A stretch of DNA of 38,141 nt from a virus. A program made the translations under genes and the position numbers. Positions within the stretch are counted from its first letter, which is position 1, and each line of letters opens with the position of its first letter. A model generated the notes under the pieces. It saw nothing but the letters and a program-made list of their open reading frames with translations, made no database searches and was not told where the DNA came from. The stretch spans positions 1-38,141 of IMG/VR virus record IMGVR_UViG_3300018426_000061. One strand, 5' to 3'. Of this stretch, positions 1 through 38,141 are shown piece by piece.

Positions 1-1572
1 GTAAGACCAGCGGTTATGTATTCTGGACAACTGCCCTACTCTGGATTGACAAAAAATGATCAATATGACTACAATCAACAAAGTTACGGTTTTGTAGCAA
101 GGCCACCAGATATAGGAACAATGTGCCTTGTTGCTTTTACTGAAGGCGGCGACGGCCGTGGCTACATTATCGGCTATGTGCCTGACGAGTTTATGAATGC
201 TAACACATTTAATAATTTTGAAGCAGAGTACAATAAAAAAACGCCGCCTGGATATAAAAACGATCCCGACACTAATGAAAGACAGCTTAATGAAAAAGGA
301 CCGTTTAAAGGAAATAGTTCACCTAGTGCTGGGTTGTATGACAACAGAATTAAGCTAGAAAAAGTAAACGGGTACTGGGCAGATCCTGATCGTGGACCGC
401 AAACTTATGGGCCAAGACGAGATCCTGTGAGTATGGTACAAGGTTGGAGCTCTCCGGGACCTTACAAGTACGATGGACCAAAACTTGCTAAAACACCAGA
501 ACCAGTAGGCGAAGTTCGCAACGAACTCCCATTCTCTCGTTTAGGCGGTACTAATTTAATAATGGACGACGGTAATCCAGGTTTGTATCGAACTACCTTA
601 GCTAAGGATGGTAAACGTGAATATGTGCCTGCTCCTAGTGGCGAAAGAACAATTCCTCACAGTGAACAGTTTAGAATAGAAACTAGGACTGGTCATAAAA
701 TTATAATGCACAATAGTGAAGACTTTATAACAATAATACATTCAAACGGCGATAGCTGGATGGAGTTTACAGCAAACGGAAAAATTGATGTTTATTCACG
801 GGGAGGCATCAGTATGGCCACCGAAAAAGATGAAAAAGCGGGTATTAATTTCCACGCACATCAATTGAATATAGATGTAGATGAACTGAATATATCAGCC
901 AAAACAGCAATAAACATTGAACAAAGAAGCAACCCCGAAGCTGAGCCTAACTTTGCACTTAAAGTAAAAGAGGGAAAACTGGATATTCTGTCTACCACAG
1001 GTTTAGATATTGAAAATAGAATACATGATGGTACAAGTGTCACCGACGATGCTACCTTCAAATTAAAACATAATTATGATATTAAGTCTCTAGAGTTATT
1101 AGCAGGCGACATTCCTGCAGAAGTTTCATCTGACAATAAGTTTGTGGCATTTGCATACGATCACGCTGAAGAAAAATTTGAAATAAATGCTCCTAAGGCA
1201 CGTTTAGAAAGCAAAATTACAGATGCTACAACAGCACTGGTAAACGGAAGTGCTCAATCTTCGCCACACGGAACATTTCAGTTTGAAGAAATGCCTACAA
1301 TGATGCATGATATGCCTGCAAGCTTTACTAAAATTGATGAAGAAAAAACCAAATACAGCGATCATGATACACTTAAAACTCCGTTAGGTCGTGTACCACG
1401 TAAGCAGCCTTGGCGACATACAGAAAACTTAGATCCTACAAAATATATGCCTGAGAAGATATTGTATGGTATTGAAAAGGTTGAAGATTCCGAACCAGTA
1501 TATGCAAAATCCACAATAAGTGACACAGGTATAGCAGCTAAGAAAATACATGAAGAAAGAGGAGGTTACTAA
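1..1572 (+). CDS. 5: gp5-like baseplate central hub/spike protein (5' end outside window)
   Basis: Baseplate hub and needle protein at the centre of a contractile tail, which pierces the cell envelope. The frame is open from base 1 (codons gta aga cca gcg gtt before the first ATG at 16), and residues just after that ATG already look like the middle of an OB-fold, so the gene very probably begins upstream. Seen: an N-terminal OB-like part with the stretch RPPDIGTMCLVAFTEGGDGR, then a VgrG/gp5-type segment with TGHKIIMHNSEDF (about residues 230-242), then a beta-rich repetitive stretch (GKIDVYSRGG, LNIDVDELNISAKTAINI) expected of the needle. In T4 gp5 a lysozyme domain sits between the OB and needle parts; none is recognisable here. 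The next gene, gp25, overlaps by one base (TAATG). The gp5 assignment rests on these motifs and on synteny. Confidence 0.8.
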   Translation, partial: VRPAVMYSGQLPYSGLTKNDQYDYNQQSYGFVARPPDIGTMCLVAFTEGGDGRGYIIGYVPDEFMNANTFNNFEAEYNKKTPPGYKNDPDTNERQLNEKGPFKGNSSPSAGLYDNRIKLEKVNGYWADPDRGPQTYGPRRDPVSMVQGWSSPGPYKYDGPKLAKTPEPVGEVRNELPFSRLGGTNLIMDDGNPGLYRTTLAKDGKREYVPAPSGERTIPHSEQFRIETRTGHKIIMHNSEDFITIIHSNGDSWMEFTANGKIDVYSRGGISMATEKDEKAGINFHAHQLNIDVDELNISAKTAINIEQRSNPEAEPNFALKVKEGKLDILSTTGLDIENRIHDGTSVTDDATFKLKHNYDIKSLELLAGDIPAEVSSDNKFVAFAYDHAEEKFEINAPKARLESKITDATTALVNGSAQSSPHGTFQFEEMPTMMHDMPASFTKIDEEKTKYSDHDTLKTPLGRVPRKQPWRHTENLDPTKYMPEKILYGIEKVEDSEPVYAKSTISDTGIAAKKIHEERGGY

Positions 1573-2072
1573 TGCCAAAACTGGAAAAAAAGTTATACAA
1601 AGAAGTAGTAGTTCCTTCTACTAGATCTACAAATTATGGACTACCAGGAAGAACATATGTAGGATTCTCTACCACAGATCCTACACGAAAAACAGTAGCA
1701 ATTTATGATTTTGAATGTATAAAACAAGATATAATAAATCATTTTCATATTAGGCAAGGAGAGAAATTATCAGATCCTTCGTTTGGTACTATTATATGGG
1801 ATATCTTATTTGAACCGTTAACAGATGTCTTAAAAGAAGCAATCACAAAAGACGTTTCGGATATTATTAATTTCGATCCAAGAGTATCAGCTGATAAAAT
1901 CATTGTTGATCAATATGAACACGGAATACAAATAGAAGCAAATATTCTTTATAAGCCTTATAACTTGACTGAATTTATGCAGTTAAGATTTGATAACAGA
2001 GCTGGTTTCTTAATACCTACAACACAAAATATCCAACGAGATTCTATTCCAAACGGTAGTGACTTAGTTTAA
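1572..2072 (+). CDS. 25: gp25-like baseplate wedge protein
   Basis: Baseplate wedge component of the gp25 family. In contractile systems this protein sits next to gp6 and helps start sheath polymerisation. The 166-residue product carries the family core: residues about 62-80 RQGEKLSDPSFGTIIWDILF, then EPLTDVLKE, then FDPRV, which corresponds to the conserved E-P-R motif with Asp replacing Glu. The C-terminal half (EANILYKPYNLTEFMQLRFDN) fits the closing beta strands. The protein is slightly longer than T4 gp25 because of an N-terminal extension of about 45 residues. The start is clear: GGAGG lies seven bases upstream of an ATG that overlaps the previous stop (TAATG), suggesting translational coupling. 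Confidence 0.93.
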   Translation: MPKLEKKLYKEVVVPSTRSTNYGLPGRTYVGFSTTDPTRKTVAIYDFECIKQDIINHFHIRQGEKLSDPSFGTIIWDILFEPLTDVLKEAITKDVSDIINFDPRVSADKIIVDQYEHGIQIEANILYKPYNLTEFMQLRFDNRAGFLIPTTQNIQRDSIPNGSDLV

Positions 2073-2091
2073 AACCAGTAGTTTTATACAG

Positions 2092-2099
2092 GATAAATA
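2092..2099 (+). promoter_or_regulatory. T4-type late promoter element (GATAAATA) before gp6
   Basis: The 45-base gap between gp25 and gp6 contains GATAAATA, matching the T4-like late promoter pattern (TATAAATA in T4, NATAAATA in marine relatives), with no -35 box, as expected for a gp55/gp33-dependent late promoter. It lies 22 bases before the gp6 ATG, and the same octamer recurs before two other genes in this window. Confidence 0.65.
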
Positions 2100-2120
2100 T
2101 TATATTATGAGGACCTAGTG

Positions 2121-5100
2121 ATGTCAACAACTGATAGACAGAATAGATTACTAGTTGCAGAAGACTGGAAACGTATCTATCAAAGCTTTAGAAATGCAGA
2201 CTTTTTGTCTTATGACTTCGACAACTTACGTCGAACAATGATAACTTATCTAAGAACAAATTATCCAGAAGACTTTAACGATTATATTGAATCTAGTGAA
2301 TATATTGCACTGGTAGATTTAATTGCGTATCTTGGGCAAGCATTCTCTTTCAGAACAGATCTTAATGCTAGAGAAAACTTTCTTGAAACAGCAGAAAGAA
2401 GAGAAAGTGTACTTAGGTTAGCAAGATTGCTAAGTTATCACGCAAAGCGTAATCAAGCATTAAACGGTTTACTTAAATTACAAAGCGTTGCAACAACTGA
2501 AAATATATTAGATTCTAGTGGGTTAAATTTGTCAGGTGTTAATGTAACATGGAACGACCTTACAAACACTAATTCAGACGAGCAAATAACAAAAATTTTA
2601 AATGCTGCACTTCCTGTAAATGTAGGCATAGGCAACCCTATTGCAAAAGATACAATTGGCGGTGTATATACAGAACAATATAGGTTTAATTCAAACAATG
2701 ACGGATTAGCATTATTTCCTTTTACAAGAAATGTAAATGGTGTAAACACTAAATTTGAAGTTGTAAGCACAAAAATAGAAAATAGTGCAGTAACAGAAGA
2801 AGATCCATACCCAGGAAACAAGTTTAGTATCATTTATAAAGATGATGGTAAAGGAAAAGCTAGTGATAACTCAGGTTATTTTGTGCATTTTAGACAAGGC
2901 CAGCTTGTAGATGGTACATTTAATCTTACAAATCCTACAACCAATCAAGTAGTCGCAATTGATGAAATAAACATTAACGAAACAGACGTATGGCTATATT
3001 CCCTTGATGAAAATAACATAGAAAATGAACTTTGGACCAAAGTGAGTGCTACTGAGGGCAATAATGTAATTTACAATAGTTTAGAAAAAGGCGAAAAAAA
3101 TATCTACAGTATTTTAACACGTATTGAAGATAGGATTAGTCTAGTGTTTGGTGATGGCGTATTCGGAAATCTACCACAAGGTAGTTTTAAAATTTACTAT
3201 AGAATAAGTGAATCAGCTACAACTTTAGTTCAGCCTAATGCTTTAGGGACTGTGGTTGTTTCGTTGCCATACCTTAGTCATACAAATACAGCTGAAACAT
3301 TAACACTTACTTTTAAACTCCAAAATACAATTGAAAATGGTGCTGTATCTGAGACAAATGAAAACATAAAAAATAATGCTCCGAGTAACTATTACACTCA
3401 AAACAGAATGATAACAGCAGAAGATTATCAGATTGCGCCTTTAGTTCGCAATCAAGAAGTAGTAAAAGTAAAAAGTGTAAATCGAGTAAGCAGCGGAATC
3501 AGTAGATATTTTGATTTAATAGATAGCACAGGAAAATACAGCAAAACAAACTTATTTGGTGCTGATGGAATAATTTACAAGCAAGACTATACAAAGAAAA
3601 CTAACTTTACTTTTGCAACAAAAACTGATATAGAAGGCGCTGTACAAAATACAATTATTCCTATATTAAGAGATTACAATTTACGCAATTTTTATTACAA
3701 TGAGTATCCTGTGACAACAGTAGCAGGAAACAATTACATGTGGTCTAGTGTTACTAATGTTACTAATCAAAATACAGGTTATGTACAAGACACAAGTGGA
3801 GAAAACGTTACTTTAGGATCCTATAGTGATTCTTCTTTAAGTTTACTTGTGCCTAATTCATTAGTAAAATTTGTAGCTCCTGCTGGATATCACTTTATGC
3901 CAGATAACACACTCATGGCAGGTGCAGCTGATCATTCAGGTTCAAAAAGTTATATTTGGTCAAAAATTATCAGTGTAGCTAATGACGGTACTGATGCTAC
4001 AGCAACAGGCGAAGGTGCAGTAAAACTTACTGATAAAATTCCTTCTACTGCAAAATTAGATAGAGTTATTACAAAGTTAGCTACTAATATTTCAACGGAT
4101 TTAGAAACACAAATAATAGATCAGTGTTTTGCTAAGAATACTTTTGGATTAAGATATGATCAAACAAGCCAATCTTGGAAATTAATTACACTTGATAATC
4201 TTAACACTGTGTCTAATTTCTCTTTATCTCGTGCAGGTAACACTTCAAGCGAGCAAGCAGATTCTAGTTGGTTGTTACTGTTCGAAGCTGACGGCAACAA
4301 ATATACTATTACGTATAGAGCAAGCAAATTTGTTTTTGAAAGTCCCAACGAGATAAGATTTTTCTTTGATTCAACTGATAAGGTTTTCGAAAACGTATCT
4401 GGCAAAGTAGTGAAAGATAAGATATCAGTTTTAAGCATTAACACCCAACCTGATAGTTTATCACCTTTCACTGTTGATTATGACTGGGAAATAATTGCTA
4501 ATGTGAGAGATTCTGATGGCTATGTAGACAGTAGTAAGATTGAAATAACATTTTTCGATAAAGATGAAGATGCTGTAGTTGATGATCCTGAATTATTTGA
4601 CATAATTGTTGCTGAGGACACAAATGCGTCAGACAAATTAGTGTTTAGAAAAAAACAAGTTAACATAGACGGCACTGAAACTTATGTTTATTATGATAAC
4701 ACTGACAACACAATTAGAGTTTTTGATAAAAAAGCAGATTTACAAGTGACTAGTGTGTATGATGACGGCCAGGTGTTTTACTTTATACAAGAAAATCTTT
4801 TCCAAGTGTTAAACAAAGCAAGCGGTAATTTAATTACAACTGCTGATTATGCTGGAAACAAAGGAAGGGATAACCTAAAATTCCACTATGTGCACGCAGC
4901 TGATAAAGATAGAAGATTAGATCCTAGTGTAAGTAACATTATTGATGTGTATATGCTTACAGCAAATTATGATACGCAATTTAGATTGTATTTGCAAGAT
5001 CAAGTGACTTTTCCTAAGCCGCCGAGTAGCGATCAATTATACATTAACTATAGTTCAGAACTTAATAAAATCAAATCAATTAGTGATGAAATAATATACC

Positions 5101-5636
5101 ATCCTGTTAAGTATAAAATATTATTTGGAAGTAAAGCTGACAGTAACTTGCAAGCAACATTTAAAATTGTTAAAAATCCAGAAGCTGTAATTAATGACAA
5201 TGATTTAAAAACTGAAGTGTTATCTGCTATAAACAGATTTTTTGCTTTAGAAAATTGGGATTTTGGAGATACATTCTATTTCTCAGAATTATCTGCATAT
5301 ATTTTAGAAGAACTTAGTCCTAACTTAGTTACATTTGTAGTGGTACCAAATAATGAAACAGATGTGTTTGGAAGCTTATTTGAAGTAAAAGCAGAATCAG
5401 ACGAAATCTTTATAAGCGGTGCAAGAGTAAACGACATAGCTATTATAGATGCTGTAACAGCATCTAAACTCAAAGCAAGCGGTTCGATTACTACTAGTAC
5501 CACAAGTGTAAATGCAGGAGTACAAAGCTCTGCATTAAGTACAACCGGCACCACATATACTAGTTCAACTAATACAACTTCAAGTAGCACTAGTTCTAGT
5601 AGTTCAAGCTCAAGCGGCGGAGGAAGCAGTTACTAA
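2121..5636 (+). CDS. 6: gp6-like baseplate wedge protein with serine-rich tail
   Basis: Main wedge protein of the baseplate, which dimerises to form the ring that links wedges around the hub. The N-terminal region (about residues 25-125) is clearly of the gp6 type, with YLRTNYPEDFNDYIESSEYI, AYLGQAFSFRTDLNARENFL and RLARLLSYHAKRN. A beta-rich middle has VFGDGVFGNLPQGSFKIYYR (about 345-365) and MITAEDYQIAPLVRNQ (about 430). The conserved C-terminal part includes ENWDFGDTFYFSELSAYILE. At 1171 residues it is much longer than T4 gp6 (about 660), and its last 50 or so residues are almost pure Ser/Thr/Gly, ending in GGGSSY. The start is set at ATG 2121 rather than the GTG at 2118 because AGGA at 2110-2113 is better spaced. 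A late promoter element lies just upstream. Confidence 0.92.
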   Translation: MSTTDRQNRLLVAEDWKRIYQSFRNADFLSYDFDNLRRTMITYLRTNYPEDFNDYIESSEYIALVDLIAYLGQAFSFRTDLNARENFLETAERRESVLRLARLLSYHAKRNQALNGLLKLQSVATTENILDSSGLNLSGVNVTWNDLTNTNSDEQITKILNAALPVNVGIGNPIAKDTIGGVYTEQYRFNSNNDGLALFPFTRNVNGVNTKFEVVSTKIENSAVTEEDPYPGNKFSIIYKDDGKGKASDNSGYFVHFRQGQLVDGTFNLTNPTTNQVVAIDEININETDVWLYSLDENNIENELWTKVSATEGNNVIYNSLEKGEKNIYSILTRIEDRISLVFGDGVFGNLPQGSFKIYYRISESATTLVQPNALGTVVVSLPYLSHTNTAETLTLTFKLQNTIENGAVSETNENIKNNAPSNYYTQNRMITAEDYQIAPLVRNQEVVKVKSVNRVSSGISRYFDLIDSTGKYSKTNLFGADGIIYKQDYTKKTNFTFATKTDIEGAVQNTIIPILRDYNLRNFYYNEYPVTTVAGNNYMWSSVTNVTNQNTGYVQDTSGENVTLGSYSDSSLSLLVPNSLVKFVAPAGYHFMPDNTLMAGAADHSGSKSYIWSKIISVANDGTDATATGEGAVKLTDKIPSTAKLDRVITKLATNISTDLETQIIDQCFAKNTFGLRYDQTSQSWKLITLDNLNTVSNFSLSRAGNTSSEQADSSWLLLFEADGNKYTITYRASKFVFESPNEIRFFFDSTDKVFENVSGKVVKDKISVLSINTQPDSLSPFTVDYDWEIIANVRDSDGYVDSSKIEITFFDKDEDAVVDDPELFDIIVAEDTNASDKLVFRKKQVNIDGTETYVYYDNTDNTIRVFDKKADLQVTSVYDDGQVFYFIQENLFQVLNKASGNLITTADYAGNKGRDNLKFHYVHAADKDRRLDPSVSNIIDVYMLTANYDTQFRLYLQDQVTFPKPPSSDQLYINYSSELNKIKSISDEIIYHPVKYKILFGSKADSNLQATFKIVKNPEAVINDNDLKTEVLSAINRFFALENWDFGDTFYFSELSAYILEELSPNLVTFVVVPNNETDVFGSLFEVKAESDEIFISGARVNDIAIIDAVTASKLKASGSITTSTTSVNAGVQSSALSTTGTTYTSSTNTTSSSTSSSSSSSSGGGSSY

Positions 5637-8600
5637 TGGCTTACGATAATTTTCAAAATGAACCTAATCTTCCTAACAGAGGCAAGTCTAAACGCAAAAG
5701 CGAAAACCACTTACCGAGAATTTTTAGAACACCATCTAATTCTAAATTTTTAGGTTCTACTCTTGACCAGCTAATACAGCCAGGAGTAGTTGGAAAACTA
5801 AACGGTTATGTTGGACGTAAAACATCGAAAGCGTATCAAAGCTCTGATATCTATATAGGTGATGTAAGTCAAGATAGAGAAAATTATCAACTTGAGCCTG
5901 CAAGTGTCATTACAGACGATTTAGGTAATGTTTCTTTTTATAAAGATTACAATGACTATATGAATAGTTTGAGTAATTACAATAGATCAATACAAGATCA
6001 TAGTACAGTTAATGAACAGGAATTTTATGCATGGAATCCGTTTATTGATTGGGATAAATTTACTAATTTTAGAGAGTACTATTGGCTACCTTCCGGGCCT
6101 AGCACAGTTAGTATTACTGGAAATAGTTTTGATGTAGAAAGCACATATACCGTTGAATTATCAGATAATTTAGATTCGTATAGTTATATTTTCACACCCG
6201 ATGGACAAACTGCTAATCCTACCCTTACTTTATACAGAGGCGTAAAGTATAAGTTTGATGTAAATGTACCTAATTTTCCTATTACTTTTAGAACAAAATT
6301 AAGCGATTCGTCAGAATTTGACCTAGACAGTTCTACTATACTATTGTACGACGGGGTAGATATTCAAGGTTTAGAGACTGGAACAGTAACTCTTGAACTA
6401 AGCACAGCAGCACCAGATAGTCTATGGTATGTTGCTGCTAATGACATCAATATGCATGGCAGAATAGAAGTAAAAGATATTTCAGACGCAACTGAAATTG
6501 ACGTAGATGCAGAAATTGTAGGAAAAAAGACTTATACATCAGGAAACGGTATTGCTTTAAGCAACGGAATAAAGATTTCCTTTGCAGGAAACGTATTGCC
6601 TGCTTCTTATAGTAATAAAGAATACTATGTTGAAGGAGTAGGCACTGCTATCAAACTAATAGATGCAAACAGTTTAGATGTAGCAAGTGCTTTTACAAGT
6701 GAAGTTATTGATGAATTTGATAGTGAAGAATTTGATAGCTTGCCGTTTAGTAAAGCTTTGGGATATGCAAAAGACAAAGACTATATTGTTATTAATAGAA
6801 GTGCAACTGACGGGAATCTGTGGGCTAGATATAACAAATGGTTTCATAAAAGTGTAATAGAAGCCAGTGCGCTGGCAAACAACTTGACTGCATCGTTAGA
6901 TGCAACACAACAAGCAACTAGACCGATACTTGAATTTGAAGCGGGTGTTAGATTATACAATTACGGTACTGAAGCTAAAACACCAATTGATCTAGTAGAT
7001 ACTATAACAAAAGATGTTTTTAGTACTATCGAAGGAAGTTTAGGTTATAACATAGATGGCGTAGACTTAAGAGATGGCCATAGAATTTTGTTTACTAATG
7101 ACAGTGACTCTTTAGTAAAAAATAGAATATTCAAAGTAAAATTTATCACTTATGATGGCACAGTAATAGATGATGCTAATGTAAGCGGCCAAAGGCAAAT
7201 AACTCTTATTGAAGAATCTGACAGTATATCACTAGCTGACGAAACAGTTTTAGTAAAGCAAGGCACTACATATGGCGGAAAAACACTTCATTATAAAACA
7301 AACAAGTGGATTTTAGGACAGGAAAAAACCAAAGTCAATCAAAGTCCTTTGTTTGATTTGTTTGACACTAACGGTTATAGTTTTTCTGACACTGCAATTT
7401 ATCCGTCAACAACATTTGTGGGAAATAGTATATTTGCTTATAAACAAGGCACAGGTTTAAACGATACTGAATTAGGTTTTCCTTTAGCATATAGAAATAT
7501 TACAAATGTAGGCGACATTGTATTTGAATCAAAACTTACAACAGATACATTCACATATGTTTCTAATGAAAACGTAATTACAGAAAAAGCTGTATCTGGC
7601 TTTTTACATCATCACACCGACAGATCTACATTTAGTAACAAAACAGGATGGATTAAAGTTACAAGTAGTGATCAATATGTTATAAGACAATTTGTATTTG
7701 ATAACACTTTTAAAAATATACTAATTGATCAATATGATAACAGTTGGGATTATGTAAACGATATGCAACTTATTGTTTACCGTAACAACAGCTTTCAAAT
7801 TCGTGATGTAGATTATACTGTAGAACAAGACGCTACAAATTTTGCAAAAATAGTTTTTGTAAAAAAACTGGTCAAAGACGATGTAGTTGTGTTAAAAACA
7901 AAAAGTTCTCAAGTTAAAAATCAAAATGGTTACTACGAGATTCCTTACTCTTTAGAAAGAAATCCAAGTAACAATCAGTTAGACGAATTTACCCTAGGCG
8001 AAGTAAATGATCATGTTGCTACAATTATAGAAAACACTACAGGTTTTACCGGTATAAATCCTGGCACAAACAATCTGCGTGACCTTGGCAATGTGAGTAT
8101 AAACGGTCGACGTTTTTTACAACATAGTGCACCTTTAAATCTTCCATTATATCATATCACTAATGACGAATCAAATATAATCAAAAGTATTAAATTTGCA
8201 AAAAATAGTTACAGTAAATTTAAAAGGGAATTTATCAGTGTTGCTGAAACATTAGGTTTTCAAAGCGATACAAAAACCCACGTAGATAGAATATTACAAG
8301 AAATTTCAAAATCACAAGCTGATACTGATTTATTTTATTTTAGTGATATGGTGCCGTACGGAGGCTTTATAAAAACTGATCATCCGATTGAAGATAGCGA
8401 CGAGATATATTTTCCTTTAGGTGAAACCTTTGACAAATCAGTGCCTAGTTATCGTGCAGTAACAGTATACTTAAATGATACCCAGTTAGTTCATGGAAAA
8501 GATTATACATTTAACAGTGAAGGTTATGCTGTTGTTACTGCAACAAAGGCTCCTGATGATACAATTACAATATACGAATATGATAGTACAAAAGGAAATA

Positions 8601-11600
8601 GCATTGCACCTACGCCTACAAAACTAGGACTGTATCCTGCCTATGAACCTAAAATATTTGTAGATACAACATATCAAACTGATACAAAAGTAATACAAGG
8701 ACACGACGGCTCTATTATAGTAGCATATGATGATTATCGAGATGATTTATTACTTGAATTAGAAAAAAGAATCTATAATAATTTAAAAGTATCATACAAC
8801 GAATCTGAATTTAATATTTTAGAAGTAAAGCCAAGCTATTACAGATCTACAAGCTTATCACGTGAAAGTATTGACAAATCTTTATTAGGAGATTTTTTCC
8901 AATGGACAAAGTTTGTAACAATAGACTATACATCGCAGACATTTTCAAGAGAAAATAGATTTAGTTACAATTATTCAGAAAGTTTTGACAGTAAGAATAA
9001 TTCATTACCTGGTTTTTGGCGTGAAATATACAAGTATTATTACGATACTGATAGACCGCACACACATCCTTGGGAAATGCTAGGCGAAACAATTGAACCA
9101 ACTTGGTGGCAGGATACGTATGGGGCAGCACCTTATACAAGTGATAACTTGTTGATGTGGGAAGATATCGAAGCAGGTATTGTGAAAACACCAGGACAAA
9201 GAATAGAATACAGATCAAATTACAAAAGATCAGGTCTTTCAAATATTATTCCTGTGGACGAACATGGTGACTTAGTGTCGCCTCTAGAAATAGGTCTTGT
9301 GTCTAACTATAATTTTAATTTAATAGAAAGGCCTTGGGTGTTCGGTGACGGTGCACCTGTTGAAGCAGCATGGCGAAGATCAAGTGAATATCCATTTGCT
9401 GCGCTAGTTGCATTTGCGTTAAACAAACCGTGTAAACTTTTCGGCACTGGGTTTGATAAGATAAATCAAGTTAGAAACTTAGCAGGAAATTTAATATACA
9501 AGCCTACTGGACAACGTATAAGACTAGAAGATATTGTATTTCCTATGAGTAAATCAGATACAACTGATGTATTTACAAGTGGTGTAATAAATTATATTGC
9601 TGAATATGTAAAAAGCAACGTTGAATCTACATATACAGATTATAAAAATAATGTACAGTCTTTAACAAATCAACTTGGTTTCAAGTTAGCTGGATTTACT
9701 GATAAGACCAAGTTAAAATTAATTTTAGATAGCAGAACGCCACTTAACAAAGGCAATGTCTTTGTGCCTGAAGAAAATTACAAAATTATAATAAACGAAA
9801 GTTCGCCAGTAGAACTTTTAAATTACAGCGGCGTTATTATAGAAAAAATTGCAGAAGGCTTTCTAATAAAAGGTTATAGCTCTAATAGAAGCTACTTTTT
9901 AACTTATCCTATACTTTCAAGAAAAAGTGACTTTGCAATAAATGTAGGCGGAGTAAGCGAACCTTTTGTAGAATGGGTAAGTGGAAACTTTTACACTGCT
10001 GGCACAATAGTAAGAAACAACAGTGCATTTTATAGGTGTTCAAAAGATAATAAAGAAACAGAATTTTCTGAAGTAAACTTTTCACCACTTGCAGAGCTTC
10101 CTATAGAAGGAGGGCGTGATGCAATAATTTCAACTCAGTTTAACAAAAGCAAAGTAGTTGAAGTTCCTTACGGTACACTGTTTACAGAAATACAAGATGT
10201 AGTAGATTTCTTACTAGGTTATGAAGCATATTTGTTGTCTAAAGGATTTGTTTTTGACTTTTTTGATAATACAATTAACAAAGTTTTAGATTGGAAACAT
10301 TCTATACAAGAATTTTTGTTTTGGACATTATACAATCTAGATTCGGGTGCAGCTATTTCGTTAAGCCCTAGTGCATCTTATCTACAGCTAGCAAGTAATA
10401 GCACTATTGTAAGTAACATATTAACAGGTCCTAACGATTATACATTATTGCAAGCAGACGGATCATATTTAGACATAGAAAACACTACATTGAGTAGACT
10501 TGATAACGACTTTGTAATGTTTATAAATCCAGACGTTACAGGTCAGGGTGTGTTTTATGTTGAGCTGCCTATGACTCAAACTGAACATGTTGTGTTATTA
10601 GATAATGAAACAGTGTTTAATGATATTATCTATGATAAAACACCAGGTTATAGACAAGAAAGAATAAAATTATTAGGTTATAGAACAGAAGAATGGACAG
10701 GTAGTACAAACATTCCTGGCTTTATTTACAGTGATGCTACTGCTGCTGAATGGAAACAAAATGTGCCTTATGATATTGGCACTCTTGTAAAGCATAAACA
10801 GTTTTATTATGTAGCAGATGTAAAAGTTGCACCGTCAACTGTGTTTAACGATGCAGAATGGATTAAATTATCAGAACAACCTAGACAGGGACTTTTCCCT
10901 AACTTTGAATATAAAACAAATCAGTTTACTGATTTTTATGATTTAGATAGTGACAATCTTGATACTGAACAACAAAGATTTGCACAGCATTTAATCGGAT
11001 ATCAAAAAAGAGACTATTTAGAAAATATTATTAATAATAGTGTTAGTCAGTACAAATTTTATCAAGGTATGATTTTAGAAAAAGGCACGTCTAACGCTCT
11101 TTCTAAATTGTTTGATGTTCTTGCAAGCAGCGACAAAGATAGTTTAGAATTTTATGAAGAATGGGCCATACGAGACGGACAATATGGTGGAGTAGACATT
11201 TTCGACGAATTTGAAGCTCCTATTGACGAATCAAAAATACTTGCAAATCCGCAGCCTATTTTATTAACAAATCAAAGTTCTGAATTTACAAGTGATGTTG
11301 TATATAGACTCAAGCCGTTTGAAGTTAGTGTTCCTACAAAAAATTACGATAACAATCCTTTCCCTACAAAGGTAGTTGTAGATACATTTACAAATTCACC
11401 AGGTTATGTTCACAAAGAAGATGTGGTTAAAATTGTAGATACTATGGACGATCTTGTAGGAACAAAAATCAAAACTGTACGCCGCAATGAATTTGTATGG
11501 GCAGGAAAAGAAGGTTTATCATGGAGTGTAAATCGCCATATAAGAGCAGACGTTGATATTGCTAGTATAAATGTCGGAAGTACAATAAAAATTACTACAA

Positions 11601-14600
11601 ATAACTTAATAAAAGATATTGAAAAAGATGATATTGTAGGTATTCACTCAGTATATGGTATAAGTTCACAAGCAGAATTATTAGAAGACAGCAGCAAACT
11701 TCAAACTACTATTAAAAAGTTTTCTGAGTTTGATTTTTTTGCAAAAGTTGTATCTGTTGAAAACGCTATATTAGAATTAGAAATACCCGAAGCATCAAGA
11801 GATGCAGTGGGTTCTCTTACTGGAGCTATATCTAACGCAGAGTTAACAAGATTTGAACCTGCTAGATTTGCAAATACAGCCGATGCTAACACAGCAATGC
11901 AAAATTATTTTCAACCTAATACTAAATTATGGATTGATAAAATTGGTACAAATTCAGAATGGAAAGTGTTAACAAACGATAATTTATACACCGAAGCTGA
12001 GATTTTTGATGGTCCTAGTACGGCAGACGATAGTTCATTTACAAAGTCTTCAACATTTGCTACAGCAATAACCGCTAATAATTCTGGAAATGTTTTATGT
12101 GTTGGAGATCCTAACAGTCTAAACGGTATAGTTTATGTTTATAGAAGAGCAGGCAAAAATAAAAAATGGGTTTTCAACCAGTATCTTACTCCTGCTGATT
12201 ATGCTGCCGACGGCCAAGCTTTTGGTTCTTCTATAGAACTATCTGAAGATGGGCAATGGTTAATTGTAGGTTCTCCAAAAGCATCTAATGTAAAATCTAA
12301 ATTTAAAAATGCTTTCTCTAACACCACAACCTATGCAAAAAATGAAATTGTATCCTATAAAAATAGGCTATGGAGAGCAAAGTTTGATCTGTTGTACAGT
12401 TCAGCTGGAGTAAATTTTAATACTTTCTCGAGCACTGTACAAAATATATACGCTCTAGAAAACCAAACCAATTCCAATGCCGATGTGCCTGTAATATATG
12501 TAGGTAATTATTCTATTCCATCCGGCACTGCTACAGCACCGTTTACAGACACTGTAAATCATATACTGGTTAGGGCACCTAAAACACTTTACGATAACAC
12601 AATTACAGAAGATAGCACCGGCAATTGGGAAATTAAACTAGACTGGAATACTCTATCTTACGGCTACCAAGATGTTTTACTTCCAACGGCTACTCAGCCA
12701 TTTAATGGCAACTATAGTGTTTTAAATGAATCATTTTTTGATGGTACTCATGCAATACGTAGAAGCATAGATACAGTAATTTACTTTGACTCATTAACAG
12801 TAGTACCAGAATTAGGCGAAACTGTACAAACTGATACAGGCACAGCTGAGATTGATTATGTACATAGTAACACTGACGGAAAATATGTAGTATATCTGCG
12901 TAGTAAAACTGGATCATTTAACTCAACTGATTCACTATACAGAGTATCAGGAGAGTATATTGGTGACTTTGAAAAACAAGCTGATGCTGACGGCACTGTG
13001 TACGGTGGGTTTTGGTGGATAGATACACCCAATTATACACCAGCATATTCTAGTACATTATCCGACCAAGGCCGGGGTCTTGTATATGTAGACATGGCAA
13101 ATGATAGTACTTTTGGTAATACATATCACAACATTCTAGATAATAATACTACTGTTATAGATAGCGAAAACAACAAAAATAGCTACATCAGGGTTTTAAC
13201 AAGTGATGGTTTCCCTAACGCAAATAATGCTAACGGCACAATATTAGACAGTAGGTATGTAGTGCGTGCTCCAAAAGCACTTACAGATACGTTAAGTGTT
13301 TCTGATACAGTTAATTTATATGTAAATCAATTACCAAATTACTCTGCAGGTTTGCAAAAAGACATTACTGATATAGGGTTAACTACAGCTGATACTAACA
13401 AAGAAGTATCTGTTGCAGGACTTTGGGACGGTTATATTGGACTAAGATTTACTAAATTCCAAACTAACGGACAGCCATATATACCACAAGTTGGCCAGAC
13501 TGTAAGGGATAAAAGAACTGGCGCTACTGCAAAAGTTCAATTCATTCAAAGAAATTATCTAGATGCTACACTTTTTGTTAGTGATGTGACTGGTGCGTGG
13601 AGTAAAGGCGAAAGTTATAGTGATTTATCTGAAATTGAATTTTTAGCAATATCCGGAGGCTCTGGTATCTATCAAGTGGATAGAGAAATAGGCGATATAC
13701 AGCATGTATCTGTAGGCAGTGCTACTATAGGTAAATTAATAGTTGTAGATACTGGAACTGACATAAGTCTTCCTACTCAGCAAATTTTAGAAGGTGCTGA
13801 ATATTGGTTCTACACCAACAGACAAGTTCTAGGTGATCCTAGAGCACAAGAAGCACCTAGCATTAGTAATAGCGATTGGGAAGTAGTGTATAATATACCT
13901 GTTGACACTGCCGGAACTGCAAGTTCATTCACTAATCAAGGTGTGTATTCTGTTTATAAAAATGACGGAACTGCATTTAGTGAATATGGATCTTATATAG
14001 TGCAAGATGCACAGACAGATTCAAATTTAGGCGCCAATGTAAAAATACGTAAAAAAGGTGACACTTATAAAGCTTTTGTTCAAGCTGCTGGAAATGGCAC
14101 AGCCGCACTGCCTGGTAAAATTTACTTCTTTAACAAAGGCATATATGAGACTGTTAGTTATGATTGGGAATCATCTAAGTTTAAATCTTATAAAGGACCA
14201 TTCGATGAATCATTAGCATACAGACAGGGAGATATTGTATTTGTAAGTGAAGATAGAGATGCGTTATACGAAGCAAGACTAAACATAGTTGCTGGTACTG
14301 CATTTAGTTTAGACAACTGGACTAAAAAATCTGATTACGTGGATTATGTAGGATTTATTCCTAACAACACAAATATTGTTGTTATAAATGACAGTACAGA
14401 TTTTTCAAGCGTGTTAGATAATGATAATGTAGAAACTTTTGGAGATGAGTTTGATGTTTCAAAAGATGGCGCAGTAGTTGTTTCTAAAGTTACTTATGAA
14501 AACAAGCCGTCTACTGTTGTGGTGTATAGAAATGTTGATGAAAATTATCAACACAGCCAGATTGTGATTGCAGGTGACGAGTCTAGTGCGATTAATGAGT

Positions 14601-17600
14601 GGAAAACTGCAATAAGTAGCGATGGTATGTTTATAGCTATCAGTAAGCCGCTTGAAGACATATATCAGTCCAACGAAGGCCAAGTGTTTATATATAAGCA
14701 AGTAAATGGAGAGTTTACTTTAGATCATACTTTAGAAAATTCTAATTATAAAAATGGTGAGCAGTTTGGGTATAACATCGACTTTGATGGCAATAGATTA
14801 TTAGTCAGTGCAAAAAACAGCGACGCAGTTACTCCAACAATTTTCGATAATAGTCAAACATATTTTGATTCTGGGTTTACTAATTTTTCATACACAAATG
14901 AATTCCAAGGAATTGTGTATGTGTATGAAAATGTTGATAATGAATATTTGCTAGCTCAAAAGCTTAATGCAAAAGATCAAAATTTGCGTGATTTTGGCAA
15001 GCATGTTTTGCTTAAAAACAATGATATTTTTATAGGCATACCAATAAAACCACAAACTTATACTGGTACAAATATTGGCGAAGTGTATAACTTTAAAATT
15101 ACAGATTCTAGCAAAAACATGTGGCGTACACTTCGTGAAATACAATCTACTGTAGATCTAGAAAAAATCAAAGAAGTTTATCTATATAACACAAAAACAA
15201 ATACACGAATAGCAAATCTTGATTATATTGATATTAATCAAGGAAAAATATCAGGACTTGCTGATCAAGAAATTAATTATAAAACTAATGATGATCCGGC
15301 TGTGTATTCTGTAGGATTAGATACGGACAACGTAGACGTAAACAATACTTGGGGTTCTGAACAAGTAGGACAGGTCTGGTGGGATCTGACAAATGCAAAG
15401 TTTTATAATCCTTATCAATCAGAAATTATTTACAGTGCACAAACATGGAACACAGCGTTTGGTTCTAGTAGTGTAGATGTTTATGAATGGATTGAAAGTC
15501 CATATCTTCCATCTAAATACAACGAATTATCAAAAGCTGGGAATGCAGAAGCTATTAGAAATGGAATTACAGGAACAGCTAAAACAGAATCTACTTACGT
15601 ATCGAGAAAAGTTTATGATACAATAGCAAAAACATTTTCTAACAAGTACTATTACTGGGTAAAAGATAAGACAACAATTCCAGTTCAGTCTGATAGAAAC
15701 TTCAGTGTAAAAGCTATTAGTAGTTACATTGCTGATCCAAACAACAATGGTGTAGAATCTATATCATTTTTATCAGCTGACAGATTTGTTCTTAATAACG
15801 TTAACAAATATCTCAGCGCAAAAGACGTATCTCTGAATGTACAATTTTATAACCAAGAGAATACTGATGTAAATGTACATACTCAATATAAAATTATATC
15901 AGAAAATTTAGAAACAAGTCAACCAACTGATGATGTAATTACTAAATGGTTTGACAGTTTAATAGGTTATGATAGTAACTTACTACCTGTGCCTGATACT
16001 TCTATACCAACAAAATATAGATATGGTAACTTGTCAAAGCCACGTCAGTCTTGGTTTGTTAACAGACTCGAAGCTTTGAAGCAAGTTGTAGAAAGAATAA
16101 ACCTTGTACTCAAAGATACACTAATTGTTGATAGTAAAACTTTAACTCCGTTGTTTGATACTGATCCAGCGCCAGCTGCATCATCTAATTTGTATGACGA
16201 GTCTGTAGATGATTTAGAAGATTTAGCTGATATACAAACAGAAAAACTTATCCCTGCAATTTTAACACCGGTAGTAGAAAACGGTAAAATTACAAAAGTA
16301 GAAATCACCAATCCAGGGCGTGGATACAAAAATGCACCGCCGGTTATTGTGTATGGTAAAGGCAGCGATGCAGAAGTAAATGTTACAGTTGATTCGCTAG
16401 GACGTGTTAGAACTGCAACAGTGGTAAAACAAGGAACAAATTATCTAAGTGATACAATACTAACAATTAGAAAATACGCAGTTCTTGTAAAAAATGATTC
16501 CACTATTAGTAATAAATGGGCAATTTATGAAAGAGATGGCGAATCTTGGATAAGAAAAAGCAAACAAAAATATGATACAACTCTTTACTGGAATTATATC
16601 GATTGGTATGCTGCAGGATTTAATGCGAACACTAGGATAGATCATATTGTAAGTAATAGTCATGGTCTTATAAATGCCAACATAAACAGAAATGAAATAG
16701 TTAAAATACAAAATGTAGGCTCAGGCGGCTGGCTTTTATTGAAGAGAAAAGATGTTACCAACAGCTTAGATTACACTATTGATTATGATACAATCGGCCG
16801 TGAAAAAGGAACAATTGAATTTGGTTCTAATCTTTATGAACCACCTTCGTTTGGTTTCGATAGTAATAGTTTTGATATTAAGTTTTATGACTTTTTACCA
16901 GTATACGAATTAAGAACAATTCTAAGTGCAATTAAAGATAATATATTTGTTAATGATTTATTACTGGAGTTTAACAGATTATTCTTTGCTAGCCTTAGAT
17001 ATGTGTTAAGTGAACAAACAAATACCGACTGGCTTTTCAAAACAAGTTTTGTTAAAGCAAAACACAATGTAGGACAGCTACGACAAGACATCACATTTAA
17101 CAACGATAATCTTGCAGACTATGAAGAATACATAAAAGAAGTTAAGCCGTTCAAAAGTAAAATAAGGGAATATTTAAGTTCATATGAAAGATTAGAACCT
17201 ACAAATAGCTTTGTGACAGATTTTGACTTGACACCTGTGTACGACGCCCAAGATGGAAAATTAATTCATGCAGATACTAAAATTGTTGATAATGAAATAA
17301 CAGTTTTAGATGAAATAATTGAAAATTATCCAAATAAGCATTGGGCTAATAACAATGGTTATGAAGTAACCGCTGTACATATTAATAATGCAGGATCTAA
17401 GTACAGAACTGCACCTGTTGTTAAGTTGTCCGGAGGCGGAGGCACAGGCGCAGAAATCAAAACATATGTCGGAACAAGCGGAAAGATAACCAAGGTAGAA
17501 ATTGTTAACCCTGGTAGTGGATATACCAGTGCACCTAGCATAGAATTACTTCACAATATCGAAGAAGGTGGTACAAATGGAGAAATAAGTTTAGAAATCG

Positions 17601-20593
17601 GCAATGGATTAGTTCGTTCGACAAAAACTGCTATGAAGTTTGATAGAACAGCAGGATCATTTACAATTACAGATATAAATGTAGAGGAAACATTTACTAG
17701 TAGCGGTAGTAAGTTTGAGTACGATTTAAAGTGGCCAATTGTACTAACTAGAGATAAAATTAGTGTTAAAGCAAATGGTATTGAACTAGGCAAAAGTGAA
17801 TATAGTTTTTCAAATGTTGTTGACACTTCTAAATCTTATAAAAGATCTAAGGGTAGAATTACAACTACAAGTGCATTATCTAACGGTACAATAGTTACCA
17901 TAGCATACGAAAAGTCTTTGGATATTTTAAATGCAGCAGATCGAATTAATGCATACTATACTCCTGCTACTGGTCAATTAGGCAAAGACTTAACACAACT
18001 TATGGTTGGTGTAGACTACGGCGGAGTAGAAGTAAAAGGAGTAGGCTTTGAAACAATACAAGGATGGGACAACGATGCTTGGTATACTTCAGAATGGGAT
18101 GCATATACAGATACTAACGAAGACGAAGTTTTCCAGTTTGATGAATCAACGGTAGAAATTAATCTGTCAAAGCCATTAGAGTTAGGCACCAGCTATAATG
18201 TATACTTAAATCAAGTTAGAATTGATGATCCTAATTACGATGGAAGTACTGCAATTGACAATCCTAATGCTATCATGCGCACACTAGTCGGCGACGGTGT
18301 AACAACCACAATGTACCTAGATGATTTTAAGCTTCAGACAATACAAAGTGATGGAAACAATACTGGTGCAGTAATAAATTATGATACAAGTGATAAACTA
18401 ATCATAAGAAAGAGTTCTAGTGATGGCACTTATGCATTAAATCCAAACACAATTGATACACAATTGTCAGGCGGTAATCTTGCTTATGGAAATGCTAGAG
18501 GTATTTCGTCTGAAGATATAACTATAGATGGTGATAATTTTGTATCACACATAACAAGCGGAAGTGTAGAAGAACACGTTCCGGGACAAGTACTAGACAC
18601 ACTTAACATCAAAGTGTATGAAAGACCATCGGGTAGTAACAGCAATATTACTAGCAATATTTTTTACGGCAACGGTACAACAACAGATTTTACAATTGAT
18701 GCTAATTTGTATGAAATTACTCAAGTTATAGTGAGTGTTGACGGTAATTTACAGCGTTTAACATCTGATTACACTGTTGATGTAGATACAAAGACTGTAC
18801 AATTTGTAACTGCGCCCGCGGCTAGAAGTGTAATTAGAATTAACGACTTTGGACTTGCAGGATCTAACATAATAGAAAGTGATACATTTACAAGCGACGG
18901 AAGTACGCTCAATATATTAACTGGAGTAAGTCATGAGGACGATCTTCAGAGTGTTGCTAGAGTAGACGGCGCAGACATAGATCATGAGATTGTTAACCAA
19001 GACGGTCGTGCAGTAATTAGTTTAGCAGAAGCTGCTGTGTTCAATGACGTAGTACAGTATGCTATCTTTAAGCCTGCAGATACAAGCAATTACAGTAAGA
19101 TAATCATAGAGAACATTACAGCAGATGGTAGTTCTGTAAGCTATGATCTATCAAATAAACCTGCTGTAAAAAATCCTTTAGAATGGAATACAGTAGTCAT
19201 AGCAGGCAACACTTTACTTGACCCAGGCTATGCACAAAAGTTTACAATGGACGATTCAACAAGATCATTTGTGTTAAACAACTCACAAATAGATTTAAAC
19301 AATATTCCTGGATATAGTCTTTATGTAGTAGCTGATGATTCTGTATTGGAATTTAATAAAGATTATACATGGACACCAGAAACTGGTACTATACATTTAA
19401 GTGCTGTGTTTGATCTAACAGGTAAGCAGACACTAGAAGTATATACAAGACATAATGCAGATTATACATTTGGAACTTTTGACACTGGAAACGATTTTGG
19501 TATTGATTCAGATACAATTACATTTACGTCTACGTATAGTGAAAGCACATTGTTAAAAGTTATTACATTTGCGAATCACGATCATAGAAACATCAATAGA
19601 CAGCGTATTACAGTCAAGGATAGAAGCGGTGTTGATACTACTTCGAATGACTATAATGTTTTAACAAATATACAACGTGGCCGTATACTGCTAGATACCG
19701 CAGTTGTAGATGCACAGTATGTTTGGGTTAGCAAAAACGGGCAGCTACTTACTCCTAATGGTGACTACAGCATCAATGCTACCGGAAGTAGTATCGAACT
19801 TGCAAGTCAGCCTAGTTTAAATGATGAGTTTTTAGTGGTGCATTTTGCAGCAGACCCTTTGCGTGATACTTTTGGCTGGCAGCAATTTAAAGATATTTTG
19901 AATAGAACTCATTATCAAAGTTTAGATTCTAGCAAAGCTTTTAAATTAAGTAATGATTTAAAGTGGTACGACAAAAAGATTGTGCTAGATGATGCAAGTG
20001 CTTTGTCTGAGCCAGACGCAGATGGTACACCGGGCGTTATTTGGATAGACGGCGAACGAATTGAGTATTTTGTTAAAGCAGATAACGAATTATCGCAGTT
20101 GAGACGTGGCACTTTGGGTACTGGAGTTAAAGGTATATACAGTGCAGGCACATCTGGTATTGAAGTTTCGGGAGCAAATAATGTTCCTTATAAAGACGAG
20201 TTGTATACTACTGTATATACTGGCGACGGAACAGCTGACGAGTTTGTGCTTGACTTTACTCCAAGTAGTAGTAACGAATTTGAAGTATTTGTTGGTGGTA
20301 AAAGACTCCGCAAAAATAGTATATCCTCTTATAGATTTGAATACACTGACGGTAATGGAACTGTAGTAGATAGTATTGCAATGGATTCTCCAGAAGGTGA
20401 TGTAACATTGCCTGCAGAGTTTTCTTACAGTGGTACAACATTAACATTAGCAAGCGTGCCTGCTGACAGTGTAAAAGTAGTAGTAATTAGAAAGAAAGGT
20501 TTGACCTGGAGTGACGCAGGTAAAACATTGTCAGAAAGCCAAACTGATATTGCTAAGTTCCTTCGATCGACAACAGTTGATTTACCCAGATAA
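5636..20593 (+). CDS. Giant 4985-residue virion structural protein at the gp7 position
   Basis: One unbroken reading frame of nearly 15 kb starting at TAATG on the gp6 stop, with GGAGGAA 12 bases upstream. By position, directly after gp6 in the baseplate operon, it is expected to be part of the baseplate or its peripheral fibres, where T4 has gp7. The N-terminal third (about 1-2100) contains blocks I associate with very large structural proteins of marine T4-like phages: FREYYWLPSGPS (about 145), HPWEMLGETIEPTWWQDTYG (about 1144) and WKHSIQEFLFWTLYN (about 1546). Then follow a split FG-GAP-like propeller (about 2125-3150), four CBM5/12-like modules, G-x-G-Y...AP repeats (3540-3980) and a series of beta domains to the end. 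It closes with WSDAGKTLSESQTDIAKFLR. I found only three cysteines and no signal peptide or membrane segment. The precise role is inferred. Confidence 0.85.
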   Translation: MAYDNFQNEPNLPNRGKSKRKSENHLPRIFRTPSNSKFLGSTLDQLIQPGVVGKLNGYVGRKTSKAYQSSDIYIGDVSQDRENYQLEPASVITDDLGNVSFYKDYNDYMNSLSNYNRSIQDHSTVNEQEFYAWNPFIDWDKFTNFREYYWLPSGPSTVSITGNSFDVESTYTVELSDNLDSYSYIFTPDGQTANPTLTLYRGVKYKFDVNVPNFPITFRTKLSDSSEFDLDSSTILLYDGVDIQGLETGTVTLELSTAAPDSLWYVAANDINMHGRIEVKDISDATEIDVDAEIVGKKTYTSGNGIALSNGIKISFAGNVLPASYSNKEYYVEGVGTAIKLIDANSLDVASAFTSEVIDEFDSEEFDSLPFSKALGYAKDKDYIVINRSATDGNLWARYNKWFHKSVIEASALANNLTASLDATQQATRPILEFEAGVRLYNYGTEAKTPIDLVDTITKDVFSTIEGSLGYNIDGVDLRDGHRILFTNDSDSLVKNRIFKVKFITYDGTVIDDANVSGQRQITLIEESDSISLADETVLVKQGTTYGGKTLHYKTNKWILGQEKTKVNQSPLFDLFDTNGYSFSDTAIYPSTTFVGNSIFAYKQGTGLNDTELGFPLAYRNITNVGDIVFESKLTTDTFTYVSNENVITEKAVSGFLHHHTDRSTFSNKTGWIKVTSSDQYVIRQFVFDNTFKNILIDQYDNSWDYVNDMQLIVYRNNSFQIRDVDYTVEQDATNFAKIVFVKKLVKDDVVVLKTKSSQVKNQNGYYEIPYSLERNPSNNQLDEFTLGEVNDHVATIIENTTGFTGINPGTNNLRDLGNVSINGRRFLQHSAPLNLPLYHITNDESNIIKSIKFAKNSYSKFKREFISVAETLGFQSDTKTHVDRILQEISKSQADTDLFYFSDMVPYGGFIKTDHPIEDSDEIYFPLGETFDKSVPSYRAVTVYLNDTQLVHGKDYTFNSEGYAVVTATKAPDDTITIYEYDSTKGNSIAPTPTKLGLYPAYEPKIFVDTTYQTDTKVIQGHDGSIIVAYDDYRDDLLLELEKRIYNNLKVSYNESEFNILEVKPSYYRSTSLSRESIDKSLLGDFFQWTKFVTIDYTSQTFSRENRFSYNYSESFDSKNNSLPGFWREIYKYYYDTDRPHTHPWEMLGETIEPTWWQDTYGAAPYTSDNLLMWEDIEAGIVKTPGQRIEYRSNYKRSGLSNIIPVDEHGDLVSPLEIGLVSNYNFNLIERPWVFGDGAPVEAAWRRSSEYPFAALVAFALNKPCKLFGTGFDKINQVRNLAGNLIYKPTGQRIRLEDIVFPMSKSDTTDVFTSGVINYIAEYVKSNVESTYTDYKNNVQSLTNQLGFKLAGFTDKTKLKLILDSRTPLNKGNVFVPEENYKIIINESSPVELLNYSGVIIEKIAEGFLIKGYSSNRSYFLTYPILSRKSDFAINVGGVSEPFVEWVSGNFYTAGTIVRNNSAFYRCSKDNKETEFSEVNFSPLAELPIEGGRDAIISTQFNKSKVVEVPYGTLFTEIQDVVDFLLGYEAYLLSKGFVFDFFDNTINKVLDWKHSIQEFLFWTLYNLDSGAAISLSPSASYLQLASNSTIVSNILTGPNDYTLLQADGSYLDIENTTLSRLDNDFVMFINPDVTGQGVFYVELPMTQTEHVVLLDNETVFNDIIYDKTPGYRQERIKLLGYRTEEWTGSTNIPGFIYSDATAAEWKQNVPYDIGTLVKHKQFYYVADVKVAPSTVFNDAEWIKLSEQPRQGLFPNFEYKTNQFTDFYDLDSDNLDTEQQRFAQHLIGYQKRDYLENIINNSVSQYKFYQGMILEKGTSNALSKLFDVLASSDKDSLEFYEEWAIRDGQYGGVDIFDEFEAPIDESKILANPQPILLTNQSSEFTSDVVYRLKPFEVSVPTKNYDNNPFPTKVVVDTFTNSPGYVHKEDVVKIVDTMDDLVGTKIKTVRRNEFVWAGKEGLSWSVNRHIRADVDIASINVGSTIKITTNNLIKDIEKDDIVGIHSVYGISSQAELLEDSSKLQTTIKKFSEFDFFAKVVSVENAILELEIPEASRDAVGSLTGAISNAELTRFEPARFANTADANTAMQNYFQPNTKLWIDKIGTNSEWKVLTNDNLYTEAEIFDGPSTADDSSFTKSSTFATAITANNSGNVLCVGDPNSLNGIVYVYRRAGKNKKWVFNQYLTPADYAADGQAFGSSIELSEDGQWLIVGSPKASNVKSKFKNAFSNTTTYAKNEIVSYKNRLWRAKFDLLYSSAGVNFNTFSSTVQNIYALENQTNSNADVPVIYVGNYSIPSGTATAPFTDTVNHILVRAPKTLYDNTITEDSTGNWEIKLDWNTLSYGYQDVLLPTATQPFNGNYSVLNESFFDGTHAIRRSIDTVIYFDSLTVVPELGETVQTDTGTAEIDYVHSNTDGKYVVYLRSKTGSFNSTDSLYRVSGEYIGDFEKQADADGTVYGGFWWIDTPNYTPAYSSTLSDQGRGLVYVDMANDSTFGNTYHNILDNNTTVIDSENNKNSYIRVLTSDGFPNANNANGTILDSRYVVRAPKALTDTLSVSDTVNLYVNQLPNYSAGLQKDITDIGLTTADTNKEVSVAGLWDGYIGLRFTKFQTNGQPYIPQVGQTVRDKRTGATAKVQFIQRNYLDATLFVSDVTGAWSKGESYSDLSEIEFLAISGGSGIYQVDREIGDIQHVSVGSATIGKLIVVDTGTDISLPTQQILEGAEYWFYTNRQVLGDPRAQEAPSISNSDWEVVYNIPVDTAGTASSFTNQGVYSVYKNDGTAFSEYGSYIVQDAQTDSNLGANVKIRKKGDTYKAFVQAAGNGTAALPGKIYFFNKGIYETVSYDWESSKFKSYKGPFDESLAYRQGDIVFVSEDRDALYEARLNIVAGTAFSLDNWTKKSDYVDYVGFIPNNTNIVVINDSTDFSSVLDNDNVETFGDEFDVSKDGAVVVSKVTYENKPSTVVVYRNVDENYQHSQIVIAGDESSAINEWKTAISSDGMFIAISKPLEDIYQSNEGQVFIYKQVNGEFTLDHTLENSNYKNGEQFGYNIDFDGNRLLVSAKNSDAVTPTIFDNSQTYFDSGFTNFSYTNEFQGIVYVYENVDNEYLLAQKLNAKDQNLRDFGKHVLLKNNDIFIGIPIKPQTYTGTNIGEVYNFKITDSSKNMWRTLREIQSTVDLEKIKEVYLYNTKTNTRIANLDYIDINQGKISGLADQEINYKTNDDPAVYSVGLDTDNVDVNNTWGSEQVGQVWWDLTNAKFYNPYQSEIIYSAQTWNTAFGSSSVDVYEWIESPYLPSKYNELSKAGNAEAIRNGITGTAKTESTYVSRKVYDTIAKTFSNKYYYWVKDKTTIPVQSDRNFSVKAISSYIADPNNNGVESISFLSADRFVLNNVNKYLSAKDVSLNVQFYNQENTDVNVHTQYKIISENLETSQPTDDVITKWFDSLIGYDSNLLPVPDTSIPTKYRYGNLSKPRQSWFVNRLEALKQVVERINLVLKDTLIVDSKTLTPLFDTDPAPAASSNLYDESVDDLEDLADIQTEKLIPAILTPVVENGKITKVEITNPGRGYKNAPPVIVYGKGSDAEVNVTVDSLGRVRTATVVKQGTNYLSDTILTIRKYAVLVKNDSTISNKWAIYERDGESWIRKSKQKYDTTLYWNYIDWYAAGFNANTRIDHIVSNSHGLINANINRNEIVKIQNVGSGGWLLLKRKDVTNSLDYTIDYDTIGREKGTIEFGSNLYEPPSFGFDSNSFDIKFYDFLPVYELRTILSAIKDNIFVNDLLLEFNRLFFASLRYVLSEQTNTDWLFKTSFVKAKHNVGQLRQDITFNNDNLADYEEYIKEVKPFKSKIREYLSSYERLEPTNSFVTDFDLTPVYDAQDGKLIHADTKIVDNEITVLDEIIENYPNKHWANNNGYEVTAVHINNAGSKYRTAPVVKLSGGGGTGAEIKTYVGTSGKITKVEIVNPGSGYTSAPSIELLHNIEEGGTNGEISLEIGNGLVRSTKTAMKFDRTAGSFTITDINVEETFTSSGSKFEYDLKWPIVLTRDKISVKANGIELGKSEYSFSNVVDTSKSYKRSKGRITTTSALSNGTIVTIAYEKSLDILNAADRINAYYTPATGQLGKDLTQLMVGVDYGGVEVKGVGFETIQGWDNDAWYTSEWDAYTDTNEDEVFQFDESTVEINLSKPLELGTSYNVYLNQVRIDDPNYDGSTAIDNPNAIMRTLVGDGVTTTMYLDDFKLQTIQSDGNNTGAVINYDTSDKLIIRKSSSDGTYALNPNTIDTQLSGGNLAYGNARGISSEDITIDGDNFVSHITSGSVEEHVPGQVLDTLNIKVYERPSGSNSNITSNIFYGNGTTTDFTIDANLYEITQVIVSVDGNLQRLTSDYTVDVDTKTVQFVTAPAARSVIRINDFGLAGSNIIESDTFTSDGSTLNILTGVSHEDDLQSVARVDGADIDHEIVNQDGRAVISLAEAAVFNDVVQYAIFKPADTSNYSKIIIENITADGSSVSYDLSNKPAVKNPLEWNTVVIAGNTLLDPGYAQKFTMDDSTRSFVLNNSQIDLNNIPGYSLYVVADDSVLEFNKDYTWTPETGTIHLSAVFDLTGKQTLEVYTRHNADYTFGTFDTGNDFGIDSDTITFTSTYSESTLLKVITFANHDHRNINRQRITVKDRSGVDTTSNDYNVLTNIQRGRILLDTAVVDAQYVWVSKNGQLLTPNGDYSINATGSSIELASQPSLNDEFLVVHFAADPLRDTFGWQQFKDILNRTHYQSLDSSKAFKLSNDLKWYDKKIVLDDASALSEPDADGTPGVIWIDGERIEYFVKADNELSQLRRGTLGTGVKGIYSAGTSGIEVSGANNVPYKDELYTTVYTGDGTADEFVLDFTPSSSNEFEVFVGGKRLRKNSISSYRFEYTDGNGTVVDSIAMDSPEGDVTLPAEFSYSGTTLTLASVPADSVKVVVIRKKGLTWSDAGKTLSESQTDIAKFLRSTTVDLPR
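9970..14340 (+). repeat. Four CBM5/12-like modules scattered in the giant protein
   Basis: Four segments share the pattern W/Y-x(3-6)-Y-x-x-G-x-I/V-V-x(4-9)-Y/W-x-A/C, typical of small carbohydrate-binding modules of the CBM5/12 type. They are WVSGNFYTAGTIVRNNSAFY (about residue 1446, base 9973), WKQNVPYDIGTLVKHKQFYY (about 1705, base 10750), TTTYAKNEIVSYKNRLWRA (about 2230, base 12325) and SLAYRQGDIVFVSEDRDALY (about 2860, base 14208). Three are followed 15-25 residues later by a closing aromatic (FNDAEW, LDNW, VNF). The pattern is seen in the sequence; a role in gripping cell-surface glycans is inferred. Confidence 0.5.
12010..15080 (+). other. Split FG-GAP-like beta-propeller domain in the giant protein
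   Basis: Recurrent blades follow the pattern FG-x-x-(I/V)-x-(L/F)-x-x-(D/N)-G-x-x-(L/V)-x-V-G-x-P ... G-x-V-Y-V-Y. Seen are SGNVLCVGDP/NGIVYVYRR (about 2150), GQAFGSSIELSEDGQWLIVG (about 2193), VSKDGAVVVS/STVVVYRN (about 2943), EWKTAISSDGMFIAISKP/EGQVFIYKQ (about 2985), GEQFGYNIDFDGNRLLVSAK/QGIVYVYEN (about 3045) and LRDFGKHVLLKNNDIFIGIP (about 3125). That is six recognisable blades of what is normally a seven-bladed fold. Blade two breaks off after its GSPKAS, and about 720 residues of other material, including two CBM-like modules, intervene before blade three. Propellers of this type usually mediate binding. Confidence 0.6.
16255..17560 (+). repeat. G-x-G-Y...AP repeat pairs in the giant protein
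   Basis: Two clusters of a short beta repeat of the form V-x-I-x-N-x-G-x-x-Y-x-x-A-P-x-(V/I) lie about 360 residues apart. The first cluster has KVEITNPGRGYKNAPPVIVY (about 3555) followed by a weaker copy, TATVVKQGTNYLSDTILTI (about 3588). The second has AVHINNAGSKYRTAPVVKLS (about 3913) followed by KVEIVNPGSGYTSAPSIELL (about 3948). The lead copies KVEITNPGRGY and KVEIVNPGSGY are nearly identical, suggesting duplication. Such repeats are common in marine phage tail proteins; I assign no function beyond structure. Confidence 0.65.
18650..20545 (+). repeat. C-terminal series of similar beta domains in the giant protein
   Basis: The last 640 or so residues contain successive domains of the form G-(N/D)-G-T-x-x-x-F-x-(L/I) ... 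(V/F)-x-V-x-G-x-x-L/R ... Y-x-x-(D/E) ... (V/L)-x-L/F-x-x-x-P ... V-x-V. Examples begin at YGNGTTTDFTIDANLYEI (about residue 4345), FTSDGSTLNILTGVSHEDD (about 4420), TFTSTYSESTLLKVITF (about 4632) and YTGDGTADEFVLDFTPSSS (about 4862). This resembles repeated shaft or attachment domains of tail fibre proteins. Boundaries are approximate and by eye. Confidence 0.5.
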
Positions 20594-20596
20594 ATA
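20589..20596 (+). promoter_or_regulatory. T4-type late promoter element overlapping the giant gene's stop
   Basis: GATAAATA spans the end of the giant gene; its TAA (20591-20593) is that gene's stop codon. It lies 21 bases before the ATG of the 203-residue structural gene, the same placement as the element before gp6. It would start a new late transcript for the fibre genes. Confidence 0.6.
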
Positions 20597-20617
20597 TAGT
20601 TAACAGGAATATAAAAA

Positions 20618-21229
20618 ATGAACACATTTAACGATCTAAACGGAGTGCTTATTGAAGGTCATATCAAAATAAGTGACCCTGATACAGGCGACGTTATAAT
20701 CAATAAAAGAAATGCAATTCACTATGAAAACATGAGTATTTCTTTAGCTGAGAGTTTGGGTAATAATGGCAGTGGGTTTATATATCAAATGGCATTTGGT
20801 AACGGCGGCACTAGTGTCGATCCAACTGGTATTATTACATATCTTACTCCTAATAGTACAGGAACAAACGCAAGTTTATATAATCAAACGTATGCAAAAA
20901 TTGTTGATGATCGCAGTGCGAATAACACAGATCCATTTAGAAACAAAATAGAAACACGTCATGTAAGTGGAACAAATTATACCGACGTACTAGTATCATG
21001 TTTATTAGACTACGGCGAACCGTCTGGGCAAGACGCATTTGATAATTCTGCAAATACAGAAGGCACGTTTATTTTTGATGAGCTAGGACTTAGATCATAC
21101 GACCCTGATGGTAATGGTAGATTGCTAACACATGTTATTTTTCATCCAGTACAAAAAAGCTTAAACAGACTTATTCAAGTTGATTATACTGTGCGTGTGC
21201 AAAGCTTAACAGGATTTAACGAGGAATAG
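20618..21229 (+). CDS. Small virion structural protein between baseplate and tail fibre genes
   Basis: A 203-residue soluble protein that I recognise only as a type found between baseplate and fibre genes in marine T4-like phages; I cannot name it. Visible features are an N-terminal GHIKISDPDTGDVIINKRNA, NMSISLAESL, then MAFGNGGTSVDPTG (about residues 59-72), and a C-terminal half rich in beta strands (HVSGTNYTDVLVSCLLDYGE, FIFDELGLRSYDPDGNGRLL). No signal peptide or membrane segment is seen. AGGA nine bases upstream supports the ATG, and a late promoter element lies 21 bases upstream. The next gene follows after two bases. It may connect the baseplate to the fibres, but that is inference from position only. 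Confidence 0.75.
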   Translation: MNTFNDLNGVLIEGHIKISDPDTGDVIINKRNAIHYENMSISLAESLGNNGSGFIYQMAFGNGGTSVDPTGIITYLTPNSTGTNASLYNQTYAKIVDDRSANNTDPFRNKIETRHVSGTNYTDVLVSCLLDYGEPSGQDAFDNSANTEGTFIFDELGLRSYDPDGNGRLLTHVIFHPVQKSLNRLIQVDYTVRVQSLTGFNEE

Positions 21230-21231
21230 AA

Positions 21232-23289
21232 ATGGCATATACTATTAACTTTTCAGATAGCGGAAAAAATGCATTAACTGTTGAAGATAATACAATTAAT
21301 AACGAAACTAGCCTTAAAATTCCTGGAAAAAATTCCCTAGGATACGGACAGGTTATTGCTGAAGATTTAATCAAATTATTAGAAAATTTTGCAAATGTAT
21401 TAGAACCAGACAATCCTGTCGAAGGGCAATTATGGTATGATAATGTAAATGAACAGTTACAAGTTTACGATGGTACTAAATTTACAAGTGCAGGCGGCTT
21501 ACAAAAGTCAGATACTATACCAGCTGTTGCAAATAGTGTAACAGGGGACCTGTGGGTAGATAAAGCAAAACAACAGCTTTATTTGTTTTCAGGATCTGAG
21601 TGGCTGTTAGTTGGACCTGAATACAGTAGTGGATTGACCACAGGTGTAAAAGTTACACAAATTACAGGTACAGATGATGCAAGCTATAATGTAATTCAGA
21701 TGGAAGTAAATGCAAAAGTAGTTGCAATAATTGCGTTTGACACGTTTGTACCAAAAACTTTTATAAATGGGTTTGCTGGACAAACTCTAAAGCCGGGATA
21801 TAATTTAGCTGATACAGTAAAATATTATGGAATCGCAGAAAAAGCAGAATCACTTATTGTGTCAAATAAGTCTGTTACTGCAAATAATTTTTTAAGAGGA
21901 GATACAGAATCTACTTCTTTTAGTCCACTCAATATTCAGAATAATGACGGTATCACACTAGGCGGAAATAGAGAAGTATCACTTTCGTTAGCAAGCGGTA
22001 ACGGTGTACTTAGGCATACTACTGACGGAAGTAACATATACTTGCAAACAAAGTCTAGCGGTGATACAAATACAGTGTTATCAGTAGGTAGTAACAAAAG
22101 AGTAGGTGTTAACACAGTAGCGCCTGATAGTGCATTAGAAGTAGTAGGCACTGTGAAAGCATCTGGTGCATTAACTATTACAGATACCACATCTAGCACA
22201 AGTATTTCTACAGGGGCTATAGTCACATCAGGCGGTGTTGGGATAAATCAAAATATTAATGTTGGTGGAAAAGCAACTATTGAAGAATCTGCAACATTTG
22301 GTAATCAATATCTAGCAGCATTACCTGCTACTCATGCAAGAGCCAGTGGTGATTCAGAAAGTGATATTATTTTACCTGACAGCGATAATACACGTAACAT
22401 AGGGAATAGCGTAAAAAGATTTGCAAATGTTTATGCAAGTAAATTTATAGGTAACTTAGAAGGTAATGTGTCGGGCTCTGTATCAGGCACAGCAACTTCT
22501 GCTAGTAAACTTGTAAATTCTACAACATTTTCATATACAGGTGACGTAGAGACAGTATCGGATACATTTGATGGCCAAGGCGGCACAAAAACTTTTGATC
22601 TAACGATTTCTCCTACAGTAATTTCTACAAAAACACTAGCGTCAGACAGTCTAGATAGTGATACGTTTATAATAGATAGAAACAGCGGCACAGACACTGG
22701 TTTAAGAAAAATTTCTAGATCAACCCTGTTTAACGCAATACCCGGATTAAGCCCGGTAGGCGGAATGATGATTTGGCCAGGCGCAACTGAACCAACTGGC
22801 TGGAAGTTTTGTAACGGGCAAGAACTAGAAACATCTGTATATAGTGCACTATTTGCAATTTTAGGTTATACATATAATCCAACACCGTCAAGTGGTAAAT
22901 TTGCACTACCGGATTTGCGTGGTAGGTTGCCACTAGGTTTATATAACATGGGAAGTACTACTCCGTCATCTACAGATAATAGAGTTACAGGTGCTACAAC
23001 TTTAGCACAAGTCGCAGGAGAAAAAGAAGTAACAATCGATGTTACTAATCTTCCAGAACACGAACATGATATGAGATCAGAAACAGGACAACAGTTTTTT
23101 GCTCATAGAGAAACAAAAGAAGCGTCATTACCGTCTGGGGTATTGTCAGCAGACTTTACAATAGGATCTGCTACAAGTGAAAAAATACCTACGAGTGGTG
23201 GTGTAAACAGCACAACATTAGGTGCAGCTCTTGATGTTACTAATCCATATCTTGCAATGAATTATATCATCTACACAGGAGTTAATTAA
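21232..23289 (+). CDS. Tail fibre protein with phage tail-collar domain
   Basis: A 685-residue fibre protein in three parts. Residues 1 to about 210 are shared with the next two genes and carry two copies of a short repeat, GQLWYDNVNEQLQVYDGTKF (about 66) and GDLWVDKAKQQLYLFSGSEW, the latter ending in LVGP. This is the probable baseplate anchor. The middle (about 290-420) is fibre-like, with SALEVVGTVKASGALTITD, TGAIVTSGGVGI and the Gly/Ser/Ala-rich GNLEGNVSGSVSGTATSASK. The C-terminus (about 509-573) is a classical tail-collar domain, with GGMMIWPGATEPTGWKFCNG and GKFALPDLRGRLPLGL, and the chain ends NPYLAMNYIIYTGVN. In T4 such a domain is found in gp12, the short tail fibre that grips the cell. 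GAGGA lies just upstream of the start. Confidence 0.87.
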   Translation: MAYTINFSDSGKNALTVEDNTINNETSLKIPGKNSLGYGQVIAEDLIKLLENFANVLEPDNPVEGQLWYDNVNEQLQVYDGTKFTSAGGLQKSDTIPAVANSVTGDLWVDKAKQQLYLFSGSEWLLVGPEYSSGLTTGVKVTQITGTDDASYNVIQMEVNAKVVAIIAFDTFVPKTFINGFAGQTLKPGYNLADTVKYYGIAEKAESLIVSNKSVTANNFLRGDTESTSFSPLNIQNNDGITLGGNREVSLSLASGNGVLRHTTDGSNIYLQTKSSGDTNTVLSVGSNKRVGVNTVAPDSALEVVGTVKASGALTITDTTSSTSISTGAIVTSGGVGINQNINVGGKATIEESATFGNQYLAALPATHARASGDSESDIILPDSDNTRNIGNSVKRFANVYASKFIGNLEGNVSGSVSGTATSASKLVNSTTFSYTGDVETVSDTFDGQGGTKTFDLTISPTVISTKTLASDSLDSDTFIIDRNSGTDTGLRKISRSTLFNAIPGLSPVGGMMIWPGATEPTGWKFCNGQELETSVYSALFAILGYTYNPTPSSGKFALPDLRGRLPLGLYNMGSTTPSSTDNRVTGATTLAQVAGEKEVTIDVTNLPEHEHDMRSETGQQFFAHRETKEASLPSGVLSADFTIGSATSEKIPTSGGVNSTTLGAALDVTNPYLAMNYIIYTGVN

Positions 23290-24620
23290 TGGCCTATAGA
23301 ATTAACAAAACAGACGGTAGTATACTTACTGACTTAAATGACGGAGTAGTGGATACAACTACAACTGATATCACACTTATAGGAAAAAACTACTCCGGGT
23401 TCGGCGAGGCATTAAACGAAAATCTAGTAAAAATGCTAGAAAACTTTTCGTCAACATCAGCGCCTGAAAATGCTCTAAAAGGTCAACTCTGGTATGATGC
23501 TGCTCAAAATAGGCTAAAAGTTTATGATGGCGAAACATTTGTAAGCGCCAACGGTACTATAGTTGGAACTGTAGCAACCAACGTAGATACTGGTGATATC
23601 TTTATTGATACAGGCACTGATCAGCTAAAATTTTATAATGGCACAAGTTATGTTGTAGTTGGGCCTACATATACTAAGACACAAGGAAAAACAGGCACCG
23701 AAGGTATTGATATAGTAGATACTGTAGGAGTTCAAAGGACAGTATTAGGCCAATATATAGCAGGAGTTTTGAAAGGTATTTGGAGTAGTGTTGAATTCAC
23801 ACCAAATACAGCTACAACACCCACAGGATGGACTGCCGGCACTGTAATTAAAATAGGTTTTAATCCAGTTGATACTGTAAATTACAACTACAGAGGTACA
23901 TCAAATGGCACTAATAGTTTAACAGACAGTTTAGGAAATAGCTTTACTCCTAGTTCTTTTGTAAAAGTAGAAGAACGTAATTCATTAAATGCCTTAGTAG
24001 ATCAACGTATCGAGTCTGGCTTATTTGTAAAAGGAACATCAGGACTTAGCGTGGGATATCAAGACGCTAAGTATGCAACTTTACGTGTTGACTCATCCGG
24101 TACAGAAATATCTGTGATAGATATAGAACGTCAAAATAGTGATTTTGCTATAAGAACTACAGAAGGTAGTTCTAAAATAAATGCAATAAAAATCGACTCT
24201 AGTGAAAGACGAATAGGTATATTCACAGATACTCCTAGTACAGCTTTAGATGTAACCGGCGATGTTACAGTTAGTGGAACAGTATATGCAAATCAAATTG
24301 ATACTACTGACAGTACAGAAGTAGTTATAAATCCTTTTGTAAGAATGTACTCTAGTGCAGCAGTAGCTGGTACACTAAGCGTGACTAACATAGATTCAGA
24401 AGATAGTTCTGAAATTACTATTGACCCACCTGTAAAACTACTATCCGATTTAACTGTAGAAAATGGATCTGTAGCTGGAAGTATTCGAATTACCAATACT
24501 TCAACGCCAGGAAGTGCTACTGATCCCGGGCAGACAGGTGAGATTAGATGGGATAGCAATTACATTTATGTTTGCATAGCTACAGACACGTGGAAAAGAG
24601 TTGCTATTAGCACCTGGTAA
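23289..24620 (+). CDS. Tail fibre-type protein, second of three paralogues
   Basis: A 443-residue paralogue of the flanking fibre genes. Its N-terminal 210 residues show the same order of motifs: MAYRINKTDGSILTDL, LENFSSTSAPENALKGQLWY (about 48-67), and a second degenerate repeat, GDIFIDTGTDQLKFYNGTSY, ending VVVGPTY. The middle has a fibre-like stretch, DTPSTALDVTGDVTVSGTVY, and two related repeats, TDSTEVVINPFVRMYSS and EDSSEITIDPPVKLLSD. The C-terminus is a short beta module, GEIRWDSNYIYVCIATDTWK, also seen at the tips of other phage fibres. It has no collar domain. The ATG overlaps the previous stop (TAATG), and GGAG lies upstream. It is probably a fibre or baseplate-attached adhesin. Confidence 0.8.
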   Translation: MAYRINKTDGSILTDLNDGVVDTTTTDITLIGKNYSGFGEALNENLVKMLENFSSTSAPENALKGQLWYDAAQNRLKVYDGETFVSANGTIVGTVATNVDTGDIFIDTGTDQLKFYNGTSYVVVGPTYTKTQGKTGTEGIDIVDTVGVQRTVLGQYIAGVLKGIWSSVEFTPNTATTPTGWTAGTVIKIGFNPVDTVNYNYRGTSNGTNSLTDSLGNSFTPSSFVKVEERNSLNALVDQRIESGLFVKGTSGLSVGYQDAKYATLRVDSSGTEISVIDIERQNSDFAIRTTEGSSKINAIKIDSSERRIGIFTDTPSTALDVTGDVTVSGTVYANQIDTTDSTEVVINPFVRMYSSAAVAGTLSVTNIDSEDSSEITIDPPVKLLSDLTVENGSVAGSIRITNTSTPGSATDPGQTGEIRWDSNYIYVCIATDTWKRVAISTW

Positions 24621-24638
24621 AGATAATTAAGCCATACG

Positions 24639-24646
24639 GATAAATA
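24639..24646 (+). promoter_or_regulatory. T4-type late promoter element before the third fibre gene
   Basis: GATAAATA is the only recognisable signal in the 51-base gap between the second and third fibre genes, 25 bases before the ATG. It is identical to the octamers before gp6 and before the gene at 20618. A GAGAGG ribosome binding site follows it. I see no terminator hairpin in the gap. Confidence 0.65.
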
Positions 24647-24671
24647 CTAGTACTTGAGAGGTTAAGCAATA

Positions 24672-26165
24672 ATGGCATATACAATTAACAATTATAACAC
24701 CAATGTATTAACCGTAGTTGAAGACGGTACTATTGATCAGTCAACTGATTTGAAACTAGTAGGTAGAAACTATGCAGGCTATGGTGAGATACAAAATGAA
24801 AACTTTGTATTTTTATTAGAAAATTTTGCAGGTAGTAATCAGCCACCTAGAGCGCTTACTGGACAAATTTGGTATGATTCTAGTAACGGTAAAATTAAGT
24901 ATTGGAACGGTACACGTTGGCGCAATACAGGCGGCACTGAAGTAGCAACCACTGCGCCAGCTGGTCTTAGCGAAGGTGATTTATGGTGGGATAGCGACGA
25001 TCTGCAATTACATGTATATACTGGTAGTGAATTTATACTTGTAGGTCCGCAGGATGCAGGTAGTGGTGTAACACAAATGCAAAGTCGTTTGATTAAAGAT
25101 ACAGGTGGTACACTACATAAAGCTATTGTTGCAATCATTAATGATGTTATTGTTTATATATTCAGCGATGATGCAGAATATACAATTGATCAAACAGCAG
25201 AAAACAATGCAATTCCAAACTTTGATGTTGTAAAACCAGGAGTTACACAAAGAAACACGCAATCAAGTACAAATGGTGTAACTACAAGCGATCATAGATT
25301 CTTTGGTACTGCTAGAAATTCAGAAATGCTAGGTGGATTTTTAGCATCAGCATTTATTCGCGAAGTAGAAGGGCAAACTACAGCACTTACCCAACCTGTG
25401 TCTATAGGCAATGATACAGGTTTATTTGTAGGTGCAGGACAAGATTTAAAGTTACTTGTAGAAAACGGTAACGAAGCTGTAATATCTAACGATCAAGGTG
25501 ATAAAACTGTACATAGAATTGGTAGTACAGATGTATTAGAAGTAAAAGCAGGAGAAATTTTACCTGGCTCGGGTGAAAGTGTTGATATCGGATCTGCATC
25601 AAGAGCATTTGTAAATATGCATGCAGCAAACTTTTACGGATTGTCAGAAGTTGCAAGTGCAATGAGAGTAGGCGGCAACGACAGAGTTGCTAGTGTTGAT
25701 AGTTCTGGAGCAGGCACTGCAAATACTGTTGCAGTAAGAGATTCAAGTGGTAACTTAAATGCTACACTTTTCCAAGGCACAGCTACTAAAGCTAGGTATG
25801 CAGATTTAGCTGAAATGTATACTACTGATTTAGACGGCGATTACAGAGTAGGCACAATAATGACTATCGCAACGCATGGCGATGCAGAGACAACAGCATA
25901 TCAACCAGGTGCTCCTGTGGCAATGGGTGTGATATCAGAAAGTCCAGCATATTTAATGAACAGTGATTTAGAAAATGGTCAAGCTATTGCCCTTAAAGGA
26001 AGAGTTCCTGTGCTAGTTGATGGTCCTGTTAGAAAAGGCGAAAAGATTTATGCGCATGAAGACGGAACTGGATCTACAGACGAAGCAGATCATTTAGTAG
26101 GCATAGCATTAGAAACGGAACTAAATACTGGCGAGAAGTACGTTGAATGCTTCTTAATGGTGTAA
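24672..26165 (+). CDS. Tail fibre-type protein with ADLAEMY-type C-terminal domain
   Basis: The third paralogue, 497 residues. The N-terminal anchor matches the other two: LENFAGSNQPPRALTGQIWY (about 48-67), then a second repeat, GDLWWDSDDLQLHVYTGSEF, ending ILVGPQD. The shaft segment is short. From about residue 350, DSSGNLNATLFQGTATKARY leads into ADLAEMYTTD and a compact beta domain (YRVGTIMTIATHG, VAMGVISESPAYLMN, ALKGRVPVLVDGPVRKGEKI, ending YVECFLMV). This C-terminal unit is common in marine phage fibres and recalls the self-cleaving chaperone domains (Peptidase_G2 type) that help fibres trimerise and are then removed. Whether it cleaves here is unknown. The gene has its own late promoter element, unlike the second fibre gene. 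Confidence 0.8.
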   Translation: MAYTINNYNTNVLTVVEDGTIDQSTDLKLVGRNYAGYGEIQNENFVFLLENFAGSNQPPRALTGQIWYDSSNGKIKYWNGTRWRNTGGTEVATTAPAGLSEGDLWWDSDDLQLHVYTGSEFILVGPQDAGSGVTQMQSRLIKDTGGTLHKAIVAIINDVIVYIFSDDAEYTIDQTAENNAIPNFDVVKPGVTQRNTQSSTNGVTTSDHRFFGTARNSEMLGGFLASAFIREVEGQTTALTQPVSIGNDTGLFVGAGQDLKLLVENGNEAVISNDQGDKTVHRIGSTDVLEVKAGEILPGSGESVDIGSASRAFVNMHAANFYGLSEVASAMRVGGNDRVASVDSSGAGTANTVAVRDSSGNLNATLFQGTATKARYADLAEMYTTDLDGDYRVGTIMTIATHGDAETTAYQPGAPVAMGVISESPAYLMNSDLENGQAIALKGRVPVLVDGPVRKGEKIYAHEDGTGSTDEADHLVGIALETELNTGEKYVECFLMV

Positions 26166-26171
26166 TAAAAC

Positions 26172-27131
26172 ATGGCAGTTACAGCAGGATCAAATATTAC
26201 CGCAGCTGACTACGAAGCGTTGCGAGCAAAAGCCGATAGGGTTTTTGGTGAACCGTCTGGATCATGGACAACAGGATCAATTGGCACTACAGCAGGTTAT
26301 AACCAATCATCAGAGGCACCTGTTAGACTACCTAATGAAAATATTACCGCAGCAGATTGGAATAAACTTCGCAGTGACATAGTAAAGTCGTATTTCCATA
26401 TTTTTGGAAGTGCACCGTCTTTAGATGAAATAGCAGTAGGCGAAACTATTGATGCAGCAACTTACAATGCTTTTGAAAATATTGCAGACATCAATATTAA
26501 TAACAGAAATACTGTAGCTGCTACACAAAGAAGTTTGTCTAACGCAACTACTGGTTCATTAACAACAGCCTGGAATGGTGGACAAGTTCATGCATTTACC
26601 ATGACATGGGATAACGAAAATCATAAAAAAGGCTGGATCAATGCCGGAGGTACTTTGCGGTTTAGCGCTTCGGCTTCTTACACAGGATCAGATAGAAAAA
26701 GCAACGACTGGAAAACTATCATAAACAATGTTGGTGTAATAGAAATAAACAACTTGAGTATGACAGAAACCGGTAGTGGTTCTTTATCTATATCACAAAG
26801 CGGTCCGTCATATAACGGCTGGTGGTATATAGATGGACTTAGTTTGAACACAGCACAAACTGTATATACAACTAGCGGTGCAGATCATTACGATTACAGT
26901 GGTTATGACGAAAACTTTTATGAAATTAAGGTGATTAAAAGATCAACCACACAATATGAATTCCAAGTTGTAGTAAATGATCTTGATGACGGACTTCCTG
27001 GCATTGATTCTGATGTACAAACTGATATTACAAGTACTGTACAAGTGTTTACGGCATCTGGATCCAATGTAGCACTAGATATTCCAACTTTTGCGGAGAA
27101 AACACCTACTAACACATTTAACTATACATAA
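26172..27131 (+). CDS. Putative tail protein with threefold helical repeat (paralogue A)
   Basis: A 319-residue protein paralogous to the next gene. The N-terminal third has three copies of a short unit, I-T-A-A-x-(Y/W)-x-x-L: NITAADYEALRAKADRVFG (about 8-26), NITAADWNKLRSDIVKSYF (about 57-75) and TIDAATYNAFENIADININN (about 92-111). After this comes a beta-rich domain with a matching signature in both paralogues, TWDNENHKKGWINAGGTLRF (about 149-168), then NDWKTIINN and, near the end, YDENFYEIKVIKRSTTQYEF and FQVVVNDLDDG. No enzyme motif or signal peptide is seen. I do not recognise a named family. Position directly after the fibre genes suggests a virion surface or fibre-tip component. No clear ribosome binding site precedes the ATG. 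Confidence 0.72.
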   Translation: MAVTAGSNITAADYEALRAKADRVFGEPSGSWTTGSIGTTAGYNQSSEAPVRLPNENITAADWNKLRSDIVKSYFHIFGSAPSLDEIAVGETIDAATYNAFENIADININNRNTVAATQRSLSNATTGSLTTAWNGGQVHAFTMTWDNENHKKGWINAGGTLRFSASASYTGSDRKSNDWKTIINNVGVIEINNLSMTETGSGSLSISQSGPSYNGWWYIDGLSLNTAQTVYTTSGADHYDYSGYDENFYEIKVIKRSTTQYEFQVVVNDLDDGLPGIDSDVQTDITSTVQVFTASGSNVALDIPTFAEKTPTNTFNYT

Positions 27132-27140
27132 GGATTCAAA

Positions 27141-28088
27141 ATGGCTAAAAGTGCAGGTGATAAAATTGGACAAGCGGAATACAACGCTTTATATGTAAAA
27201 GTTACACAAGTAAGAGGTGCTCCTGCCGATGTTACAGATGATACAACAGCGTATGGCTGGAACATTACTGGTTCTGCTTTATCTCGTGTAGTAGGTGATA
27301 AAGTCACTGCTGCTGATTGGAATAATATAAGAACTGACATTATAAATGCTCACGATCATATTACAAATTCTACTTCAACATCTCCTGCTATAGCTGTTTT
27401 GTCAGCTGGTGATGATATTACAGCAAGTCAGTATAATAACATGGAAACTATTAGTGATTTTAATTATATTAATAGATTCAACGCTCACAGCACACATTTG
27501 TCAAGCTCAACAGGATTAACAGCAACGCTAACGCCAACGTGGAACGGCACAAAGACACTGTCAATAACAGCAGCTTGGACTAGCAAAACACATAAGCTCC
27601 AATTTTGGAACGCAGGCGGAATATTTAGATTCTCGTTTGGCGGAGCAAACGCAGGCGCTGGAAACAAGGATCAAGACTGGTTAGGTGCTCTTAACGGATT
27701 TGGCACTGCTAACTTAACAGGTTATATTGTTAGTACAGATGGTCCTGCTTCAACAGTGTATGATACTAGAGACTTTTATTACTTGCTTGGCAATTCTGAT
27801 GCTAGCACTATTCGTACAATAATTAAAATGGATTTAGCGGATGTTAATCCAGCTTATTCGCAGTATGACGAAAACTATATAAGAGTAAGAGCATATCACG
27901 TAAGTGACACACAAATGACATTTCAGTTACAAGTTGTTGATGCGGACACAGGTGACCAAACAGGCACAGGACCAGCAGAAGACGAGGATGTTACAGTAGA
28001 TGTTACAGGTACTTTAACAGTGCTTACACCCAACAGTAACGTTGTTAGTGTAGCAGTGCCTACATTTACTTCGGGAGGCTGGACATAA
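27141..28088 (+). CDS. Putative tail protein with threefold helical repeat (paralogue B)
   Basis: A 315-residue paralogue of the preceding gene with the same layout. The repeat units are KIGQAEYNALYVKVTQVRG (about 8-26), KVTAADWNNIRTDIINAHD (about 54-72) and DITASQYNNMETISDFNYIN (about 92-111). The beta domain carries AWTSKTHKLQFWNAGGIFRF, aligned with the other copy's GWINAGGTLRF, then KDQDWLGALN, YDENYIRVRAYHVSDTQMTF and FQLQVVDADTG. AAGGA lies seven bases before the ATG. Similarity between the two copies is moderate and covers their whole length, so this is an old tandem duplication. It is the last gene of the structural block; a sigma70-type promoter starts five bases after its stop. Confidence 0.73.
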   Translation: MAKSAGDKIGQAEYNALYVKVTQVRGAPADVTDDTTAYGWNITGSALSRVVGDKVTAADWNNIRTDIINAHDHITNSTSTSPAIAVLSAGDDITASQYNNMETISDFNYINRFNAHSTHLSSSTGLTATLTPTWNGTKTLSITAAWTSKTHKLQFWNAGGIFRFSFGGANAGAGNKDQDWLGALNGFGTANLTGYIVSTDGPASTVYDTRDFYYLLGNSDASTIRTIIKMDLADVNPAYSQYDENYIRVRAYHVSDTQMTFQLQVVDADTGDQTGTGPAEDEDVTVDVTGTLTVLTPNSNVVSVAVPTFTSGGWT

Positions 28089-28092
28089 TTTC

Positions 28093-28120
28093 TTGACACT
28101 ACAGTAAAAGTCTGTATAAT
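28093..28120 (+). promoter_or_regulatory. Perfect sigma70-type promoter heading the accessory cassette
   Basis: TTGACA (28093-28098) and TATAAT (28115-28120), both exact consensus, are separated by 16 bases in the 39-base gap after the last tail gene. This is the pattern of T4-type early promoters read by unmodified host RNA polymerase, unlike the GATAAATA late elements upstream. The expected start, about seven bases after the -10 box, falls at or beside the ATG at 28128, and no Shine-Dalgarno sequence is present, so the first gene may be translated from a leaderless message. Confidence 0.75.
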
Positions 28121-28127
28121 TAATAGT

Positions 28128-28451
28128 ATGGACGAAAAACTTTTGAATGCCCTAGAAGTAGGTAAATTACTAGATACTGTTAACAGGCACAAAAAACTTT
28201 TATATGATCAGTACATAGAAGATTCTACTCTATACTACAATGGCGGTCGGTTTGTTGCAGATGCTCAATTAATTAGTTTTATTACAGGAAGTGATCCAAA
28301 GCTTATACTTGACCAAAATAACATTCCTATAGAGATTACCGATACAGAAGACTTTATAACCAAGATTATTTCGCAATATCAAACTGCAATTGCTAAGTAT
28401 CACTCGCGATATACAGAAATATCTAAAACTATAAGGGATAACAGTGTCTAA
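28128..28451 (+). CDS. Small uncharacterised protein, first gene of the accessory cassette
   Basis: A 107-residue, charged, probably largely helical protein that I do not recognise. Seen are an N-terminal helix, MDEKLLNALEVGKLLDTVNR, a short central turn, YYNGGRFVADAQLISFI (about 37-53), and a C-terminal helix, FITKIISQYQTAIAKYHSRY. There is no signal peptide, membrane segment or zinc motif. The ATG begins about seven bases after a perfect TATAAT box and has no ribosome binding site. The stop overlaps the following glycosyltransferase gene by eight bases, so the two are probably translated together. It could be a small regulator or a partner of the glycosyltransferases; nothing decides this. 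Confidence 0.7.
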   Translation: MDEKLLNALEVGKLLDTVNRHKKLLYDQYIEDSTLYYNGGRFVADAQLISFITGSDPKLILDQNNIPIEITDTEDFITKIISQYQTAIAKYHSRYTEISKTIRDNSV

Positions 28452-29268
28452 CGGTGTTTTATTATTTGCCCATAATAACAATGTTGTTGACTATGTAGCA
28501 CAAGCAGTCTTCTGCGCAAAACGTGTAAAAGAATACATGCACTTACCAGTAAGTATTGTTACTGACGCTACAGATTTTGTTGGTGCAGAAGTGTTCGATA
28601 AGGTTATTTTTAAAGAAGTAGATAACGCAAAAAACTTTAAATTATTTAAAGACAGTGATAAAGCAAGCGAGCGTGACAATTGGTATAATACTGACAGATT
28701 TCATGCTTATAGATTAACTCCTTACGAGCAAACTATTGTCATGGATACAGATTTTATTGTATCTAACAATAATTTGAATAATCTATTTGAGTCTAATAAG
28801 AGCTTTGCTTGTTCTAAAAAACATACAGGCATTCACACAGCAACACAAGAATCTACTGTAGATAAAATATCTATAAACAGTATTCCAATGTATTGGGCCA
28901 CAGTAATGTTTTTTAAAAAATCAAAAATTGCTGCTGCTATTTTTGATCTAGTTGAACATATACATGATAATTGGCTTTGGTATAAAAATCTTTACGGCAT
29001 AAATTCTGCAAAGTTTAGAAATGACTATGCATTTAGTATTGCTATACATACCTTACAAAATTTTACAGAAAGTGTAAATGATTTTGAAATTCCTTACACT
29101 CAATATAATTCTTTTGATGTTGACGATGTTGTAGATTTTGATAAAGATAATATTTCTATTTTATCACGCCGCGGACACAATGACTATCAAATTTCTTATT
29201 TCAGCGGTATAAATGTTCATATAATGAATAAATTTGCTTTAGAAAAAATTATAAGTGAGTCGATATGA
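28444..29268 (+). CDS. GT-A-like glycosyltransferase, first tandem copy
   Basis: A 274-residue putative nucleotide-sugar glycosyltransferase. The N-terminus NGVLLFAHNNNVVDYVAQAV and VSIVTDATDF form a Rossmann-like start. LTPYEQTIVMDTDFIVSNNN (about 89-108) carries the D-x-D (DTD, about 99-101) expected to hold the metal and sugar nucleotide, as in GT8-like enzymes. YWATVMFFKKSKIAAAIFDL and FRNDYAFSIAIHTLQNF fit the later helices. It is paralogous to the next gene over its whole length (shared AHNNN/AQNNN, LTPYxQTIVxDxD, FFKK). The start is GTG with AGGG upstream, inside the end of the preceding gene. The sugar and acceptor cannot be told; location beside the fibre genes makes virion or cell-surface glycans plausible. 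Confidence 0.65.
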   Translation: MSNGVLLFAHNNNVVDYVAQAVFCAKRVKEYMHLPVSIVTDATDFVGAEVFDKVIFKEVDNAKNFKLFKDSDKASERDNWYNTDRFHAYRLTPYEQTIVMDTDFIVSNNNLNNLFESNKSFACSKKHTGIHTATQESTVDKISINSIPMYWATVMFFKKSKIAAAIFDLVEHIHDNWLWYKNLYGINSAKFRNDYAFSIAIHTLQNFTESVNDFEIPYTQYNSFDVDDVVDFDKDNISILSRRGHNDYQISYFSGINVHIMNKFALEKIISESI

Positions 29269-30062
29269 ATGGTATTTGCATATTTGCTCAGAACAACAAT
29301 AAAGCTAATTATGTCCAGCAAGCAGTTGATCTAGCGTTAAGTATTAAAAAATTTAATCCTAACGAAAGTGTAAGTATTATTACAAATGATAAAGTTGCAA
29401 ACGATGTTTTCGATCATGTTATAGCAATACCAGATGATGTTACTAGTAAAGACAGTTGGCGAATAGAAAATCGTGCAAAAGTATATGACCTAACGCCATA
29501 CGATCAAACTATTGTTTTTGATAGCGATGTATTACTTACACATAGTACAGAACAGCTTTGGGAAAAATTAAGCAATAAAGATTTGTACTTTACTACAGAA
29601 GTTATAAATCACAGAGGCAATACGATTGTAAAAGACACAATACATCGTAAAACTTTTATTGAAAATAATTTACCTAACATTTATAGCGCTTTTTTCTATT
29701 TCAAAAAGACAGACAAAAATAAAGAGTTTTTCGATTTATTAAAGTCTATTGTAGAAAATTATGAAGAAGTTTATAAAGTAATGACACCTAGCAGTAGGCA
29801 GTATTTTTGTAGTATTGATGTATCCATTGCTATTTGCTGTAAACTGAAAAACATTTCATTAGAAGAAAATTTATGGCCTGTTATACATATGAAAACTCCT
29901 TTACAAGAACTACAAAGAGTAAAACATTGGAGCGAAAGTCTTTTATACTATGCAAACACCGATGGACTATTTGTTAACAATTATAGACAATATGGTATAT
30001 TCCATTATGTAGAAAAAGATTTTGTAAATCAAGATATTAAGGATTGGCTGTGTACTACCTAG
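29265..30062 (+). CDS. GT-A-like glycosyltransferase, second tandem copy
   Basis: A 265-residue paralogue of the preceding gene, joined to it by ATGA. It keeps the same framework: NGICIFAQNNNKANYVQQAV, VSIITNDKVANDVFDHVIAI, NRAKVYDLTPYDQTIVFDSD with the D-x-D as DSD (about 84-86), then LPNIYSAFFYFKKTDKNKEF and SIDVSIAICCKLKNISLEEN, where the second Asp probably serves the active site. The C-terminal part (ENLWPVIHMKTPLQELQRVK) has a histidine in a place where GT8-like enzymes often have a metal-binding one. The two copies are clearly diverged, so they may act one after the other or on different acceptors. This is family-level inference. Confidence 0.65.
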   Translation: MNGICIFAQNNNKANYVQQAVDLALSIKKFNPNESVSIITNDKVANDVFDHVIAIPDDVTSKDSWRIENRAKVYDLTPYDQTIVFDSDVLLTHSTEQLWEKLSNKDLYFTTEVINHRGNTIVKDTIHRKTFIENNLPNIYSAFFYFKKTDKNKEFFDLLKSIVENYEEVYKVMTPSSRQYFCSIDVSIAICCKLKNISLEENLWPVIHMKTPLQELQRVKHWSESLLYYANTDGLFVNNYRQYGIFHYVEKDFVNQDIKDWLCTT

Positions 30063-30559
30063 TTTATAATAATACAACTGGTGTAGTTAATGGTTGTATA
30101 AATCAAAAAGACGAAACAAAAAATCTTTTAGAAATTACTGAGCAACAGTATATTGATTTTATAGAAGGAAAAAATAACTTTGCAAATTACGAAGTTCAGA
30201 TAGTAGACGAAATGCCTACACTACAGGCACGCCAAGTTGAAGACCACCCGGTGGTAATTTATAGATCTACATCACTTGAAGAAATAACATATGTTGAAAA
30301 TCCAAATATATTTGTTACTGTATCGGGCAACCTTATTAGTCTTTCAGTAAATATTGAATATAAACAAGATTCCCAAACACTTTTATACGTGACTGAAAAA
30401 GATAATCCTTTGAGATTTGCAGGTTCAATTGAAATAGATTTAGCAACATTAAAAAACACAAAAAGCAAAACGTTTAAAATTCCTAGTATTGTAGACAAGC
30501 CAATAAGTATATACACAGCAAACAAACAAATCAAATTCGGACTTAAGAATGAACAATAG
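30050..30559 (+). CDS. Uncharacterised protein within the glycosyltransferase block
   Basis: A protein of 169 residues from GTG 30050, which I do not recognise. I prefer this start because AAGG lies seven bases upstream; a TTG at 30044 would add two residues but sits only one base from that site. The N-terminal half is MYYLVYNNTTGVVNGCINQK and YIDFIEGKNNFANYEVQIVD. The C-terminal half (about 90-165) is beta-rich, with VTVSGNLISLSVNIEYKQDS and RFAGSIEIDLATLKN, and could be a small jelly-roll or immunoglobulin-like domain. It overlaps the glycosyltransferase before it by 13 bases and the fusion gene after it by 11, so it is part of the same translation chain. It may be a structural or chaperone partner. 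Confidence 0.6.
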   Translation: MYYLVYNNTTGVVNGCINQKDETKNLLEITEQQYIDFIEGKNNFANYEVQIVDEMPTLQARQVEDHPVVIYRSTSLEEITYVENPNIFVTVSGNLISLSVNIEYKQDSQTLLYVTEKDNPLRFAGSIEIDLATLKNTKSKTFKIPSIVDKPISIYTANKQIKFGLKNEQ

Positions 30560-33185
30560 ATTACGCCCTAAAGATTACGATATTATCTTTTTGAGTTACG
30601 ATGAGCCTAATGCAGACAAAAATTATCATGACCTTTGTACAAAAGTGCCTTGGGCAAAACGTGTTCATGGCGTAGAAGGTTCTGACGCAGCACACAAAGC
30701 TTGTGCAGAGCTTAGTGAGACAGACCGTTTTATAACAGTAGATGCTGATAACATTGTAGATCCAACTTTTATTAATCAAGATCTAGTATTTCAAGATCAT
30801 GTTGATCTTGCAAACAGTGTTGTTAGTTGGAGCGGAAAAAATATTATTAACGGATTGACATACGGTAACGGCGGTATAAAATGTTGGCCTAAACATGTTG
30901 TACAAAATATGAAGACGCACGAAAATGCAGATCCGGACAATGCAGCAGCACAAGTAGATTTTTGTTGGGATATTGAATATTGTCAAGTAGATAAGATATA
31001 TAGCCATGTGCATAATAATGCAACACCTCAGCAAGCATGGAGAGCAGGCTTTCGAGAAGGTGTAAAAATGACTCTAAACGAGGGTGTTAAGATTCCTCGT
31101 GAAAAATTTTCTAAAATACACAAGAAAAACATGGACAGATTGCGTATTTGGCAAACTGTAGGATTAGATGTAGATAATGGTATATGGGCAATGTACGGGG
31201 CTCGTCTTGGCACTTATCTTACAAATTGTACCGACTGGGATTATGTTAATGTCCGTGATTTTGAATATGTTAATAAAATGTGGACTGACAAGTATTCTAA
31301 AATAGACGAGACCGACATTTTATATGAAATGTCTCTCCTTGGAGAGATGATAGTTGATGAACTAGGTATGGATATACCTTTAGAGGTATACAGCGAGGAC
31401 CAAAGCAAATTTTTTAAGTCACTGTACGTTAATCCACCTCGTATTGGTAAAAAGTTTATAAAGGAAGATCGTAGTTTATATGACATTGTAATGATTACAT
31501 ACAATGAGCCAAACGGAGACGAAAACTTCCAAAAGCTACAAACACGTTTTCCTAGAGCGAAACGTGTACATGGTGTTAAGGGTATACACAACGCACACAT
31601 AGAAGCAGCTAAACAAGTAGGAAGTGAATTATTTTGGGTTGTAGACGGCGACGCAGTAATAACAGATGATTTTATGTTTGATTATGTGTCACCACAAAAT
31701 GAAAAAGACTATGTAAAAGTTTGGCGTAGTGTCAATCCTGTAAATGGACTAGAGTATGGTTATGGGGGAGTAAAATTGTTACCCCGTGCATTAACGGAAC
31801 ACATGGACACTTCAAAGCCTGATATGACAACAAGCATTAGTTCTAAATTTAAACCTATGCCAATTGTAAGTAACTATACAGATTTTGCTGTAGATGAATT
31901 TACAGCTTGGCGTAGTGCATTTAGAGAGTGCTGTAAACTAGCAAGTAAAATTATAGATAGGCAAAAATCAGACGAAACTGATGATAGACTAGATGTTTGG
32001 TGTACTCAAGCAGATGGCAAGTTTTCAGAAGCAGTGTTGCAAGGAGCAAACGCAGGTAGGGAATTTGGCCTTGCTAACAGATATAATAAAGAAAATTTAG
32101 CAAAAATAAATGATTTTGATTGGTTACAAAAAGAGTTTGATAAAAGACACACTGCTGAACAAGTAGAAAATATTCATATAGGTTCCGATGCAGACGACTT
32201 TTTTGAACAAGAAGAAAAAGACATTCAAATGTCGTCTAATCCAATAAGGGACTTATTAGATCGTTTTGAATTAATATACGGTAAAGATATAGAAAATGTC
32301 AGACGCATGTATAATGATAAAGACTTGTCTAGTATTTTCAAACTAACTAACAATGACGAATTACGTAAAGCAGTAGTTGAAGAGAATTTACATAGCATTT
32401 TTAGATTAGTTGACTGTGATGAAGATTTAAGAAAAGCAGTGCTTGAAAAAAATCTTTATAGTTTGTCAAGGCTAGTACCAGAGTTAGCTGATGAATTTAA
32501 ATTAATGAATGAAGATACAAATTCACTATGGAGAGTTTTAGAAAAGTATACTAACAGTAAATTTGTAATACCTCTTAAAAAATTAATTAATGATGAAAGA
32601 TTTGATTTAGATTCTCTATCGCGAGGACAACTTCAAAGCAAGTTATGGCTTATAGAAGAACTTAGAAACTTAAATTTAAATCTTAAAAAAGTTTGTATCT
32701 GTGCCGGCTGGTATGGGACAATTGTTCCATTGATGCAAGAGGCAAATATTAATTTTGATTATATTAGAAGTTTTGATGTTGATCCAACTGTTTGGGAAAT
32801 AGCAGAAATAATCAATAAAGATCTTGTAATTGATGGATGGAAGTTTAAAGCTCAAACTGCAGACATACATCATTTAGATTTTAGAACAACAAGATACGAA
32901 ACATTAAAATTAACCGGCGGTAACGAATGGCTTAAAACCGAGTTTGATACTATTATAAATACCAGTTGTGAGCATATATCTGATTTTAATAGCTGGTACT
33001 CACGCATTCCGTCGGGACGATTAATAATTTTGCAAAGCAATAACTATTATGATATTCCTGAGCACGTAAATTGTTCTCCGTCATTACAGGACTTCGGTGG
33101 TACTACTCCGATGGAAACAGTGTTATATGAAGGTCAACTAGAATTAGATAAGTATACAAGGTACATGCGAATTGGATATAAGTAA
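30549..33185 (+). CDS. Three-part fusion: two glycosyltransferase-like domains plus methyltransferase-like domain
   Basis: An 878-residue protein. Domain 1 (about 8-190) and domain 2 (about 309-480) are clear duplicates: YDIIFLSYDEPNADKNYHDL versus YDIVMITYNEPNGDENFQKL, AKRVHGVEG versus AKRVHGVKG, D-x-D motifs TVDADN (about 62-67) and VVDGDA (about 363-368), and NGLTYGNGGIKCWPK versus NGLEYGYGGVKLLPR. A charged helical linker (about 565-690) contains several copies of an L-R-K-A-V-x-E-x-N-L-x-S-I/L-x-R-L-V unit. The C-terminus (about 710-878) looks like a SAM-dependent methyltransferase, with motif I KKVCICAGWYGT (about 712-723), RSFDVDPTVWE (about 740) for the ribose-binding acid, and FDTIINTSCEHISDF. 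The enzyme roles follow from the motifs; the substrate is unknown. It overlaps both neighbours, consistent with coupled translation. Confidence 0.68.
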   Translation: MNNRLRPKDYDIIFLSYDEPNADKNYHDLCTKVPWAKRVHGVEGSDAAHKACAELSETDRFITVDADNIVDPTFINQDLVFQDHVDLANSVVSWSGKNIINGLTYGNGGIKCWPKHVVQNMKTHENADPDNAAAQVDFCWDIEYCQVDKIYSHVHNNATPQQAWRAGFREGVKMTLNEGVKIPREKFSKIHKKNMDRLRIWQTVGLDVDNGIWAMYGARLGTYLTNCTDWDYVNVRDFEYVNKMWTDKYSKIDETDILYEMSLLGEMIVDELGMDIPLEVYSEDQSKFFKSLYVNPPRIGKKFIKEDRSLYDIVMITYNEPNGDENFQKLQTRFPRAKRVHGVKGIHNAHIEAAKQVGSELFWVVDGDAVITDDFMFDYVSPQNEKDYVKVWRSVNPVNGLEYGYGGVKLLPRALTEHMDTSKPDMTTSISSKFKPMPIVSNYTDFAVDEFTAWRSAFRECCKLASKIIDRQKSDETDDRLDVWCTQADGKFSEAVLQGANAGREFGLANRYNKENLAKINDFDWLQKEFDKRHTAEQVENIHIGSDADDFFEQEEKDIQMSSNPIRDLLDRFELIYGKDIENVRRMYNDKDLSSIFKLTNNDELRKAVVEENLHSIFRLVDCDEDLRKAVLEKNLYSLSRLVPELADEFKLMNEDTNSLWRVLEKYTNSKFVIPLKKLINDERFDLDSLSRGQLQSKLWLIEELRNLNLNLKKVCICAGWYGTIVPLMQEANINFDYIRSFDVDPTVWEIAEIINKDLVIDGWKFKAQTADIHHLDFRTTRYETLKLTGGNEWLKTEFDTIINTSCEHISDFNSWYSRIPSGRLIILQSNNYYDIPEHVNCSPSLQDFGGTTPMETVLYEGQLELDKYTRYMRIGYK

Positions 33186-33396
33186 TTTATCTGTGCGAGA
33201 TTTACAAAAAGAAAGTGCACGAGCACTAGCTACAATTGAAGCAACAAATAACAACATATACAGATTCAATAAACAAGCTCATCATAACAGTCATAATTGG
33301 TATAAAGCTGTTATAGAATGGTATATTGAAGAATACGGAGATCTGCCCAGCAAAATAGGCCCGGGTAAGGACATAAAACTAGTGAGTGACAGATAA
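33172..33396 (+). CDS. Small uncharacterised protein
   Basis: A 74-residue product overlapping the end of the fusion gene by 14 bases. The start is a TTG with AAGG about 11 bases upstream; a GTG at 33193 would give a 67-residue version. It is mostly helical by composition: VRDLQKESARALATIEATNN, then a His/Asn-rich stretch, NKQAHHNSHNWYKAVIEWY (about 34-52), and a C-terminal GPGKDIKLVSDR. There is no Cys, signal peptide or membrane segment. I do not recognise it. It lies five bases before the next gene, in the same operon. Small size and position between enzyme genes would allow a carrier or substrate role, but nothing in it proves that. Confidence 0.6.
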   Translation: MDISNLSVRDLQKESARALATIEATNNNIYRFNKQAHHNSHNWYKAVIEWYIEEYGDLPSKIGPGKDIKLVSDR

Positions 33397-33401
33397 ACTT
33401 T

Positions 33402-34058
33402 ATGAGTTTATACAATTATTTTATATTAATAGATGTGCAGTATGATGCTATGCCTACTCTAATGGTACCTTTCCAGAAAACAGTCCAAGATAATTTTTTA
33501 AGAATATTAGGCTTTATACAGGAATGCAAATACTGGCAATCTTTAGAAAAAACAATCTTTGTATACGCTCATAATTATTCAACCAACCTCAATGATGTAG
33601 CAATATTACAAGACGAAGTTGATGCATATAATAATGATAACCACATACCTAAAGATAGAAAAGTTATAGTTACACATTGCAACAATTTAGACGCATTAGG
33701 AAAATTATATCTATCTCATCCACCAAGAAGAAATTTTATTTTAGGCGGCAATATGACAGGTTGTATGATTAATCCAGCGTTAAATTTTAATTATTTTGAC
33801 ATTAGAAAATTTAACGATAATACTTATATTGTTCCTGAATTATGTTATGATCAAGGAGCGCACTCAATTATTCACGTTATGGACGTGTATTTAAATAGAG
33901 GAATAAAAGTAATGAGTTTAGATACACTAAAGTATTATCTATTTGAACAGTCTATTAGGAATAATGGATTTTATTTTACTAAAAAGGAAAACGATTTTGA
34001 TATTTTCATCGAAAATCAAACTTTATTATCTAAAAGAGAAAGAGGAAATAAGTTTTAG
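33402..34058 (+). CDS. Uncharacterised protein with faint cysteine-hydrolase (isochorismatase-type) resemblance
   Basis: A 218-residue protein. Three features recall the isochorismatase-like cysteine hydrolase fold: an opening strand with an aspartate, YFILIDVQYDAM (D11); a second strand, KTIFVYAHNY; and RRNFILGGNMTGCMINPA, whose C121 sits where the family's nucleophile follows a G-x-x-T-x-x-C-V pattern. The catalytic lysine normally found between the Asp and Cys is not obvious; the corresponding area reads KVIVTHCNNLDALGK. So it may be diverged, inactive, or not a member. A strand plus helix follow (IIHVMDVYLNRGIKVMS), then a Lys-rich end. No clear ribosome binding site precedes the ATG. The next gene starts inside this one. 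Confidence 0.62.
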   Translation: MSLYNYFILIDVQYDAMPTLMVPFQKTVQDNFLRILGFIQECKYWQSLEKTIFVYAHNYSTNLNDVAILQDEVDAYNNDNHIPKDRKVIVTHCNNLDALGKLYLSHPPRRNFILGGNMTGCMINPALNFNYFDIRKFNDNTYIVPELCYDQGAHSIIHVMDVYLNRGIKVMSLDTLKYYLFEQSIRNNGFYFTKKENDFDIFIENQTLLSKRERGNKF

Positions 34059-34356
34059 TATAAAGGTAAACGATTATGTTGTAAATAGCTACAAATTTAC
34101 TCGAAAGCAATTTGAATATATTTTAGACAATTGGAATAAACCAGGCGGTGCAGAATTTAGAACCGATAACGGTAGTTGGCTTATCCAACATAAAAAGAGA
34201 GGCCCAAGACCTGAGTGCGTGCCTGCAAGTTTTGTACGCATAACTTTTTGGCGTGACGAACAAAGTTTTGATTACAGAGTAGACTATGATTCTATGATAA
34301 ATATTGAAAAAGAATACTTTTTTCAAAAACACAATAAGATGCACTGGGATAATTGA
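33997..34356 (+). CDS. Small uncharacterised protein, start uncertain
   Basis: The convincing part begins near 34045: KVNDYVVNSYKFTRKQFEYI, then GGAEFRTDNGSWLIQHKKRG, PECVPASFVRITFWRDEQSF and a C-terminal HNKMHWDN. No ATG, GTG or TTG occurs in frame after the preceding gene's stop at 34058. The nearest is TTG 33997, chosen because AAGGA lies seven bases upstream; it overlaps the preceding gene by 62 bases. An ATG at 33964 has AGGA only three bases away, and residues from there look like an out-of-frame shadow. A rare ATA or ATT start nearer 34040 is also possible. It is about 100-120 residues, probably alpha/beta with a beta-hairpin, and I do not recognise it. It ends two bases before the nitroreductase-like gene. 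Confidence 0.55.
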   Translation: MIFSSKIKLYYLKEKEEISFSIKVNDYVVNSYKFTRKQFEYILDNWNKPGGAEFRTDNGSWLIQHKKRGPRPECVPASFVRITFWRDEQSFDYRVDYDSMINIEKEYFFQKHNKMHWDN

Positions 34357-34357
34357 A

Positions 34358-35005
34358 ATGTATAATAATATCGTAGAATTGATGCAAAATTATGTGCATA
34401 ATTGTTTTACATTTACTGATAAAGAAGTAGACGAATCTTTAGTAAATGATATAATAGATAAAATGTATACTTTAGTACCAAGTAAACAAGCAAAAATGCC
34501 GTGGCAAGTAGACATACTAGGCCCTAATCGTTCTGAAGAAGAGAAAAAAATACTTTACAATTGGTCGATGAACTTTGGACATCCCGAAAAAAATATACCA
34601 GCTAGACCTAATCCTCAGAGTGATGCACCCTATATTTTTATTTTTACACCTAGGTATCTTACGGAAAAAGAAATACACTTAAACACAGATCTATCTGATC
34701 AACGAGCTTTTGAAAAGTCAGCTGCATTAGAAATTGGATTTGCAGCATACATGCTTAAAACTTTAGCAAATAGTGTTGGTTTAGATTTTGGATTTTGCGG
34801 ATGTATAGGCAATGCAATAGAAATGCAAAAGTATTATAATAAAGGAAATGATTGGTATCCTGTGTTGTTATGCGGCATTGGATATGGTACATATGAATAT
34901 GATAACTATGTTACTGATTACAATTTAAATAAAGAAATATATTTTGCTCGACCTTCGTCAATTAGTAAGCCAGAGTTTAGTAGAGTGATTTTTAAACATT
35001 ACTAA
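34358..35005 (+). CDS. Nitroreductase-like flavoprotein
   Basis: A 215-residue protein related to the FMN-dependent nitroreductase family, which reduces or oxidises small molecules with NAD(P)H or dehydrogenates peptide-bound substrates. Family-like features are LVPSKQAKMPWQVDILGP (about 38-55), matching the APSxxNxQPWxFxVV element; SDAPYIFIFTPRYLT; ALEIGFAAYMLKTLANSVGL (about 125-145) followed by DFGFCGCI, the usual helix and strand at the dimer/FMN site; and YPVLLCGIGYGTYE near the end. The usual N-terminal R-R-S-x-R flavin-phosphate motif is missing, so cofactor binding may differ. I start at ATG 34358 rather than the in-frame upstream ATG at 34304, which would overlap the preceding gene by 53 bases. 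Adjacent radical SAM genes suggest a shared pathway. Confidence 0.65.
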   Translation: MYNNIVELMQNYVHNCFTFTDKEVDESLVNDIIDKMYTLVPSKQAKMPWQVDILGPNRSEEEKKILYNWSMNFGHPEKNIPARPNPQSDAPYIFIFTPRYLTEKEIHLNTDLSDQRAFEKSAALEIGFAAYMLKTLANSVGLDFGFCGCIGNAIEMQKYYNKGNDWYPVLLCGIGYGTYEYDNYVTDYNLNKEIYFARPSSISKPEFSRVIFKHY

Positions 35006-35012
35006 TTAGTAT

Positions 35013-36092
35013 ATGTATCAATATGATCAAATTAAAACTATTCATCTAGAGAATACACAGAAATGTCAAGCTAGTTGTCCTATGTGTGACCGTAATCAAA
35101 ATGGCGGCGCTTTAAATCCACATATTAATTTAAGTGAGCTTACAATAGACGATTGTAAGCGTATTTTTGAACCTGAATTTATTGCACAACTTAAAACAAT
35201 GTACATGTGTGGCAATTTAGGCGATCCTATTGTAGCACGTGACACATTAGAAATTTTTAAATATTTTAGGCAACATAATTCTAATATGTGGCTAAGTATG
35301 AATACAAACGCAGGAGCAAGAGATGAAACGTGGTGGCAAGAACTCGCAAGTACCTTTGGCCGCATGGGGGCTGTTATTTTTAGCGTTGATGGTTTATCTG
35401 ACACTAATCATATATATCGTCAAGGGGTAGTATGGGAACATGTTGAACGTAGCATGCGAGCTTTTACAAAAGCTGGCGGACGTGCAAGGTGGGATTTTTT
35501 AATATTTGAACATAATCAACATCAAGTAGACGAAGCTAAAGCGTTAAGTGAAGAGTTAGGTTTTGAAAAATTCGTAGCAAAAAAGACAGGTCGTTTTGTG
35601 AATGCCAACAGCGAGAAAAAAGACAAGCATCAAGCAGTGAATCGCAAAGGTAAATCAACAGCAGAATTAAAGCAGCCAGATAAAAAATATAGAAATAAAG
35701 CAGTAAGCGAAATAGATCAAGTAATATCTAAACACGGTGATATGGAAAATTACTATGACAAAACACCAATAATTTGTAAAGTAAAAGACGAAGGTAATTT
35801 ATATATCACAGCAGAAGGGTTAGCTTTACCTTGTTGTTGGACTGCTGGACGTATGTATAAATGGTGGCACAAAGATCCTAAAGTAGAACAAATATGGGAC
35901 TTTATTGACGGTGCCGGCGGCAAGGATGCATTAAATGCAAAAACACACGGTTTAAAAGCTATATTTGATACTGGTATCTTTGATAATATAGAAAATAGTT
36001 GGCAAAAATCTAGTGTGAAAGAAGGTAAGTTAAAAGTTTGTGCTATGAAGTGCGGAGCCGAGTTTGATCCTTTTGGTGCGCAATTCAAATAA
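35013..36092 (+). CDS. Radical SAM enzyme with SPASM-like C-terminus
   Basis: A 359-residue radical SAM protein. C18, C22 and C25 in KCQASCPMCDRN form the C-x3-C-x2-C motif that binds the [4Fe-4S] cluster and SAM. MYMCGNLGDPIVARDTLEIF takes the place of the usual GGEP SAM-binding motif, and GAVIFSVDGLSDTNHIYRQG fits the later barrel strands. The C-terminal part has cysteines in a SPASM/twitch-like pattern, GLALPCCWTAGRMYKWW, and later VCAMKCGAEFD, for an auxiliary cluster. Such enzymes typically modify peptides, sugars or tRNA, generating a 5'-deoxyadenosyl radical. A lysine-rich insertion (about 190-235, ANSEKKDKHQAVNRKGKS) separates the barrel from the C-terminal domain. It starts eight bases after the nitroreductase-like gene. 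The substrate is unknown. Confidence 0.85.
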   Translation: MYQYDQIKTIHLENTQKCQASCPMCDRNQNGGALNPHINLSELTIDDCKRIFEPEFIAQLKTMYMCGNLGDPIVARDTLEIFKYFRQHNSNMWLSMNTNAGARDETWWQELASTFGRMGAVIFSVDGLSDTNHIYRQGVVWEHVERSMRAFTKAGGRARWDFLIFEHNQHQVDEAKALSEELGFEKFVAKKTGRFVNANSEKKDKHQAVNRKGKSTAELKQPDKKYRNKAVSEIDQVISKHGDMENYYDKTPIICKVKDEGNLYITAEGLALPCCWTAGRMYKWWHKDPKVEQIWDFIDGAGGKDALNAKTHGLKAIFDTGIFDNIENSWQKSSVKEGKLKVCAMKCGAEFDPFGAQFK

Positions 36093-36101
36093 GTACTGCA
36101 T

Positions 36102-37511
36102 ATGAACGAGACAAAATATCCATCTGACACTTTTTGCATTTTACCGTGGGTACACTTGAGTACACGACCCGACGGTAGTATGCGTGTTTGCTGTACAGCA
36201 AATGCAAGTAGTGTTGGGCCTACTAATGATAAAGAGCACGGCGGTCAAGTAGGCATTCTTAAAACTGAAGATGGCAAACCAAACAATCTTAATGTAAGTG
36301 ATATTTTAAGTAGTTGGAACAGCACATATATGAAAAATGTGCGTAAGCAAATGCTTAATGGCGAAGTTCCGTCGAGTTGTGTAAAGTGTTTTAAGGAAGA
36401 AGCAGCAGGTCATCGCAGTAAGCGTCAGTGGGAAACACACTATTGGAGTCAAAGAGTAGATGTTGATAAACTTATAGAAGAAACTCTTGATGATGGCAGT
36501 GTGCCGCCGCAGTTAGCATATATTGACTTACGTTTTGGCACAAAATGTCAATTAGCATGTGTAATGTGTTCACCACATGACAGTAGCGGATGGATAAAAG
36601 ATTATAAAGCGATCTTTCCTGAAGTAGAAAATGCAAGTCTAAAAACTACTATGCAATGGAAAGACAAAGGCAGTTATAACGGCAGCAGTTATAACTGGCA
36701 CAAACAAAATCCTGTGTTTTGGGAACAATTTTACGATCAAATTCCTAACATGCAGCAGATATATTTTGCCGGCGGCGAAAGTCTAATTATCGAAGAGCAC
36801 TACGAAATACTAGAAGAATGCATACGACAAGGTCATGCAAAAAATCTCGAGTTGCGCTATAATTCAAATGGTGTTGAATGGCGGGATGATTTGTTTGATT
36901 TATGGAAAGAGTTCAAACTTGTAAGATTTCATTACAGTGTTGATAGCATACATGAAATGAATGACTATATACGTTACCCAAGTCAATGGAGTCGTACTGA
37001 AGAAGTATTTAGAATATTAGACGAGCAAACAGGCGACAATGTAGAAATAACAGTTGCATGTGCAGTACAAGCACTTAATGTTTATTATCTTCCTGATTTT
37101 ATAAAATGGAAAGTTACCCAAGGGTATAACAAAATAAACATGTGGCCGTTTGGTGCAGGCGGCATAAACTATCATTTTGTTTATCACCCACCGCACTTAA
37201 ATGTAAAAGTTTTGCCAGAATGGTTTAAAGCAGAATGTCGTAAGAAATACGAAGATTTTTATCCTTGGTGGGAAGCTAACTGGAAAAAAAGTATACCTGC
37301 TTGGCACAAAGGTAAAGTAGAATATGAGCAATGGCGTGATGCCGATTACGGCATAAAACGATTAGAAGGTATGTTGCAGTTTATGGAAAGTGAAGATTGG
37401 AGTGTTCGACTTCCTGAAACAAAAGAATTTATCGAATTATGCGATAAGCAGCGTGGACTCAACTGGAAAACAGTATTTCCGGAAATGAAAGATATTTTTA
37501 AAGGACTTTGA
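36102..37511 (+). CDS. Twitch-type radical SAM enzyme with N-terminal auxiliary-cluster domain
   Basis: A 469-residue radical SAM protein of different layout from its neighbour. The auxiliary-cluster part comes first: CILPWVHLSTRPDGSMRVCC (C12, C30, C31) and SSCVKCFKEE (C93, C96). The core follows with C149, C153 and C156 in TKCQLACVMCSPHDSS, the C-x3-C-x2-C motif. YFAGGESLIIEEHYEILEEC (about 221-240) is the GGE-type SAM-binding motif, and LVRFHYSVDSIHEMNDYIRY a later barrel strand. Proteins with this order are frequent in T4-like phages of marine bacteria. The chain ends with a Trp-rich region, WWEANWKKSIPAWHKGK, that could hold the substrate. It begins ten bases after the preceding radical SAM gene, and the two probably act in one pathway. 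The substrate is unknown. Confidence 0.85.
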   Translation: MNETKYPSDTFCILPWVHLSTRPDGSMRVCCTANASSVGPTNDKEHGGQVGILKTEDGKPNNLNVSDILSSWNSTYMKNVRKQMLNGEVPSSCVKCFKEEAAGHRSKRQWETHYWSQRVDVDKLIEETLDDGSVPPQLAYIDLRFGTKCQLACVMCSPHDSSGWIKDYKAIFPEVENASLKTTMQWKDKGSYNGSSYNWHKQNPVFWEQFYDQIPNMQQIYFAGGESLIIEEHYEILEECIRQGHAKNLELRYNSNGVEWRDDLFDLWKEFKLVRFHYSVDSIHEMNDYIRYPSQWSRTEEVFRILDEQTGDNVEITVACAVQALNVYYLPDFIKWKVTQGYNKINMWPFGAGGINYHFVYHPPHLNVKVLPEWFKAECRKKYEDFYPWWEANWKKSIPAWHKGKVEYEQWRDADYGIKRLEGMLQFMESEDWSVRLPETKEFIELCDKQRGLNWKTVFPEMKDIFKGL

Positions 37512-37512
37512 T

Positions 37513-38141
37513 ATGGTTGTAAATGAATATTTAAGAGAGCATTATATGCTACCGATGGATCATCCTATTGCAGTAGAGAACATGCGTAGACATATATCTA
37601 AAGCAGAACTTTATGATGATGTGTTTACAAAAGATGAGCTAGACGACATATGGAAACAATGTTTTAGATCTAATAGACAGCCTCGCATGAATAGAAATGG
37701 CACTGTTTTAGTAGCTGGCGATTTACAAGAAATATATTTTCAATATAAAGAACGTATTGATAGTCTTTTGGGGCCTAAGGCAGAACAATCACCTAGCATA
37801 GGCGGAAATTATTTTATTACACCACAGCAGTATGGCTTGCATAACGATAGTATACGTCCTGAAGATTTTGAGAATACTTACAAGTGGACGCCTTTGAATC
37901 ACGAACGTCGAAAATATACAACATGGAAAAACTTTCTAATGCCACTATGGATTGGCACTCACCATGACGAAGTTGATGGAGGTCAAATAGCTTTCTTTGA
38001 CCAAAGGCATATTGACTGGGCACACGTATATAACGGCGGCGCTCTTGTTCCTAACATAGCAAGTGTTTATAAAATATCGACAGATTACACAGACTTACAA
38101 TTCCATGATGGCAACGGAAATGCTATACCTAAAGAAAACAA
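37513..38141 (+). CDS. 2OG-Fe(II) oxygenase-like protein (3' end outside window)
   Basis: An open frame from ATG 37513, one base after the radical SAM stop, runs 209 codons off the window end. ITPQQYGLHNDSIRP holds a candidate H-x-D iron-binding pair (H110, D112). GGQIAFFDQRHIDWAHVYNG (about 156-175) corresponds to the strand after it in iron/2-oxoglutarate oxygenases of phages. The second iron ligand and the 2OG-binding arginine would lie further on; VYKISTDYTDLQFHDG (about 185-200) could be just ahead of or within that part. Family members hydroxylate proteins, nucleic acids, lipids or sugars. The call is based on motif and context, and the missing end prevents a check. Confidence 0.6.
   Translation, partial: MVVNEYLREHYMLPMDHPIAVENMRRHISKAELYDDVFTKDELDDIWKQCFRSNRQPRMNRNGTVLVAGDLQEIYFQYKERIDSLLGPKAEQSPSIGGNYFITPQQYGLHNDSIRPEDFENTYKWTPLNHERRKYTTWKNFLMPLWIGTHHDEVDGGQIAFFDQRHIDWAHVYNGGALVPNIASVYKISTDYTDLQFHDGNGNAIPKEN

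Follow-up and report, generated by a model that had tools for sequence, protein, structure and literature searches.

A hypervariable island behind the tail fibre genes of a marine jumbo myophage combines a conserved radical SAM/glycosyltransferase core with replaceable cargo

The window analysed here, a stretch of 38,141 nucleotides (IMG/VR record IMGVR_UViG_3300018426_000061), originates from a large uncultured marine phage, a marine jumbo myophage. From position 28128 to the window end at 38141 it carries twelve close-packed ORFs (o1 to o12), all on the plus strand, directly behind tail fibre genes. These twelve ORFs are the left end of a far longer island and not a self-contained twelve-gene cluster: the window covers the initial 10 kb of a hypervariable island, whose length elsewhere can be greater than 40 kb. 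We assign a probability of about 0.5 to the reading that a diversifying island begins here and that it makes or tailors an unusual modified glycan for the cell or virus surface.

The left boundary of the island is set by three plus-strand genes of the tail fibre type (24672-26165, 26172-27131, and 27141-28088). The gene at 24672 matches a tail fibre PHROG, while the other two gave no PHROG match and are considered fibre-like from their position and from an earlier annotation made without database searches (the sequence-only reading). Homologues of the tail fibre genes, with about 23-48% identity, precede o1 in related loci. A giant protein encoded upstream matches PHROG 10938, a virion structural protein entry that is not named VrlC, and the baseplate protein gp6 is nearest to those of the jumbo phages SCTP-2 and Atu_ph07 (35% identity).

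The same gene order is conserved in more than 100 contigs of related marine viruses: tail fibres, o1, two GT8-like genes, the GT-GT-methyltransferase gene o5, o6, and three radical SAM genes, rSAM1 (o10), rSAM2 (o11), and rSAM3. Counting the presence of individual genes in 129 related loci revealed that o5, o6, o10, and o11 each occur in 92-123 of them and o4, o7, o8, o9, and o12 in only 4-12. The latter five, about half of the twelve genes, represent variable, replaceable cargo. By default, the core is contiguous and o6 overlaps rSAM1 by 7 bp; rSAM1 and rSAM2 are separated by 8-24 bp in several loci. In 40/40 loci showing both genes, rSAM3 (71-100% identical) lies downstream of rSAM2, a position beyond the window's end in our phage. 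Cargo is gained and lost at the core junctions and turns over fast, with phages whose rSAM2 proteins are 80-85% identical sharing almost no cargo between o6 and rSAM2. Some relatives contain inserts of tens of kilobases, with 19-21 radical SAM genes on some contigs in addition to a halogenase and NDP-sugar enzymes. Strict co-occurrence of o6 with rSAM1 and rSAM2, as joint loss in some loci might indicate, was rejected, and we did not use this joint absence as evidence because such loci cover just one flank of a long insert; on one contig both halves are present, about 35 kb apart.

The sequence-only reading had correctly described twelve co-oriented, close-packed genes after the tail fibres, the last of which, o12, is truncated at the window end. 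It had also proposed a compact biosynthetic or modification cluster as opposed to random morons. A biosynthetic locus is indeed favored over random morons, because the skeleton order is kept and the island is elsewhere rich in NDP-sugar and tailoring enzymes. The claim of compactness does not hold for the set as a whole, given that the cargo recurs in so few loci. Likewise, the suggested comparison of homologous loci showed that the core genes are linked and not scattered, but that the cargo is replaceable.

The first half of the region consists mainly of skeleton genes. o1 (28128-28451) encodes a 107-aa protein and occupies the same place in 50 of the 129 loci. o2 (28444-29268; 59/129 loci) encodes a probable GT8-like glycosyltransferase of 274 aa, with a weak match to PHROG 1903 (E 1.4e-4), a family of unknown function that o3 matches as well. 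The 265-aa product of o3 (29265-30062) is a GT8/glycogenin-like glycosyltransferase: a profile built from 38 homologues matches Glycogenin-1 (E 2.6e-7, positions 3-105), and in its DxD motif D86 is near-invariant (>90%) and D88 invariant. Between these genes and o5 lies the variable gene o4 (30044-30559; 171 aa; 6/129 loci), for which neither Pfam nor PHROG gave a family match.

o5 (30549-33185) encodes a skeleton protein of 878 aa, which is modelled as two GT-A units (residues 1-304 and 305-534) followed by a C-terminal part (566-878) with helical/SAM-methyltransferase fold. Foldseek matched the glycosyltransferase units to the tandem GT-A chondroitin polymerase K4CP (E 4e-5, prob 0.99; low TM-scores on the whole model), and a weak match to PF13641 (E 0.007) fell below the cut-off. 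The model of the C-terminal part adopts a SAM methyltransferase fold, as judged by its superposition on NodS (VIA; Z 15.3, rmsd 2.6, 162 residues), in agreement with the methyltransferase-like domain predicted earlier. Nicotianamine synthase, the top Foldseek match, was rejected as an identity for o5 due to low TM and retained as a lead for the C-terminal part. In other phages o5 is split, with inserts between the GT units.

The last skeleton gene before the radical SAM genes, o6 (33172-33396), is present in 92/129 loci, often overlapping rSAM1. Its 74-aa product contains 26 invariant residues in the alignment and is predicted to form a three-helix domain (model pLDDT 84), and the model yielded no convincing fold match. 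Fold matches to death domains (E 0.66 or worse), a PHROG endonuclease match (E 0.0095), and profile matches in the PDB to designed proteins and antibody chains were all dropped as chance.

Several cargo genes of the window encode candidate enzymes. o7 (33402-34058; 27.7% GC; 4/129 loci) specifies a 218-aa protein that by eye resembles isochorismatases/cysteine hydrolases, with a guessed catalytic D-K-C triad, and o8 (33964-34356; 10/129 loci) overlaps it by ~95 bp and encodes ~130 aa when read from the start that comparison with homologues (e.g., family F11) makes most likely. o9 (34358-35005) is a nitroreductase-like candidate of 215 aa whose weak relatives recur in arrays; one 27%-identical relative belongs to an array that includes a member matching PF00881 Nitroreductase (E 1.3e-4). 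o12 (37513-38141), whose homologue in the related locus L002 has 298 aa, is a candidate 2OG-Fe(II) oxygenase by its HxD...H metal triad (H110, D112, and H255), invariant in 10 homologues. The possible cysteine hydrolase, nitroreductase-like flavoprotein, and 2OG-oxygenase-like protein named in the sequence-only reading keep their likeness by eye, through an array relative, and by motif, respectively, but none of the three has a direct Pfam match.

Both predicted radical SAM proteins scored above the PF04055 gathering cut-off of 29.5, with 31.1 bits for o10 (35013-36092; 359 aa) and 36.3 bits for o11 (36102-37511; 469 aa, N-terminal twitch domain). o11 belongs to the N_Twi_rSAM family (NF033640, 422.8 bits vs a cut-off of 170, model positions 1-398), for which we know of no assigned reaction, and has no PDB relative by sequence. 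o10 is 49-84% identical to its counterparts in most phage loci and 38-51% to bacterial orthologues; for o11 these values are ~57-99% and 58-63%. A viperin-like role in defence was also considered and rejected: the matches of rSAM3 (5.7e-11) and o11 (8.6e-6) to pVip are weak and local and were therefore read as general radical SAM similarity.

The bacterial orthologues of rSAM1, rSAM2, and rSAM3 are clustered with o5-type glycosyltransferases on chromosomes of Bdellovibrionota. The majority of bacterial loci that contain a true rSAM2 also have rSAM1, rSAM3, or o5-type parts nearby, although gene order and strand differ. The island in genome G003 lies between EF-Tu-like and ribosomal-protein-like genes. 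These N_Twi_rSAM arrays have in common with the phage island the clustered rSAM1-3 and o5-type glycosyltransferases but differ in being chromosomal; no o1, o2, o3, o6, or tail fibre genes were detected in the Bdellovibrionota loci.

Pfam searches with the island proteins of related phages identified sugar-associated families, namely three UDP-glucose/GDP-mannose dehydrogenases, epimerases, DegT, TylF, Methyltransf_14, MannoseP_isomer, and a cytidylyltransferase. The sugar genes sit in the cargo of these other phages, outside the window.

Several lines of evidence underlie the glycan reading: the kept core order, the placement of rSAM3, the sugar-family cargo, the GT8-like o3 and the GT-A/methyltransferase o5, as well as the bacterial loci that keep core parts together and the precedent of the pelagimyophage host recognition cluster (HRC; PMC7029224). 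The cargo (NDP-sugar, aminotransferase, methyltransferase, oxygenase, and flavoprotein genes) would supply a changing building block. Difficult C-H chemistry, on a sugar or on an intermediate bound to a carrier, would fall to the twitch/SPASM radical SAM core, and o2, o3, and o5 would transfer the product. The acceptor may be the phage's own fibres or a host surface glycan, modified during infection so that rivals or re-adsorption are blocked. We lean slightly toward the host surface, given that this core also occurs on bacterial chromosomes, where no tail fibres accompany it. Counting against a glycan product, many twitch/SPASM enzymes have peptide substrates, some array members match RiPP-associated models, halogenase and aminotransferase genes suit natural products as well as glycans, and the sugar genes lie in the cargo of other phages. 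More tentatively, the island might operate as a modular viral factory, in which a fixed radical SAM/glycosyltransferase core, present on bacterial chromosomes too, makes a scaffold and swappable cargo (halogenase, oxygenases, B12 radical SAM methyltransferases, and further radical SAMs) decorates it differently in nearly every phage. If true, this would give chemical serotypes of a biomolecule not otherwise known.

It is rather unlikely, but the most serious alternative, that the locus modifies a peptide or protein, with the twitch/SPASM enzymes cross-linking or epimerising a small peptide, perhaps o6, or the fibres, and the glycosyltransferases glycosylating the same protein. SPASM/twitch enzymes are common peptide maturases, and some array members match NCBIfam models of RiPP-associated or cofactor maturases. 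In addition, o6 is very small, almost invariant, and frequently in 7-bp overlap with rSAM1, and the locus adjoins fibre genes. However, o6, the only small ORF examined as a RiPP precursor, is a predicted folded domain, uniformly conserved and devoid of a leader/variable-core pattern, and it was not detected in the bacterial loci that carry this radical SAM core; we do not favor it as a precursor. The richness of the cargo elsewhere in NDP-sugar enzymes also speaks against this alternative.

Production of a diffusible metabolite, such as an antibiotic, a siderophore-like compound, or a signal, with the help of halogenase, ligase, aminotransferase, and radical SAM enzymes appears improbable. The cargo of related phages does include a Trp_halogenase (E 2.6e-66), Asp/Asn hydroxylases, relatives of KedN5- and PhpK-type B12 radical SAM enzymes, and, by eye, AMP-ligase-like ORFs adjoining a halogenase. 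Yet the constant genes encode glycosyltransferases and radical SAMs, the halogenase occurs in few loci, and neither NRPS nor PKS is among the listed Pfam families of these islands. Equally hard to sustain is the absence of any joint function, i.e., a permissive insertion hotspot in which unrelated genes have accumulated. Such a hotspot would fit the diverse, quickly replaced cargo but is already disfavored by the core order fixed in >100 contigs with its frequent o6/rSAM1 overlap, by the renewed linkage of the same genes in Bdellovibrionota, and by the strong enrichment of radical SAM genes. Finally, phage DNA hypermodification does employ glycosyltransferases and radical SAM enzymes, which together with the methyltransferase could act on modified bases, but this reading is the least probable, as the island adjoins tail fibres and turns over fast, the same core resides on bacterial chromosomes, and the listed Pfam hits, which do not stem from a directed search, include no base-modification family.

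The HRC, located between VrlC and gp14, is a hypervariable island that carries radical SAM cassettes alongside GT8 and LPS genes (PMC7029224). The island described here resembles it in being large and hypervariable, in lying in a structural region next to tail fibres, and in combining GT8 and LPS-type genes with radical SAM cassettes. It differs from the HRC in its phage lineage, with gp6 nearest to jumbo phages, in the ordered rSAM1-rSAM2-rSAM3 plus o5/o6 core with up to 21 radical SAM genes, and in that this core is common to Bdellovibrionota. The locus was proposed earlier as a candidate undescribed system but has a partial precedent, since GT8 and radical SAM cassettes have been reported from a hypervariable host-recognition island (PMC7029224). 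What is new are the ordered core, the measurement of its cargo turnover, and the core shared with chromosomes; we found no description of the ordered core in the open-licence literature, so that prior work published elsewhere may have been missed. The 19-21 radical SAM matches on some contigs, grouped around an ordered core also present on bacterial chromosomes, make the island a large pool of unexplored radical enzymes and a testable handle on the function of the N_Twi_rSAM family and on the diversification of phage surface chemistry.

Large phages rich in radical SAM genes have been noted before, with eight in the structural gene cluster of Aeromonas phage 332-Vera, a number called highly unusual (PMC12390700), and twelve in TARA_ERS488813_N000010 (PMC5332604). 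The available portions of these two sources describe neither a conserved core nor cargo turnover, and 332-Vera, likened here by description only, is phiKZ-related, unlike our phage. o3 and o5 had no match in the phage collection, and the jumbo isolates SCTP-2, Atu_ph07, and Vibrio K566 contain no close rSAM1 or rSAM2. SCTP-2 shows no radical SAM matches, whereas Atu_ph07 has 4 clustered matches and Vibrio K566 has 6.

The window, a virus record of 38,141 bases in IMG/VR, encodes a gp6-like baseplate protein most similar to those of the jumbo phages SCTP-2 and Atu_ph07 (identity about 35%, covering 94-95% of its length), a gp25-like protein and a virion protein of 4985 aa. Judged by these three genes, it is a piece of a large phage with a contractile tail. 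From position 28128 to the window end lie twelve ORFs (o1-o12), all co-oriented. The radical SAM proteins are o10 (rSAM1) and o11 (rSAM2), the latter a clear N_Twi_rSAM. Profile comparison showed o3 to be GT8-like, and the HxD...H triad of o12 is invariant in an alignment of homologues. The o2 assignment derives from a match to a family without assigned function, and those of o7 and o9 are tentative candidates. Structural modeling predicts that o5 comprises two GT-A-type units and a C-terminal part with a SAM-methyltransferase fold; since the full-length model reached a mean pLDDT of 78.7 and a pTM of 0.40, the packing of these domains is not reliable. The o6 protein (window 33172-33396) has a conserved C-terminal tail, modeled with low confidence, that contains an invariant GPG motif. 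The o7 and o8 genes share about 95 bp, read in different frames (window 33964-34058), and the GC content of o7 is only 27.7%, which suggests a recent insertion at this site.

Relatives of o11, o5, and o6 were gathered from viral contigs, and the order o1-o2-o3-o5-o6-o10-o11 is conserved among the related loci. The first 129 loci compared contained the skeleton genes o5, o11, o10, and o6 in 121, 123, 108, and 92 cases and the cargo genes o4, o7, o8, o9, and o12 in 6, 4, 10, 12, and 9, counts that are not independent frequencies because the loci overlap and were partly picked by these same genes. In 67 distinct spans, o6 and o10 either overlap (many by 7 bp) or lie up to 2.6 kb apart, and the distance from o10 to o11 ranges from about 0 to 7.6 kb. 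Grouped loosely, the 161 cargo ORFs in these spans make up 39 families, of which further radical SAM proteins are the largest. When rSAM2 was 80-85% identical, 700 of 743 locus pairs had no cargo gene in common (at least 60% identity), and at 95-100% about half of the cargo was common to both loci, figures that cover the cargo between o6 and o11 and not the whole island. The window carries o5 in its fused, closed form. In many phages its three parts are separate genes in unchanged order, and inserts separate the first GT unit from the second (in locus L145 by about 5 kb and on the contig of L107/L026 by about 31 kb).

One viral locus (L002), 99-100% identical to the window across o10-o12, continues after o12 with an Asp/Asn-hydroxylase-like gene, five more radical SAM genes, of which the last is rSAM3, and then another hydroxylase-like gene. 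All 40 loci in which both genes were seen have rSAM3 downstream of rSAM2; rSAM3 was not seen in 17 other loci with more than 9.5 kb downstream of rSAM2. Radical SAM matches number 19-21 on each of four contigs. A Pfam scan of 136 island proteins from four contigs revealed 53 radical SAM proteins, SPASM domains, a tryptophan halogenase (2.6e-66), nucleotide-sugar dehydrogenases, epimerases, DegT aminotransferases, TylF and C-methyltransferase domains, among others, and 28 of 86 proteins scanned were N_Twi_rSAM-like. Going by the cargo of other phages, the island would perform sugar chemistry. One of the phage contigs, on which 19 radical SAM matches were counted, encodes a 359-aa S-adenosylmethionine synthetase-like protein (L220, G001:221379-222458), recognized by sequence and not found among the other compared loci. 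On a phage contig, the array has a solute-binding-protein-like gene (L216:1674-2753) at its right end, and one A1 member matches SBP_bac_8 (Pfam, 8e-40). The contig that carries an acyl carrier protein-like ORF (L231, G013:C1:5712-5951) matches the window almost perfectly across o10-o12.

A genome scan with o11 gave two places: the first is in a MAG labelled Bdellovibrionales, and the second is in a MAG that has just the label bacterium and belongs to the same phylum set. Of 369 genomes from the Bdellovibrionales phylum, 124 have NF033640 matches over the cut-off, often in clusters, as does none of 14 control genomes outside it. Genomes of this phylum contain up to 10-16 N_Twi_rSAM matches, often as arrays; examples are G048:C9, G046:C4, and G132:C41 (L254, L255, L252, L261), and we found no description of the role of such bacterial arrays in the literature. 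Where bacterial loci have a true rSAM2 (58-63% identity), they usually also have rSAM1 (38-51%), rSAM3 (at least 56%) and/or parts of the o5 type next to it. The order and strand of the core genes differ among these loci, and o1, o2, o3, and o6 were not detected in them. Linkage of the core is seen directly; from its order in the phages, and from its linkage in two kinds of genome, phage and bacterial, we infer that its genes serve one pathway. The phage sequences group as a single clade (support 100/98) in a tree of 55 proteins, adjoining one bacterial sequence among the others; the very long outgroup branches mean that the tree does not settle the direction of transfer. Small ORFs with twin-arginine-like N termini and no clear Pfam family (L254:18834-19304, L258:13237-13632, L259:439-1014) adjoin bacterial radical SAM islands and are possibly exported substrates.

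A hypervariable island for host recognition that holds radical SAM cassettes together with GT8 and LPS genes has been described in pelagimyophages (PMC7029224), and phages with eight (PMC12390700) and twelve (PMC5332604) radical SAM genes have been published. As far as the literature searched shows, what is new is a conserved core that includes o6 and o5, a measurement of how the cargo turns over, and the sharing of the core with Bdellovibrionota. Near its own fibre genes, Atu_ph07 has a cluster of four radical SAM matches (L212:41855-42913), and smaller versions therefore exist in isolates.
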